This document shows positions 1-46,406 of a stretch of DNA of 46,406 nucleotides, piece after piece. The notes beneath the pieces are model-generated. The model made no database searches and had not been told where the DNA came from. It worked only from the letters and a program-made list of their open reading frames with translations. The translations under genes and the position numbers were made by a program. This stretch comes from an uncultured Bacteroidota bacterium (GTDB lineage: Bacteria; Bacteroidota; Bacteroidia; UKL13-3): positions 1-46,406 of the forward strand of contig CAIYNF010000089.1 in the NCBI GenBank assembly GCA_903927505.1. Reading direction: 5' to 3'. Every line of letters starts with the position of its first letter. Positions within the stretch are counted from its first letter, which is position 1.

Positions 1-806
1 ATCCTAAAAAAACGGAAAAACTTTCTTGGAATCAAACCTATAACCAAAGGGGAAATATTGTAAGTTTTACAAGTGCTAGAAGCAAATACCAAACTATTTA
101 CCAGTGGCACAACGATTCTCTTTTAAGCGCTTCAATTAAACTCAAAAACCTTGACACTGCTTGGTATAACCTATATCAATACAATGCCGACCACAAATTA
201 TTGTCTTACGAATATTTCAAAAAAAACAGTCATACCTGCAATTGGAAAACTACCTATGCCTACAATGCAAGCGGTTTAAAAATCAAAGAAATTGCGTTTG
301 GTAAAAACGGAAAGTTTCTGAGCAAAATTGAATACGATTATTATGAGGATGGGCAGAAAAAAGAAACACGCATTTTCGATAAAAAAGAAAAACTTGTAAA
401 AATATACAGCTATGCCTGTGAGGCAAAAGGTGCCATTTTAGCACCTAAAGCAGAAAAGCTCAACTATTGTTTAATAAAAAATAAAAATGAGGATGGTAGT
501 TTTTACGAGGTGATAGAAACGCATCTGAATGGAAAAATTAAACGTCAGATCTACAGCTATTCACCCGACTCCAACATGGTAAAATACGAACTGTTTAAGC
601 CAAATGGACAGTTGCGTTACAGCGCCAAATATACCCACAACAAAAAAGGCAAAACCACCTCCTACGCCCATTTTAATAGAAGAGGTTTTATTAAATATAG
701 TTTGCACTACACCTATTTTGAAAATGGTTTATTGCAAAACGAACACCGTTACAACCGCAGAAACAAATTGGTTTTTACCAATAGGTACAATTATTTATTT
801 TATTAG
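1..806 (+). CDS. Repeat-rich protein of the YwqK/RHS-like type, 5' end missing
   Basis: The reading frame is open from the first complete codon at base 3 to the TAG at 804-806, so the gene starts left of the window. A TTG at 201 could serve as a start, but the upstream codons read as normal protein (aromatic and Asn/Lys rich) and have no stop. The visible part repeats a loose 20-25 residue pattern of the form Y-x-Y-x-x-x-G-x-x-x-x-E/K, as in YYEDGQ, HLNGK, KPNGQ, YFENG. This is the pattern of YwqK-type MORN-like repeats and of degenerate RHS beta-repeats. No catalytic motif or membrane segment is visible in the fragment. Function is not assignable. A secreted or surface repeat protein is likely. 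Confidence 0.6.
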   Translation, partial: PKKTEKLSWNQTYNQRGNIVSFTSARSKYQTIYQWHNDSLLSASIKLKNLDTAWYNLYQYNADHKLLSYEYFKKNSHTCNWKTTYAYNASGLKIKEIAFGKNGKFLSKIEYDYYEDGQKKETRIFDKKEKLVKIYSYACEAKGAILAPKAEKLNYCLIKNKNEDGSFYEVIETHLNGKIKRQIYSYSPDSNMVKYELFKPNGQLRYSAKYTHNKKGKTTSYAHFNRRGFIKYSLHYTYFENGLLQNEHRYNRRNKLVFTNRYNYLFY

Positions 807-939
807 TAATAATCCTAAATAAAATCTCATAATTAGGAAAATCCACCTTTCGCCTATACCATAAAGGTTAAAACAATTTAACCCAATTCATATTCGCTTT
901 TCTACTTATAGGAAGATTTTGTAGCGACCAAACTGACTA

Positions 940-972
940 ATAATTTAGCGTACGCAAGCTACCCTAAATTAT
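940..972 (+). promoter_or_regulatory. Hairpin covering the transposase start codon
   Basis: ATAATTTAG (940-948) is the exact reverse complement of CTAAATTAT (964-972). The right arm takes in the first two bases of the ATG at 971. The 15-base loop starts with a second small palindrome, GCGTACGC (948-955, sharing one base with the stem). Hiding the start codon in a stem is a known way of limiting transposase synthesis in IS200-type elements. That this happens here is inferred from position only. Confidence 0.45.
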
Positions 973-1456
973 GAAAAACAGAAAACTGAACCGATTGCCC
1001 GATTTTGATTATTCAAGAGAAAGATCCTACTTCATCACCTTTAACACGCAAAACAGGGTGAAATACTTCGGGGAAATTTCCAAGCAAGAAATGGTTTTGA
1101 ATCCAACTGGTCAAATTGTTTTTGAACAATGGCAATGGCTGCTTAATCAATATCCCTATTTAAGCGCAGATTCATTTGTTATTATGCCCGAACACTTTCA
1201 TGCTATCATGAGCATCAAAACCTCCTTTAACAAGAAAAAAGATGAGGGTGTAAATCATCCAAAAATAAAATCTATATCCGAATTGGTGGGTGCCTTCAAA
1301 ACCACCTCTTCAAAAAGAATTCGATTGGAAACAAATCCAAACTTCTCATGGCAACGCTCATTTCACGATAAAATCATACAAACTCCCCTCGAATACGAAA
1401 ACATAAAACGATATATACAAAACAACCCTGCATCTTATGGGGACCATCATGGGTAA
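971..1456 (+). CDS. REP-associated tyrosine transposase (RAYT, Y1/HUH family)
   Basis: This 161-residue protein has the core of the Y1 transposase superfamily, which nicks and joins single-stranded DNA through a 5'-phosphotyrosine. The metal-binding HUH motif is HFH at residues 75-77, within MPEHFHAIM. The catalytic tyrosine is very likely Y148 in RYIQNNP, the position where RAYTs carry YIxxNP. The N-terminal RSYFITFNTQNR strand is also typical of RAYTs. Length fits a domesticated single-copy RAYT (about 150-190 residues) and the key residues are intact. No IS200-type end structure was recognised; instead a block of palindromes begins at the stop codon, as expected for a RAYT sitting beside its REP sequences. 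The ATG is chosen because the hairpin overlaps it and upstream codons are not protein-like. Confidence 0.85.
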   Translation: MKNRKLNRLPDFDYSRERSYFITFNTQNRVKYFGEISKQEMVLNPTGQIVFEQWQWLLNQYPYLSADSFVIMPEHFHAIMSIKTSFNKKKDEGVNHPKIKSISELVGAFKTTSSKRIRLETNPNFSWQRSFHDKIIQTPLEYENIKRYIQNNPASYGDHHG

Positions 1457-1611
1457 GGACAGGTCGCGACACAGGTAAGGACAGGTCGCGACCTGTCCCT
1501 ACGGGTGGCATGATCGGTCACGGGTGGGGACAGGTCGCGACCTGTCCCTACGGGTGGCATGATCTGTCACGGGTAAGGACAGGTCGCGACCTGTCCCTAC
1601 CCGTGACAGAT
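1457..1611. repeat. REP/BIME-like block of GC-rich palindromes
   Basis: The 20-base palindrome GGACAGGTCGCGACCTGTCC occurs three times (1479-1498, 1529-1548 on a slightly extended core from 1527, 1577-1596), spaced about 49 bases apart. A fourth copy with only its left half intact lies at 1457-1470, directly after the transposase stop. The spacer is also conserved (ACGGGTGGCATGATC, then GTCACGGGT). The last copy sits inside a larger inverted repeat, 1562-1611, with 25-base arms differing at one position. The block is far more GC-rich than its surroundings. Being next to a RAYT, it is best read as that protein's REP substrate. Reading frames across it are by-products of the palindromes. Confidence 0.8.
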
Positions 1612-1632
1612 GCGGCGCGACCGATGCGATGC

Positions 1633-1671
1633 GGCGGTTGTTGGCATGGCATCGCCATGCCAACAACCGCC
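1633..1671. repeat. Perfect 18-bp inverted repeat with 3-base loop
   Basis: The left arm 1633-1650 (GGCGGTTGTTGGCATGGC) and right arm 1654-1671 are exact reverse complements around ATC. The sequence differs from the REP palindrome just upstream. It ends two bases before the -33 box of the next gene. It could end transcription of the transposase, although only TTTT follows, or be a second kind of REP unit. Confidence 0.6.
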
Positions 1672-1672
1672 T

Positions 1673-1703
1673 TTTGGAAAATCTGCCCATATCTTTACCT
1701 TTG
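1673..1703 (+). promoter_or_regulatory. Bacteroidota sigma-A promoter of the serine hydrolase gene
   Basis: TTTG at 1673-1676, a 19-base spacer, then TACCTTTG at 1696-1703 match the Bacteroidota consensus TTTG-N19-TAnnTTTG exactly. Transcription should begin near 1709, about 12 bases before the ATG. Confidence 0.6.
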
Positions 1704-1720
1704 GGTAAACACCATGTGAA

Positions 1721-2875
1721 ATGCGCAAAATATTTATCGTCATTCTTCTTCTTTTTATTGGAATAATTGCAGCCATTCAATTTAGCGGAAACCAACATGT
1801 TTACCGTACCATTGCCATGACCATCTTTAGAGGAAAAATGGGACCAGACATTGATGAATTAAATGATTTCCCAAGCAGGGTTATTTCCAATGCAAAACCA
1901 GAACCTTGGCCAATGGCAAGCCTTTACGGCAAAATAAAGCCCGCAAACACCTATTTAGAAAAAGCATTGGCCTACCAAAGTACCGCCTTGCTTGTGATTC
2001 AAAACGACAGTATTTTATACGAACAATATTTTAATGGGTATGAGGCAAAAACAGTGAGCAATTCTTTTTCGATGGCAAAAAGTTTTACAGCACTCTTAAT
2101 TGGTTGCGCATTAAAAGATGGTTATATTAAAAGTTTAGACGAAGCCGTTGCCAAATATGTTCCTGAATATAGTGTTGAACCCTACAACAAAATAACCATA
2201 AGGCATTTATTGATGATGAGCTCGGGTTTAGATTTTAAAGAAAGTTATGGCAGCTTATTTGGTTGGCCAGCCAAAGCCTATTACGGAACAGATGTAAATG
2301 CCACTGTTATGAATGCCCCTAAACTTAATGAGCCCGGCACTATATTTGAATACAAAGGTGGCGATTCGCAATTATTAGGAATGATTCTTAAAAAGGCAAC
2401 AGGTAAAGATGTTGCCACTTATGCTGCAGAACGCTTATGGCAAAAAATAGGTGCAGAAAACAATGCTTATTGGAGTTTAGACAAAGAAGAGGGAATGGAA
2501 AAAGTGAGCTGCTGTTATTATGCCAGCGCCCGTGATTTTGCGCGATTTGGTAAATTGGCCATGCAATTTGGAAAATGGAATAATGAACAACTCATTGACA
2601 GCAGTTTTATAGCCCAAAGTATTGTGGCAGCGCCTATCAAAACAAAAGAAGGAAAAGCAAATACACAATATGCTTACCAGTGGTGGGTGCTGAATTATAA
2701 AGACAATTCTATTTTTTACGCACGCGGCATTTTGGGCCAATATATTTTTTGCATCCCAGAAAAAAACATGATTGTGGTGCGCCTTGGACATAAACGCGCC
2801 GAGAAAAATGGAGATGAACTCCCTTCAGATATTTATGATTATTTAGATATGGGCTTATCTATGTGCAAGAATTAA
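1721..2875 (+). CDS. Serine hydrolase, beta-lactamase class C / EstB family, membrane-anchored
   Basis: This 384-residue protein starts with a hydrophobic segment (about 5-21) that could be a signal peptide or anchor. The class C beta-lactamase / penicillin-binding-protein fold is shown by the nucleophile motif SMAK (S117-K120) in SNSFSMAKSFTALLIG. RHLLMMSSGLDF follows at 161-172, a hallmark of this family. At the usual YxN position it has YKG (Y211), so the third residue is changed. Members include esterases, D-aminopeptidases and 6-aminohexanoate-dimer hydrolases; the substrate here is unknown and antibiotic hydrolysis should not be assumed. Its stop codon overlaps the stop of the opposing gene. 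Confidence 0.8.
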   Translation: MRKIFIVILLLFIGIIAAIQFSGNQHVYRTIAMTIFRGKMGPDIDELNDFPSRVISNAKPEPWPMASLYGKIKPANTYLEKALAYQSTALLVIQNDSILYEQYFNGYEAKTVSNSFSMAKSFTALLIGCALKDGYIKSLDEAVAKYVPEYSVEPYNKITIRHLLMMSSGLDFKESYGSLFGWPAKAYYGTDVNATVMNAPKLNEPGTIFEYKGGDSQLLGMILKKATGKDVATYAAERLWQKIGAENNAYWSLDKEEGMEKVSCCYYASARDFARFGKLAMQFGKWNNEQLIDSSFIAQSIVAAPIKTKEGKANTQYAYQWWVLNYKDNSIFYARGILGQYIFCIPEKNMIVVRLGHKRAEKNGDELPSDIYDYLDMGLSMCKN

Positions 2876-3297
2876 TCGCGCACATCCACCAGGTATTCTA
2901 TATTTTCTGGCGAAGGACCTGTAATTTTTACCAGCCCTTTTTTATTGTTACGGGTTACAATTACCAAACCCTCTTTTGCCGTTCCAATATAATCGTAAAT
3001 GGGGTCTAGTAAAATTTCACCTGCTTCGTTGATAAGGCCTAATTTACCAAGGTTTTCAACGCGTGCCATGCCTTTTTCAAAAGGATAAACTTGATCGAAT
3101 TCTGGCTTAATAATTTCCTCGCCTTGCATATCTATATACCCCATTTTGCCATTCTTAATTACTTTGGCACGACCATTTTTAAAAGGGTATATAACATCAT
3201 AACCTTTTAACATTTTACCCCCTACTCTTTTCTGTGCAAAAAGGTCGGTATGAAAAAAACAAAATATAGCTGCAATTAATACGATTACTCTCATCAT
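2872..3297 (-). CDS. Secreted WG-repeat protein
   Basis: This 141-residue protein has a clear signal peptide (cleavage probably after LFA near residue 21). Three WG-type repeats follow, each with the pattern G-x-M/L-G-x-I/V-x-x-x-G-E (GKMGYIDMQGEE, GKLGLINEAGEI, KKGLV). WG repeats are common in exported Bacteroidota proteins and are thought to mediate binding; none gives a defined enzymatic role. There are two possible starts, 3297 and 3294. A -7-like box TAAATTCG (3308-3301 on this strand) ends only four bases upstream, so the transcript may be nearly leaderless. The gene converges on, and overlaps by 4 bases, the serine hydrolase. Confidence 0.75.
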   Translation of the reverse strand: MMRVIVLIAAIFCFFHTDLFAQKRVGGKMLKGYDVIYPFKNGRAKVIKNGKMGYIDMQGEEIIKPEFDQVYPFEKGMARVENLGKLGLINEAGEILLDPIYDYIGTAKEGLVIVTRNNKKGLVKITGPSPENIEYLVDVRD

Positions 3298-3403
3298 CGG
3301 CGAATTTAATTTATTTACCCTAAAAACAAAGTCTAAGATACATATTTGTAATTTTCAATTGCATTTTTTTTATTAAGTTCTAATTTTATAGTAATATTAT
3401 AAC

Positions 3404-3943
3404 ATGGAATCATACAGAAAAACAGCGGCTTGGGCATTGGCATTGAGAGGAATACTGTTTTTGGCATTTGGAATTTTAAGTATTTTTAATGCCTCTATCG
3501 AATCGGCCATTTCTGACTTGGCTTGGCTATTTCTAATTATTGGCTGTATCTATTTTCTTCTTTCATTTTTTTACAGAAAAACCCTCAAAGCATGGTGGCT
3601 TGGACTTATTTGGGGTGTCGTTGATTTATTTATTGGCGGCTATATGCTTTTAAATATTTTGGAATCAAGCCTCATTTTAAGTCAGCTTATGGGCATTTTT
3701 GCCTTGCTTATGGGAATATCCATATTGGTTGTCGGAATTTTCATGCAGCCATACCGCATAGTATTGCTCATCAATTCCACAGTGTCCATTTCATTTGGTA
3801 TTGTTTTAATGCGTGCCAATCCCAATATCATTCAGTCAAATTTTCTAATAGGCCTATATAGTCTTTTATTAGGCGCATTCATTTTGTATGTTGCCTACTT
3901 AATTTATATCTATAAAAAATCGGTTCGAACCGAACCCCAATAA
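3404..3943 (+). CDS. HdeD/DUF308-like membrane protein
   Basis: This 179-residue protein is almost entirely hydrophobic, with about six membrane segments in pairs. The opening ALRGILFLAFGILSI and later GLIWGVVDLFIGGYML and INSTVSISFGIVLM show the internal repeat of the DUF308 (HdeD-like) family. HdeD in E. coli is linked to acid resistance, but most relatives have no known function. The next gene, an alkane hydroxylase, begins 15 bases downstream, so the two are probably cotranscribed. Its last codons contain one of the GGTTCGAACC palindromes. Confidence 0.65.
   Translation: MESYRKTAAWALALRGILFLAFGILSIFNASIESAISDLAWLFLIIGCIYFLLSFFYRKTLKAWWLGLIWGVVDLFIGGYMLLNILESSLILSQLMGIFALLMGISILVVGIFMQPYRIVLLINSTVSISFGIVLMRANPNIIQSNFLIGLYSLLLGAFILYVAYLIYIYKKSVRTEPQ
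3922..3931. repeat. Iterated palindrome GGTTCGAACC (first of seven copies)
   Basis: Exact copies lie at 3922-3931, 4119-4128, 13286-13295, 15025-15034, 17581-17590, 32086-32095 and 40014-40023. One-mismatch copies lie at 16664, 25357 and 32615. Five exact copies are inside genes, where they encode VRT or GSNQ depending on frame, and two are intergenic. At roughly 36% GC fewer than 0.1 copies are expected in this window. None is in a tRNA gene. Confidence 0.7.
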
Positions 3944-3958
3944 ACCAAATTTTAATTT

Positions 3959-4981
3959 ATGCTCACAGGAAAAGCAAGAAACTACCTTTATTTATTAAGT
4001 CTTACGCCAGCTTTATTTTGCATTTATGGCAATTTACATGGGGGAATTTTTACTTTAGGAAACACCATTTATTCATTGGGATTTTTGGGTGCTATAGAAT
4101 GGTTCACCAAACCTATCGGTTCGAACCAAGCCAGTGCGAAAGACGATTACTTTCCGCAATTGGTTTTATTGCTACACCTCCCCTTTCAAATACTTAATAC
4201 TGGAACTTTTATTTATGGCATTCAAAGTGGCATAATTGAAGGAAATTGGATTTACGCAGCAAGTCTCAGCACAGCCGTAAACTCAGGCTCTTCGGCAATT
4301 ATTGTGGCACATGAATTTATACATAGAAAAGCAAAACTGGAACAATTTTTTGGCAGGTTTTTGTTATTCAGTACGGGCAATATGTATTTTTTTATTGACC
4401 ATTTAAGGGTGCACCACAAATGGGTTGGCACAGAAAAAGACCATGCCACTGCGCGCAAGGGAGAAAGTTTATATGCCTTCTTTTTTCGTTCTTCACTTGG
4501 ACAATTTTTAGGCGCCATTAAACTAGAAAACGCACGCCTTAAAACAGAAGGCAAAAGCAATTGGGGAATGAATCATTATGTATACCGCCAGTTACTTTTA
4601 CATGCGGCATTAGATACTTGTCTATTTCAATATGGCGGATGGGTATTAGTAGCAGCATGGTTCTTGCATTGCATTATTGCCAACTTCCTTTTAGAATACG
4701 TAAATTATGTGCAACATTATGGCTTGCAAAGAGCAGAAAATACGCGTGTAACAGAAATCCATAGCTGGGACAGTGATAGCTTTGTAAGCCGTTTTGTAAT
4801 GGTAGATTTAAGCCGGCATGCAGACCATCATTATTATGCGTCTAAACCCTACCATACTTTGAGCAATTATGAGAACAGTCCAAAAATGCCTAGTGGTTAT
4901 GCTGGATTATTTTTTATAGCCGCCATACCACCACTTTGGAAAAATGTAATTGGAGGAAGGCTTACAGCTGCTGGATTCTAG
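3959..4981 (+). CDS. alkB: Alkane 1-monooxygenase-like membrane di-iron hydroxylase
   Basis: This 340-residue membrane protein carries the full histidine set of AlkB-type hydroxylases: HEFIH (118-122), HLRVHH (148-153), NYVQHYG (249-255) and HADHH (287-291). These ligands hold two irons that insert oxygen at the terminal carbon of alkanes, giving 1-alkanols. Hydrophobic segments at about 10-50, 65-115, 135-147 and 220-245 fit the family topology. No rubredoxin or rubredoxin reductase gene lies in the window, so electron donors must be elsewhere, and the true substrate (alkane, fatty acid or other) is open. It is probably cotranscribed with the HdeD-like gene. The ATG at 3959 is the first in frame. 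Confidence 0.85.
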   Translation: MLTGKARNYLYLLSLTPALFCIYGNLHGGIFTLGNTIYSLGFLGAIEWFTKPIGSNQASAKDDYFPQLVLLLHLPFQILNTGTFIYGIQSGIIEGNWIYAASLSTAVNSGSSAIIVAHEFIHRKAKLEQFFGRFLLFSTGNMYFFIDHLRVHHKWVGTEKDHATARKGESLYAFFFRSSLGQFLGAIKLENARLKTEGKSNWGMNHYVYRQLLLHAALDTCLFQYGGWVLVAAWFLHCIIANFLLEYVNYVQHYGLQRAENTRVTEIHSWDSDSFVSRFVMVDLSRHADHHYYASKPYHTLSNYENSPKMPSGYAGLFFIAAIPPLWKNVIGGRLTAAGF

Positions 4982-5089
4982 TTGGTGCAACAAGCTGTTG
5001 GCAAGTAACAACTGGCTGCTAACTTCTTGCGGTATGTTTTTGCATACCAATCTCACCTAAATTTCGTTAGTAAATTTTATTCCCTCCAA

Positions 5090-6334
5090 ATGAAAAATGA
5101 AATTGTAAATCATATTGACCAACCAAAGGTGCTTGAGAAAATGTACCAAGACAATAAGGTTAATTTTAAGAAGGAATTCAATGTAGTTTATCCTGAAATT
5201 GAAAACAACCCCATAGCCATGGTTTGGCATGAAAGACTCAATTATGAAAACAACGAGATTTCATGGGGATCACCAAAGGAATTAAGCTTTGTAATTATCG
5301 CATCCTTATTGGCAGGTTTTATAGCCAAAATTCCAGAACCCTTAGGACTTAAACCCGAATATTTTTATCCAAGAAACATTGGTTTCATCATCTTCCCAAT
5401 CTTAAGTGCCTATTTTGCTTGGAAAAACCAGCTTCCAACTAATAAAATTAGATCGCTTGCTTTGGCAAGTTTGGCAGCTGTTATCTATATAAATATCCTT
5501 CCCAATAATACAGAAAGTGATACCCTCCTTTTGTCTTGCATTCATTTGCCATTATTCCTTTGGTCGATTTTAGGCTTTACATTTATTAGCAAAAATATTT
5601 ATGCTGTAAAAAACCGCTTAGACTTCCTTAGGTACAATGGCGATTTAGTGGTAATTACCATACTTATTCTCCTGGCAGGTGGACTACTAACAGGCATCAC
5701 CATTGGCTTATTTACGCTAATAGGCTTTGATATTAGCAATTTTTATTTTGAATATATTGTGGTTTTTGGACTTGCAGCATCACCCATTGTTGGCACCTAC
5801 GTGGTACAAACCAATCCGCAATTGGTCAATAAGGTTTCACCCGTTATTGCCAAAATATTTACGCCGCTGGTATTAATCACTTTGGTTATTTACCTATTGG
5901 CCATTATGGTTTCGGGAAAAGACCCTTACAAAGACAGAGAATTTCTGATGCTATTCAATGCCTTGCTTTTGGGAGTAATGGCTATCATATTATTTTCAAT
6001 TGCTGAAACAGCAAGATCGGCAAAAAGTAAGTTAACATTCAATATGCTTTTTTTACTTTCGGTGTTAACCATTATTGTAAATTCAATCGCACTTTCGGCC
6101 ATATTATTTAGAATTTCGGAATGGGGAATTAGTCCGAACCGACTGGCTGTTTTAGGCGGAAATATATTAATATTAATTAATTTAATATTGGTTTCAATAA
6201 ACCTTTTTAAAGCCACTAAAAACGCCGAGAAAATTGAATTGGTTGAAAATTCTATTGCAACATTTCTCCCCTTCTATTCAGCCTGGACCATTATTGTAAC
6301 TTTTATTTTCCCCTTCGCGTTTGGCTTTAAATGA
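5090..6334 (+). CDS. Polytopic membrane protein, DUF4153-like
   Basis: From the ATG at 5090 this is a 414-residue protein. An upstream ATG at 5027 is possible, but the extra 21 residues look unlike protein and start in degenerate intergenic repeat sequence. A soluble N-terminal part of about 65 residues (MKNEIVNHIDQPKVLEKMYQ) is followed by some ten membrane segments. The pattern FRISEWGISPNRLAVLGGNILILINL near the C-terminus resembles the DUF4153 family, known mainly from conserved membrane proteins of Bacteroidota and Firmicutes. No active-site motif is visible and no function can be given. Confidence 0.65.
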   Translation: MKNEIVNHIDQPKVLEKMYQDNKVNFKKEFNVVYPEIENNPIAMVWHERLNYENNEISWGSPKELSFVIIASLLAGFIAKIPEPLGLKPEYFYPRNIGFIIFPILSAYFAWKNQLPTNKIRSLALASLAAVIYINILPNNTESDTLLLSCIHLPLFLWSILGFTFISKNIYAVKNRLDFLRYNGDLVVITILILLAGGLLTGITIGLFTLIGFDISNFYFEYIVVFGLAASPIVGTYVVQTNPQLVNKVSPVIAKIFTPLVLITLVIYLLAIMVSGKDPYKDREFLMLFNALLLGVMAIILFSIAETARSAKSKLTFNMLFLLSVLTIIVNSIALSAILFRISEWGISPNRLAVLGGNILILINLILVSINLFKATKNAEKIELVENSIATFLPFYSAWTIIVTFIFPFAFGFK

Positions 6335-6371
6335 TTACATGTCCATTTTTAAGATTTATTTAAATATTTTA

Positions 6372-6399
6372 CACGTATAATAATTTATATTTGCACGTA
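6372..6399 (+). promoter_or_regulatory. Promoter and candidate operator of the antitoxin/toxin pair
   Basis: TATATTTG at 6386-6393 fits the -7 box and would start transcription near 6399, about 13 bases before the antitoxin ATG. CACGTA occurs on both sides of it (6372-6377 and 6394-6399), 22 bases apart, about two helical turns. This is the arrangement expected for autoregulation by a ribbon-helix-helix antitoxin. No clear -33 box is seen. Confidence 0.4.
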
Positions 6400-6412
6400 C
6401 AAATAATACCTC

Positions 6413-6658
6413 ATGGATACTAAACTAACCTTAAAATTAGATGATTCAATTATTAAGCAGGCAAAAAATTATGCCAAACAAAAGGACACAAGTCTTTCAA
6501 AATTAATTGAATCCTACCTTGGCAAATTGGTTACGCCTATGAATGAAGAGGCCATAACACCACTGGTTAAAAGTTTATCTGGGGTAATAGAACTACCAAA
6601 AAAATTAGAACAGAAAAAAGATTACAAAAAACATATCTTAAACAAATACGGCAAGTAA
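6413..6658 (+). CDS. Antitoxin, DUF6364-like (ribbon-helix-helix)
   Basis: This 81-residue protein opens with MDTKLTLKLDDSIIKQAKNY, the beta-strand and first helix of a ribbon-helix-helix DNA-binding domain, followed by a second helix KDTSLSKLIESYL. The lysine-rich C-terminal half (about 45-81) would be the toxin-binding tail. This arrangement is that of DUF6364-family antitoxins. The stop codon is followed after one base by the start of the PIN toxin gene, so the two are translated together. It should neutralise the toxin and repress the shared promoter. Confidence 0.75.
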   Translation: MDTKLTLKLDDSIIKQAKNYAKQKDTSLSKLIESYLGKLVTPMNEEAITPLVKSLSGVIELPKKLEQKKDYKKHILNKYGK

Positions 6659-6659
6659 A

Positions 6660-7079
6660 ATGGAGAAAGTATTTGTGGATACAGATGTGTGTATTGATTT
6701 ATTGTCGGGAAGGATGCCCTTCAATAAAAATGCAGAAATTTTGTTTTCGCTAGCCGACAAAAAGAAAATTAAACTTTATGTATCCTCGCTATCTTTTTCT
6801 AATATCGATTATGTGCTGCAATCACAATATGCTGCCAGTCATTCAAGACAACTCATTGGCAAGTTTAAAACCTTAGTCAATGTTTTATCGGTAGATAGTA
6901 AAACTATTGATTTGGCAATTGCATCCAATTTTAATGATTTTGAAGATGCCATTCAATATTCTTGTGCCATTGAAAACAACCTCTCAACGCTACTAACAAG
7001 AAATATCAAAGACTACAAAAAGGCCAGCATTTCAATTTTAACACCAGAAAGCTTTTTAGCCTTAATAATTAAAAACTAA
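6660..7079 (+). CDS. PIN-domain toxin, VapC-like ribonuclease
   Basis: This 139-residue protein matches the PIN fold, whose acidic residues bind metal and cut RNA. VFVDTDVCIDLL at residues 4-15 carries the first aspartate (D7, with D9 close by). FNDFEDAIQY at 91-100 holds the central E95/D96, and LLTRNIKDYKKA at 111-122 gives the TRN motif and D118. ILTPESFLA at the end is typical of Bacteroidota PIN toxins paired with DUF6364. All key positions look intact, so the module is probably functional. The RNA target is unknown. Confidence 0.8.
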   Translation: MEKVFVDTDVCIDLLSGRMPFNKNAEILFSLADKKKIKLYVSSLSFSNIDYVLQSQYAASHSRQLIGKFKTLVNVLSVDSKTIDLAIASNFNDFEDAIQYSCAIENNLSTLLTRNIKDYKKASISILTPESFLALIIKN

Positions 7080-7135
7080 AGAAAGCTACTAATGGAAACC
7101 TGCGACCAGCAAAAGGAAACTTATTACTAGCACCA

Positions 7136-7789
7136 CTACAATACCATTTCAGGCACATCACCTTTAACCACCAAACGGCCCTCGGTTTTTTCTTGGATGT
7201 ATTCAACAGAAACGCCTGGTGCGCGTTCTAGCAAAACAAAACCCTCTGCTGTAATATCAAATACACCTAATTCGGTGACCACTTTTTTAACACAGCCCAA
7301 ACCAGTTATTGGCAGAGAACATTTCTTTAATAATTTAGATTCGCCCGCTTTGTTAACATGTTGCATGGCCACAATGATATTTTTTGCAGAGGCAACCAAA
7401 TCCATTGCGCCACCCATACCTTTCACCATTTTGCCAGGAATTTTCCAATTGGCAATATCACCATTATCTGCCACTTCCATGGCACCTAATACGGTTAAAT
7501 CAACCCTACCACTTCTAATCATTCCAAAGCTCATGGCCGAGTCAAAAAAACTTGAACCCGCAATAGTGGTAACGGTTTGTTTTCCGGCATTGATTAAATC
7601 TGCATCTACATCCTCTTCATAAGGAAAAGGACCAATGCCCAATAAGCCATTTTCAGATTGTAAAACCACTTCTATTCCTTCTGGAACGTAATTGGCAACC
7701 AAGGTTGGAATACCAATACCGAGGTTTACATAATATCCGTCTTTTAGCTCTTGAGCAATACGTTTTGCAATTCCAAATTTATCTAGCAT
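7136..7789 (-). CDS. scoB: 3-oxoacid CoA-transferase subunit B
   Basis: This 217-residue protein is the beta subunit of a succinyl-CoA:3-ketoacid (or acetoacetate) CoA-transferase, which moves CoA between succinyl-CoA and acetoacetate. GYYVNLGIGIPTLVANY (18-34) and SENGLLGIGP (45-54) are family signatures; E46 in SENG is the catalytic glutamate that forms the CoA thioester. Length is normal for subunit B. Subunit A usually sits directly upstream in the same operon, but here the upstream neighbour is malate dehydrogenase on the other strand. Its partner must be encoded elsewhere. The reaction links to the thiolase gene at 15410 (ketone-body and acetoacetyl-CoA use). Confidence 0.9.
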   Translation of the reverse strand: MLDKFGIAKRIAQELKDGYYVNLGIGIPTLVANYVPEGIEVVLQSENGLLGIGPFPYEEDVDADLINAGKQTVTTIAGSSFFDSAMSFGMIRSGRVDLTVLGAMEVADNGDIANWKIPGKMVKGMGGAMDLVASAKNIIVAMQHVNKAGESKLLKKCSLPITGLGCVKKVVTELGVFDITAEGFVLLERAPGVSVEYIQEKTEGRLVVKGDVPEMVL

Positions 7790-7919
7790 AGTGCTACAAA
7801 TGTAAAAAAATACCTGAATGTTGGCACCTCAATGACAGATTTGAGTAAAATACCACACAACAGCAATTGTCAAAGTAATTTTCCTGCCTAAAATCATTTC
7901 TAATTGTCGGGATTGTTCC

Positions 7920-7927
7920 TATTTTCG
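7920..7927 (+). promoter_or_regulatory. -7 box of the malate dehydrogenase gene
   Basis: TATTTTCG is a variant of TAnnTTTG seen again before gldA (9075) and, as TAATTTCG, before icd (17665). A start near 7933 gives a leader of about 31 bases before the ATG at 7964. The -33 region is weak (TTTC at 7897). Confidence 0.4.
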
Positions 7928-7963
7928 CATCACTTTTTAGTAACAACATTAAACAATCATACA

Positions 7964-8905
7964 ATGACTAAAGTTTCTGTAATCGGTGCAGGTGCCGTGG
8001 GCGCTACAACTGCCGATGTAATTGCTTACCGCGAATTGGCGGACGAAGTAGTATTATTAGACGTAAAAGAAGGATTTGCCGAAGGTAAAGCCCTTGATAT
8101 TTACCAAACAACCTCTTTATTAGGAATGAAAACCCGAGTAACTGGTACCACCAATGATTACAGCAAAACTGCTGGATCAGATGTAGTAGTTATTACTTCT
8201 GGTATTCCTCGTAAACCAGGTATGACCCGTGAAGAACTTATTGGAACCAACGCAAATATTGTAAAAACAGTTGCAGAAAATGTGTTAAAACATTCTCCAA
8301 ATGCCATTATCGTTGTTGTTTCAAACCCAATGGACACCATGACTTACCTTGCTTTGAAAGCAACAGGTTTGCCAAAAAACAGAATTATTGGTATGGGTGG
8401 TTTATTGGATAGCGCTCGTTTTAAAGGTTATTTAGGATTGGCATTGGGTCAACCAACTGCAGATATCCAAGGCACCGTAATTGGTGGTCATGGCGATACA
8501 ACCATGATTCCTTTAACCCGTTTGGCTACTTTAAATGGCGTGCCGGTTTCTAGCAAATTAAGCGCAGATCAATTGAAAGAAATATCGGATGCTACCATGG
8601 TAGGTGGTGCAACCTTAACTAAATTATTAGGAACTTCTGCTTGGTACGCGCCAGGTGCAGCTTCAGCCTTGTTGGTAGAAAGCATTGTTCGCGATCAAAA
8701 ACGCATTATGCCTTGCTGCGTTTCTTTAGAAGGCGAATACGGCCAAAGCGATATTTGCATGGGTGTGCCAGTTACCATTGGTAAAAATGGTTGGGAAACT
8801 ATTGTAGATTACAAATTAAACGAAGAAGAACAAGCTGCCTTTAACAAAAGCGCCGATGCGGTAAGAGCTATGAATACCGTATTGAAAGAAATTAATGTGC
8901 TTTAG
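7964..8905 (+). CDS. mdh: Malate dehydrogenase, LDH-like type
   Basis: This 313-residue enzyme oxidises malate to oxaloacetate with NAD+ in the citric acid cycle. The N-terminal GAGAVG (8-13) and D33 bind NAD+. R83 and R89 in the IPRKPGMTREEL loop and R152 bind the dicarboxylate. D149 in LLDSARF and H176 in GGHGD form the catalytic pair. Two arginines in the mobile loop mark malate rather than lactate specificity. An in-frame start 60 bases upstream (7904) is rejected because it lies inside the promoter region and adds a non-conserved extension. It is monocistronic, with its own promoter and a strong terminator. Confidence 0.95.
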   Translation: MTKVSVIGAGAVGATTADVIAYRELADEVVLLDVKEGFAEGKALDIYQTTSLLGMKTRVTGTTNDYSKTAGSDVVVITSGIPRKPGMTREELIGTNANIVKTVAENVLKHSPNAIIVVVSNPMDTMTYLALKATGLPKNRIIGMGGLLDSARFKGYLGLALGQPTADIQGTVIGGHGDTTMIPLTRLATLNGVPVSSKLSADQLKEISDATMVGGATLTKLLGTSAWYAPGAASALLVESIVRDQKRIMPCCVSLEGEYGQSDICMGVPVTIGKNGWETIVDYKLNEEEQAAFNKSADAVRAMNTVLKEINVL

Positions 8906-8975
8906 TAGCTACCTTTTTGCAGCTGGCTTCTAGCAACTGGCTTCTGGCCATTCGCTTTTCACTTTTTATATTAAT

Positions 8976-9016
8976 CTGCCTCATTGGGATGATTTTCCTT
9001 TTGAGGCAGTTTTTTT
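8976..9016 (+). terminator. Intrinsic terminator after mdh
   Basis: CTGCCTCA (8976-8983) pairs with TGAGGCAG (9002-9009), followed by seven T (9010-9016). The loop is 18 bases. Confidence 0.75.
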
Positions 9017-9074
9017 GTCCATAGTCCAAGAACTTTCAACAAAAACCAATTGCGGCTTTTTCGAACCATTTCCC

Positions 9075-9082
9075 TATTTTCG
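9075..9082 (+). promoter_or_regulatory. -7 box of the gldA-gldF-gldG operon
   Basis: TATTTTCG matches the -7 variant used by mdh. A start near 9088 leaves a leader of about 39 bases. TTGCGG at 9050 could be the -33 element, but its spacing of about 22 is long. Confidence 0.4.
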
Positions 9083-9126
9083 TTGACTATCCAATTAGGC
9101 AAAAAAATTGGTTTAATAATATTGAG

Positions 9127-10029
9127 ATGTCGGTTATAGTAAACGGTTTAACAAAAATATATGGCCAGCAAAAAGCGCTCGACAATGTGAGCTTTGAAGT
9201 GAAGCCAGGTGAAATAGTTGGATTTCTTGGTCCGAACGGAGCAGGAAAATCTACCACCATGAAAATTTTAACAGGTTATTTACCCCAAAACGCAGGCACA
9301 GCAAGCATTTGCGGATTTGATGTAAATACACAAAGCATGGAGGCCAGAAAGCGTATTGGCTACTTGCCAGAGCTAAACCCATTGTACAACGATATGTATG
9401 TTAAAGAGTATTTGCTCTTTACTGCAGGATTACAAGGTCTTTCGGGCAACAATGCCTCGCAGGCGGTAGAAACCATGATCCAAAAAACAGGCTTGAGTCC
9501 TGAAAGAAAAAAACAAATTGGCCAATTGTCTAAAGGATACAAACAACGTGTTGGCTTAGCGGCAGCCATGTTGCACAACCCAGAGGTACTCATTTTAGAT
9601 GAACCAACCAGTGGGCTCGATCCGAACCAAGTGATTGAAATAAGAAACTTGATTAAGGAAATTGGCAAAAACAAAACGGTAATTTTCTCTACGCATATTA
9701 TGCAAGAAGTGGAGGCAATTTGCACCCGTGTGGTAATTATAAACAAAGGAAAAATTGTTGCCAATGATGCCATTGAAAACTTGCAAAAGAAATTAGACAA
9801 GGCATTTTTTATTACCGTAGAATTTAAAAATAATTTCGACAAATCCTTGTTTGAAAACCTCAATGATTGGGTTCAAACTGAAGAGAATGGCAACCAATAC
9901 CGTTTAAAAATGCGCCGCGATGCAAGAGAAGACCTTGCAAAATTGGCGCAAGAACAAAACAATTTAATTCTTTCCATGCAATTAGAAGAAAGCAGTTTGG
10001 AAGAAGTATTTCAATCATTAACCCTCTAG
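9127..10029 (+). CDS. gldA: Gliding-motility ABC transporter ATPase GldA
   Basis: This 300-residue ABC ATPase has Walker A GPNGAGKST (35-43), signature LSKGYKQ (134-140), Walker B VLILDEP (154-160) and switch histidine H190. A C-terminal domain of about 90 residues ending in SSLEEVFQSLTL is typical of GldA and related ABC-2 exporters. With GldF and GldG it forms the ABC complex linked to gliding and the type IX secretion system in Flavobacterium. The same trio is also found in non-gliding Bacteroidota, so motility cannot be inferred from it alone. gldF follows after one base. Confidence 0.9.
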   Translation: MSVIVNGLTKIYGQQKALDNVSFEVKPGEIVGFLGPNGAGKSTTMKILTGYLPQNAGTASICGFDVNTQSMEARKRIGYLPELNPLYNDMYVKEYLLFTAGLQGLSGNNASQAVETMIQKTGLSPERKKQIGQLSKGYKQRVGLAAAMLHNPEVLILDEPTSGLDPNQVIEIRNLIKEIGKNKTVIFSTHIMQEVEAICTRVVIINKGKIVANDAIENLQKKLDKAFFITVEFKNNFDKSLFENLNDWVQTEENGNQYRLKMRRDAREDLAKLAQEQNNLILSMQLEESSLEEVFQSLTL

Positions 10030-10030
10030 T

Positions 10031-10759
10031 ATGTTTAGCATTTATAAAAAAGAAATACGCAGCTTTTTAAGCTCCTTGATTGCCTATGTGGTAATGCTGG
10101 TGTTTTTATTGGCCATTGGATTATTTACATGGGTATTGCCAGATTACAACGTATTTGATTATGGTTATGCCAATCTTGATACTTTATTTAGCATGGCTCC
10201 TTGGTTATTTATTTTTTTAATTTCTGCCATTACCATGCGCAGTTTAAGTGAAGAAAAAAAGAATGGTACCATTGAAATTATTACCACCAAACCCATTAGT
10301 GATTTGCAAATAATTTTAGGTAAATATTTTGCCGGACTAACCCTTGTTTTGTTTACCATTTTGCCTACCCTTATTTATTATGTAAGTATATACAAATTAG
10401 GAGCGCCGGCTGGAAACCTTGATAGTGGCGCAATTTGGGGCTCTTACCTGGGATTGTTTTTCTTAAGCGCCTGCTTTGTGGCAGTGGGAATGTTTGCCTC
10501 AGCAGTGAGCGATAACCAAATTATTTCTTTTGTGGTTTCAATGTTTCTTTGCTTCCTATTTTATAATTTATTTGAACTCATTGCCGATTTTAAATTATTG
10601 GGTTCATGGGATTCAGTAGTCGCAGGATTAGGAATTAATGCGCATTACCAAAGTATCAGCAGAGGGGTAATAGATTCTAGAGATGTATTTTATTTTATTG
10701 GCTTTGATGTAGTATTTATTGCTGCAACTAAAACTTTATTTGGAAGCAGAAAATGGTAA
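10031..10759 (+). CDS. gldF: Gliding-motility ABC transporter permease GldF
   Basis: This 242-residue ABC-2 type permease has about six membrane segments. MFSIYKKEIRSFLSSLIAYVVM at the N-terminus and the loop RSLSEEKKNGTIEIITTKPIS (about 70-90) are the coupling features of ABC-2 exporters. It would form the channel moved by GldA. Its last seven bases overlap the start of gldG, showing translational coupling. Confidence 0.9.
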   Translation: MFSIYKKEIRSFLSSLIAYVVMLVFLLAIGLFTWVLPDYNVFDYGYANLDTLFSMAPWLFIFLISAITMRSLSEEKKNGTIEIITTKPISDLQIILGKYFAGLTLVLFTILPTLIYYVSIYKLGAPAGNLDSGAIWGSYLGLFFLSACFVAVGMFASAVSDNQIISFVVSMFLCFLFYNLFELIADFKLLGSWDSVVAGLGINAHYQSISRGVIDSRDVFYFIGFDVVFIAATKTLFGSRKW

Positions 10760-12483
10760 CAACAAATAAAAAATCAAACTTGCCCGCACAAGCCAAAAGC
10801 AATAAAAAACAAAGTTTATTGCAACTCGCAATGATTATTGCCATTGTTGTTTTGGCAAATCTTTTACTCAACCCCTTTTTCTTTAGAATAGATTTAACCA
10901 AAGAGAAAAGATTTTCATTGGCAGATGCCAGCATAAAATTGGCAGAAAAAGTAGACCAAGCTCTTTTTATTAAAGTATACTTAGAAGGAGAATTCCCCTC
11001 AGGATTCAAGCGATTGAGTCGTTCTACCAAAGAAATGCTCGACGAATTTAGTGCACATAGTAAAGGAAATATTCAGTACGAATTTATTGACCCATTTGTA
11101 AATGCCGATGCAAAAAAATCGGAAGACATTATTGTAGAATTGGGAAACAAAGGTTTGCAACCTACCAATGTGCAAATAAAAAAGGAAGATGAATTTGCGC
11201 AAAAAATTATTATTCCAGGCGCATTGCTTTATTACAAGGGAAAAGAATATCCCATGAATTTATTGAAGAGCCAATTTGGACAAGACCCCGAAATGGTGAT
11301 CAATAGCTCTATTGAATTATTGGAATATGAAATTGCCAATACCCTAAGAAAAGCTACCCAAACCAAAAGCAAAAAAATTGCCATCATAGAAGACCATGGA
11401 GAATTAGGAAGATGGGAATTGGCAGAAGCCCAAAGCATGTTGAGTCAATATTATGAAGTAGAACGTTTACCTCTGAGCATTCAAATACCACAACGCCTCA
11501 ATGATTTTGCAGGCATCATTATTGCCAAACCAACCCAAGAAATAAGTGAGTTCGATAAATTTAAAATCGACCAATACATTATGAACGGCGGTAAGGTTTT
11601 GTGGTTGGTAGAATCGCAATTGGCAGAAATGGATAGCCTCATGAAGGAAAACATTTTTGTGAGCGGCACCTACCCTACCCATATAGATGATATGTTGTTT
11701 AAATATGGCATCCGTGTAAATGCAAATATTATTCAGGACCTCCAATGCAATGGCATTCCAATTTTAAGTGGCTTGCGTGATGGCGTGCCGCAACAAAAAA
11801 TATTGCCTTGGCCATTTTACCCTGTGGCACCTGGCGCAAGCACCCATCCCATTGTAAAAGGAATTGAACCTGTTTGGTTCCAATTTGCTTCTTCTATAGA
11901 TACTTTAAACAATCCAAATATAAAGAAGACCGTATTGTTTCAAAGTTCTCCCTATAGCCGTGCTTTGAGCGCACCTGTTCGCGTAGATTTAAGCACTGCC
12001 AGATTAGATTTGCAACCAGAAATGTTTATCAGAAATAGCAAAGGTAATTTTATTATGGGCGTTTTATTGGAAGGTCAGTTTGTTTCTAATTTCCAATACC
12101 GTTATGATGCCAGCAGAACACCCAACATGCCTTTTAAAGACCATGTAGACCAAAACAAAATGATTGTTATTTCTGATGGCGATGTAATTAGAAACCAGGT
12201 AAAGAAATCAACAGGAGAAGTCTTTCCATTGGGCTACGACAGATACACGCAAGAAACTTTTGGCAATAAAAAATTAATTCAAAATTGTATTGATTATTTG
12301 TGCGACGACAGTGGAATAATTGAAATAAGAGGTAAAGAAATTACCCTGCGTTTATTAGACAAAGGCAAAGTAAAAAAAGATAGAAATTTTTGGATAGCCA
12401 TTAATATTGGTTTGCCAATTGTACTCATTTTGCTTTTTGGTTTTATTAATAAATTTATACGCAAAAGAAAATACGCTGCCTAA
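10753..12483 (+). CDS. gldG: Gliding-motility ABC transporter substrate-binding-like protein GldG
   Basis: This 576-residue protein has a lysine-rich cytoplasmic start, one membrane helix (about 25-45), a large extracytoplasmic domain and a second helix near the C-terminus (about 547-566) followed by basic residues. The helix-flanking FRIDLTKEKRFSLADAS is the signature of GldG and of ABC_transp_aux proteins. It completes the GldAFG complex. The last base of its stop codon is shared with the start of the DUF4340 gene, and it overlaps gldF by seven bases. Confidence 0.9.
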   Translation: MVTTNKKSNLPAQAKSNKKQSLLQLAMIIAIVVLANLLLNPFFFRIDLTKEKRFSLADASIKLAEKVDQALFIKVYLEGEFPSGFKRLSRSTKEMLDEFSAHSKGNIQYEFIDPFVNADAKKSEDIIVELGNKGLQPTNVQIKKEDEFAQKIIIPGALLYYKGKEYPMNLLKSQFGQDPEMVINSSIELLEYEIANTLRKATQTKSKKIAIIEDHGELGRWELAEAQSMLSQYYEVERLPLSIQIPQRLNDFAGIIIAKPTQEISEFDKFKIDQYIMNGGKVLWLVESQLAEMDSLMKENIFVSGTYPTHIDDMLFKYGIRVNANIIQDLQCNGIPILSGLRDGVPQQKILPWPFYPVAPGASTHPIVKGIEPVWFQFASSIDTLNNPNIKKTVLFQSSPYSRALSAPVRVDLSTARLDLQPEMFIRNSKGNFIMGVLLEGQFVSNFQYRYDASRTPNMPFKDHVDQNKMIVISDGDVIRNQVKKSTGEVFPLGYDRYTQETFGNKKLIQNCIDYLCDDSGIIEIRGKEITLRLLDKGKVKKDRNFWIAINIGLPIVLILLFGFINKFIRKRKYAA

Positions 12484-13496
12484 TGAATAGAAGCACCAAA
12501 ATATTAAGTCTCCTACTTGTTTTGCTTGGCATAGGCTATTATGTAATTAGCAAAAAACCTTGGCGCACAGCCAGCAAAGCTGCAGATGCCTTTGCGGTAA
12601 AAGATACGGCTAGCGTAAACAAAATATTTATGGCCAATAAAATGGGTCAGCGCGTTTTATTAGAAAGAACAGCAAATAATACTTGGCTCGTTAATGGCAA
12701 AATACCTGCAGATGAATTTAAAATAAAATTGCTTTTGGGCACCTTGCACGACCTTCAAATTCAAATGCCGGTTCCGCCAACCATGCACAATACCATTATT
12801 GCGCAATTGGCCAGCAAAGGTGTAAAAACAGAAATATATGCCAATAACGAACTTATAAAAACCATTTATGTAGGCTCGGAAACGGCAGATAAAACAGGCA
12901 CCTTTATGCTCATGGAGGGCGAAGACCAAAGTTATGTAATTCAAATTCCTGGCTTTGTTGGTTTTCTTACACCCAGGTTTTTTATCACAGAAATTAAATG
13001 GCGCAGCAAATTGGTTTTTGATATTCCTGCAGATCAAATTCAAAGCATAAGTATCAATTATCCAGAAAAACCTAATGAATCTTTTACCTATAACAAAGCA
13101 GATTTTGAGGCCAAAGGAATTTTGCTAAACAACAACAAACCTATTGCAGCAGACACCCAACAGGTAAAATTATTCCTGCATTCGTTTGAGCAAAAATATG
13201 CGGAAGGTTTCTACGACGACAGCACCTTTTTGCAAAAGGAAAGAGATTCTTTGTTACAGTTAACTCCTTACTGTAAAATAGAATTGGTTCGAACCAATGG
13301 AAGCAAGCAAAACTTACAATTGTTTTACAAACCTGTGGGCGAAAGAACCAAATTTAGATACGATGACAAGGGAAATGAATTAAGCATTGACCCCGAAAAA
13401 TTCTATGCTAAAATAGATGAAATTCCGCAAATTGGATCCATTCAGGAATATACCTTTAGAAAAATTTTAGCAAGCTTGCATACCTTAAAAAAGTAA
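12483..13496 (+). CDS. DUF4340 membrane-anchored protein of the gldAFG operon
   Basis: This 337-residue protein has one N-terminal hydrophobic segment (about 8-24), after which the chain is extracytoplasmic. It contains DUF4340 features: NKIFMANKMGQRVLLERTANNTWLVNGK near 45-75, and a repeat of the same strand pattern further on. DUF4340 genes regularly follow gldG-type genes and presumably work with the ABC complex, but the role is not known. The start codon overlaps the gldG stop by one base. Confidence 0.75.
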   Translation: MNRSTKILSLLLVLLGIGYYVISKKPWRTASKAADAFAVKDTASVNKIFMANKMGQRVLLERTANNTWLVNGKIPADEFKIKLLLGTLHDLQIQMPVPPTMHNTIIAQLASKGVKTEIYANNELIKTIYVGSETADKTGTFMLMEGEDQSYVIQIPGFVGFLTPRFFITEIKWRSKLVFDIPADQIQSISINYPEKPNESFTYNKADFEAKGILLNNNKPIAADTQQVKLFLHSFEQKYAEGFYDDSTFLQKERDSLLQLTPYCKIELVRTNGSKQNLQLFYKPVGERTKFRYDDKGNELSIDPEKFYAKIDEIPQIGSIQEYTFRKILASLHTLKK

Positions 13497-13500
13497 AGCT

Positions 13501-13534
13501 AAAACGCCAAAACACCAGTGAAATAAGGCGTTTT
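13501..13534 (+). terminator. Probable terminator of the gldAFG operon
   Basis: AAAACGCC (13501-13508) pairs with GGCGTTTT (13527-13534) across an 18-base loop. The T run is short and partly in the stem. Confidence 0.45.
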
Positions 13535-13566
13535 CAGGCTGCTTTTTCCAATTCATTAAATTAGTG

Positions 13567-13574
13567 TATTTTTG
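13567..13574 (+). promoter_or_regulatory. -7 box implying a leaderless mRNA
   Basis: TATTTTTG ends six bases before the ATG at 13580. With the usual 5-7 base spacing, transcription would begin at or beside the A of the start codon. Confidence 0.5.
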
Positions 13575-13579
13575 CATTT

Positions 13580-14857
13580 ATGGACCCTTCCGTCATTATT
13601 ATTTGTAGCATACTATTCTCGGCATTTTTTGCGGGAATGGAAATTGCTTTTATCTCTGCCAACAAACTTCTTATTGAATTAAAAAACAAGCAAGGCAGCA
13701 CCTATGCACAATTGCTTTCTCCGTTTGTTTCTAATCCCTCTAAATTTATTAGTACCACCCTTATTGGTAACAATATTGGCTTGGTGGTATATGGTATTTA
13801 TATGGCCGAATTACTCAATGAATGGCTAATTAATTGGGTACCACAAATAAAACACAGTCACTTTTTATTGTTGGCTTTACAAACCATTATTTCTACCTTA
13901 ATTGTTTTGGTAACGGCAGAATTTTTACCCAAAGTATTGTTCCGCATCAACCCAGACAACCTCTTAAAAGTATTGATTTTCCCCTTCATGCTTTTCTATT
14001 ATTTGTTTTGGCCTATTGTGCATTTTATTACTTGGCTTTCAAAACTTATTTTAAGTAAACTCAGTGGCGATAAATTTAAAGAAAGCACCCCCGCTTTTAG
14101 TCGTGTAGATTTAGACCAATACATTGACCAAATTAATGAGCAAGACCTGCCAGAAGACATTGAAGTAGATACCGAAATTTTTAAAAACGCCCTCGATTTT
14201 AGCAATATCAAAGTGCGCGAATGCTTGATTCCTAGAACAGAATTGGTAGCCGCAGACATTGAAACTTCAATTGAAGATTTATACCAAAAGTTTTTAGAAA
14301 CAGGCTTAAGTAAAATATTAATCTACAAAGAAAATCCAGATCAAATTATTGGCTATGTGCACCAAAAAGAAATGTTTCGTGCACCCAAGAATATCAAAAG
14401 TATATTAATTTCTATTGAAATTGCCACCGAAACCATGAGCATTATGGATTTGCTCAATAAGTTTATTAGAACCAGAAAAAGCTTGGCCGTGGTAGTTGAC
14501 GAATTAGGTGGAACCGCTGGTATTATTACCATTGAAGACATTTTAGAAGAAGTGTTTGGCGAAATAGAAGACGAGCATGATGTAGAAGATTTAATTGAAG
14601 AACACATCAGTGATAACGAATACCGTTTTTCTGCACGCCAAGAAATTGATTACCTTAACAACGAATACGATTTAGATATTCCAGAAGGAGATTACCATAC
14701 ACTCGGTGGTTTCTTAATTGCCCGCCACGAAAGCATTCCACAAGCAGGCGAAAAGATTATGCTCGATCAATTTGAACTCAGCGTGGAATCTGTGGTAAAT
14801 GCAAGAATTGATGTGATTCGTTTGCGCATTTTAAGCAAAAATAAAAACGACCATTAA
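13580..14857 (+). CDS. CNNM/CorC-family transporter-like protein (hemolysin family, GldE-like)
   Basis: This 425-residue protein has an N-terminal CNNM (DUF21) domain with about four membrane segments (residues 1-160, including the GNNIGLVVYGIYMAE stretch). A paired CBS domain follows (about 210-335, with VRECLIPRTELV and LAVVVDELGGTAGIITIEDILEEVFGEI). The end is a CorC/HlyC domain. This order matches hemolysin-family proteins, which include Mg2+/Co2+ efflux proteins and the gliding protein GldE. Adjacency to gldAFG is compatible with GldE but does not prove it. It overlaps the opposing greA-family gene by four bases. Confidence 0.85.
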   Translation: MDPSVIIICSILFSAFFAGMEIAFISANKLLIELKNKQGSTYAQLLSPFVSNPSKFISTTLIGNNIGLVVYGIYMAELLNEWLINWVPQIKHSHFLLLALQTIISTLIVLVTAEFLPKVLFRINPDNLLKVLIFPFMLFYYLFWPIVHFITWLSKLILSKLSGDKFKESTPAFSRVDLDQYIDQINEQDLPEDIEVDTEIFKNALDFSNIKVRECLIPRTELVAADIETSIEDLYQKFLETGLSKILIYKENPDQIIGYVHQKEMFRAPKNIKSILISIEIATETMSIMDLLNKFIRTRKSLAVVVDELGGTAGIITIEDILEEVFGEIEDEHDVEDLIEEHISDNEYRFSARQEIDYLNNEYDLDIPEGDYHTLGGFLIARHESIPQAGEKIMLDQFELSVESVVNARIDVIRLRILSKNKNDH

Positions 14858-15309
14858 GCAACGCTTTTTATTGTTTGCGTTTTTCCATTTACAGTAAAAG
14901 TATCCTTTTGCTTTTTACCTAAAAAACTCTGCGCTATGGGCGATAAAGGGGAAACCACCATTATCTTTTCTTCTCCCAAAATTACCTGACCCAAAGAAAT
15001 GGCTACCCAATACACTTGCGTTTCGGTTCGAACCAAAGCGCCTGTTTCAACAATTTTGTGTGCGGTTTGAAGGTCGACACGAATTAACTTTTGGTACTCT
15101 TCTTGCAACTTGCCCAATTGTTTGGCGTGCATATCGCGCTCTAGCTGACTCATAGCGCGGCCAGTTTCATACTTATCGCCCATACTGCTTTTTTCATTGC
15201 TGTTGGCAGATTCTTGGGCCGCCAACATAGCGGCTTTGGCTTCTTCCATGCGTTGCAATAACAATTGGCTACAATGGTTAAAAAGGCTTTGCTTTAAGTT
15301 TTTGGGCAT
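14854..15309 (-). CDS. GreA/GreB-family transcript-cleavage factor
   Basis: This 151-residue protein has a short helical N-terminal part containing the conserved SMGDKYETGRAMSQLERD (about 42-59). A GreA C-terminal domain follows, with VVSPLSPIAQSFLGKKQKD (about 118-136). Gre factors reactivate stalled RNA polymerase by stimulating RNA cleavage. This short form is common in Bacteroidota and is often mislabelled 3-oxoacyl-ACP synthase. Acidic residues D45 and E48 could sit at the coiled-coil tip, but the N-terminal coil is shorter than in E. coli GreA, so activity may differ. A -7 box lies only four bases before the ATG. Confidence 0.75.
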   Translation of the reverse strand: MPKNLKQSLFNHCSQLLLQRMEEAKAAMLAAQESANSNEKSSMGDKYETGRAMSQLERDMHAKQLGKLQEEYQKLIRVDLQTAHKIVETGALVRTETQVYWVAISLGQVILGEEKIMVVSPLSPIAQSFLGKKQKDTFTVNGKTQTIKSVA

Positions 15310-15313
15310 TGGG

Positions 15314-15321
15314 CAAATATA
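15314..15321 (-). promoter_or_regulatory. -7 box of the GreA-family gene, leaderless arrangement
   Basis: On the minus strand TATATTTG ends at 15314 and the ATG begins at 15309. Transcription is expected within one or two bases of the start codon. Confidence 0.5.
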
Positions 15322-15374
15322 GGCAAATCCTTTAGCACGCTTACAGGCAAGGATTCAATTACTTTTCAACCAAA

Positions 15375-15382
15375 TATATTTG
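15375..15382 (+). promoter_or_regulatory. -7 box of the thiolase gene
   Basis: TATATTTG matches TAnnTTTG. A start near 15388 gives a leader of about 22 bases. No good -33 box is seen. Confidence 0.4.
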
Positions 15383-15409
15383 TTATTATTGTAGTCTATT
15401 TAATCCCAC

Positions 15410-16606
15410 ATGAAAGACGTATTTGTAATAGATGCCTTGCGCACACCCATTGGAAAATATGCCGGTGTATTTAGTTCGGTTCGCCCAGACGATTTAGCCG
15501 CTATGTTGCTAAAAGCATTGATAGACCGCAACCCCCTTTTAGATGTAAATGAAATTGAAGATGTAATTTTAGGTGCTGCCAACCAAGCAGGAGAAGACAA
15601 TAGAAACGTGGCAAGAATGGCGCTCTTATTGGCAGGTTTACCTGTTCATATTGGTGGCAATACTGTAAACCGTTTGTGTGCAAGTGGCTTGCAAAGCATC
15701 ATGGATGCCAGCAGAGCTATTCAAAGTGGCGATGGCGATATTTATATTGCAGGTGGTGTAGAAAGCATGACCCGTGCACCATTTGTAATGGCCAAAGCAG
15801 ATGCTGCTTTTTCGCGTGTGCCAGAAATTTATGATACCACCATTGGCTGGCGTTTTACCAATAAAAATTTGGCAGCCATGTACCATCCCTACAGCATGGG
15901 CGAAACCGCAGAAAATGTTGCAGCGCAATGGAAAATTAGCAGAGAAGCCCAAGATGAATTTGCATTTGAATCGCAAAAACGATATGCTGCAGCCCACGCT
16001 GCAAATAGGTTTGCAGAAGAAATACAAGCCATCTCTATTCCTCAGAAAAAAGGCGATGCAAAAATAATTGACAAAGATGAGCACCCACGTTTAAGCAGTT
16101 TAGAAGATTTAGCAAAATTGAAACCCGCCTTTAAAAAAGAGGGTACCGTAACCGCAGCCAACTCAAGTGGCATCAATGATGGTTCGGCTATGTTAATTTT
16201 GGCAAGTGAAGATGCCGTAAAACGCATGAACTTAAAACCCATAGCACGTGTGGTTTCAAAATCAATTGCAGGTGTAGATCCAGCTGTTATGGGTATTGGC
16301 CCCGTTCCTGCCACACAAAAGGCATTGAAACGTGCCGGTTTAAGCATCAATGATATTGGCTTATTTGAACTCAATGAAGCCTTTGCTTCGCAAGGTTTGG
16401 CTTGTATGCAAGAATTAGGTTTGAACCCAAATTTGGTAAATGTAAACGGTGGCGCCATTGCCTTGGGACATCCATTGGGCGCAAGTGGTTCTAGAATTAG
16501 CACCACTCTTATTCACGAAATGCGCAAGCAAAAAGTAAAATATGGTGTGGCTACCATGTGCATTGGCGTAGGCCAGGGCGCTGCCATTGTATACGAAGCA
16601 TTATAA
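15410..16606 (+). CDS. Acetyl-CoA C-acyltransferase (thiolase)
   Basis: This 398-residue enzyme has the complete thiolase set: nucleophile C90 in NRLCASGLQS, H354 in GHPLGASG and the acid/base C384 in CIGVGQGAA. It either cleaves 3-ketoacyl-CoA in beta-oxidation or condenses two acetyl-CoA. GVESMTRAPFVM is shared by both FadA/PcaF-type and AtoB-type enzymes, so substrate length cannot be fixed. Together with the CoA-transferase B subunit at 7136 it would serve ketoacid or fatty-acid breakdown, and also breakdown of alkane products if AlkB acts on alkanes. The next gene starts nine bases on. Confidence 0.92.
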   Translation: MKDVFVIDALRTPIGKYAGVFSSVRPDDLAAMLLKALIDRNPLLDVNEIEDVILGAANQAGEDNRNVARMALLLAGLPVHIGGNTVNRLCASGLQSIMDASRAIQSGDGDIYIAGGVESMTRAPFVMAKADAAFSRVPEIYDTTIGWRFTNKNLAAMYHPYSMGETAENVAAQWKISREAQDEFAFESQKRYAAAHAANRFAEEIQAISIPQKKGDAKIIDKDEHPRLSSLEDLAKLKPAFKKEGTVTAANSSGINDGSAMLILASEDAVKRMNLKPIARVVSKSIAGVDPAVMGIGPVPATQKALKRAGLSINDIGLFELNEAFASQGLACMQELGLNPNLVNVNGGAIALGHPLGASGSRISTTLIHEMRKQKVKYGVATMCIGVGQGAAIVYEAL

Positions 16607-16615
16607 ATTCAACAA

Positions 16616-17566
16616 ATGAAAAAACGGGTATTGTTTTATTTGCTTTTGGTAAGTAGCCTCCTTGGTTCGAGCCAAAGCGTACAAATTATTAAGCAAGGCA
16701 ATTTGTTTGGCATTAGCCTTAGAAATGAAAATGCAGATGAAATAAAACGCATTGAACCTGCGTATGAAGAATTGTATATTTATACCAAAACCTCCTTTGG
16801 GGGTATGAGTTTGGGAGAAATGTATTTTTCATCTAAACTTTGGAACGATACCGAATTTGTAGAAACTCCCATTGATCCCAACGACCTTTCACGTACCAAA
16901 ATAGATACCTTTATTACCGATGCCAGGGCACATATTCCGGGCAAATTAATTATTGCCAAACGTGCAGGAAAATGGGGCTTGATTAACTTTAATGGCGAAG
17001 AAGTTTCGGCATTTGACAAGGATGAAATTTACCCAATGCGCAGCAAAGCCATTGTGGGTTTAAAAGCAGCAGATGCCCCCTATTTGGTGAGTATTAAAAA
17101 CGGGGCAATACAAATTATAAACCAAGGTGGCGATACCCTTGCCGATGATAAAACATTGCCCAGCTATTTCAAAAACCGCAGCAAGGATGTATTGCTAGAT
17201 GGCTTAGAAATAAGCTATTTTGGCGATTACCTATTGGTAAACCAAGGAGGCACTTTGTTTGATACCATCATAAAAGTTCCTGCCGTTAAAAAAACGGTAA
17301 ATGGCAAAACAAAAACCATTACAGCTGCTTATCAATACGTGCAATTTTGCTATAGGGGCGGAAATTTCAATGTTTGGCAATACAGCACCCAAAGCTATTT
17401 ATTTCCTACATGGCAAAAAAACATCGATATAATTTTGCAAGATGTAGCGGGCAATAATTTCTTTGAAGCCTTAGATGTGCGCAATTATAATTCCATTTTT
17501 AAATTCCAAACCAATAACCAAATGGCATTGGTGCCCGGTAAAATTCTCTTTCAGCCAAGAAATTAA
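16616..17566 (+). CDS. Secreted protein with a WG-like repeat
   Basis: This 316-residue protein has a signal peptide (cleavage around residue 20, after SSQS). GKWGLINFNGEEV near residues 119-131 is one clear WG repeat, and weaker ones flank it (QGNLFGISLRNENADEI, YLVSIKNGAIQIINQGGD). No catalytic residues are evident. It lies nine bases after the thiolase stop and has no promoter of its own, so it is probably cotranscribed; a functional tie to the thiolase is not obvious. A second WG-repeat gene is at 2872. Confidence 0.6.
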   Translation: MKKRVLFYLLLVSSLLGSSQSVQIIKQGNLFGISLRNENADEIKRIEPAYEELYIYTKTSFGGMSLGEMYFSSKLWNDTEFVETPIDPNDLSRTKIDTFITDARAHIPGKLIIAKRAGKWGLINFNGEEVSAFDKDEIYPMRSKAIVGLKAADAPYLVSIKNGAIQIINQGGDTLADDKTLPSYFKNRSKDVLLDGLEISYFGDYLLVNQGGTLFDTIIKVPAVKKTVNGKTKTITAAYQYVQFCYRGGNFNVWQYSTQSYLFPTWQKNIDIILQDVAGNNFFEALDVRNYNSIFKFQTNNQMALVPGKILFQPRN

Positions 17567-17642
17567 ATGGGTTTGGTTTCGGTTCGAACCAAAAGCCGCA
17601 AGATTAGTAGAAAAATTTAGCAATAAAATTTGTGCGATTTTC

Positions 17643-17672
17643 TTGGCAAATGCTTGATTTTCGCTAATTTCG
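17643..17672 (+). promoter_or_regulatory. Promoter of the isocitrate dehydrogenase gene
   Basis: TTG at 17643-17645, a 19-base spacer and TAATTTCG at 17665-17672 fit the Bacteroidota pattern with the TTCG variant. The leader would be about 29 bases. Confidence 0.5.
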
Positions 17673-17706
17673 AGGCCTCAAAGTTACATTTCAAAACATT
17701 AATCAA

Positions 17707-18936
17707 ATGAGTAAAATAAAAGTAGCCAATCCTGTTGTAGAACTAGATGGCGATGAGATGACCCGTATCATCTGGAAATTTATCAAAGACAAATTAATTC
17801 TTCCTTACCTAGACCTAGACATTAAATATTATGATTTAGGCATGGAGCACCGCGATGCTACCAACGACCAAGTTACTATTGATTCTGCGGAAGCTATTAA
17901 ATTATACAATGTAGGTATTAAATGTGCTACCATTACGCCTGATGAAGCACGCGTAAAAGAATTTAGCCTTAAACAAATGTGGAAGAGCCCTAATGGTACT
18001 ATCCGTAATATTTTGGACGGTACTGTTTTTCGCGAACCAATTGTTTGTAACAATGTTCCTCGTTTGGTGCCAAATTGGACTGCACCAATTATGATTGGCC
18101 GTCATGCTTTTGGCGACCAATACCGTGCAACAGATTTTGTTACCAAAGGAAAAGGAAAACTAACTGTAAAATTTGAAGGCGAAGATGGAACCGTTCAAGA
18201 GTTTGAAGTATATAACTTCAAAGGTGATGGTGTTGCCTTAACCATGTACAATACAGACGAGAGTATTATGGGCTTTGCACATTCATGTTTTAACATGGCA
18301 TTGAGCAAAAATTGGCCTTTGTATCTTTCTACCAAAAACACCATTCTTAAAAAATACGATGGCAGGTTTAAAGATATTTTCCAAGAAATTTATACCAACC
18401 ATTACGAAGCCAAATTTAAAGCAGCAGGTATTGTTTACGAGCACCGCTTAATTGACGATATGGTTGCTTCTGCATTGAAATGGAATGGTAATTTTGTTTG
18501 GGCTTGTAAAAACTACGATGGTGATGTACAATCAGACACCGTAGCGCAAGGTTTTGGCTCATTGGGTTTAATGACTTCTGTTTTGGTTACCCCAGATGGT
18601 AAAACCATGGAAGCAGAAGCTGCGCACGGAACGGTTACGCGCCATTTCCGCGATCACCAAAATGGCAAACCAACTTCTACCAATCCAATTGCCAGTATTT
18701 TTGCTTGGACACGAGGTTTGGCTTTCCGTGGTAAATTAGACAATAACCAAGCGTTAATTGATTTCTGTAACGCTTTAGAAGAAGTTTGCGTAGCTACCGT
18801 AGAAAGTGGCAAAATGACCAAAGATTTGGCCGTTTGTATCCATGGCAACAAAGTAAATCACGGTGAGCACTATTTATATACCGAAGAATTCTTAGATGCT
18901 TTAGACCAAGGTTTAAAAGCACGCTTGGGTAATTAA
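17707..18936 (+). CDS. icd: NADP-dependent isocitrate dehydrogenase, eukaryote-type
   Basis: This 409-residue enzyme decarboxylates isocitrate to 2-oxoglutarate with NADP+. It belongs to the homodimeric subfamily of mitochondrial/cytosolic IDH rather than the E. coli type. Evidence is the opening [18 protein letters not shown], the substrate loop [21 protein letters not shown] (about 92-112), [30 protein letters not shown] with its metal-binding aspartates (about 250-280), and the NADP-site stretch [10 protein letters not shown] (about 306-315). Length agrees with the subfamily. It has its own promoter and a strong terminator and supplies the citric acid cycle with mdh. Confidence 0.95.
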
Positions 18937-18953
18937 AATTATTTATATCGCAT

Positions 18954-18993
18954 AAAAAAGCCCCTTCATTTTGCAATGAAGGGGCTTTTTTTT
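18954..18993 (+). terminator. Strong intrinsic terminator, usable in both directions
   Basis: AAGCCCCTTCATT (18958-18970) pairs with AATGAAGGGGCTT (18975-18987) around TTGC, with T and A runs outside. It ends icd and could also end the leftward gene at 19006. Confidence 0.85.
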
Positions 18994-19005
18994 ATGTTTT
19001 AAAGA

Positions 19006-19302
19006 CTACCTGGTTTCGTCTTCTTTTTTAGCTGGAGCAGGAGCGGCTTCATGGTGGCCTTTTTCGCTGCAGCAAGATTTTTTCTCGCCAGATTTGCATG
19101 ATTTGGTTTTTTCATCACTGCAACAAGCTTTTCCTTTGTGCTCTTTTTTATGGTCTTTGTCTTTGCATTCTGCCTTAGCAGGTTTTTCTTCTTTAGGCGC
19201 AACCGTTACCACATCTGTATTTGGCGCTGGAGAAACTGTTTGTGCATTGGCACCAATAAATCCTATTAAAAGGAATGCACCTAAAACTACTAATTTTTTC
19301 AT
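19006..19302 (-). CDS. Small secreted Cys/His/Lys-rich protein
   Basis: From the ATG at 19302 this is a 98-residue protein. MKKLVVLGAFLLIGFIGANAQ is a textbook signal peptide. Upstream in-frame starts (19314, 19329) only lengthen the N-terminus, and 19329 lies inside the -7 box. The mature part has six cysteines in AECKDKDH, KACCSD, KSCKSG and KSCCSE, plus histidines in DHKKEHK and KGHHE, between Lys/Glu-rich stretches. This composition suggests metal binding (copper, zinc or iron) or a redox role outside the cytoplasm. I know no family for it, and low complexity may mask homology. On the minus strand, TAACTTTG (19334-19327) is the likely -7 box. Confidence 0.7.
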   Translation of the reverse strand: MKKLVVLGAFLLIGFIGANAQTVSPAPNTDVVTVAPKEEKPAKAECKDKDHKKEHKGKACCSDEKTKSCKSGEKKSCCSEKGHHEAAPAPAKKEDETR

Positions 19303-19402
19303 GTTTGTATTCATTAAATTGTTAATCAAAGTTACTTAATATTTGAATAGAAAAATTTAATTATATGTTAAATTTATCTGCTTTTGGTCATATAAAAGGA
19401 GC

Positions 19403-19469
19403 CTAATTAATTTCGGCCAAAACGCTTTTAGCACCTTTTACTACTTGGTTCAGCTCAACTTTTACTTTT
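19403..19469 (-). pseudogene. Displaced C-terminal tail of psd (+1 frame)
   Basis: Read in the frame shifted by one base after the A5 run, this stretch encodes VKVELNQVVKGAKSVLAEIN and ends with TAG at 19405-19403. It matches the usual final strands of Psd proteins. It could be a real mutation, an assembly error in the homopolymer, or ribosomal slippage. Confidence 0.6.
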
Positions 19470-20060
19470 TGCATCTAAAGGCAAAAACACATCTACGCGT
19501 GAACCAAATTTAATAAAGCCCATTTCGCCACCTTGTTGCACGGGCAATCCTTCTTTTACATACCAGCAAATGCGTCTGGCCATTGCGCCTGCAATTTGAC
19601 GGAATAAGATTTGCACGCCATTAGGACGTTCAATAACAGTGGTGGTTCTTTCGTTTTCGGTAGAACTTTTTGGATGCCAAGCTACCAAATATTTACCTGG
19701 GTGGTATTTAAAATATTTAACAATACCGCTAACTGGATTGCGGTTTACATGCACATTTAATGGACTCATAAAAACCGAAATCTGCAAGCGTTTGCCTTGA
19801 AAAAATTCAGTCTCTTCTACCTCTTCAATCACTACTACCTTGCCATCTGCAGGTGACAATACAAAGTTTTCATTGGCATTTACGGCAATGCTGGGATTGC
19901 GAAAAAACTGCAATACAATTACCAATAATACAACGGATACAAATAAGATAAAATTTTGCAACCAAAGGGTTTCTGGCGTTAGCCACATCACCAATGCGTT
20001 GAGTGCAGTTAATACTGCTAATGAAATAAAAATGCTTGCTTTTCCTTCTCTGTGTAACAT
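19455..20060 (-). CDS. psd: Phosphatidylserine decarboxylase, short type, C-terminus frameshifted
   Basis: This 201-residue protein converts phosphatidylserine to phosphatidylethanolamine. It has an N-terminal membrane part (about 8-50), FVLSPADGKVVVIEE, SPLNVHVNRNPVSG with its conserved histidine, and the self-cleavage site FGSRVDVFLP (G186-S187), where the pyruvoyl group forms from the serine. The protein stops soon after as LDAKSKS. The +1 frame goes on as VKVELNQVVKGAKSVLAEIN, exactly the expected end of this family, so one base is probably extra in the A5 run at 19466-19470. The corrected protein would have about 218 residues. The catalytic part is intact. cdsA, for the same lipid pathway, is 1.4 kb upstream. 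Confidence 0.85.
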   Translation of the reverse strand: MLHREGKASIFISLAVLTALNALVMWLTPETLWLQNFILFVSVVLLVIVLQFFRNPSIAVNANENFVLSPADGKVVVIEEVEETEFFQGKRLQISVFMSPLNVHVNRNPVSGIVKYFKYHPGKYLVAWHPKSSTENERTTTVIERPNGVQILFRQIAGAMARRICWYVKEGLPVQQGGEMGFIKFGSRVDVFLPLDAKSKS

Positions 20061-20081
20061 ATTTTGCTAGGGGTTATAAAC

Positions 20082-20142
20082 GCCACAAAGGCACAAAAGC
20101 ATTGGTTCAAAAATTCATTCCATGCTTTCGCGCCTTTGCGGC
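20082..20142. repeat. Imperfect intergenic inverted repeat
   Basis: The arms 20082-20102 and 20122-20142 match at 18 of 21 positions; the differences are all purine swaps that still allow G-U pairs in RNA. The loop is 19 bases. It lies between gdhA and psd and could be an mRNA-stabilising or REP-like element. There is no T run, so it is not a normal terminator. Confidence 0.5.
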
Positions 20143-20157
20143 AAAATAAAAATAATA

Positions 20158-21438
20158 CTATAATCCGAATTTTCCGCGTAAAGTTTCTACTTCAGCTACT
20201 TTTTTAATGGCCACTACATATGCTGCAATACGCATGCTGCAGCTGTGTTCCATAGAAGCTGCATATACGGCTTCAAATGCTGTTTTCATCACTCTATCGG
20301 CTCTGCGGTATACACGCTCTTCTGTCCAGAAATAACCCAAGCGGTTTTGAACCCACTCAAAATAACTTACCGTTACGCCACCTGCATTGGCCAAAATATC
20401 TGGAACTACCATGATACCTTTTTTGTTTAAGATAGCATCGGCACTAGCAGATGTAGGACCATTGGCACCTTCAACAATTACTTTTGCTTTAATATTATCT
20501 GCATTTTCATGGGTAATTTGATCTTCCATAGCAGCAGGCACTAAAACTTGCACATCCAATTCCAATAATTCTGCATTGGTAATTTTGGTGCCGGCGGTGA
20601 AACCTTCTAAAGTTCCTTTGTTACCATCACGGTAAGCAATGGCAGCTTCAATATCAATTCCTTTTGGGTTGTAATAAGCACCACTAACATCACTAATGGC
20701 AAGTACTTTCATACCTTGCGAAGCCAATAATTTTGCTGAGATAGAACCTACATTGCCAAAACCTTGAACGGCAGTGGTAGCACCAACAATATTAATTTTT
20801 AATTTAGACAAAGCAGAACGGGTTGAAACCATTACACCTCTGCCAGTTGCTTCTACCCTGCCCAATGATCCACCAAGAACCAATGGTTTACCGGTAACAA
20901 CTGCAGGCGTGTTTCTGCCTACTAACTTAGAATACTCATCCATGATCCAAGCCATTTCTTGCTGACCTGTTCCCATGTCTGGAGCAGGAATGTCTTTATC
21001 TGGACCAAAAACATCTACCATTAAATCTGTATAGCTGCGGGTAAGGCGCTCTAATTCTCCTTTGCTCATAGCGCGCGGATCACATTTAATACCACCTTTA
21101 CCACCACCATAAGGAATACCAACTACGGCGCATTTCCAAGTCATCCAAGCTGCTAAAGCTTTTACTTCATCCAAATGCACATCCATACTGTAACGGATAC
21201 CACCTTTAGAAGGACCAAGGTTAGCGTTGTGAACAACGCGGAAACCTTCAAATACGCGCACTTTGCCATTATCCATGGTAACAGGAATATTTACTATTAC
21301 CGTTTTTTGAGGTGCTTTTAAAACATTGTAATCGCTTTCATCTAAACCGATGATACGCGCTGCTTCGTCAAATCTCGACATCATAGACTCGAAAGGATTT
21401 TCCGAGCTGTGTTTAATTACATTTTCATTGCCTGACAT
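20158..21438 (-). CDS. Glutamate dehydrogenase family enzyme (Glu/Leu/Phe/Val)
   Basis: This 426-residue enzyme interconverts glutamate and 2-oxoglutarate plus ammonia with NAD(P). The family signature IPYGGGKGGIKCDP (108-121) contains the catalytic lysine K114. K78 in GPSKGGIR and K102 in WKCAVV bind substrate. QGFGNVGS (about 224-231) is the nucleotide loop. Length agrees with hexameric bacterial GDH of about 420 residues. Cofactor choice cannot be settled, and leucine dehydrogenase is less likely because these are shorter. A -7 box is 29 bases upstream, so it probably has its own promoter. Confidence 0.9.
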   Translation of the reverse strand: MSGNENVIKHSSENPFESMMSRFDEAARIIGLDESDYNVLKAPQKTVIVNIPVTMDNGKVRVFEGFRVVHNANLGPSKGGIRYSMDVHLDEVKALAAWMTWKCAVVGIPYGGGKGGIKCDPRAMSKGELERLTRSYTDLMVDVFGPDKDIPAPDMGTGQQEMAWIMDEYSKLVGRNTPAVVTGKPLVLGGSLGRVEATGRGVMVSTRSALSKLKINIVGATTAVQGFGNVGSISAKLLASQGMKVLAISDVSGAYYNPKGIDIEAAIAYRDGNKGTLEGFTAGTKITNAELLELDVQVLVPAAMEDQITHENADNIKAKVIVEGANGPTSASADAILNKKGIMVVPDILANAGGVTVSYFEWVQNRLGYFWTEERVYRRADRVMKTAFEAVYAASMEHSCSMRIAAYVVAIKKVAEVETLRGKFGL

Positions 21439-21466
21439 AGATATAAATTTTTGTTGTAAGGTGGGG

Positions 21467-21474
21467 CAAACCTA
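21467..21474 (-). promoter_or_regulatory. -7 box of the glutamate dehydrogenase gene
   Basis: The minus strand reads TAGGTTTG, a full match to TAnnTTTG. A start near 21461 gives a leader of about 23 bases. Confidence 0.45.
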
Positions 21475-21507
21475 ATTAATTTTTTAAATAAAAAAAGATG
21501 AGGTTTA

Positions 21508-22320
21508 TTAGTTGCTGAGTAGTAAATAAAAGTAAACTGCAGGAACAGATAAAAACACACCATCAAAACGATCGAGCATGCCCCCATGCCCTGGCAAAAT
21601 GGAACCACTGTCTTTGATATCCATATTGCGTTTCATTAATGATTCGGTGAGGTCGCCAAATGTTCCAAATACCACAATAATTGCGGCAATTATCATCCAA
21701 TCGAGGGTGCTGATATCGTCCCAAAAACGAGAAAGCAAATAAGCTACAGCCACCGTTAATAGCAGAGCGCCAATGCTTCCTTCTAAAGTTTTCTTAGGAC
21801 TAACCCTTTCAAATAATTTATGTTTTCCAAATTGTCTGCCTACCAAATAGGCAAAGGTATCGCTGCTCCATTGCAGAATAAAAAAGCCCAAAGGCAGGGA
21901 ATAACCGTAAGAAATGGCGTTGAAATAGCCAAAATCGCCCAACATGCTTATGGGCAAACAAATATATACTATACCTAAAACCTGAAATGCCAAGGTCTCA
22001 AACTCACGTCCGGTGCGCTCATATAACTTTATAATAAATAAAAGCATAAACACAGGAATCAAATGGTAGAACCAGCTGTAAGACAAATCGCCACGGCTAA
22101 TAAACACAAACATGATATTGATCACACTGCCGGCAATTACCCCTAAATATTTTTCAATCCATTTTTTTTCAGGCAACATGAGTTCAAAAAACTCCAATAA
22201 ACACAAAAAGTTGATGGCAAATAACAATACAAAATAGCTCCACTCATTAAAAAGGGTACAGCCTACAACTGCCAATACAAAAAGGGTTCCGGTAAGCGTA
22301 CGCTGCCAAAAATTAGTCAT
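21508..22320 (-). CDS. cdsA: Phosphatidate cytidylyltransferase
   Basis: This 270-residue membrane enzyme makes CDP-diacylglycerol from phosphatidate and CTP, the branch point for phosphatidylserine and phosphatidylglycerol. It has about seven membrane segments. The C-terminal signature SGSILPGHGGMLDRFDG, with its two aspartates, is diagnostic. VSPKKTLEGSIGA (about 177-189) is the other conserved loop. The start overlaps the end of the DUF2007 gene by eight bases, so the two are coupled. psd lies downstream on the same strand, separated by the dehydrogenase. Confidence 0.93.
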   Translation of the reverse strand: MTNFWQRTLTGTLFVLAVVGCTLFNEWSYFVLLFAINFLCLLEFFELMLPEKKWIEKYLGVIAGSVINIMFVFISRGDLSYSWFYHLIPVFMLLFIIKLYERTGREFETLAFQVLGIVYICLPISMLGDFGYFNAISYGYSLPLGFFILQWSSDTFAYLVGRQFGKHKLFERVSPKKTLEGSIGALLLTVAVAYLLSRFWDDISTLDWMIIAAIIVVFGTFGDLTESLMKRNMDIKDSGSILPGHGGMLDRFDGVFLSVPAVYFYLLLSN

Positions 22321-22546
22321 TGCTTTCTTCGGGGTTTTGATTGATATACGTTTTTGCTAAGCTTTCATCGGCGGCAGGACAATACACATAGGCCTCTCCA
22401 AAAATGAGGCTACGGTCTATTTTATTTACTACTACCGCCTCAATGCCTTGATCAAGCAACATGGCTTTCACCATTTCGGCATCAATTACATTGGTGCTTT
22501 TGTAAACCTTTGCCCAATCTTCCATTTCACTTTTATTTGCTTGCAT
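22313..22546 (-). CDS. DUF2007-family small protein
   Basis: This is a short soluble protein, 77 residues from the ATG at 22546; starts at 22567 and 22525 are also possible. EDWAKVYKSTNVIDAEMVKAMLLDQGIEAVVVNKIDRS is the DUF2007 pattern, a PII/ferredoxin-like fold called putative signal-transducing protein. No ligand or partner is known. Its stop lies within the first codons of cdsA, so translation is coupled; a regulatory role in lipid synthesis is only a guess from this. Confidence 0.75.
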   Translation of the reverse strand: MQANKSEMEDWAKVYKSTNVIDAEMVKAMLLDQGIEAVVVNKIDRSLIFGEAYVYCPAADESLAKTYINQNPEESND

Positions 22547-22647
22547 TCGTTTGATAATACAACACAAAGGTGGCTACATTAGCCGAAAAACATAGGTAAA
22601 AATATCAACCATTTTACAAAAGCGTTCAGGAATGAGGAATTGTGTGC

Positions 22648-23586
22648 TTAGTTTTTATAAATCAAATACTTAAAGTACCTGCCAAGGCCATATAAAAGGG
22701 AAACTGTAAGAATTACCGACATAATTACCCAATACCATTCAAATTGATAGGCATCGTCGAAAAACCTAAATACCGACAAATCTTTTGCGTAATAGGCCAT
22801 TAATACAGCCATGGCATTGTTTACAAAATGCGCAATAATAGGTGCATAAATATTTCCAGTGCGTAAATACAAATAGCCCAAAACAATACCCATGGCAAAC
22901 CTTGGCAAGAAGCCATAAAACTGACCATGAAAGCCGCTAAATACAAGCGCAGAAATAACAATGGCCAACCATTCTTTTTTAAATGTAAAACGGGTATAAT
23001 TTAAAATAATGCCCCTAAAGAAAAACTCCTCACAGATAGCAGGCACCAATGCCACCACAAATAAATTGAGGAATAAGGTGGGGTAATTATTGGCTGCCAC
23101 AAAAATTTTGGTGATGGCACCTGCTTGGTCTTCCATTTGCCTAATCTGCGCCTCAAAGGCACTCCAAGCAGCAGGGAAACTTAGGTGTTGGTTCAAATTA
23201 TATAAAAAAGAAATGGCAGGCACACTGATAAAAACCAGTAAGATAGCCGCTAAAATTTGCCAAAATTGTGGCGTAATTTGATATACTATTAATTGATTTA
23301 CCTTAAAGTGAATTACTTTAGGAAACAATAATGCTGGAATTAAAAACATCCCAATTCCACCACTCATGGTTTGCGTAAGTTTGAGCGCAGCAATAGTGTT
23401 TCCATCTTCTGCGCTCAGTGTACCCAAATTAATTTGGGTGATATTAATTCCAAAAAATTGCATGCATAAAAAGTGAGAAATAAACGCACCTAAACTCATG
23501 AAGACGAGCACCATTCCTATTAGAATAAAAATTCTTCCGATATACAAAACCCATGGTGGCATGATAAACTGTTCAAATCTTTGCAT
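22648..23586 (-). CDS. CPBP-family intramembrane metalloprotease
   Basis: From the ATG at 23586 this is a 312-residue protein with about eight membrane segments. The CPBP (Rce1-like/Abi) motifs are complete: EEFFFR (E186, E187, R191), FSGFH (H220) and HFVNN (H253, N257). These residues hold the metal and water in Rce1-type glutamate proteases. Relatives act in prenyl-protein processing, bacteriocin immunity or maturation, and most bacterial members have no known substrate. A start at 23643 would add 19 residues and run into the dusB promoter, so it is less likely. It is divergent from dusB. Confidence 0.85.
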   Translation of the reverse strand: MQRFEQFIMPPWVLYIGRIFILIGMVLVFMSLGAFISHFLCMQFFGINITQINLGTLSAEDGNTIAALKLTQTMSGGIGMFLIPALLFPKVIHFKVNQLIVYQITPQFWQILAAILLVFISVPAISFLYNLNQHLSFPAAWSAFEAQIRQMEDQAGAITKIFVAANNYPTLFLNLFVVALVPAICEEFFFRGIILNYTRFTFKKEWLAIVISALVFSGFHGQFYGFLPRFAMGIVLGYLYLRTGNIYAPIIAHFVNNAMAVLMAYYAKDLSVFRFFDDAYQFEWYWVIMSVILTVSLLYGLGRYFKYLIYKN

Positions 23587-23592
23587 TTTGAT

Positions 23593-23600
23593 TACTTTTG
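23593..23600 (+). promoter_or_regulatory. -7 box of dusB
   Basis: TACTTTTG is a full match to TAnnTTTG. A start near 23606 gives a leader of about 20 bases before the GTG at 23626. Confidence 0.45.
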
Positions 23601-23625
23601 CCCGCAATATAACCAAGTTTATTAA

Positions 23626-24618
23626 GTGGTAAAAATCGGACAAATTGAATTAGGGGAATTTCCTCTCTTATTGGCACCCATGGAAGATGTGAGCGACCCT
23701 CCTTTCCGTGCAGTTTGCAAGGTCAATGGCGCCGATATGATGTATACCGAATTTATTTCTTCGGAAGGTCTTATCAGAGATGCCATGAAGAGCAAACAAA
23801 AGCTCGACATCTTTGATTACGAACGCCCTATAGGCATTCAAATATTTGGTGGCGATGAAGAAGCAATGGCCTTGGCCACCCAAATTGTAGCCGTTGCCCA
23901 ACCAGATTTAATTGATATCAACTTTGGGTGCCCTGTAAAAAAAGTGGTTTGCAAAGGCGCTGGCGCTGGCATTTTGCGCGATTTACCTAAAATGGTAAAA
24001 CTCACCGATGCCGTTGTAAAAGCTACTAAGCTACCCGTGACAGTAAAAACCCGTTTGGGTTGGGATGATGACACTAAAAACGTAGAAGAAGTGGCCGAAC
24101 GACTGCAAGATGTGGGCATACAAGCCTTAACCATTCATGGCCGAACCCGCGCACAATTATACAAAGGCGAAGCAGATTGGACCCTCATTGCTGCAGTAAA
24201 AAATAATCCACGTATCAAAATTCCTATTTTTGGGAATGGTGATATTGACACGCCAGAGAAAGCACTGGAGTACAAAAACAAATATGGTGTAGACGGCATT
24301 ATGATTGGCAGAGCGGCCATTGGTTATCCATGGATTTTTAATGAAATAAAACATTTCCTGAAAACCGGAAATCATTTACCTGCACCTACCATTTTGCAAC
24401 GCATAGAAGTTTGTAAAACCCATTTAGAAAAATCGGTGGAATGGAAAGGACCAAGAGCTGGTATTTATGAAATGCGCAGACACTACAGCCAATACTTTAA
24501 AGGTATTGACCATTTTAAAGAATTTAGAACCCGCTTGGTTACGGCAGATCACTTGGAAGAAATACAATTTATTTTACAAGACGTAGCAAAACACTACACC
24601 GCTATTGGAACTATTTGA
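23626..24618 (+). CDS. dusB: tRNA-dihydrouridine synthase
   Basis: This 330-residue flavoenzyme reduces uridine to dihydrouridine in the tRNA D-loop with NADPH. The TIM barrel begins with LLLAPMEDVSDPPFR (14-28), which binds FMN. DINFGCPVKKVVCKGAGAGIL (97-117) contains the catalytic cysteine C102. HGRTRAQLYKGEADW and IGRAAIGYPWIF are other family signatures. The start codon is GTG, supported by the conserved VKIGQIELGEFPLL beginning and the promoter just upstream. Assignment to DusB rather than another bacterial Dus is likely but not certain. It overlaps the opposing gene by eight bases. Confidence 0.92.
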   Translation: MVKIGQIELGEFPLLLAPMEDVSDPPFRAVCKVNGADMMYTEFISSEGLIRDAMKSKQKLDIFDYERPIGIQIFGGDEEAMALATQIVAVAQPDLIDINFGCPVKKVVCKGAGAGILRDLPKMVKLTDAVVKATKLPVTVKTRLGWDDDTKNVEEVAERLQDVGIQALTIHGRTRAQLYKGEADWTLIAAVKNNPRIKIPIFGNGDIDTPEKALEYKNKYGVDGIMIGRAAIGYPWIFNEIKHFLKTGNHLPAPTILQRIEVCKTHLEKSVEWKGPRAGIYEMRRHYSQYFKGIDHFKEFRTRLVTADHLEEIQFILQDVAKHYTAIGTI

Positions 24619-25918
24619 GAATAAAGCTTACTACTTTATCTATTAATTCAGCCGGAACATTATCTGCCTCTTCATATTCTGCTGGCAGCGATGGTCCTTT
24701 GCCAGGCAAGCCCAAATGGTTCAAATTTGGAAACAATTCAAATTGCGCTTGGCTATTTTCTTTTAACAAAGTACGCCACAATTCCATTTCACTGGGTGGC
24801 ACTTGGTAATCTCTGCCTCCTTGCAAAAACAAAATTTTCTTTTGCATCAAATTGGCACCAATATTCTTGGGACTATTTTGATTTAAGAACAAAATATATT
24901 TGGCACTAAGTCCTGCTGGTAAAGAATCTTCAGGACTATTTACATTTATTTTATCGCGCATGTAAACAGATTTGGCAATAAAATCATTGTATTGGTTTTT
25001 TTGTGATTTGGGCGCATTGGCTTGCAGGTAATTTAATTGCATAAAAAGCAAATCGGCCATATTGCTGTAGGCACCGGCAAATGAAATATAACCAGCAATA
25101 TTACTTAAGTTTTTCTCAAAATAAGGCAACAAATAACCGCCTTCACTGTGTGCTAAAATATAAATCTGATTGGTATCTACCTCCGGAATTTTCTTCACTA
25201 CTTTTAGTGCCCCCATTAAATCTAAGAGGTATTCTTCTTTTACCGTAACCGTATTGTTTTTAATATAGGCCGAACCAAACGCCTTTGTTCGTTTGTCGTA
25301 GCGGTAGCTCACAATGCCTTTGTTGGCAAGGCCCCATGCCAGGTCTTTGTAAATTCGGTTCGGACCAATACTTAAATCTTTATCTGTTGGACCAGAACCA
25401 CCCACTATAATCACAACAGGTAAATGCTGTTTTTTATTGGGAATAGTTACAATGCCTTCAGCAGGAAATTTTGGGTCGGGCAAATTTCTTTTGATCTCAT
25501 AAAAGTTTGACGCATCTAAATAAGCGGCAGGTGTGTATTTTGGAGTAGGTGCTTCTAAAAACATCCCACAAATTTTTGCATCTTTATCGTACACCAATTT
25601 AAATCCAATTTTTTGCTTTTCAAATTGAATAATGGTTTGGGTGATAGCCAAAGTATCTCTCATTTTCACCTTGGTTTCGCCAACAGATTTTACGGCACCC
25701 ATTTGCATTTCTAAGCCATCCCAAAAACCTTGCAATTTTTCTACATCTAGGTAACGCTTCATTTCCGGACTCATGCGCAGCATAAGTCCTTCAAACTTTT
25801 GTTGCCTAAATAAATAAATGGCTTCTTGGGCTTTTTTGCTGGCATCAAAATTAAATTGCGCCATGGCATTTTGTCCAAACCAAACCACTAAAAAGAAAAT
25901 AAAGAATATCCGTTTCAT
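24611..25918 (-). CDS. Secreted alpha/beta hydrolase with DUF3887-like N-terminal domain
   Basis: This 435-residue protein has a signal peptide (cleavage after AMA at residue 20). An N-terminal domain of about 110 residues (KKAQEAIYLFRQQKFEGLMLRMSPEMK) resembles DUF3887. The hydrolase domain has oxyanion stretch VVIIVGGSGPTDKD (168-181), nucleophile S258 in LAHSEGGY, D370 in GGRDYQVP and H401 in NLNHLG, all in the expected order. It should be a periplasmic esterase or peptidase of the S9/BAAT-like group; the substrate is unknown. It converges with dusB. Confidence 0.8.
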   Translation of the reverse strand: MKRIFFIFFLVVWFGQNAMAQFNFDASKKAQEAIYLFRQQKFEGLMLRMSPEMKRYLDVEKLQGFWDGLEMQMGAVKSVGETKVKMRDTLAITQTIIQFEKQKIGFKLVYDKDAKICGMFLEAPTPKYTPAAYLDASNFYEIKRNLPDPKFPAEGIVTIPNKKQHLPVVIIVGGSGPTDKDLSIGPNRIYKDLAWGLANKGIVSYRYDKRTKAFGSAYIKNNTVTVKEEYLLDLMGALKVVKKIPEVDTNQIYILAHSEGGYLLPYFEKNLSNIAGYISFAGAYSNMADLLFMQLNYLQANAPKSQKNQYNDFIAKSVYMRDKINVNSPEDSLPAGLSAKYILFLNQNSPKNIGANLMQKKILFLQGGRDYQVPPSEMELWRTLLKENSQAQFELFPNLNHLGLPGKGPSLPAEYEEADNVPAELIDKVVSFILK

Positions 25919-25969
25919 ACGGAGGCAAGATAAAACAAAAAACGAAACTCCTTTTTTAGCAAAAAAATA

Positions 25970-27784
25970 TTAGGCCAAAACAGGTTCCATCACAGGCATA
26001 TTCATTTGCCACAAGCGACTTTGTAATCCGTTTAATTGTTCCAATTCTTTGATGTATTTCAATTCAGCAAATAAATTTTGGTAATAGCCAATCCCTTCGT
26101 TGAGGTTCTTTAAAAAGCTTTGGAAATAGGCTGCCTTTTGCTTTGTTACAGGCAATGGTGTTGCTCCCGAACCAATTGTTTCTGTAATAACTTCTTCCAA
26201 GAAGTTGAGGTATAAATCCAACTCTTTTAAAAACACCTGCGGCCTGTCGCTTCTATTTAAAATATTGGTTCGGCCATAAATATGGTCTACCATTTCTTGC
26301 AAAGAAACCAAGTGATCAAAATAGGCCAAGTTTGGACCAGGACAAATTGAAACACTGTCTAAATAATACTTGGTACCAATATTGTATTTCATTAAAGCAG
26401 CATTGGCAAGTCCTACACAAAGGCATTCTTTGCTGGTTGCCAAATCACTTTGTCGTTGCAATTCTGCATCACTCAAACCCAAGGTTTTTAATTCTGCCAA
26501 ACGCAAATGTTGGTATTGACGCGAGCCTGTACAAATTGGTTCTTCGGTATAATCTTTATTGAGAACAGAGAATTTTTTAGGACAAGCACTACCCGGTCTA
26601 TTCTTTTCAATTAAGGCATCCTTTTTATGGGCCATGCTATTGTTTCTAATATTATTGAAACGCACGCCCAAGGGTGAGTTATGACTCAAATACAAATCTT
26701 TTTCTTTGGCTTCACATAAGAGCGAAAGCGTAGCATCGTCAACGGTTGTAGCCTCTGGCACCAATAAAAAAGTACTCCCCCAACCCACTGCATCTAAATT
26801 ATATTGGTGCAGTAACATTTCATGTTCTTGGGCGGTTCCCACACCACCTTGCGCTGTAAATTTTTGTTCATAGGCTTGGCTTGGAACAGGAATATTTTTT
26901 TCTGTTAAGGCAGCGCTGTATAATTCAAACAAAGTTTGTTTCAACTCATCGCGGTGTATTTTAAATTCCTCTAAAATGGGACCCATCAATAAGCCTTCTG
27001 TGGCAAAGGCATGTCCACCACAATTTAAACCAGATTCCATTCTAAATTCAGAAACCCAAAGACCTTTTTTTGCCAAAAATTTCCCTTGAATTAAAGCAGA
27101 ACGGTAATCACTTATTTTTAGAATAATTTGTTTTTTAAGCACACCCAAAGCATCCGGATAAAAATCCTTAAACTGCTCAAAATAGCTGTAAAGGCGTGGA
27201 TTTAGACCGGCCGATAAAACAACCGAAGAAGATAAATTGCTATTGGCAAAGCCACGCAAAGCGGCATGTGCATCATTGAATTCCGAAGGTAATTTTTCAC
27301 CATCTTTAAAATTCTCACGATCCAATTTGGTCATGATATTTATATCAATGGCTCCCGGTGAAAGGTTACGGTTAACCCAAGCACGCAAATCGGAGGTCAT
27401 GCCTTCAATATTGATGCGGGCATAAAAATCTTTTTTGAGTGTTGCATAATCTGGCAGCAATTGAAAATATTTTTCCAATTCGCAACCTTTTTCCCATGCA
27501 GCATTTTTCAAATCTTCAAATTTCAGATGCACAATTTCCTGCACCATATTAAGGTAGGCTGTAATTCTTTTGGCCCTAAAATCCTCCATTTTAGCGGTAA
27601 TTTCGTTGTACGCCAAATTAAATTGAGCGCAATAATAAGCACGCAATTGCTCCAATAGCGTATCGTCAACCATTGAAATTACAGAGGATATGCCGTATGG
27701 CGCCACCTTTATGGGAGAATCAATGGTAAACGCAACACCCATTACTGGGATATGGAAATTGTGGTTTGAATAGGAATTCGTCAT
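25970..27784 (-). CDS. Uncharacterised 604-residue Cys-rich protein, possibly flavin-binding TIM barrel
   Basis: I do not recognise a named family. The start HIPVMGVAFTIDSPIKVAPYGISSVISM resembles the first strand of nitronate-monooxygenase-like TIM barrels. AQGGVGTAQEHEMLLHQYNLDAVGWGSTFLLVPE (311-344) resembles their FMN-phosphate strand, with GG, GVG and a GxG-type ending. A helical insertion (about 45-190) separates the two. In the second half, C401 (ACPKKF), C418, C454 and C456 (KECLCVG) and C481 (ICPGPN) could hold an iron-sulfur cluster. There is no signal peptide or membrane helix, so it is cytoplasmic. It stands alone with a -7 box 27 bases upstream. An FMN/Fe-S oxidoreductase is a hypothesis. 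Confidence 0.5.
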   Translation of the reverse strand: MTNSYSNHNFHIPVMGVAFTIDSPIKVAPYGISSVISMVDDTLLEQLRAYYCAQFNLAYNEITAKMEDFRAKRITAYLNMVQEIVHLKFEDLKNAAWEKGCELEKYFQLLPDYATLKKDFYARINIEGMTSDLRAWVNRNLSPGAIDINIMTKLDRENFKDGEKLPSEFNDAHAALRGFANSNLSSSVVLSAGLNPRLYSYFEQFKDFYPDALGVLKKQIILKISDYRSALIQGKFLAKKGLWVSEFRMESGLNCGGHAFATEGLLMGPILEEFKIHRDELKQTLFELYSAALTEKNIPVPSQAYEQKFTAQGGVGTAQEHEMLLHQYNLDAVGWGSTFLLVPEATTVDDATLSLLCEAKEKDLYLSHNSPLGVRFNNIRNNSMAHKKDALIEKNRPGSACPKKFSVLNKDYTEEPICTGSRQYQHLRLAELKTLGLSDAELQRQSDLATSKECLCVGLANAALMKYNIGTKYYLDSVSICPGPNLAYFDHLVSLQEMVDHIYGRTNILNRSDRPQVFLKELDLYLNFLEEVITETIGSGATPLPVTKQKAAYFQSFLKNLNEGIGYYQNLFAELKYIKELEQLNGLQSRLWQMNMPVMEPVLA

Positions 27785-27810
27785 GCTTAAAATTTACCTA
27801 AATGGTGCTG

Positions 27811-27818
27811 CGAAAGTA
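27811..27818 (-). promoter_or_regulatory. -7 box of the 604-residue protein gene
   Basis: The minus strand reads TACTTTCG, the TTCG variant used by several genes here. A leader of about 20 bases is expected. Confidence 0.35.
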
Positions 27819-27890
27819 CCTGAATAAAAAGGTCCAAATAATGACTTTGGTCATTTTTATAAAATAGGCCTCCATGCAGACAAAGGCATA

Positions 27891-27924
27891 AAAAAAGCCC
27901 ATTTGCAATTGCAAATGGGCTTTT
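27891..27924 (-). terminator. Intrinsic terminator after alanine dehydrogenase
   Basis: A perfect inverted repeat (27893-27924; arms AAAAGCCCATTTGCAA and its complement) with extra A on the left, which read as U on the minus strand. Confidence 0.75.
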
Positions 27925-27944
27925 CAATTTAGTAGGAGCAAAGA

Positions 27945-29057
27945 TTATAATACTTCGCTCACTTCTGTGTATGGCAAATTAAATGCATCAGAAACGCCTT
28001 TGTAAACAACTTTACCTTCTACAACATTTAAACCTAAACGCAATTCTTCGTTATCGGCACAGGCTTTCTTCCAACCTTTGTTTGCCAATTGTAAAGCGTA
28101 AGGCAATGTTGCATTGGTTAAAGCCAAAGTAGAAGTATAAGGTACAGCACCTGGCATATTAGCTACGCAGTAGTGAATAATACCATCAATTTCAAAAGTA
28201 GGATTTTCGTGTGTGGTTGGCTTACAAGTTTCAATACATCCACCTTGATCTACGGCCACATCTACCAATACAGTACCTGGCTTCATCAACTTCAACATGT
28301 CACGTGTAATCAAATGAGGTGCTTTTGCGCCTGGGATCAAAACCGCACCAATAATTAAATCCGCAGTTTTTACGGCTTCACGGATATTGTATTCGTTAGA
28401 GTAAACAGTTTTTACATTTTTAGGCAAGATATCATCCAAATCGCGCAAACGAGGGATTGAAATATCCATGATAGTAACATCTGCAGCTAAACCAGCAGCC
28501 ATTTTAGCCGCTTGGATACCTACTATACCACCACCTAAAATTAATACCTGAGCAGGTTTAACGCCCGGTACACCTCCTAATAAAATACCTCTTCCACCCA
28601 TAGGTTTCTCTAAGTATTTGGCACCTTCTTGGATACTCATTCTACCAGCAACTTCACTCATTGGAATTAACAATGGCAATGAACGGTCTTTCTTTTCTAC
28701 TGTTTCATAAGCCAAGCAAACTGCTTTACGCTCAATCATAGCAGTTGTTAATGGCTCATAGCTTGCAAAGTGAAAATAAGTAAATAGCAATTGATTTTCC
28801 TTAATTAAAGGATATTCAGAAGCAATTGGTTCTTTTACTTTAATAATCATTTCTGCTTTGCCATATACTTCTTCAATTGTTGGCAACATGCTAGCGCCAG
28901 CTTCGGTATATTCTGCATCGCTAAAACCACTACCAACACCGGCAGTAGCTTGTACGAATACTTGATGACCCGCTTTAGCTAAGGCCGAAACGCCTGCAGG
29001 AGTTAATCCTACGCGATTTTCATTGTTTTTAATCTCTTTTGGAACACCAATAATCAT
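27945..29057 (-). CDS. ald: Alanine dehydrogenase
   Basis: From the ATG at 29057 this is a 370-residue enzyme that deaminates L-alanine to pyruvate with NAD+. MIIGVPKEIKNNENRVGLTP is the conserved start; a start 48 bases upstream (29105) would add 16 non-conserved residues and overlaps the -7 box. Other family marks are GSGFSDAEYTEAGA, the catalytic lysine region MIIKVKEP, HFASYEPLT with its catalytic histidine, the nucleotide loop ILGGGIVGIQAAKMA, and VDVAVDQGGCIET. Length fits the hexameric family. It has its own terminator. Confidence 0.93.
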   Translation of the reverse strand: MIIGVPKEIKNNENRVGLTPAGVSALAKAGHQVFVQATAGVGSGFSDAEYTEAGASMLPTIEEVYGKAEMIIKVKEPIASEYPLIKENQLLFTYFHFASYEPLTTAMIERKAVCLAYETVEKKDRSLPLLIPMSEVAGRMSIQEGAKYLEKPMGGRGILLGGVPGVKPAQVLILGGGIVGIQAAKMAAGLAADVTIMDISIPRLRDLDDILPKNVKTVYSNEYNIREAVKTADLIIGAVLIPGAKAPHLITRDMLKLMKPGTVLVDVAVDQGGCIETCKPTTHENPTFEIDGIIHYCVANMPGAVPYTSTLALTNATLPYALQLANKGWKKACADNEELRLGLNVVEGKVVYKGVSDAFNLPYTEVSEVL

Positions 29058-29104
29058 AGTTGTAAAATTTGGGTCGGCAAACTTAGGATTTAAAAATGAA
29101 TTCA

Positions 29105-29112
29105 CAAATTTA
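29105..29112 (-). promoter_or_regulatory. -7 box of the alanine dehydrogenase gene
   Basis: The minus strand reads TAAATTTG, a full consensus match. The leader from about 29099 to 29057 is some 42 bases and supports the shorter protein start. Confidence 0.4.
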
Positions 29113-29149
29113 AGTGCCGCGATTTACGAATTGCTTTTGGAGCCCAAAG

Positions 29150-29551
29150 CTAAGGACAATTTTTGTGCGTATTTTTTAGCACAGAATCAGCAATAACAAT
29201 AGGCGTTTTGGGGAATTTCTGTAGTACATACACACAGATATCTTTCACATCATCTCTGCTTAAATTTCTAACAGCTGGCATGGCCAAGGTATAGCTGTTT
29301 GAACCAACCCTTATTTTACCCTTTAAACCATTTTTGATAATACAAGGCAATGCGCCTGCATTTTCGGTCAAATAATCGGATTGGTACAAGGGTGGAATCA
29401 ATTGCGCCAAGCCTGAGCCGTCCATTTGGTGGCAATTGCTGCAATAGTTTTTATAGAGTTCTGCGCCATGACTGATATTTTTCAAATCTACCAGTTCACT
29501 GTCTGAGCAGGAAAACAAGAAAAGCAAACACAGAAAAGTTAGTGACCTCAT
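29150..29551 (-). CDS. Cytochrome c lipoprotein
   Basis: This 133-residue protein starts with a lipoprotein signal (LLFLFSC, lipid on C15), so it is anchored at the cell envelope. One heme-binding CSNCH lies at about residues 37-41 (YKNYCSNCHQMDGSG), and a probable axial methionine is in YTLAMPAV near residue 94. It should be a single-heme electron carrier or oxidase subunit. The start overlaps the SCO gene stop by four bases, so it is cotranscribed with a copper chaperone and probably feeds a copper-containing terminal oxidase. Confidence 0.88.
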   Translation of the reverse strand: MRSLTFLCLLFLFSCSDSELVDLKNISHGAELYKNYCSNCHQMDGSGLAQLIPPLYQSDYLTENAGALPCIIKNGLKGKIRVGSNSYTLAMPAVRNLSRDDVKDICVYVLQKFPKTPIVIADSVLKNTHKNCP

Positions 29552-30177
29552 TGTTCGTTTTTCAGTAAATCCATGTCCAACATCAATTGGTCTACCTCTT
29601 TTTCATCGGTACCATTATAAATGCCCCTTACCCTTCTTTGGCCATCCACTAAAATAAATCCGCCGCTGTGCACATAACCGCCTGGCTCAAGGCTATCTGG
29701 CATGGCAGTAGCATAATAGCCCTTTTCTGCCAATTCGTAAATTTGTTCCCGCTCACCTGTTAAAAACATCCATTGGGTTCCGTCCGAACCTAAGCGCGTG
29801 GCATAATCTTTAAGCAAAGCAATGGTATCATGTTCTGGATCGATGGTATGAGAAAGAAATAAAATGCCCGTATCGCCCTTGTATTTTTCAAATACCCTGA
29901 TCATTTGTTTTTTCATGATAGGACAAATGGTAGGACAAGATGCGAAGAAAAAATCAGCGATGTAAATTTTGCCTTTAACGGTTTCTTGGGTAATGGTTTT
30001 ACCATCCTGATTGCTTAAGGAAAAATCTGCAACAGTGGCATACAAAGTATCTATTTGTAATTTACCATCTATTAAACGCTCAACAGCGGCGCGGTTTCCA
30101 AGGATAGGTAATTTTTTCTTTTCAGAACAAGCTCCAACTACAAGGAGCATAGCAAATGCTACATAAACAAATTTCAT
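29548..30177 (-). CDS. SCO1/SenC family copper chaperone lipoprotein
   Basis: This 209-residue protein has a lipobox LLVVGAC (C17) and a thioredoxin-like fold. It contains ASCPTICPIMKK (about 79-90), where CPTIC is the CxxxC copper motif of SCO proteins, and the distal histidine in GGYVHSGGF (about 170). SCO proteins insert copper into the CuA centre of cytochrome oxidase or act as thiol reductants. It overlaps the cytochrome c gene and lies 112 bases after the Met/His-rich lipoprotein gene. Confidence 0.9.
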   Translation of the reverse strand: MKFVYVAFAMLLVVGACSEKKKLPILGNRAAVERLIDGKLQIDTLYATVADFSLSNQDGKTITQETVKGKIYIADFFFASCPTICPIMKKQMIRVFEKYKGDTGILFLSHTIDPEHDTIALLKDYATRLGSDGTQWMFLTGEREQIYELAEKGYYATAMPDSLEPGGYVHSGGFILVDGQRRVRGIYNGTDEKEVDQLMLDMDLLKNEQ

Positions 30178-30289
30178 ACACTAATTACTTATTGCATTTA
30201 ACAGCATTAACTAGTAGACTGCTGCAGAAACGCACTGCAAATTAGCAAAAGGAAAAGTAATAAGTAAAATTTAATTATTGGGAAGGCGC

Positions 30290-30709
30290 TTATTGCCTTT
30301 CTTTCAAACAAGTTTCGGCAGCCTCAATGCTGCTTAAAATTTGCTCTTTCACTTGGGCAATGGCCACTTCTTGGTTCTGCAGATATTTAAGGGCTGTATC
30401 TTGTCCAATTGGCTCTTTGTAGGCATGCATCCAATTCATCATGTCTGCATCTGCTTTGGTAAGGTTGTAGGTAATGGCTTGTAAACTATCACCACAATCT
30501 GCGCTACTGCACGAATCCAACAAGGCTTGCACTTGCTTTCTTAAACTCAACACTTTCCCAATCATTGGCATCACATGGTCGTGCGTGGCCATAATTCTTG
30601 TATGCAATTCTTTTATTTCTACGCTAGTATTATCGGCCTCCTCACAAGATGAAATAATACATGACAGTGCAAAAACAAAAATGAATAAGGAAATATTTTT
30701 TACACGCAT
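30290..30709 (-). CDS. Met/His-containing lipoprotein, possible copper-binding
   Basis: This 139-residue lipoprotein has its lipobox at LSCIISSC (modification at C22 or close by). The mature part is helical. The helix ATHDHVMPMIGKVLSLRKQ and the stretch DADMMNWMHAY place H, M, H and M on likely facing surfaces, as in helical metal-binding proteins. SCSSADCGDS supplies three more cysteines. Similar Bacteroidota proteins are sometimes misnamed viral A-type inclusion protein. It lies upstream of SCO and cytochrome c on the same strand, so a copper-handling role is plausible but unproven. Confidence 0.65.
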   Translation of the reverse strand: MRVKNISLFIFVFALSCIISSCEEADNTSVEIKELHTRIMATHDHVMPMIGKVLSLRKQVQALLDSCSSADCGDSLQAITYNLTKADADMMNWMHAYKEPIGQDTALKYLQNQEVAIAQVKEQILSSIEAAETCLKERQ

Positions 30710-30814
30710 GGTTATATTTTAATGAGCGCGCCAAAAGTGAATAAAAAAAATTGAATAACAAGCAATCAACATCATCATGTTAGGTCAAAATACAATTAAA
30801 ATATATTAAAAAAA

Positions 30815-32818
30815 TCAAGCTTTTGGAAAGCGTACATAAAAACTAGAACCTTTGTTTTCTTCACTTTCTACCCAAATTTCACCGCCATTTTTTTCTACAA
30901 ATTCTTTGCAGAGCATTAAGCCCAAGCCGGTTCCTTTTTCATTTCCGGTTCCCTGTGTGCTTACATTGGCGTGGGCTGTAAAGAGTGTATCTATTTTTTC
31001 TTTGCCAATTCCTACGCCATTGTCAATTACTATAATTTGATGAAACGCATCTTCTTCTTGCGATAAAATACTCACTGACCCACCTTCATTGGTAAATTTT
31101 AAAGCATTAGAAATAAGATTGCGAATGATGAGATTTACCATATTTAAATCGGCAAAGATAAAGGCATCTTCATCTGTATCATTTTGAATGCTGATATTTT
31201 TTTGAACGGCCATGCTGTGCAACATATCACAATTTTCGCTCGCCAATTTATGCAAGTTTATTTTTTGCGGTGCCACTGTTAAGCCCTTTAATTGTCCGCT
31301 AGCCCAAACCAATAAATTTTCTAATAAGTCAATGGTGTTTTGCACAGAGCCTGCTACTTCTTTGCCTAATTTACTCTGACTTTCGGCTTTGTATTCTGGG
31401 TTACTCACCAAATCAAAATAGAGTTTCATGGTGGTAAGGTTATTGCGTAAATCGTGGGAGATAATAGAAAAGAAGCGGTCTTTCACTTGGTTCAACTGTG
31501 TAAGTTGTTCCTTTTGTTTTTCTACTTCTGTATTTTTTACTTCCAGTTCCTGCATGCCCTTTTTCAATTGCGCATTGATGCGGCGGTTCTGAGAGATGAA
31601 GAATACAAATACAAAAATGAGTAGTACCAATAAACCAGATAAAACTATAAAGAAGTTTTTCACTTGTTTGGTTTGTTTTAAATCCAGTTCTTTCAACAAA
31701 TCAGTTTGCTTAAAAATCTCTATCTGGGCTTGCTTCTTTTCTGTTTCATACAACAACTGCAAATCGGCAGTTTTACGCATGATACTGTCGTTAAACAAAG
31801 AATCTTTTATTTCCGAACTCAGGGATCTAAAAGCCTTTGAAGCCCCGGGATTTTTCAAACTCTTGTATACCTCTGCCAAACCTTCATAAGCTTCATCCAA
31901 TTCAATTTTCATTCCCGCTTTTTTTGCCAAGGCAATGGCTTTTCTGTATTCGTTATTGGCCGCTTCATAATCTTTTAGCAAAGCATGTGCATTGGCCAAA
32001 CCAATTAAACTTCTTACTTCTAAGGGTACAATTTTAAGTGGACCAGCCAAGGCATTGGCATTGCTAAAAAATCCTATGGCGGTTTGGTTCGAACCGATTG
32101 CAATGGCATTGTTACCCAAATTAATAAGCGTGGCTGTTTGACCTGCTTGGTTGCCCATTTCTTTGTAGGCAGAAAGTGCTTTTAAATAAAAATCGCCAGC
32201 TTTTTTATATTGTTTTTGCCTTCCGTAAATGGCGCCCAATTGTTCAAATAAATTCACTTGCCTAAAGCGGTCATTTTTCTGTTCAAACAATTTCAGCGCC
32301 TTCAAATTGTATTCAATGGCTTTAGAAAAATTGTTGGTACGACTAAACAAATCGGCCAAAGCTACGTAGGTGTTTAAGCTGCCAACAGCGTTGCTGTGCG
32401 CTTCATAAAAACGCAGGGCATCTAAGTAATTTTCTAAGGCTATGGCAAAGTTTCCTTGGGCATGAAAAATACTGGCATCGGCATATTTCAAATCTGCTTT
32501 TTGCGTTTGCATGTCGTTGGACTCGCAAAGCAAAATTCCTTTAGTTAAATAATCGTGTGCTATAGCAAATTTGCCAAAGCTCATTGCCAAGTTTGCCAAT
32601 TGCTTAAAGGCTTCGGTTTGAACCGATACCTCGTTTCTGTTTTTTGCCAATTCTAAAACCTGTTCCAATTGCTGTTGCGCTTGAACAGGATTGACATACA
32701 ATTTAGCTTTTGCTGCATTGAGTTGTACTTGCAAATTGCTGCTGTCTTTTTGCGCTTGCACTTGGCTGAGCCAAAGTGAAAGCATAAAAAACAAAAACAA
32801 GTAAAACCGTTTGCACAT
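30815..32818 (-). CDS. TPR-containing sensor histidine kinase
   Basis: This 667-residue protein has a signal peptide (1-22), TPR repeats over about 60-330 (for example FGKFAIAHDYLTKG, NFAIALENYLDAL, QYKKAGDFYLKAL), one membrane helix (389-409) and a coiled coil (415-445). A HisKA domain with phospho-acceptor H455 in SIISHDLRNN follows, then HATPase_c with N567/N571, DNGVGIG (599-605) and GTGLGL (629-634). The TPR sensor is outside the membrane and the kinase inside. This layout is common in Bacteroidota. The response regulator gene is 19 bases upstream, so they form one operon. Confidence 0.93.
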   Translation of the reverse strand: MCKRFYLFLFFMLSLWLSQVQAQKDSSNLQVQLNAAKAKLYVNPVQAQQQLEQVLELAKNRNEVSVQTEAFKQLANLAMSFGKFAIAHDYLTKGILLCESNDMQTQKADLKYADASIFHAQGNFAIALENYLDALRFYEAHSNAVGSLNTYVALADLFSRTNNFSKAIEYNLKALKLFEQKNDRFRQVNLFEQLGAIYGRQKQYKKAGDFYLKALSAYKEMGNQAGQTATLINLGNNAIAIGSNQTAIGFFSNANALAGPLKIVPLEVRSLIGLANAHALLKDYEAANNEYRKAIALAKKAGMKIELDEAYEGLAEVYKSLKNPGASKAFRSLSSEIKDSLFNDSIMRKTADLQLLYETEKKQAQIEIFKQTDLLKELDLKQTKQVKNFFIVLSGLLVLLIFVFVFFISQNRRINAQLKKGMQELEVKNTEVEKQKEQLTQLNQVKDRFFSIISHDLRNNLTTMKLYFDLVSNPEYKAESQSKLGKEVAGSVQNTIDLLENLLVWASGQLKGLTVAPQKINLHKLASENCDMLHSMAVQKNISIQNDTDEDAFIFADLNMVNLIIRNLISNALKFTNEGGSVSILSQEEDAFHQIIVIDNGVGIGKEKIDTLFTAHANVSTQGTGNEKGTGLGLMLCKEFVEKNGGEIWVESEENKGSSFYVRFPKA

Positions 32819-32837
32819 ATAAAATTGATTTAAAAAA

Positions 32838-33548
32838 CTAGGCTTCTAATTCCATGAGTTTAAAACCAGATCCGTGCACATTGATAATTTCAACATTCGG
32901 ATTATCTTTTAAAACCTTGCGCAATTTATTGATGTATACATCTAAATTTCTAGCCGTATAAAAATCGTCGCGCCCCCAAATGCTAAGCAATAGGCTATTG
33001 CGGGTAAGCAACTGTCCTTTGTTTTTTACAAATAATTTAAGCAATTCACCTTCGGTGCCAGATATTTTTTTTGCGTTGCCATTCAAATAAATGAGGTGAT
33101 TGGGAATGTCTATTTTCATTCCGGCCAATTCATAAACTTCCTCTTTGATTAATATTTCAGGCTTGCTAGCGACACTGCGTTTTAAGATGGCACGCAAACG
33201 CGCAATAAGTTCTTGCGTGCTAAATGGCTTGGTAATATATTCATCGGCACCTAAACTAAAACCTTTTAATTTATCTTCCTCACTGCTGTTGGCTGTAAGA
33301 AAAACCAAAGGTGTATAAACATCCACCTCACGCATGAGACGCGCCAAATCAAAACCGTTTTTCTTGGGCATGTTTACATCCAATAAGCACAAATCAAACT
33401 TTTCTTTTTGAAAGGTTTGCCAAGCCTCCTCTCCATCTTTACACAAACGCGTGCTAAAACCGGCCAATTTTAAATTCTCTTTCAATAATGTAGCAAGGGT
33501 AGAATCATCTTCCGCTACTAAAATATGTGGTAATTTTTCTTGGCTCAT
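32838..33548 (-). CDS. OmpR/PhoB-family response regulator
   Basis: This 236-residue protein has a receiver domain with acidic pocket E13/D14/D15, phospho-acceptor D57 in LCLLDVNMPKKNG, T85 and K107 (KPFS). The C-terminal winged-helix DNA-binding domain ends with LLSIWGRDDFYTARNLDVYINKLRKVL. It should be phosphorylated by the adjacent TPR histidine kinase and act as a transcription factor. Targets cannot be told from this sequence. Confidence 0.93.
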   Translation of the reverse strand: MSQEKLPHILVAEDDSTLATLLKENLKLAGFSTRLCKDGEEAWQTFQKEKFDLCLLDVNMPKKNGFDLARLMREVDVYTPLVFLTANSSEEDKLKGFSLGADEYITKPFSTQELIARLRAILKRSVASKPEILIKEEVYELAGMKIDIPNHLIYLNGNAKKISGTEGELLKLFVKNKGQLLTRNSLLLSIWGRDDFYTARNLDVYINKLRKVLKDNPNVEIINVHGSGFKLMELEA

Positions 33549-33846
33549 ACGCGTTTAATTATAAATCGAATTTAAGCCTTTTTACGATTATTAAAACAAC
33601 CCGAGCTTAAGGCGCGCAGGCACTGCTAAAAACCAAGAAGGATTAAGCCTCGTTTTTTCAGCTAATCAAGCATTTAACAAATGGCAGTATGCATTTATTA
33701 AGAAAGGCTTTAGAAATATTAAAGAAATTTTTAAGAGCGCATGGTACAATAATAAAGGATTTATAATATTGAAGTTACTATTTACTAATAACAGTTTTGA
33801 AGCTATGAATGTAGTTTTTAAATATATTTATCTTTAAATTAGCTGT
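33549..33846. other. Intergenic stretch between the regulator gene and the small-gene pair
   Basis: About 300 AT-rich bases between divergent genes. A plus-strand frame without stop runs from about 33590 to 33837, but it has no start codon and I recognise no family in it. A decayed gene is possible. No clear -7 box was found for the regulator. Confidence 0.35.
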
Positions 33847-33945
33847 GTGAAAAATAAAAAGGAAATAGGACTTAATTTTATAGTTGACAAACTCACCAAT
33901 TCAATAGAGAATGTAATAACTGGGGACAGTAAAGAAAATGAGTAA
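33847..33945 (+). pseudogene. Truncated partner of the 59-residue gene (32 codons left)
   Basis: A GTG-started frame encodes KNKKEIGLNFIVDKLTNSIE and NVITGDS, then KENE and a stop. From memory, the first part matches the N-terminus of a roughly 180-residue Bacteroidota protein with an acetyltransferase-like fold. The rest is missing, as if an internal deletion joined the start to the last codons. The downstream ATG overlaps its stop (ATGAGTAA), as in an intact operon. It may instead simply be a short leader frame. Confidence 0.4.
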
Positions 33946-34117
33946 ACCCAAAAAAATTGAACTAGATGTTGATTTCATTGGTGGTATAGGTTCACTTACC
34001 ATTGAGGAAGAAAAAGAATTAAGTGTATACTTTAAAAATCGAAAAACTCAAGAATCCATAGTTAACCCTGTAAAAAAGAAATTACGTCCAAAAAAAAGTA
34101 TTAAGTCTCTTGCCTAA
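33938..34117 (+). CDS. 59-residue conserved small protein, antitoxin-like
   Basis: The frame starts at ATG 33938 and ends at TAA 34115-34117. It begins SKPKKIELDVDFIGGIGSLT and continues with EEEKELSVYFKNRK and a basic tail. The VDFIGG-G-LT-EEE-LS-YFK pattern is one I associate with small Bacteroidota proteins encoded after a larger partner in two-gene modules resembling toxin-antitoxin pairs. The partner is reduced to 32 codons just upstream with an eight-base overlap. It would be an orphan. Function is unknown. Confidence 0.55.
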   Translation: MSKPKKIELDVDFIGGIGSLTIEEEKELSVYFKNRKTQESIVNPVKKKLRPKKSIKSLA

Positions 34118-34137
34118 ACCTAATTTGCGTAATTAGG

Positions 34138-36750
34138 TTAATCGCTCTGCTTAAAGCCAATGCTTCTTTTGGCAGCGTTTGCATTTACTTCAATTTTAAA
34201 CTCGGCTACATCTTCCAAATAAATAGTATTGATCATATCAGAGGTACGCTCTGCAGAGTTGATCATTGCCAAACGCAAATGTTGGTTTTTAATGGTTTCC
34301 TCTACAATTTTACGCACGGTTCTGGCATTGCCAAAATAGCTGTTTCTGTTGGCATGAATAGAAGCCAAAAATTCTCTCAAATGATTGGCTGCTTTTTCAT
34401 CGGGCACAATGCCATTTCCTTGCAACATTTTTAATGCTATTTGAAACAATTGTTCTGCAGAATAATCTTCAAAATTCATTTCTCTATCAAAGCGTGAGCT
34501 CAAGCCAGGATTGCTTTCTAGGAACAAACGCATATTATCTGTATAGCCCGCAACTATCACAATAAAATCGCCACGTTGGTCTTCCATGCGCTTTAAAATG
34601 GTTTCAATGGCTTCTTTTCCAAAATCGTTTTCTCCCCCTTCGCTCAAGGCATATGCCTCATCAATAAAAAGCACACCGCCATTTGCTTTGTCTAAAACTT
34701 CACTCGTTTTTATGGCGGTTTGTCCAACAAATCCTCCCACCAAAGCTTGCCTATCGCATTCTACCAAATTGCCCCTTTCTAAAATTCCAAGGGCTTTATA
34801 TATTTGTGCAAGAATGCGCGCAACGGTGGTTTTACCTGTTCCCGGGTTACCTGTAAATACTGCATGTAAGGAGAAACTCTGACGAACATCTTTTCCAATT
34901 TCTCTATAGAAACGCACCAATTTTACCAGCTCATCAATTTCTGTTTTTACACTTTCCAAACCAATCATGTGGTGCAAAGTTGCCAAGGCTTGTTTCAGCA
35001 AATCTTCATCAATAGGAATATCTGCAATTCCTTTTTTCTTGGTTTCAAAAATCTTTTCAATATCAACAGGCAGGATGGTTGAAATTTCTTCTTTGGTAAG
35101 GGCTGAAGGGTTAATTGATTGCATTAAACGCAAGCCCATATTCATCTTACTTTCATCTATGATAGAGTTTACATAACGCGCGTTACCAAACATTTTATCG
35201 CGGTTACGGTAAGCATCTACCAATTTTTTATAGAGGTATTCTTTGGCATCGGCACTTAAAAACACACCCCGCTTGCCCATTGTAAAATCTGCAATTTGCA
35301 TGAGCTCTTGCGGCAAGTAATCTACAAAATCATAGAACATACTAAAGCGAGATTTCATGCCTGGGTTCGACTCAAGAAAACCATTCATTTCGTTAGGATA
35401 GCCTGCCACAATAATGGCAATATCGCCATCCCCATCGCTCATTTCTTTGAGGAGAATTTCTATTGATTCTTTTCCAAAATCTTTGGCATCATCATTCTTA
35501 CGAGAAAGCGCGTAGGCCTCATCAATAAAAAGAATGCCGCCCTTTGCTTTTTTAATGATCTCTTTGGTTTTAGGGGCGGTCTGACCAATATATTCTGCTA
35601 CCAAATCACTTCTATCTACTTCCAAAACATGCCCTTTGCTAAGCAATCCCAATTGCTGGTAAATTTTGCCCAACATTTTGGCAACAGTGGTTTTACCTGT
35701 TCCAGGATTACCTGTAAAAACTGCGTGTAAATTTATCTTCTCGCTATCGTCGAAACCCTTTTCTTTTCTTATTTTTAAGAAATTAAGATAGGTGGTATAT
35801 TCTTTAACTTTTTTCTTGATCGCCTCAAGCCCAATTAAATCATCGAGTTCCTTGAGCACCAGTTCCATATTAGGTTCTGCCGCCAAAGGCGTGGCAGTTA
35901 TAACAGGTTCCTTGGGAAATAATTTAACTTCTTTTATAGGCGCTTCATTTGAAAAATCAACACCAATTTCAAAAGGAATATTGGCAATAATTTGATCCAT
36001 AAAGAGCACACTAATTGAGTAGTGATCGCGCCCCCAAGTTCCTTTAAGTTCATTTCCCCAACCAACAGTACATTCAATTACTTTTTCTGTTGTATCAACA
36101 AAAATTAATTTTTCGATAGATCCTTTTAATTGCCCGGTATGTGTATTGAAGTAAAACTGCAGTTCACAAGGCCAATTGGGCACTTCTTGAATAAGATTTT
36201 CAAGTTCCAGTTCGAGCCAGATATAGCGTGTTTCATCGCTGCTAAACACATTAAAATAAGTGCGTTCAGCCTTGGGTAAATTGCCCAAAGGCGCTTCATA
36301 CAATTGGGCTCTTTGAATGGCAAAAAAGGGATTAACTGTTTCTGTAACCAGGCCTAAATCTATTACATAAAAGATACGCTCTGCAATGTAAATATTATCT
36401 ACCCAAGCTTCCCAGCGGTAGGTAGCTTTTTTCCAGTAGCTACCCGGATTTTTAACACCCCAACCCTCGCGTATAAACACAATATTTTCATCTTTGGTAA
36501 TGGTTCTATTAGCGCTTAGGTTGCACACTTCGGAGCCATCCTCTATATTTATACATTTAAGGCTGATGCTAATATCCCAATCGGCTTCATCAAAGAGTTT
36601 ATTGAAGAATGAAAGTTCACAATAAATAAAACTACATTCAGCTTCATCAAATACCAAGCGGTATTTTTTCTCATTATTGGCGAGCCATTCAGTAGAACCG
36701 AAAATTTTGAGATCTCTGAATTTATATTTGGGTGGAATTTCCTTAGCCAT
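34138..36750 (-). CDS. Double AAA+ ATPase of the CbxX/CfqX (SpoVK-like) type
   Basis: From the ATG at 36750 this is an 870-residue protein. An upstream ATG (36834) would add 28 hydrophobic residues that do not read like the rest. The first 290 residues are beta-rich (EWLANNEKKYRLVFDEAECS, SVLFMDQIIANIPFEIGVDF) and unlike any domain I know. Two AAA+ modules follow, with Walker A GNPGTGKTT at 347-355 and 634-642, Walker B ILFIDEAYAL/VLFIDEAYAL at 406-415 and 693-702, and arginine-finger regions NPGMKSRF and NPGLSSRF. CbxX/CfqX proteins include Rubisco activases and ESX EccA ATPases, and most are protein remodellers. No client gene is adjacent. Confidence 0.85.
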   Translation of the reverse strand: MAKEIPPKYKFRDLKIFGSTEWLANNEKKYRLVFDEAECSFIYCELSFFNKLFDEADWDISISLKCINIEDGSEVCNLSANRTITKDENIVFIREGWGVKNPGSYWKKATYRWEAWVDNIYIAERIFYVIDLGLVTETVNPFFAIQRAQLYEAPLGNLPKAERTYFNVFSSDETRYIWLELELENLIQEVPNWPCELQFYFNTHTGQLKGSIEKLIFVDTTEKVIECTVGWGNELKGTWGRDHYSISVLFMDQIIANIPFEIGVDFSNEAPIKEVKLFPKEPVITATPLAAEPNMELVLKELDDLIGLEAIKKKVKEYTTYLNFLKIRKEKGFDDSEKINLHAVFTGNPGTGKTTVAKMLGKIYQQLGLLSKGHVLEVDRSDLVAEYIGQTAPKTKEIIKKAKGGILFIDEAYALSRKNDDAKDFGKESIEILLKEMSDGDGDIAIIVAGYPNEMNGFLESNPGMKSRFSMFYDFVDYLPQELMQIADFTMGKRGVFLSADAKEYLYKKLVDAYRNRDKMFGNARYVNSIIDESKMNMGLRLMQSINPSALTKEEISTILPVDIEKIFETKKKGIADIPIDEDLLKQALATLHHMIGLESVKTEIDELVKLVRFYREIGKDVRQSFSLHAVFTGNPGTGKTTVARILAQIYKALGILERGNLVECDRQALVGGFVGQTAIKTSEVLDKANGGVLFIDEAYALSEGGENDFGKEAIETILKRMEDQRGDFIVIVAGYTDNMRLFLESNPGLSSRFDREMNFEDYSAEQLFQIALKMLQGNGIVPDEKAANHLREFLASIHANRNSYFGNARTVRKIVEETIKNQHLRLAMINSAERTSDMINTIYLEDVAEFKIEVNANAAKRSIGFKQSD

Positions 36751-37002
36751 AAGAATTGAATTGTCTATCAATACAACAACATTTGGGGCAATAATTGTAT
36801 GTAGAAATAAGGTAAAGGGATAATTGCCCGCCAAACAAAGGCTAATAAACTAAGAATCTGCCAATTAGAATTTGCACAAAATTTTAGATTTACCAATTCC
36901 TTACCCCAATCAAAAAAAACTGAAATTTCAATTGCGAATTAAATTTAGATTCATAGATTTGCAGTCCTTTGAATTTCGGTTCAAAGCAGATTCAGCCGCC
37001 AC

Positions 37003-37094
37003 GGAGAGATGGGTGAGAGGCTGAAACCACCGGTTTGCTAAACCGACGTAGGTAGTAATATCTACCGCGGGTTCGAATCCCGCTCTCTCCGCCA
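37003..37094 (+). tRNA. tRNA-Ser (anticodon GCT)
   Basis: The acceptor stem is GGAGAGA (37003-37009) with TCTCTCC (37084-37090), discriminator G and encoded CCA (37092-37094). The anticodon GCT is at 37037-37039. A long variable arm (GGTAGTAATATCTACC) and a T-arm GCGGGTTCGAATCCCGC make it a class II serine tRNA. The reverse-strand frame across it is not a gene. Confidence 0.95.
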
Positions 37095-37250
37095 AAACAA
37101 CAAAAGCCTGATTTAGCTCTGCTAAATCGGGCTTTTTTGCGCAAGCGCTAGCCAAAACGCAGCGCAGCGAAGTTTTGAGCGAGCGAAGGCGCAAAAAAGC
37201 CCATTGGCTGAAGCGAAGCGCAAGACAATAGGCTTATGTTGTTTTGAAGC
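37093..37250. repeat. Composite imperfect inverted repeat after tRNA-Ser
   Basis: The outer arms CAAAACAACA (from 37093) and TGTTGTTTTG (ending about 37246) and inner arms GGGCTTTTTTGCGC (37129-37142) and GCGCAAAAAAGCCC (37188-37201) face each other. The right half also holds a weaker GCC-ATTG/CAAT-GGC hairpin. It looks like an inverted, decayed second copy of the terminator region. 37139-37286 holds no gene. Confidence 0.5.
37104..37138 (+). terminator. Terminator after tRNA-Ser
   Basis: AAGCCTGATTTAGC pairs with GCTAAATCGGGCTT around TCT, followed by T. Confidence 0.75.
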
Positions 37251-37286
37251 ACCCCCATAGGGATCAGCGACGAAGGAGCTAACCCA

Positions 37287-37747
37287 AATCAGTTTGAGTT
37301 GGAGTGTGAGCATACAGGAGAATCAGTTTGAGTTAGCGTGCGAGCATACAGAAGAATCAGTTTGAGTTAGCGTTTGAGCATACAGGAGAATCAGTTTGAG
37401 TTAGCGTGTGAGCATACAGAAGAATCAGTTTGAGTTAGCGTTTGAGCATACAGCAGTAAATAATCTTGCTCAATACTCAAACTGTATGCTGATTCATTGG
37501 CGTGCGAGCATACAGAAGAATCAGTTTGAGTTAGCGTTTGAGCTTACAGGAGTAAATACTCTTGCTCAATACTCAAACTGTATGCTGATTCATTGGCGTG
37601 TGAGCATACAGCAGTAAATACTCTTGCTCAATACTCAAACTGTATGCTGATTCATTGGCGTGTGAGCTTACAGGAATAAATACTCTTGCTCAATACTCAA
37701 ACTGTATGCTGATTCAACTGTATGCTGATTCAACTGTATGCTGACTC
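37287..37747. repeat. Tandem repeat array with 34-bp and 62-bp units
   Basis: Unit A (34 bp, AATCAGTTTGAGTTAGCG then TGTGAGCATACAGAAG) occurs in tandem at 37287, 37321, 37355, 37389 and 37423, and again at 37519. Unit B (62 bp, beginning TAAATACTCTTGCTCAATAC) occurs at 37457, 37553, 37615 and, truncated, at 37677. Within B, CTGTATGCT and AGCATACAG form a hairpin, and CTCAAACTG is the inverse of CAGTTTGAG in A, so the array folds on itself. It ends with three 16-bp repeats AACTGTATGCTGATTC. There are no unique spacers, so it is not CRISPR. Confidence 0.85.
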
Positions 37748-37805
37748 AGCTTGCGCTTATTAATGAAAAATAGAAAGTACATACTTTTCACAAGAAAATC
37801 TTATT

Positions 37806-37984
37806 GGAAAATATTTTCCTTTTTTGTCTTTATAGTGGAAATAATTCGCCCAACAAGTATTTTATAAGGTTTTTTTATGGGAAAAAGTGCTCATTAGGAT
37901 GCGTTATAATTTTCATATTGCGGCTATATAATGGAAAATATTTTCCAAAAAATGCATTATAGTGGAAAATATGCGCTAATTTTG
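37806..37984 (+). promoter_or_regulatory. Promoter with paired palindromic operators before the Fic gene
   Basis: GGAAAATATTTTCC palindromes occur at 37806-37819 and, as 16 bp, at 37932-37947. Half-like copies GTGGAAATAATTCGCC and GTGGAAAATATGCGC start at 37836 and 37963. The GG starts are at 37806, 37837, 37933 and 37964, i.e. two pairs each exactly 31 bases apart. The last copy reaches the -7 box TAATTTTG (37977-37984), whose start point near 37990 is 13 bases before the ATG. Repression by a protein bound at the last site is the simplest reading. Confidence 0.55.
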
Positions 37985-38002
37985 TAGTAAATCTGATTGA
38001 TA

Positions 38003-39484
38003 ATGGAAAAAAATAGGCCGATACACTTGCAAGAAGTAATATGTAGTTCACAGGATGCTAAGATTTCTAAACAAATTACAAAATTGTTATCTGCTGGAGT
38101 CATTAGAAAAATTGCCCCAAGGGTATATTCTTCAAATTTAGACGAACCAATAGAAGGCATTATACGAAGAAATCTCTTTCAGATTTTAGGGACTATCTAC
38201 CCTGGTACAATGCTTAGCCATCGCTCTGCTTTTGAATTTCAGCCAACTAAAACGGGACAGCTATTTTTAACTACGAGTTATACTAAAAAAGTAAAGCTTC
38301 CTGGAATTACCATTCAATTTCTATCAGGCCCTTCACCGATAGAAGGTGATAATAAATTTTCAGGGGAATTGTCTGCCTCTCAGAAGGCACGTGCATTTTT
38401 GGAAAATTTGCAAGCAACAAAGAAATTAGGAAGTGAATCAAAATGTTTGAGTTTGCCAGAAATAGAGGAGCGATTAGAACAGATCATTCGAGTTAATGGC
38501 GAAGTAGAAATTAATAAATTAAGAGACCAAGCTCGTGGAATCTCTGAGCAATTGGGTATGCAACAGGAGTTTGAAAAATTAAACCGATTGATCAGTGCCT
38601 TGTTAACTACAAAAACATCAAAAATATTAAGTTCACCTTTGGCAAAAGCGAGGGCATTTGGAAAGCCCTATGATCCTTCAAGGATGGAATTATTTGAAAC
38701 TTTATTCCGTGAGTTAAAGCAAATAGAATTCCCATATCGAGAGGAGAAAAATACTACTCCCACATCTTTTAGAAATTTTGCATTTTTCGAAAGCTATTTT
38801 TCAAATTACATTGAAGGAACGGTATTTGAAATTGATGAGGCAAAACAAATCATTCAAACCAATAAGCCAATTCCAGCGAGAAACGATGATAGTCATGATG
38901 TATTAGGAACGTATCAGATTGTTTCTAATAAAAAGGAAATGGAAATTACGCCTTCAACTCCTGAAGCGTTTTTGAAAATAATAGCTTTTCGACATTCGAT
39001 ATTGCTGAGTGCGAGAGTAGATAAAAACCCTGGTCTTTTTAAAGACAAGAATAATTTTGCAGGAAGTACTGCCTTTGTAGATTATAATTTGGTAAGAGGT
39101 ACATTGCTTCAAAGCCATGACTTTTATAGTGCATTGGATCATCCATTTGCCAAAGCTGCATACATTATGTTCGTTATGAGCGAGGTACATCCTTTCTTAG
39201 ATGGAAATGGTAGAATTGCACGAGTGATGATGAATGCGGAGCTTGTAAAAGCAGGACAATCAAAAATTATAATACCTACTGTCTTTAGAGAGGATTATAT
39301 GGGAGCATTGAAGAAATTCACGAAACAACGTAAATGTGATACGTATATCAAAATGTTACAACATGCTCAGGCGTTTAGTGCGAATGTATACTCAGAAAAT
39401 ATGGATGACATGCAAGCGTATTTAACTTCATGCAATGCATTTAACGAAGATTCAGATGTGCTATTGAAAATAAAGACACGTTAA
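38003..39484 (+). CDS. Fic-domain AMPylase-like protein with AbiEi-like N-terminal domain
   Basis: From the ATG at 38003 this is a 493-residue protein. Residues 1-140 (QITKLLSAGVIRKIAPRVYS, LSHRSAFEF, VKLPGITIQFLSGP) resemble the winged-helix and following domain of AbiEi-type antitoxins. The Fic core follows, with HPFLDGNGRIAR at 396-407 matching HPFx(D/E)GNGRxxR, so transfer of AMP or another nucleotide group to a protein is expected. SNYIEG (267-272) matches the inhibitory motif (S/T)xxxE(G/N), placing it among class II Fic proteins whose own helix blocks ATP, here upstream of the core. The N-domain probably binds the operator array before the gene. It lies in a repeat-flanked island between two tRNA genes. 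A TTG six bases earlier is a less likely start. Confidence 0.85.
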   Translation: MEKNRPIHLQEVICSSQDAKISKQITKLLSAGVIRKIAPRVYSSNLDEPIEGIIRRNLFQILGTIYPGTMLSHRSAFEFQPTKTGQLFLTTSYTKKVKLPGITIQFLSGPSPIEGDNKFSGELSASQKARAFLENLQATKKLGSESKCLSLPEIEERLEQIIRVNGEVEINKLRDQARGISEQLGMQQEFEKLNRLISALLTTKTSKILSSPLAKARAFGKPYDPSRMELFETLFRELKQIEFPYREEKNTTPTSFRNFAFFESYFSNYIEGTVFEIDEAKQIIQTNKPIPARNDDSHDVLGTYQIVSNKKEMEITPSTPEAFLKIIAFRHSILLSARVDKNPGLFKDKNNFAGSTAFVDYNLVRGTLLQSHDFYSALDHPFAKAAYIMFVMSEVHPFLDGNGRIARVMMNAELVKAGQSKIIIPTVFREDYMGALKKFTKQRKCDTYIKMLQHAQAFSANVYSENMDDMQAYLTSCNAFNEDSDVLLKIKTR

Positions 39485-39631
39485 TACAAATTAAAGGAGT
39501 GGGTTAAAAAGCATAGGTCAATATGATAAAATAAATAGGTTCATTATCTTAGATGAAACCTAAGGAAACTCAAACCAGACAAGCAAGCCCTCCTTTAGGT
39601 TGCTTAGTTTCTAAGGGGTAGCTGCTCTTTC
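39485..39631. other. AT-rich gap after the Fic gene
   Basis: No gene is seen. AACCTAAGG near 39557 and CCTTTAGGTT near 39592 can form a hairpin, and a further partial complement lies near 39608-39618; one of them may end Fic transcription, though no T run follows. Confidence 0.35.
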
Positions 39632-39731
39632 CTCAAACTATATGCTGATTCATTAGCGTTTGAGCATTCAGGAATAAATACTCTTGCTCATTACTCAAAC
39701 TGTATGCTGACTCAACTGTATGCTGATTCAA
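39632..39731. repeat. Second copy of the tandem repeat family
   Basis: CTCAAACTATATGCTGATTC begins a partial unit B (39632-39674). Another unit B follows from 39675 (TAAATACTCTTGCTCATTAC) and ends with the same 16-bp repeats AACTGTATGCTGAYTC as the array left of the Fic gene. Orientation is the same. Confidence 0.85.
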
Positions 39732-39849
39732 AACTCCCCTCAATACCCAAACAATCAGCACTATTGAAAAAATATTTCAATAAAATGCTTGTATTTATTG
39801 CATAATTCCTAGGAATTCTTATTTTTGCCCCTCCTAATACAATAGGAAT

Positions 39850-39923
39850 CGGGGTGTAGCGTAGCCTGGTATCGCGCCACATTTGGGATGTGGAGGTCGT
39901 AGGTTCGAATCCTGCCACCCCGA
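39850..39923 (+). tRNA. tRNA-Pro (anticodon TGG)
   Basis: The acceptor stem is CGGGGTG (39850-39856) with CACCCCG (39916-39922), discriminator A at 39923; CCA is not encoded. The anticodon stem-loop CCACA-TTTGGGA-TGTGG gives TGG. The T-arm is AGGTTCGAATCCT. Confidence 0.95.
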
Positions 39924-39925
39924 CG

Positions 39926-39960
39926 AAAAAAAAGCTCAACAGTAATGTTGGGCTTTTTTT
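39926..39960 (+). terminator. Terminator after tRNA-Pro
   Basis: AAAAAAGCTCAACA pairs with TGTTGGGCTTTTTT around GTAA, ending in a T run. Confidence 0.75.
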
Positions 39961-40034
39961 GTGGGTGTATTTGAATGAACTAAAAATTGCTATAAATTTT
40001 GCGTTTCAATTTTGGTTCGAACCGAAACCAATCT

Positions 40035-40481
40035 CTACCCCTTCATAAACTTATTCAATTGCGTTATTTGTTCTGGGTTCATTTCTTGGCGTAGAATGGT
40101 CTCATGCTCCAAGATAAAATTGTTTAATTGACCACGTTTCATTTCTAAGGTATTGATGAGTTTGCGACGTGCTTCATAATAACTAATGCTGCGCACCACA
40201 TAATAGGAAGTGGAAACCAACCAAGCCACTATATAATAAGGCAAGTATATTACAGCGTCAAATTTAAATGTGGGAATTAATAGTGATAAAATACCAATAA
40301 CAACTAAAATAATGATTGCAAAAATGATTAAGCCTGTTAAAAAAGTTGGAAGAAAATTATTTGTTCGCAAATCTTGTGTTTTCAACTTCGTTTCATATTT
40401 ATGAAGCATTTCTTCATCCAGTTCTAACCAATTTGCGTATAAGCGCGACCATTCTTTGAGGAGTACATCTTTTTGATTCAT
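40035..40481 (-). CDS. Two-helix membrane protein of unknown function
   Basis: This 148-residue protein has a charged N-terminal helix (1-40), two membrane helices (about 47-70 and 77-98) and a helical C-terminal tail (105-148) rich in charged residues. No family is recognised. Its start overlaps the stop of the lipoprotein gene by four bases, so the two are coupled, and both are divergent from the CHAT lipoprotein. It may belong to the same module, but that rests on position alone. Confidence 0.55.
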   Translation of the reverse strand: MNQKDVLLKEWSRLYANWLELDEEMLHKYETKLKTQDLRTNNFLPTFLTGLIIFAIIILVVIGILSLLIPTFKFDAVIYLPYYIVAWLVSTSYYVVRSISYYEARRKLINTLEMKRGQLNNFILEHETILRQEMNPEQITQLNKFMKG

Positions 40482-41053
40482 TTAACATCTATAAGTTTAT
40501 AGGTAAACAAATTAGGCTCAATAATAGCACCAGAGGCACCAAAAGCCAGACAGGCATCAATTGCTCTATTAATGCATTGATTTTTGATATGGGCAGAATT
40601 CCCTATAGGCAATAAAATCCCTAAAAATCGCCAATTAAAATAATCCCACTGATAAATTGTTTTAACATCATAATTTACATTTAATAATTTCTCATTAAAA
40701 CTAATGATGATTTGTATATCAGCTATACTATCTATAACAAAATGTAAATTCATTTTTTGCTTTAACAAATAACTTTTTCTTTCAATTTCATTACTCGTTT
40801 TATGTGTATTTTTTCCTAATACAACAATTTCACTATCAATAGCCATTCGCTGATTCAATTTAAATTGATTTAATTTTGAAGGAATAGCTATTTTTGTGTT
40901 ACATAAAAAGTAATTATCTTTTTTAACAAGGGAATAATGAGAAACAGAACGAATTTGATTCCTCTGCACTAATTGATTAACTGGAATGGAAACATTACAA
41001 CTAAAAAAAACACTCATAAAAATTACAAACAATGGCAATAATTTTTTTTTCAT
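40478..41053 (-). CDS. Lipoprotein of unknown function
   Basis: This 191-residue protein has a lipoprotein signal (MKKKLLPLFVIFMSVFFSC, lipid on C19). A beta-rich domain follows, with SIADIQIIISFNEKLLNVNYDV and a C-terminal GASGAIIEPNLFTYKLIDVK that recalls lipoproteins with a periplasmic DUF-type beta sandwich. No motif allows a function. It overlaps the two-helix membrane gene by four bases. The intergenic region 41054-41169 separates it from the CHAT gene transcribed in the other direction. Confidence 0.6.
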   Translation of the reverse strand: MKKKLLPLFVIFMSVFFSCNVSIPVNQLVQRNQIRSVSHYSLVKKDNYFLCNTKIAIPSKLNQFKLNQRMAIDSEIVVLGKNTHKTSNEIERKSYLLKQKMNLHFVIDSIADIQIIISFNEKLLNVNYDVKTIYQWDYFNWRFLGILLPIGNSAHIKNQCINRAIDACLAFGASGAIIEPNLFTYKLIDVK

Positions 41054-41129
41054 AATATAATAATTAATTTAAGGCTATGCCTTAGTTCCATTTTTAAAGG
41101 AAAGGTCAACAGAGAATCGAAAAATAAAT

Positions 41130-41137
41130 TAATTTTG
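41130..41137 (+). promoter_or_regulatory. -7 box of the CHAT lipoprotein gene
   Basis: TAATTTTG is a full match. A start near 41143 coincides with the upstream ATG at 41143 and supports the ATG at 41170 as the real start. Confidence 0.45.
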
Positions 41138-41169
41138 TATGAATGACCTATTTAGCCGCCCCTAAATAC

Positions 41170-43512
41170 ATGCAAAAAAATAAATATAAAGTGCTAATTT
41201 TCATTGCTTTAACATGCTTTACAGCTTGCAATGGCCCACAAAATATTTCTGAAATAAAAACCGATACTAAATTCAAATCCATATCAACACAAAGCGATTC
41301 TTGCTTAAAGGTATTGTCGTATAAACACCCTTTAGCATATTTTTTTGATGGAGGTTACAGTGAAATGGCTTTTAAAATTGTGGCAGACTCTTTGGATAAA
41401 ATGTCGAACCAAAGACGCGTTGTCTGTGCCCAAATATTTATTGATTATGGGCATTTTGAAAAAGGATTACAACTGATAGAAAACATAAATGATTCCAATG
41501 TTAATTTTGAAATCCTACATATTCAAATGTTGGCTTCCCTTAATAAACTAGATACAAATGCTTCTCGAAAGATGCGTATTGGATTGGCCCAAGAACTACA
41601 AAGAAAACCTAGCATTGAACACCAATTTGACTTTGATGCACTAAATGCATATTACTACCACAATTGTGGAAATTACTTAGCAGCTATAAAGCTAAATTTA
41701 GATTTATTAAAACGTATTAAGGGTACTGTATACGAGGATAAATTTGAACGAAAAATATACAGACGTTTAGGAAATAGCTACAATGATATTGTTAGAATAA
41801 ATATACCCTTTAAGGAAAGCAGAGAAATTTGTTTCAAAAAAACTTTGCGCTATTACGCAAAGGAAAAGGAAATTTTGGATCGGCAAAAACCCAGTAATGA
41901 AATTAGAAAAGGCCTTAATTTAATAACCACAGCAATGCTGTTAAATGAGGACAAAAAAACCAATATCATCCCTTATTATATTGGGGCTTTGGGGCATCTC
42001 ATTCAATACAAAGACAAAGATTTTATTTTATCTAGAAACAATATTTATACGAGTATTGCTATTACCCAAATGGCAGGAATTGGTTTAAAAAGAAAAAATG
42101 AAATTAATAGCAGGCAAATCGATAGTTTAATTGATTTAAATAAGAGCTTAATGGAACAACAAACCATTTTATCGCTCAATTCAAATGAAGGCTTAGATTT
42201 AAAGGAGTACTATACACAAATTTGTCAGGAAATGAAATTGGTTTTATACTGTCAGGATAAATCCAAACTACCCAATTCACTTGAGTTATTAAATCAATCC
42301 AACAGCTCTAAATATCCAAATACAAATTGGCTCAATGCGCTCAAAAGCACTTTTGGAGAAAGCTATAAAGATGCCGGTAAAACTTGGCGTATCCTAAACG
42401 AAATGAGGGTGCTTGCCATAAAAGAAAACGACACCAAACTATTGGTGTTTAGTGAAAAACAATTGGATTTTTTTAATCCAAAAATAAATCAAGTTTTAAA
42501 GGCAAACAAACCACTTTTACTTGATAAAATTTGGCTAGAACAAACAATTGATAAATGTAAAAAAGAAGACAGGTGTATAATTGATTATCAATTTTTATTT
42601 AATAAAGAAACTATTCTAATAAAAATAGATAAAACAGGAATTCAAACAATTTTCATTAAGCCATCTGAACGTATTTCCGAACAGGAAATAAATGCATTGG
42701 TTCACCTCATGCATACCGACAGTATAGCAGCCTATGAAACGCTTGCCTGCAGCATTGCACGGAGACTTGGCTTAACAACAATTTCAAGCAAAAATATTTC
42801 AATTTGCACAGACGAATATTTAGAAAAAATACCCTTTGACGCATTGGTTATTAAAACACATGGTGCTAAAAAATGGAATGAACTTGCCTATTTAGGTGAG
42901 GAAAAAAATATTTCATTATTGCCGAACCTAAACTGCACTGGCAAACAAACAGAAGAAATATTGGATTCAAAAATTAATGTATGGTACTCCGATTCCGACA
43001 ATCAAACTTTGCCGTTTAACGGACAACTGATTAAGTTTTTTCAAGATAAATTTTCATGCGAAACAAATAATAAAGCGCTCAACAAAAATGGGATTCACCA
43101 TATTATGTCGCATACCCATAATAACAAAACAGGTGGTATCCAATTTGAACTCAATGATGCTAAAATTAACCTCTCGTCTGAGGGATTAGGATGCATGCTA
43201 AGCGTATTGCATGGATGTAAATCTGGCGAAGGAAAAGTAATTAAATCTGAGGGCAGTTTATCACTTGTAAGAATGTTTTTTTACAATGGTGCAAAGTCGG
43301 TAATATTTTCCAACTGGGAGGCAGACAATGCATCTAGTACCTTCATGTTTGAAAACTTTTATGACCTATTGCAAAAAGGCGAAAGTACCCATAAGGCCTT
43401 AGCCCTAGCAAAAGGAAGCATCAGAAAACATCCGCAATTTTCTGAATGGGCCAATCCTTTTTATTGGGCCAATTTTCAGGTGAGTGGAAACGATTTAAGG
43501 CTTGGACAATAA
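41170..43512 (+). CDS. TPR-CHAT caspase-like lipoprotein
   Basis: From the ATG at 41170 this is a 780-residue protein. QKNKYKVLIFIALTCFTACN is a lipoprotein signal with lipid on the cysteine of FTAC. A long helical region (about 60-440) contains TPR-like repeats such as GNYLAAIKLNLDLLKRI. The C-terminal CHAT domain (about 560-775) has H648 in IMSHTH and C683 in LHGCKSGEG, the His-Cys pair of caspase-like peptidases, followed by SLVRMFFYNGAKSVIFSNW and a C-terminal helix ending in NPFYWANF, all typical of CHAT. It should be an envelope protease, or a CHAT scaffold if inactive. Its 3' end overlaps the anti-sigma gene by 18 bases. Confidence 0.88.
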   Translation: MQKNKYKVLIFIALTCFTACNGPQNISEIKTDTKFKSISTQSDSCLKVLSYKHPLAYFFDGGYSEMAFKIVADSLDKMSNQRRVVCAQIFIDYGHFEKGLQLIENINDSNVNFEILHIQMLASLNKLDTNASRKMRIGLAQELQRKPSIEHQFDFDALNAYYYHNCGNYLAAIKLNLDLLKRIKGTVYEDKFERKIYRRLGNSYNDIVRINIPFKESREICFKKTLRYYAKEKEILDRQKPSNEIRKGLNLITTAMLLNEDKKTNIIPYYIGALGHLIQYKDKDFILSRNNIYTSIAITQMAGIGLKRKNEINSRQIDSLIDLNKSLMEQQTILSLNSNEGLDLKEYYTQICQEMKLVLYCQDKSKLPNSLELLNQSNSSKYPNTNWLNALKSTFGESYKDAGKTWRILNEMRVLAIKENDTKLLVFSEKQLDFFNPKINQVLKANKPLLLDKIWLEQTIDKCKKEDRCIIDYQFLFNKETILIKIDKTGIQTIFIKPSERISEQEINALVHLMHTDSIAAYETLACSIARRLGLTTISSKNISICTDEYLEKIPFDALVIKTHGAKKWNELAYLGEEKNISLLPNLNCTGKQTEEILDSKINVWYSDSDNQTLPFNGQLIKFFQDKFSCETNNKALNKNGIHHIMSHTHNNKTGGIQFELNDAKINLSSEGLGCMLSVLHGCKSGEGKVIKSEGSLSLVRMFFYNGAKSVIFSNWEADNASSTFMFENFYDLLQKGESTHKALALAKGSIRKHPQFSEWANPFYWANFQVSGNDLRLGQ

Positions 43513-44241
43513 GCGAAGAATTTCTTGTGCTTGCGACTGATAAGATTGGGCAGGATCAGCAGCAATTTTGGCGAACATGTTTTTAGCTAAAGCGGAATTA
43601 AAATTAAGTTGAACCAATGCCAAACGGAACGCTGCTTTATTGGCAATAAAGGTAGAATTGGAGTTTTTTAATTTGGCATATACTGGAAGTACTTCTTGGT
43701 AGTTGCTAAGTAATTCATTGCAAATTGCTGCATAATACAAAGAAGTATCAGATTTTGGCATTTTGTTTAATTGATAAAAACAATTGACATAGTCCTTTTT
43801 AGCAAATAACAGCATTACTTGTTTATAATCGCTTTCATTATCTGCATCCATGGTGATGGGCAAACCAGGTTCTGCAAGCATATAGGTTTGGTATACTTGC
43901 TGAGAAAGGCTGTTTTTATTGCGCGTAAAAAGCAATAATATCATCAAAAGAATAGAAGCCGCTAAAGACAGGCCGATCCAAGCTTTTCTCCAAGACCTTT
44001 TCCCTGTACGTGCATTTTTTTCTAGTCCGGATAACCTTGTTTTAATTGCCATTCGCACAAATTGATCTGCCTCAATTTCGTTGCGCAAAGCGCGATACAC
44101 CAAATATTTATGGCGAAATAAAGGGTCTGTATTTAAGTTTAACTGAAGGGATTGGAATGCGTCAGCAGAAAGCGAACCCTCAAACATGGCATCAAAAACT
44201 TCAATATCGGTATCTAGCAAAATTATTTCTTCCTTATTCAT
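43495..44241 (-). CDS. Membrane anti-sigma-like protein with TPR-like tail
   Basis: This 248-residue protein has a cytoplasmic N-terminal part (1-85), including an acidic start and a helix VFDAMFEGSLSADAFQSLQL, as in Bacteroidota anti-sigma factors. One membrane helix is at 88-106. The extracytoplasmic part (110-248) resembles helical TPR repeats (KDYVNCFYQLNKMPKSDTSLYYAAICNELL, YQEVLPVYAKLK). It overlaps the ECF sigma gene by eight bases and so is made with it. It should hold the sigma factor at the membrane and release it on a signal. No zinc-binding ZAS motif (HxxxCxxC) is seen, so recognition would be by another fold. Confidence 0.7.
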   Translation of the reverse strand: MNKEEIILLDTDIEVFDAMFEGSLSADAFQSLQLNLNTDPLFRHKYLVYRALRNEIEADQFVRMAIKTRLSGLEKNARTGKRSWRKAWIGLSLAASILLMILLLFTRNKNSLSQQVYQTYMLAEPGLPITMDADNESDYKQVMLLFAKKDYVNCFYQLNKMPKSDTSLYYAAICNELLSNYQEVLPVYAKLKNSNSTFIANKAAFRLALVQLNFNSALAKNMFAKIAADPAQSYQSQAQEILRLLSKP

Positions 44242-44776
44242 GGCTATTTAATTTTATTACGTTTTGACTAAAAGCTGCAATGCACCTGCTTTTCTGACTT
44301 TTCACTGTATTTGCATTTTTATATTGTAGTATTTCGGCTATTTCCTCCATTGATTTTTTGTGGAAATAAAAGAGGTTTAAAATTTGTTTGCAGGCATCCG
44401 ACATTTTGCTGAAAACAAACTTCACTGCTTCATCAATTTTTGGATCGTACAAATCTTCGCTCAAAGCATTTTCGGCATAAAACTCACCTAAATCTGTGTG
44501 CTGCCCTTTTTTGTCGGCCCATTTAATGAGGCGCATTTTACCTATTTGTATAATATAAGCAGAAAGGCTTGAATTAATTTCTAGGAGCAAACCCTTTTGT
44601 ATATTCTGGTAAAAAACAATGATCGCATCTTGGTAAATATCCTCCATATCGCTAATAGGAATAGCGCGAAAATTTCTTTGGGCATAGGACATAAAAAGAG
44701 GCTTCACCTCTAAATATATCTTATCGAGCTGCTCCAAATCTCCGTTTTTTATTTTTTCAAATTGTTCTTTCAGCAT
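44234..44776 (-). CDS. RNA polymerase sigma factor, ECF type
   Basis: This 180-residue sigma-70 family protein has region 2 at about 15-95, with DMEDIYQDAIIVFYQNI and LSAYIIQIGKMRLIKWADKK. Region 4 is at about 120-175, with MSDACKQILNLFYFHKKSMEEIAEILQYKNANTVKSQKSRC, the helix-turn-helix that reads the -35 element. Regions 1 and 3 are absent, as in ECF factors. It is first in an operon with the anti-sigma-like gene. A -7 box of the housekeeping type (TAGATTTG) lies upstream, and self-activation cannot be judged. Confidence 0.88.
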   Translation of the reverse strand: MLKEQFEKIKNGDLEQLDKIYLEVKPLFMSYAQRNFRAIPISDMEDIYQDAIIVFYQNIQKGLLLEINSSLSAYIIQIGKMRLIKWADKKGQHTDLGEFYAENALSEDLYDPKIDEAVKFVFSKMSDACKQILNLFYFHKKSMEEIAEILQYKNANTVKSQKSRCIAAFSQNVIKLNSHE

Positions 44777-44812
44777 GTTAGGTAGTTCCTAAAAACAGGA
44801 AAAGGTAAACAT

Positions 44813-44820
44813 CAAATCTA
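44813..44820 (-). promoter_or_regulatory. -7 box of the sigma/anti-sigma operon
   Basis: The minus strand reads TAGATTTG. A start near 44807 leaves a leader of about 31 bases. It shares the 129-base gap with the rightward secreted-protein gene. Confidence 0.4.
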
Positions 44821-44905
44821 AAAATAAAAACAACCACCGCCTATATAAAAACATTGCAAAAGCTTGGTGCATTTGCTTACTTTGAAAAAATTTAATAATC
44901 TGAAA

Positions 44906-46406
44906 ATGAAAAAATTTATAATTCTAATTTTATTGCTAAGTTTATTTATAAGCAAAAATGCTTTTAGCCAATGCGGTACCATTATGGTAAATGCAAGCAA
45001 CTTGCAGTACCCCGACACCAGTACCAATTTACCTCAAACCTTCCAAAATGTGCCCTACAGCGCAACCCTGCAGTTATATGCACCAAGCACAGTAATGGTG
45101 GGTTCAATACCTGTTACAATTACCAATTACACTATAAATAGTATTAGCGGTTTGCCAAGTGGCTTTACTTATACCCAATATCCTGTTTCAGGTGTTTTGC
45201 CTGGAGGATCTGCTGGATGTATTAATTTCACCTGTAGCAATGTAATTGCGCCATTGGCCACCTATCCATTAACCATTAATGCAACTATCAATTCTCCATT
45301 TGGCTCAAGCGCAACAAGCATAGTGGGTTATAAAATTGTTATCAAAGCAATTCCTACTAACATTGCCATTTATAATTCAATTGCCCCGCCAACAAATGCT
45401 TGGTATTCTGTAAACGATTGGATTGATTCTTTAGCGACAGGCTCAACAATTCCTGACTATGGCTTTTTAATGAAAGATAGCCTTTCTAAATATGCCGACC
45501 CCTCAGGCGGCAGCGCTTTTGGAATTAGTAGTATTTCTATTGGAAGTGCCATGGATGTAAGTGATGCTATTATTAATAATTACAACCCTGCTTTGAGAAG
45601 TAATGATGGCGACAGTGCCGTTGTTGATTCTTTGTTATTTCCCTACAGCTATATTAGAAATACAGATTCCATTATGGTTGGCACTAATAAGCTACCTGTG
45701 GTAGATACCCTTTTTGTTACTTGGTACAAAAACATCCACCTATTTAGGGGATATTTTACAGCCAGTGGCACTTATTGTACATTCCCTCCAGGTGCAAGTT
45801 GGGATAGTACCAAATTAAGACAAACTTTATTTTTAAAGGTGGACACTATTTTGCTGAGAAAACCAGATACTACTACGGTTTTTAATAACAATGGTGGTTG
45901 GGAAAATGAATGGACTCAGAGAACTATGAAACTCAGGGCACCATCGGGACTAATTGCTGGAACCAGTAGTGCCAATAAATTATTTGGTTATAGCATTAAA
46001 TTTAGCTCGGGCGTATCTGCAAGAGACACTGGTTGGATGATTTACCAGATAAACCCAAGCGGACTTCCTACTGGATTGAAACGACCCAACTATTTTAGTT
46101 TTGCCTATCAAAGTGAGCAAGGAAGCGGGGATGCAAGCACGCTCATGGACAAATCATACAGCGGAAGCTATGAAAGTAGAAAAGAATGGGCATACCAACA
46201 TTACTATTCTTGGATCGGACATATTCCAAATAGTGCATTTAATCCAGGATACCGCTGGTTCTTGAGTGCGCGTTATAAAATAAGGAATTTTGGCACAAGC
46301 AAATGTTTTGTATCTGATACCGTAATTTGTAAAGGCAACAAAGTCTATTTCCAACTTAACAATTGTACTTTATTTCAAGGCACTAACAATCTAGGTAGTA
46401 ATACCA
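44906..46406 (+). CDS. Large secreted protein, 3' end beyond the window
   Basis: The frame from ATG 44906 is open to the right edge (500 codons) without a stop. MKKFIILILLLSLFISKNAFS is a signal peptide. The mature chain is rich in Ser, Thr, Asn, Tyr and Gly, with an Ig/CARDB-like start (SAKLQLYAPSTV-like strands, VPVTITNYTI) and later YSWIGHIPNSAFNPGYRW; no catalytic motif was seen. Such Bacteroidota proteins often end in a type IX secretion sorting domain, which would lie outside the window. It is divergent from the sigma operon. TTG-N19-TTACTTTG (44854-44884) is a weak promoter candidate. Confidence 0.7.
   Translation, partial: MKKFIILILLLSLFISKNAFSQCGTIMVNASNLQYPDTSTNLPQTFQNVPYSATLQLYAPSTVMVGSIPVTITNYTINSISGLPSGFTYTQYPVSGVLPGGSAGCINFTCSNVIAPLATYPLTINATINSPFGSSATSIVGYKIVIKAIPTNIAIYNSIAPPTNAWYSVNDWIDSLATGSTIPDYGFLMKDSLSKYADPSGGSAFGISSISIGSAMDVSDAIINNYNPALRSNDGDSAVVDSLLFPYSYIRNTDSIMVGTNKLPVVDTLFVTWYKNIHLFRGYFTASGTYCTFPPGASWDSTKLRQTLFLKVDTILLRKPDTTTVFNNNGGWENEWTQRTMKLRAPSGLIAGTSSANKLFGYSIKFSSGVSARDTGWMIYQINPSGLPTGLKRPNYFSFAYQSEQGSGDASTLMDKSYSGSYESRKEWAYQHYYSWIGHIPNSAFNPGYRWFLSARYKIRNFGTSKCFVSDTVICKGNKVYFQLNNCTLFQGTNNLGSNT

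Follow-up and report, generated by a model that had tools for sequence, protein, structure and literature searches.

A RAYT transposase and its probable cognate family of double-foot REPs in an uncultured Bacteroidota bacterium

The described systems closest to the locus studied here are RAYT (TnpAREP) transposases and the REPs that accompany them. TnpAREP subclass 2.4, described in 2018, has double-foot REPs and is abundant in Cyanobacteria and Bacteroidetes. A REP in frame between HUH and Y is predominant in this subclass and is not required (PMC6006769). An earlier note on the present DNA had called RAYT-REP pairs less described in Bacteroidota, which holds only in part given the abundance of subclass 2.4 there (PMC6006769). 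TnpAREP enzymes form a 5′-phosphotyrosine and leave a 3′-OH. They cut between C and T, one enzyme also between C and A, and in one studied case the site is chosen through the GTAG motif (PMC8266576). The GTAG-23 REPs of T. roseum lie within small palindromes, for which A. variabilis offers a further precedent, and the arms there follow a consensus (PMC3733652).

The window, which is the whole stretch of 46,406 nt that was analysed, is contig C89 of a draft genome of 2.82 Mb in 209 contigs (G000). It carries a RAYT gene with an array of REPs directly behind it (Table 1). We put the probability at about 0.87 that the two form a REPtron, namely a single-copy, vertically kept RAYT (TnpAREP) and its cognate family of double-foot REPs, remodelled in trans. 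The pair is a genuine member of the RAYT/TnpAREP kind. In its features it resembles subclass 2.4: as in that subclass, the protein is of the HUH-Y1 type and the GT(A/G)G foot has its complement C(T/C)AC at the other end of the repeat (PMC6006769). Unlike the predominant form of subclass 2.4 (PMC6006769), the window RAYT gene contains no internal REP; some relatives do have one. As in the GTAG REP families and REPtrons, the palindromes are GTAG-tagged, stand beside a RAYT, are clustered, co-evolve with it and in some cases lie within genes (PMC3733652; PMC2817692). A literature search for the palindrome letters, GGACAGGTCGCGACCTGTCC, found no mention of them.

Table 1. Features of the RAYT gene and of the REP block behind it, in window coordinates
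Feature	Position	Strand	Remarks
RAYT / TnpAREP-like HUH-Y1 transposase	971..1456	+	intact ORF, 161 aa; based on profile matches, AF2 model and fold
HUH motif codons H75-F-H77	1193..1201	+	both H invariant in alignments of 13 and 24 homologues
Y148 codon, candidate catalytic tyrosine	1412..1414	+	invariant in alignments of 13 and 24 homologues
Half REP GTAAGGACAGGTCGCGAC	1453..1470	+	starts within the last RAYT codons; also in sister species G015
Double-foot REP copy 1	1475..1502	-	GTAG foot on -, GTAA on +
Double-foot REP copy 2	1524..1551	-	GTAG foot on -, GTGG on +
Double-foot REP copy 3	1573..1600	-	GTAG foot on -, GTAA on +
Inter-REP spacer GGGTGGCATGATCGGTCACGG	1503..1523		GGGTGGCATGATCGGTC part inverted in G015
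50-bp inverted repeat	1562..1611		arms of 25 nt each, complementary at 96%, with copy 3 at the centre
39-nt hairpin	1633..1671		18-bp perfect arms, then TTTT; conserved in G015; closes the block

The intact HUH/Tyr transposase reported in the earlier note is borne out by the reading frame, in which both the HUH motif and the tyrosine are in place. Pfam PF01797 (Y1_Tnp) matches the protein at 1.3e-6, above its cut-off. The NCBIfam model NF047646 (REP_Tyr_transpos) matches it at 2.3e-15, but the score of 56.7 bits is under the curated cut-off of 80, which is a point against the REPtron reading. The same model is matched at E ≤ 0.001 by all 13 sequences of the first RAYT alignment. The AF2 model has a pLDDT of 90.9. 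In a Foldseek search with this model, the E. coli REP transposase 4er8 ranks second (E 4e-7), and the fold matches also include the IS608 and ISDra2 transposases. A profile search with the window RAYT finds 4er8 at 1.1e-7; a single-sequence PDB search gave no match, and neither did a PHROGs search.

The window RAYT is like E. coli TnpAREP (4er8) in fold and profile match and unlike it in sequence, with 20% identity. The residue at the position of E. coli R104 is Q, and the W and the Q of the WQ pair are kept, in a register set by hand. In E. coli, the REP forms a hairpin that is imperfect and has just one foot. The fold is also that of the IS200/IS605 TnpA proteins (IS608, ISDra2). Unlike these, the window RAYT shows no left and right ends of a mobile unit around it, and its gene is syntenic and single-copy. 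A Y1_Tnp search of the G000 genome found it as the sole Y1 transposase, and its neighbours are kept in a synteny common to G000, G015 and G001. The dN/dS of the gene between G000 and G001 is approximately 0.25 (0.224/0.890). Elsewhere in the window, at 6413-7079, two adjacent small ORFs resemble by eye a type II toxin-antitoxin pair with a PIN-like toxin.

The palindrome behind the gene is perfect, 20 bp long, and located at 1479-1498, 1528-1547 and 1577-1596. The full repeat is a double-foot REP of the form GTRN-GGACAGGTCGCGACCTGTCC-CTAC, which holds for all three window copies; perfect GTAG...CTAC feet occur at several loci of relatives. CTAC lies on the far side of all three copies, so that the GTAG foot is on the minus strand each time and the copies run head-to-tail. 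Accordingly, these three copies form no inverted REP doublets (the REPIN/BIME unit). The earlier note had set three full copies and one half copy at intervals of about 49 bp. The full copies are indeed 49 nt apart, whereas the half copy stands 22 nt from the next copy. The GTAA foot of the half copy supplies the RAYT stop codon TAA (1454-1456), and in G001, too, a REP foot provides the TAA that ends the RAYT gene. On the upstream side of the RAYT the nearest REP is approximately 2 kb away in G015 and past the contig end for the window, while the downstream array is immediate.

The 50-bp inverted repeat of the earlier note was also recovered, as a feature separate from the final 39-nt hairpin. 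Two contigs of G015, C24 and C30, both terminate in this hairpin. Folded as single-stranded DNA, the full repeat reached −7.9 kcal/mol (z −5.1), far beyond chance. Copy 3 with its flanks (1561-1612) reached −24.2 kcal/mol (z −9.6), and the terminal hairpin −24.3 kcal/mol (z −8.0). The half copy on its own gave no fold (0 kcal/mol), and the idea that each half unit is its own mini-hairpin was ruled out by this value. An Rfam scan of 900-1800 gave weak matches under the gathering scores, mostly to miRNA families, as is expected for any strong hairpin.

As the REP-like nature put forward earlier implied, the palindrome is present elsewhere in the genome. G000 has 11 copies, all identical, in six clusters on five contigs (reversed control 0), and 8 of them lie outside the window in the five other clusters. 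No palindromes with 1–3 mismatches were found in G000. Contigs break at REPs, which makes these counts minimum values. A count of 11 full copies is low for a REP family, which is another point against the REPtron reading. The half unit GTANGGACAGGTC has 27 exact matches in G000, every one within the palindrome clusters; outside them it was met only with 2 mismatches and was no commoner than the control.

The clusters differ in their settings. Cluster C33 (L013:1501-1564) lies within a long peptidase-like reading frame, with two REPs in frame in G000 and G015 and one in G001. The reading frame has no REP in G017, G010 and G009, and in G013 a remnant seems to be left. Cluster C158b starts at the stop codon of a gene, and its REP foot again includes the TAA; the genes on either side of C158a converge. 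Such places, namely the 3′ ends of genes (the RAYT stop and, at C158b, that of another gene) and the gaps between convergent genes, would suit ordinary transcription terminators or RNA-stabilising hairpins to which the RAYT is incidental. We regard this explanation as very unlikely: all 11 copies are identical, the window REPs are not followed by a T-run, the REPs of C33 are inside a reading frame, and the presence of the palindrome depends on a close RAYT.

This dependence was seen in a family sample of 64 genomes. Some RAYT match is present in 34 of them, and 10 carry the palindrome when up to 2 mismatches are allowed. Where the RAYT match reaches E<1e-30, the palindrome was found in 7/7 genomes, as against 3/57 others (Fisher 1.9e-7), and is thus not equally common in relatives without this RAYT. 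Among the three exceptions, G005 has a RAYT match split in two pieces and flanked by its own variant GGACAGGTCGAGACCTGTCC, G016 (68% complete) has its sole copy where a contig ends, in a stretch that aligns with the window array and is orthologous to it, and G006 has one imperfect copy. When any RAYT match was taken as the criterion, the palindrome was present in 9/34 genomes vs. 1/30 (p 0.015), which is much weaker than for close RAYTs. An alternative grouping at ≥45% identity gave counts of 8, 1, 2 and 53 (p 9e-8), omitting one further short 45% match.

The stems covary. Paired stem substitutions give GGACAAGTCGCGACTTGTCC in 5/5 G010 copies and GGGCAGGTCGCGACCTGCCC in G034. In the orthologous spacer C158a, the GGACAGG type is present in G000, G015 and G001, and G010 has its own REP type; G017 has a different hairpin there and G009 none. 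In G013, the REPs (L124-L131, L147-L151) often have CCCGGG or a close variant approximately 15–20 nt upstream, by eye as if part of a longer repeat.

In a phylum sample of 395 genomes, the exact palindrome occurred in 3, all with a RAYT homologue. Taken alone, this co-occurrence is weak, because 174/395 genomes (44%) have a RAYT homologue anyway. The one copy of G120 precedes the RAYT match by 56 nt; of the 20 copies in G365, none was met within approximately 0.8 kb of the best RAYT match. The 80 closest named RAYT loci were drawn from a collection of one genome per species (84,980 species). Six of them have the exact palindrome: Pontibacter oryzae, a Chitinophagaceae MAG, Flavobacterium stagni, a Ca. 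Magasanikbacteria MAG (Patescibacteria), Segetibacter aerophilus and a Bacteroidetes MAG. At ≤2 mismatches, it is present at 7 of the 10 closest RAYTs vs. 2 of the other 70 (p 1.3e-6), indicating that the REP sequence tracks the RAYT sequence across phyla. A double-foot REP lies inside the RAYT gene, between HUH and Y, in many of the first 30 of these 80 loci. The adjacency, the 11 dispersed copies and the tie to a close RAYT in relatives agree with the pairing of a RAYT with cognate REPs that had been read from the window.

Copies were also found on viral contigs. Seven IMG/VR contigs (L303-L309) have one exact palindrome each, mostly with full GTAG/CTAC feet, and no RAYT match was found on the stretches of them that were examined. 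The palindrome is in frame within a phage ORF in L308 and just past the same gene in L304 and L309. Judged from these sequences, the viral copies suit movement in trans, and they may be host DNA in IMG/VR. A search for empty sites in phages showed that the flank past the phage gene differs among relatives and gave no clean empty site.

Beyond the full palindromes, 14 extra half copies were counted by hand in G000 (≤2 mismatches), and the half copy of the window is one of them. Each of the 14 is found outward of a palindrome, in the orientation of the nearest half and 16–22 nt away from it. In the account of subclass 2.4 in PMC6006769 we met no description of half-REP arrays with a 16–22 nt period. 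The earlier note took the broken copy after the gene for a strand-transfer product. As a scar would, the copy directly adjoins the gene end and is without its 3′ half, but it is also present in G015 and is therefore older than the G000/G015 split. It also obeys the one spacing rule of the 14 outward-facing half copies, 16–22 nt from the next same-strand half. A strand-transfer scar thus seems highly improbable.

The arrays differ between the sister species. The segment after the half copy is inverted: the spacer GGGTGGCATGATCGGTC in G000 corresponds to GACCGATCATGCCACCC in G015. Past the gene at C158b, a 98-nt array is present in G000 and only GTAGGGACAGGTCCCTAC in G015. At C158a, G000 and G015 have arrays with differing half-unit tails, and G001 has a third arrangement. 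At one shared site, the locus-specific tails are CATGTT, twice, in G000 and CGCGAT, twice, in G015. At C39, the flanks are nearly identical, and G015 has a short unrelated sequence where G000 has an array. The differences at C158a, C158b, C39 and the RAYT array indicate a fast turnover of arrays at fixed places.

The RAYT of G015 is 96% identical (L112, minus strand 120-605) and has a stop at codon 142, upstream of Y148, but the REP array persists there despite the early stop. The array is even rearranged, a change that G015 may have undergone without need of the RAYT, and the early stop is a point for host replication as the cause. It is a real possibility, somewhat short of even odds, that the half copies, tandem units and inverted segment arose from host replication slippage and template switching at palindromes, with the RAYT only seeding REPs or idle. 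The half units form short tandem repeats of 16–22 nt period with locus-specific tails, and the half copy is unable to fold as a REP; both suit slippage. By itself, however, slippage leaves unexplained the dispersal of identical 28-mers to unlinked loci and the co-occurrence with the RAYT.

For the REPtron reading, we infer nicking, a single-stranded substrate and the RAYT rather than host replication as the cause of the rearrangements. The RAYT would most likely recognise the GTAG-footed hairpin on single-stranded DNA. The CTAC foot is the full complement of GTAG on either strand and offers a C-T step right beside the stem. The RAYT may nick the folded strand at this foot, between the C and the T of CTAC. 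The free 3′-OH could then join another strand, which would lead to dispersal and to insertion at hairpin tips. Alternatively, it could prime synthesis, which would give extended arms and tandem halves. Rejoining of the strands would leave REPs moved or remodelled in trans.

A further pattern was found in G009, whose RAYT is 48% identical. Here, 11/15 REPs form the exact centre of a longer perfect palindrome, and the arms extend up to 22 bp past the foot. Unlike the consensus arms of T. roseum and A. variabilis (PMC3733652), the enclosing arms in G009 differ at every locus (L152-L167). Arms of ≥5 bp beyond the feet were counted, and the left and right flanks were permuted in 2000 shuffles. The null mean was 0.85, and 0 of 2000 shuffles reached 11/15. 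REPs too near a contig end were left out (2/17 in G009, 1/11 in G000), and the single copies of G016, G034 and G006 were not in the axis count. Dyad-centred placement as a general rule was ruled out by the other genomes: G001 0/20, G013 0/17, G010 1/5, G005 0/6, G015 0/5 and G000 1/10. The flanks in G000 match over 7.0 bases vs. 4.56 (p 0.0035), a milder excess than in G009 and probably due to mirrored half copies.

Several G009 cases are terminator-like, e.g., AAAAAAATCCCCCTCCC-REP-GGGAGGGGGATTTTTTT. At C98, a plain A-run/stem/T-run hairpin without a REP is present in 10/10 relatives examined, with five partial-match genomes outside this count. At C103, which we take from the protein ends to be the probable rpoB-rpoC spacer, a hairpin is seen by eye in 10/13 relatives and none in 3. 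Across the genus, almost every species has its own, unrelated arms for the hairpin of this presumed spacer, and two species show nested palindromes there (L167, L170-L182). A hairpin is present in 1/3 relatives at C22 and in 1/5 at C40, and there is none at C34, C86 and C56b in the single relative compared.

The G009 pattern suggests hairpin-tip targeting. As far as comparison of the sequences goes, insertion into hairpin tips is likely for some G009 loci, and inverted duplication of the flank is possible for others. The long perfect arms may, against the odds, all reflect the latter, that is, snap-back copying from a nicked REP hairpin rather than insertion into existing hairpins. The arms are perfect right up to the REP foot, without a loop remnant. 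In addition, no hairpin was seen by eye at C34 (G002), C22 (G010, G002), C86 and C56b (G002), or at C40 in G001, G002, G015 and G005. The terminator-like hairpin of C98, the hairpins of C103, and those present at C22 in G005 and at C40 in G013 speak against snap-back copying. A wider proposal, which we make tentatively and consider rather unlikely, is that subclass-2.4-like RAYTs put double-foot REPs into exposed hairpin tips, chiefly of intrinsic terminators and intergenic hairpins, on single-stranded DNA. Nested palindromes would result, and repeated rounds together with template switching would grow outward-facing half-REP arrays like that of the window.

As a pairing of RAYT and REPs the locus is ordinary, since other such pairs have been described; what merits further attention is the set of array rules and the hairpin-tip placement in G009. 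Neither the way in which REPs move nor the reason for their extragenic position is settled in the field. The present family is small (11 full copies, one RAYT) and has sister genomes, in which sites can be compared with and without REPs. With the inverted segment and the hairpin-tip REPs of G009, the choice of target and the growth of arrays can be tested directly in a system that is compact. If true, hairpin-tip targeting would account for REPs being extragenic and located 3′ of genes.

Follow-up and report, generated by a model that had tools for sequence, protein, structure and literature searches.

A TPR-CHAT protein family predicted to cut membrane anti-sigma factors outside the inner membrane of Bacteroidota

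An ECF sigma factor, a membrane anti-sigma factor and an exported TPR-CHAT protein are encoded together in about 80 Bacteroidota loci, and a residue in the predicted S1 pocket of the CHAT protein co-varies with the juxtamembrane linker of the anti-sigma factor. It is likely that the exported TPR-CHAT protein, once activated, would cut this linker and release the sigma factor, the three proteins forming an outside-in switch. Protease-controlled anti-sigma factors are a main bacterial way of reading extracytoplasmic stress, and we know of no account of the sensing mode of most Bacteroidota ECF systems. If true, the proposed switch would constitute a new bacterial route from an outside signal to gene expression. 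A widely distributed group of TPR-CHAT proteins, hitherto mostly tied to CRISPR immunity and cell death, would acquire an ordinary role in signalling beyond the inner membrane, their substrates being named and the cut site predicted.

A recurring trio of genes and its surroundings

The window, i.e. the whole stretch of 46,406 nt that was analysed, carries the locus between positions 40,035 and 44,776, and the five open reading frames described in a preceding sequence-only reading, including their positions, strands and overlaps, came out the same when the sequence was read again. The gene of the ECF sigma factor (180 aa; 44234..44776, minus strand) overlaps by 8 bases with that of the anti-sigma factor (248 aa; 43495..44241, minus strand), and the gene of the TPR-CHAT protein (41143..43512, plus strand) runs convergent to the latter with an overlap of 18 bases. 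Translated from the ATG at 41143, the CHAT protein comprises 789 aa and its catalytic dyad is numbered H657/C692; from the ATG at 41170 it comprises 780 aa, with the dyad at H648/C683, the numbering used here.

The same convergent order of the trio is present in the relatives G011, G016 and G006, whose sigma factors are 100%, 97% and 59% identical to the window copy, respectively; with more divergent sequence, this order also occurs in G007, G019 (twice) and G032, all of them of the same family. Outside the family of the window it is found convergent, divergent or as a single operon, and across the tallied loci 35 are convergent, 28 divergent and 17 on the same strand. A first scan of contigs returned two close loci only. 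The survey of co-occurrence in Bacteroidota genomes bears out the idea, put forward from the sequence alone, that the three genes are a conserved unit. In the class survey an ECF sigma gene lay within 4 kb of 26/41 CHAT genes coding for a C-terminal transmembrane (TM) helix versus 5/41 of those without (Fisher 3e-6), and per genus, over all loci, 16/22 versus 5/24 were sigma-linked (p 9e-4); since sigma-linked CHATs served to build the profile for this survey, its absolute frequencies carry a bias, which affects the comparison of CHATs with and without the TM to a lesser degree. Among 65 CHAT proteins with a C-terminal TM, 26 have no sigma gene nearby. The 7.2 Mb genome G037 (loci L049-L078, L097), which belongs to the same class, harbors about 20 CHAT genes, roughly nine of them beside sigma/anti-sigma pairs; its other CHATs with a C-terminal TM and no sigma nearby may serve anti-sigma factors elsewhere.

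Clustering of neighbors at the trio loci gave no fourth gene of comparable conservation, only groups of four loci or fewer; a promoter scan produced motif matches at chance level only, and the PADLOC defence models matched neither the CHAT protein nor the anti-sigma factor of the window. In the open-access literature, to which the search was confined, no description of a non-CRISPR sigma/anti-sigma/CHAT trio was recognised.

A divergent pair of genes had at first been counted with the module, and both genes are real as sequence. The 191-aa lipoprotein-like reading frame (40478..41053, minus strand), however, was rejected as a component and placed outside the module, because it is missing from the 99%-identical relative G011; it has no homologue in 25 further genomes that were searched and represents a private insertion, residing in a segment of some 580 bp for which G011 has only about 20 bp. 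The 148-aa two-helix protein (40035..40481, minus strand) was likewise rejected as a core part, its gene having been found, next to the CHAT gene, in the closest relatives G011 and G016 only. In G016 (L064 4077-6488), a gene for an 804-aa protein with an N-terminal signal is located between tRNA-Pro and the 148-aa gene; it is missing in the window and is variable cargo beside the tRNA. Further along the window, a Fic-domain gene (37997-39484; PADLOC SoFic match, 5e-18) lies between tRNA-Ser (37003-37094) and tRNA-Pro (39850-39924), and short tandem repeats (QFELAFELTGVNTLAQYSNCMLIHWRVSIQ in one frame) occur at 37408-37617 and again at about 39620-39740, near tRNA-Pro. On the other side of the trio, the start of a gene for a large secreted protein, divergent from the sigma gene, occupies 44906-46406 and ends at the contig edge; no Pfam match was obtained for this protein, and its gene is a possible target of the sigma factor.

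Domains, fold and topology

The sigma factor of the window matches NCBIfam TIGR02937 at 2e-13, above the cut-off, which identifies it as an ECF sigma factor with sigma70-ECF regions 2 and 4. Its neighbor directly downstream has the features of a membrane anti-sigma factor, namely a cytoplasmic N-terminus and one TM (residues 87-105) with positive charge ahead of it, which places the tail outside; the anti-sigma factors of the family have one TM as well, in most cases preceded by positive charge. The AF2 model (mean pLDDT 87) comprises cytoplasmic helices at residues 10-78 and a confident helix repeat at 136-245, i.e. the periplasmic TPR helices, which are connected to the TM by the juxtamembrane linker (106-135). 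TPR models match about half of the 43 anti-sigma factors, and the family profile retrieves TPR structures with an E value of 4e-58; zf-HC2 gave a weak match in just 2 of the 43. The N-terminal helices are proposed to hold the ECF sigma factor inside.

The CHAT protein of the window hits PF12770 at 3.2e-20 (73 bits, against a cut-off of 24), and Pfam TPR_12 was found in 30 of 41 CHAT proteins, so both proteins, for which single sequences give only a faint TPR signal, are recognisable as TPR proteins at family level. His648 (43111..43113, plus strand) and Cys683 (43216..43218, plus strand), which the sequence-only reading had singled out, are the right catalytic residues for the start at 41170: an alignment of 41 sequences shows no exception at either position, and both residues are retained in 73/73 protease/anti-sigma pairs. 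Strand 642-647 immediately precedes His648, and the dyad is situated at the ends of core strands, as in CHAT peptidases; by sequence the protein is predicted to be a cysteine protease of clan CD. Its model (mean pLDDT 75) retrieved Csx29/TPR-CHAT as the top Foldseek match in the PDB (E 4e-13, best in the complex with Csx30), followed by separase. In VIA-align a Z of 26.0 was reached with Csx29 over 561 aligned residues at an rmsd of 18.5, from which it follows that the relative placement of the domains differs; the protease domain of separase gave Z 24.8 over 297 residues at an rmsd of 3.3, as expected for the separase/caspase-like fold, and gingipain R gave Z ≈ 16.

An N-terminal hydrophobic signal, assigned by simple rules, is present in 39/41 sigma-linked CHATs, and 39/41 possess a C-terminal TM, which in 38 of these 39 is followed by a positively charged tail; this combination places the TPR and CHAT parts in the periplasm. 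The window protein and its sister from G016 have no C-terminal TM and carry a lipobox-like motif, which in the window belongs to a putative signal peptide (...IALTCFTAC, Cys being residue 20 of 780; 41170..41235, plus strand). The putative lipid anchor would be restricted to the clade of the window, nearly all other linked members having the C-terminal TM. In this usual form the catalytic Cys is found about 100 residues ahead of the C-terminal TM and the linker Arg of the anti-sigma factor about 25 residues past its own TM, distances which bring both close to the periplasmic side of the inner membrane. The topologies support the original supposition that both domains are outside this membrane.

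Co-variation of the S1 position with the anti-sigma linker

A linker connecting TM and TPR part is common to the anti-sigma factors of the family; at its end stands Arg, Met or Leu, and a small residue comes next. After 38 linkers had been labelled basic or non-basic prior to inspection of the CHAT sequences, a scan of all CHAT-domain columns returned a single outlier, the column of L620 (43027..43029, plus strand; z 14, runner-up 5), with Glu in 20/21 CHATs having Arg/Lys-type partners and an acidic residue in 0/17 others (6e-10). In the CHAT model, L620 is part of a helix (615-627) that follows strand 601-606 and precedes the strands ending at His648, and which corresponds to helix alpha-1 of the caspase-like fold. 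In gingipain R and MALT1, the P1 Arg is bound by an acidic residue of the equivalent helix (Asp163 and Asp365, respectively; PMC4357240, PMC4626109), and the L620 position, occupied by Glu in the Arg-type subfamily, is predicted to form part of the S1 pocket.

With the labelling rule fixed in advance, 40 new loci were then collected, and a Glu CHAT was found with 23/23 Arg-type linkers and a non-acidic one with 7/13 others (Fisher 2e-4). The six misses consist of one spurious, distant sigma pair and five linkers with Arg followed by G/T, which the rule skipped; this account is post hoc, most of the misses being failures of the rule, which in its fixed form is weak for the non-Arg class. Under a plain criterion chosen after the test (Arg, then G/S/A/D/N/T, 7-38 residues past the TM), the 73 pairs show Glu in 48/48 with the Arg motif and a non-acidic residue in 22/25 without it (9e-16); the background of the same pattern in the TPR part of these anti-sigma factors amounts to 22% per segment of equal length. 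Furthermore, out of 52,486 pairs of columns between the two proteins (APC-corrected, the alignment being blind to the motif), the one formed by the L620 column and the linker Arg scores highest, and the L620 column also ranks first on the test pairs alone. Lys-type linkers (LPS[FY]xxK; L116, L180, L200) go along with Val, Met or Ile at the S1 position, not with Glu, so that a different residue may be cut in this subgroup. The Glu state undergoes about 7 parsimony changes along the CHAT tree; the 7 phylogenetically independent contrasts comprise 5 concordant, 2 uninformative and 0 discordant cases. The statistical case is strong in pattern and moderate in the count of independent events.

Because of this co-variation, the CHAT protein most likely cuts the anti-sigma factor in the juxtamembrane linker and so frees the sigma factor. 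The sequence-only reading had also assumed such a cut, which the co-variation supports, but had located it in the TPR tail itself, whereas the predicted site lies ahead of it, at about residues 131-134. The pair in the window belongs to a subgroup with linkers of the type PGLPxxM[S/D], in which an apolar or small residue replaces Glu, and its predicted cleavage region, M131-D134 (PGLPIT-MDAD; 43840..43851, minus strand), falls on the conserved R/M-[G/S/A/D] motif, the one found to co-vary with the S1 residue. The conserved Met suggests a cut at M131-D132, and the alignment to the Arg type suggests one at A133-D134; exactly which bond would be cut is ambiguous in this non-Glu subgroup, where L620 by itself has little predictive value. 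A Met near the predicted cut has a precedent in Csx30, whose cleavage by Csx29 falls between residues 427 and 429, beside M427 (PMC10028731).

In the proposed mechanism, the TPR-CHAT protein would leave the cytoplasm and stay attached to the cell envelope, its separase-like protease domain directed toward the periplasm, and the anti-sigma factor would span the inner membrane once, keeping the sigma factor inside by its N-terminal helices and presenting linker and TPR repeats on the far side. Once the TPRs of the CHAT protein sense a signal or a partner, the protease would cut the linker some 25 residues beyond the membrane, which for the window means a cut within MDAD (131-134); the remaining stump would presumably be processed by an RseP-type protease, and the sigma factor set free. 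An RseP homologue is present in the genome of the window.

The arrangement of the genes could also be rationalized if the CHAT protein were an output of the sigma factor, a protease for other periplasmic targets, with the anti-sigma factor sensing by other means: in most loci the CHAT gene is transcribed separately (35 convergent and 28 divergent versus 17 on the same strand), which is target-gene-like as well, and positive feedback is possible too. Nevertheless, we consider this distinctly unlikely, as a co-variation of CHAT pocket and anti-sigma linker is unexpected for an enzyme and a substrate that never meet. Alternatively, the CHAT protein might bind the linker as a sensor or co-inhibitor and not cut it; the Glu-Arg pair would then be a binding contact, and a salt bridge alone is expected to produce the same co-variation; a scaffold role is frequent among TPR proteins, and DdvA (8rot), an anti-sigma factor bearing a CHAT, has the CHAT placed inside the regulator. 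Binding without cutting appears a shade less likely still, however, given that His and Cys are invariant in every one of the 73 pairs and that the co-varying residue is part of the clan CD element which recognises P1.

Shared ancestry, on the other hand, would dispense with any contact, Glu and Arg both being ancestral and jointly lost in few lineages. The Glu state changes just 7 times by parsimony and related loci are non-independent, yet all 52,486 column pairs, of which the one in question ranks first, have the same phylogeny, the independent contrasts include 5 concordant and 0 discordant cases, and Arg-type and non-Arg-type pairs coexist as paralogues in G037, G116 and G218; we regard this origin of the pattern as very improbable. 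Returning to cleavage by the CHAT protein, the preferred reading, we lean somewhat towards its wider form, according to which such trios would be Bacteroidota-wide, CRISPR-independent extracytoplasmic sigma switches with membrane-tethered separase-like site-1 proteases, their paralogous pairs insulated in part by a code between S1 pocket and P1 residue.

Relation to known systems

In the DegS-RseA-RseP-RpoE system a periplasmic site-1 cut of a one-TM anti-sigma factor is followed by intramembrane proteolysis; DegS is a PDZ serine protease, whereas a separase-like cysteine protease and a TPR-tailed anti-sigma factor would be employed here. CalpL-CalpT-CalpS (type III CRISPR) shares with the present proposal an anti-sigma factor which is cut by a protease to free the sigma factor, the protease CalpL being Lon-like, cOA-activated and cytoplasmic. 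In the SAVED-CHAT/PCaspase cascade of type III-B CRISPR a CHAT protease acts upstream of sigma/anti-sigma control; SAVED-CHAT is cytoplasmic, is activated by cyclic nucleotide and works via a second protease. Its structure (PDB 8tl0) gave a weaker Foldseek match to the CHAT protein of the window. The search of the PDB by profile was dominated by TPR matches with the full-length protein and was rerun with the CHAT domain alone; the best sequence match to this domain profile was DdvA, the transmembrane anti-sigma factor of Myxococcus xanthus (PDB 8rot/8rw5). There, too, a CHAT is tied to a membrane anti-sigma factor of an ECF sigma factor (DdvS), but it is contained in the anti-sigma factor itself, whereas the window encodes it as a separate protein with a separate anchor.

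The sequence-only reading had taken CalpL-CalpT-CalpS as the precedent, but Csx29-Csx30-CASP-sigma is nearer. This set of proteins belongs to the type III-E CRISPR Craspase, in which Csx30 acts as an inhibitor of CASP-sigma and undergoes cleavage within a small loop, residues 427-429 (PMC10028731, PMC9729208). It combines a protease of TPR-CHAT type with a substrate resembling an anti-sigma factor and with an ECF sigma factor, and it provides the closest known logic; the TPR-CHAT architecture is common to both. On the other hand, Csx29 becomes active through Cas7-11 when the latter has bound target RNA, whereas the system in the window is CRISPR-free; RAMP genes (PF03787) were searched for in the genome of the window and none was found, and the CHATs of this type are exported where the Craspase protease is cytoplasmic, two differences which set the window system apart from Craspase. 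Likewise, the anti-sigma factor is a one-TM protein with periplasmic TPRs, unlike Csx30. Should the proposed switch be real, Csx29-Csx30-CASP-sigma could be regarded as a single branch within a broader control of sigma factors by TPR-CHAT proteins.
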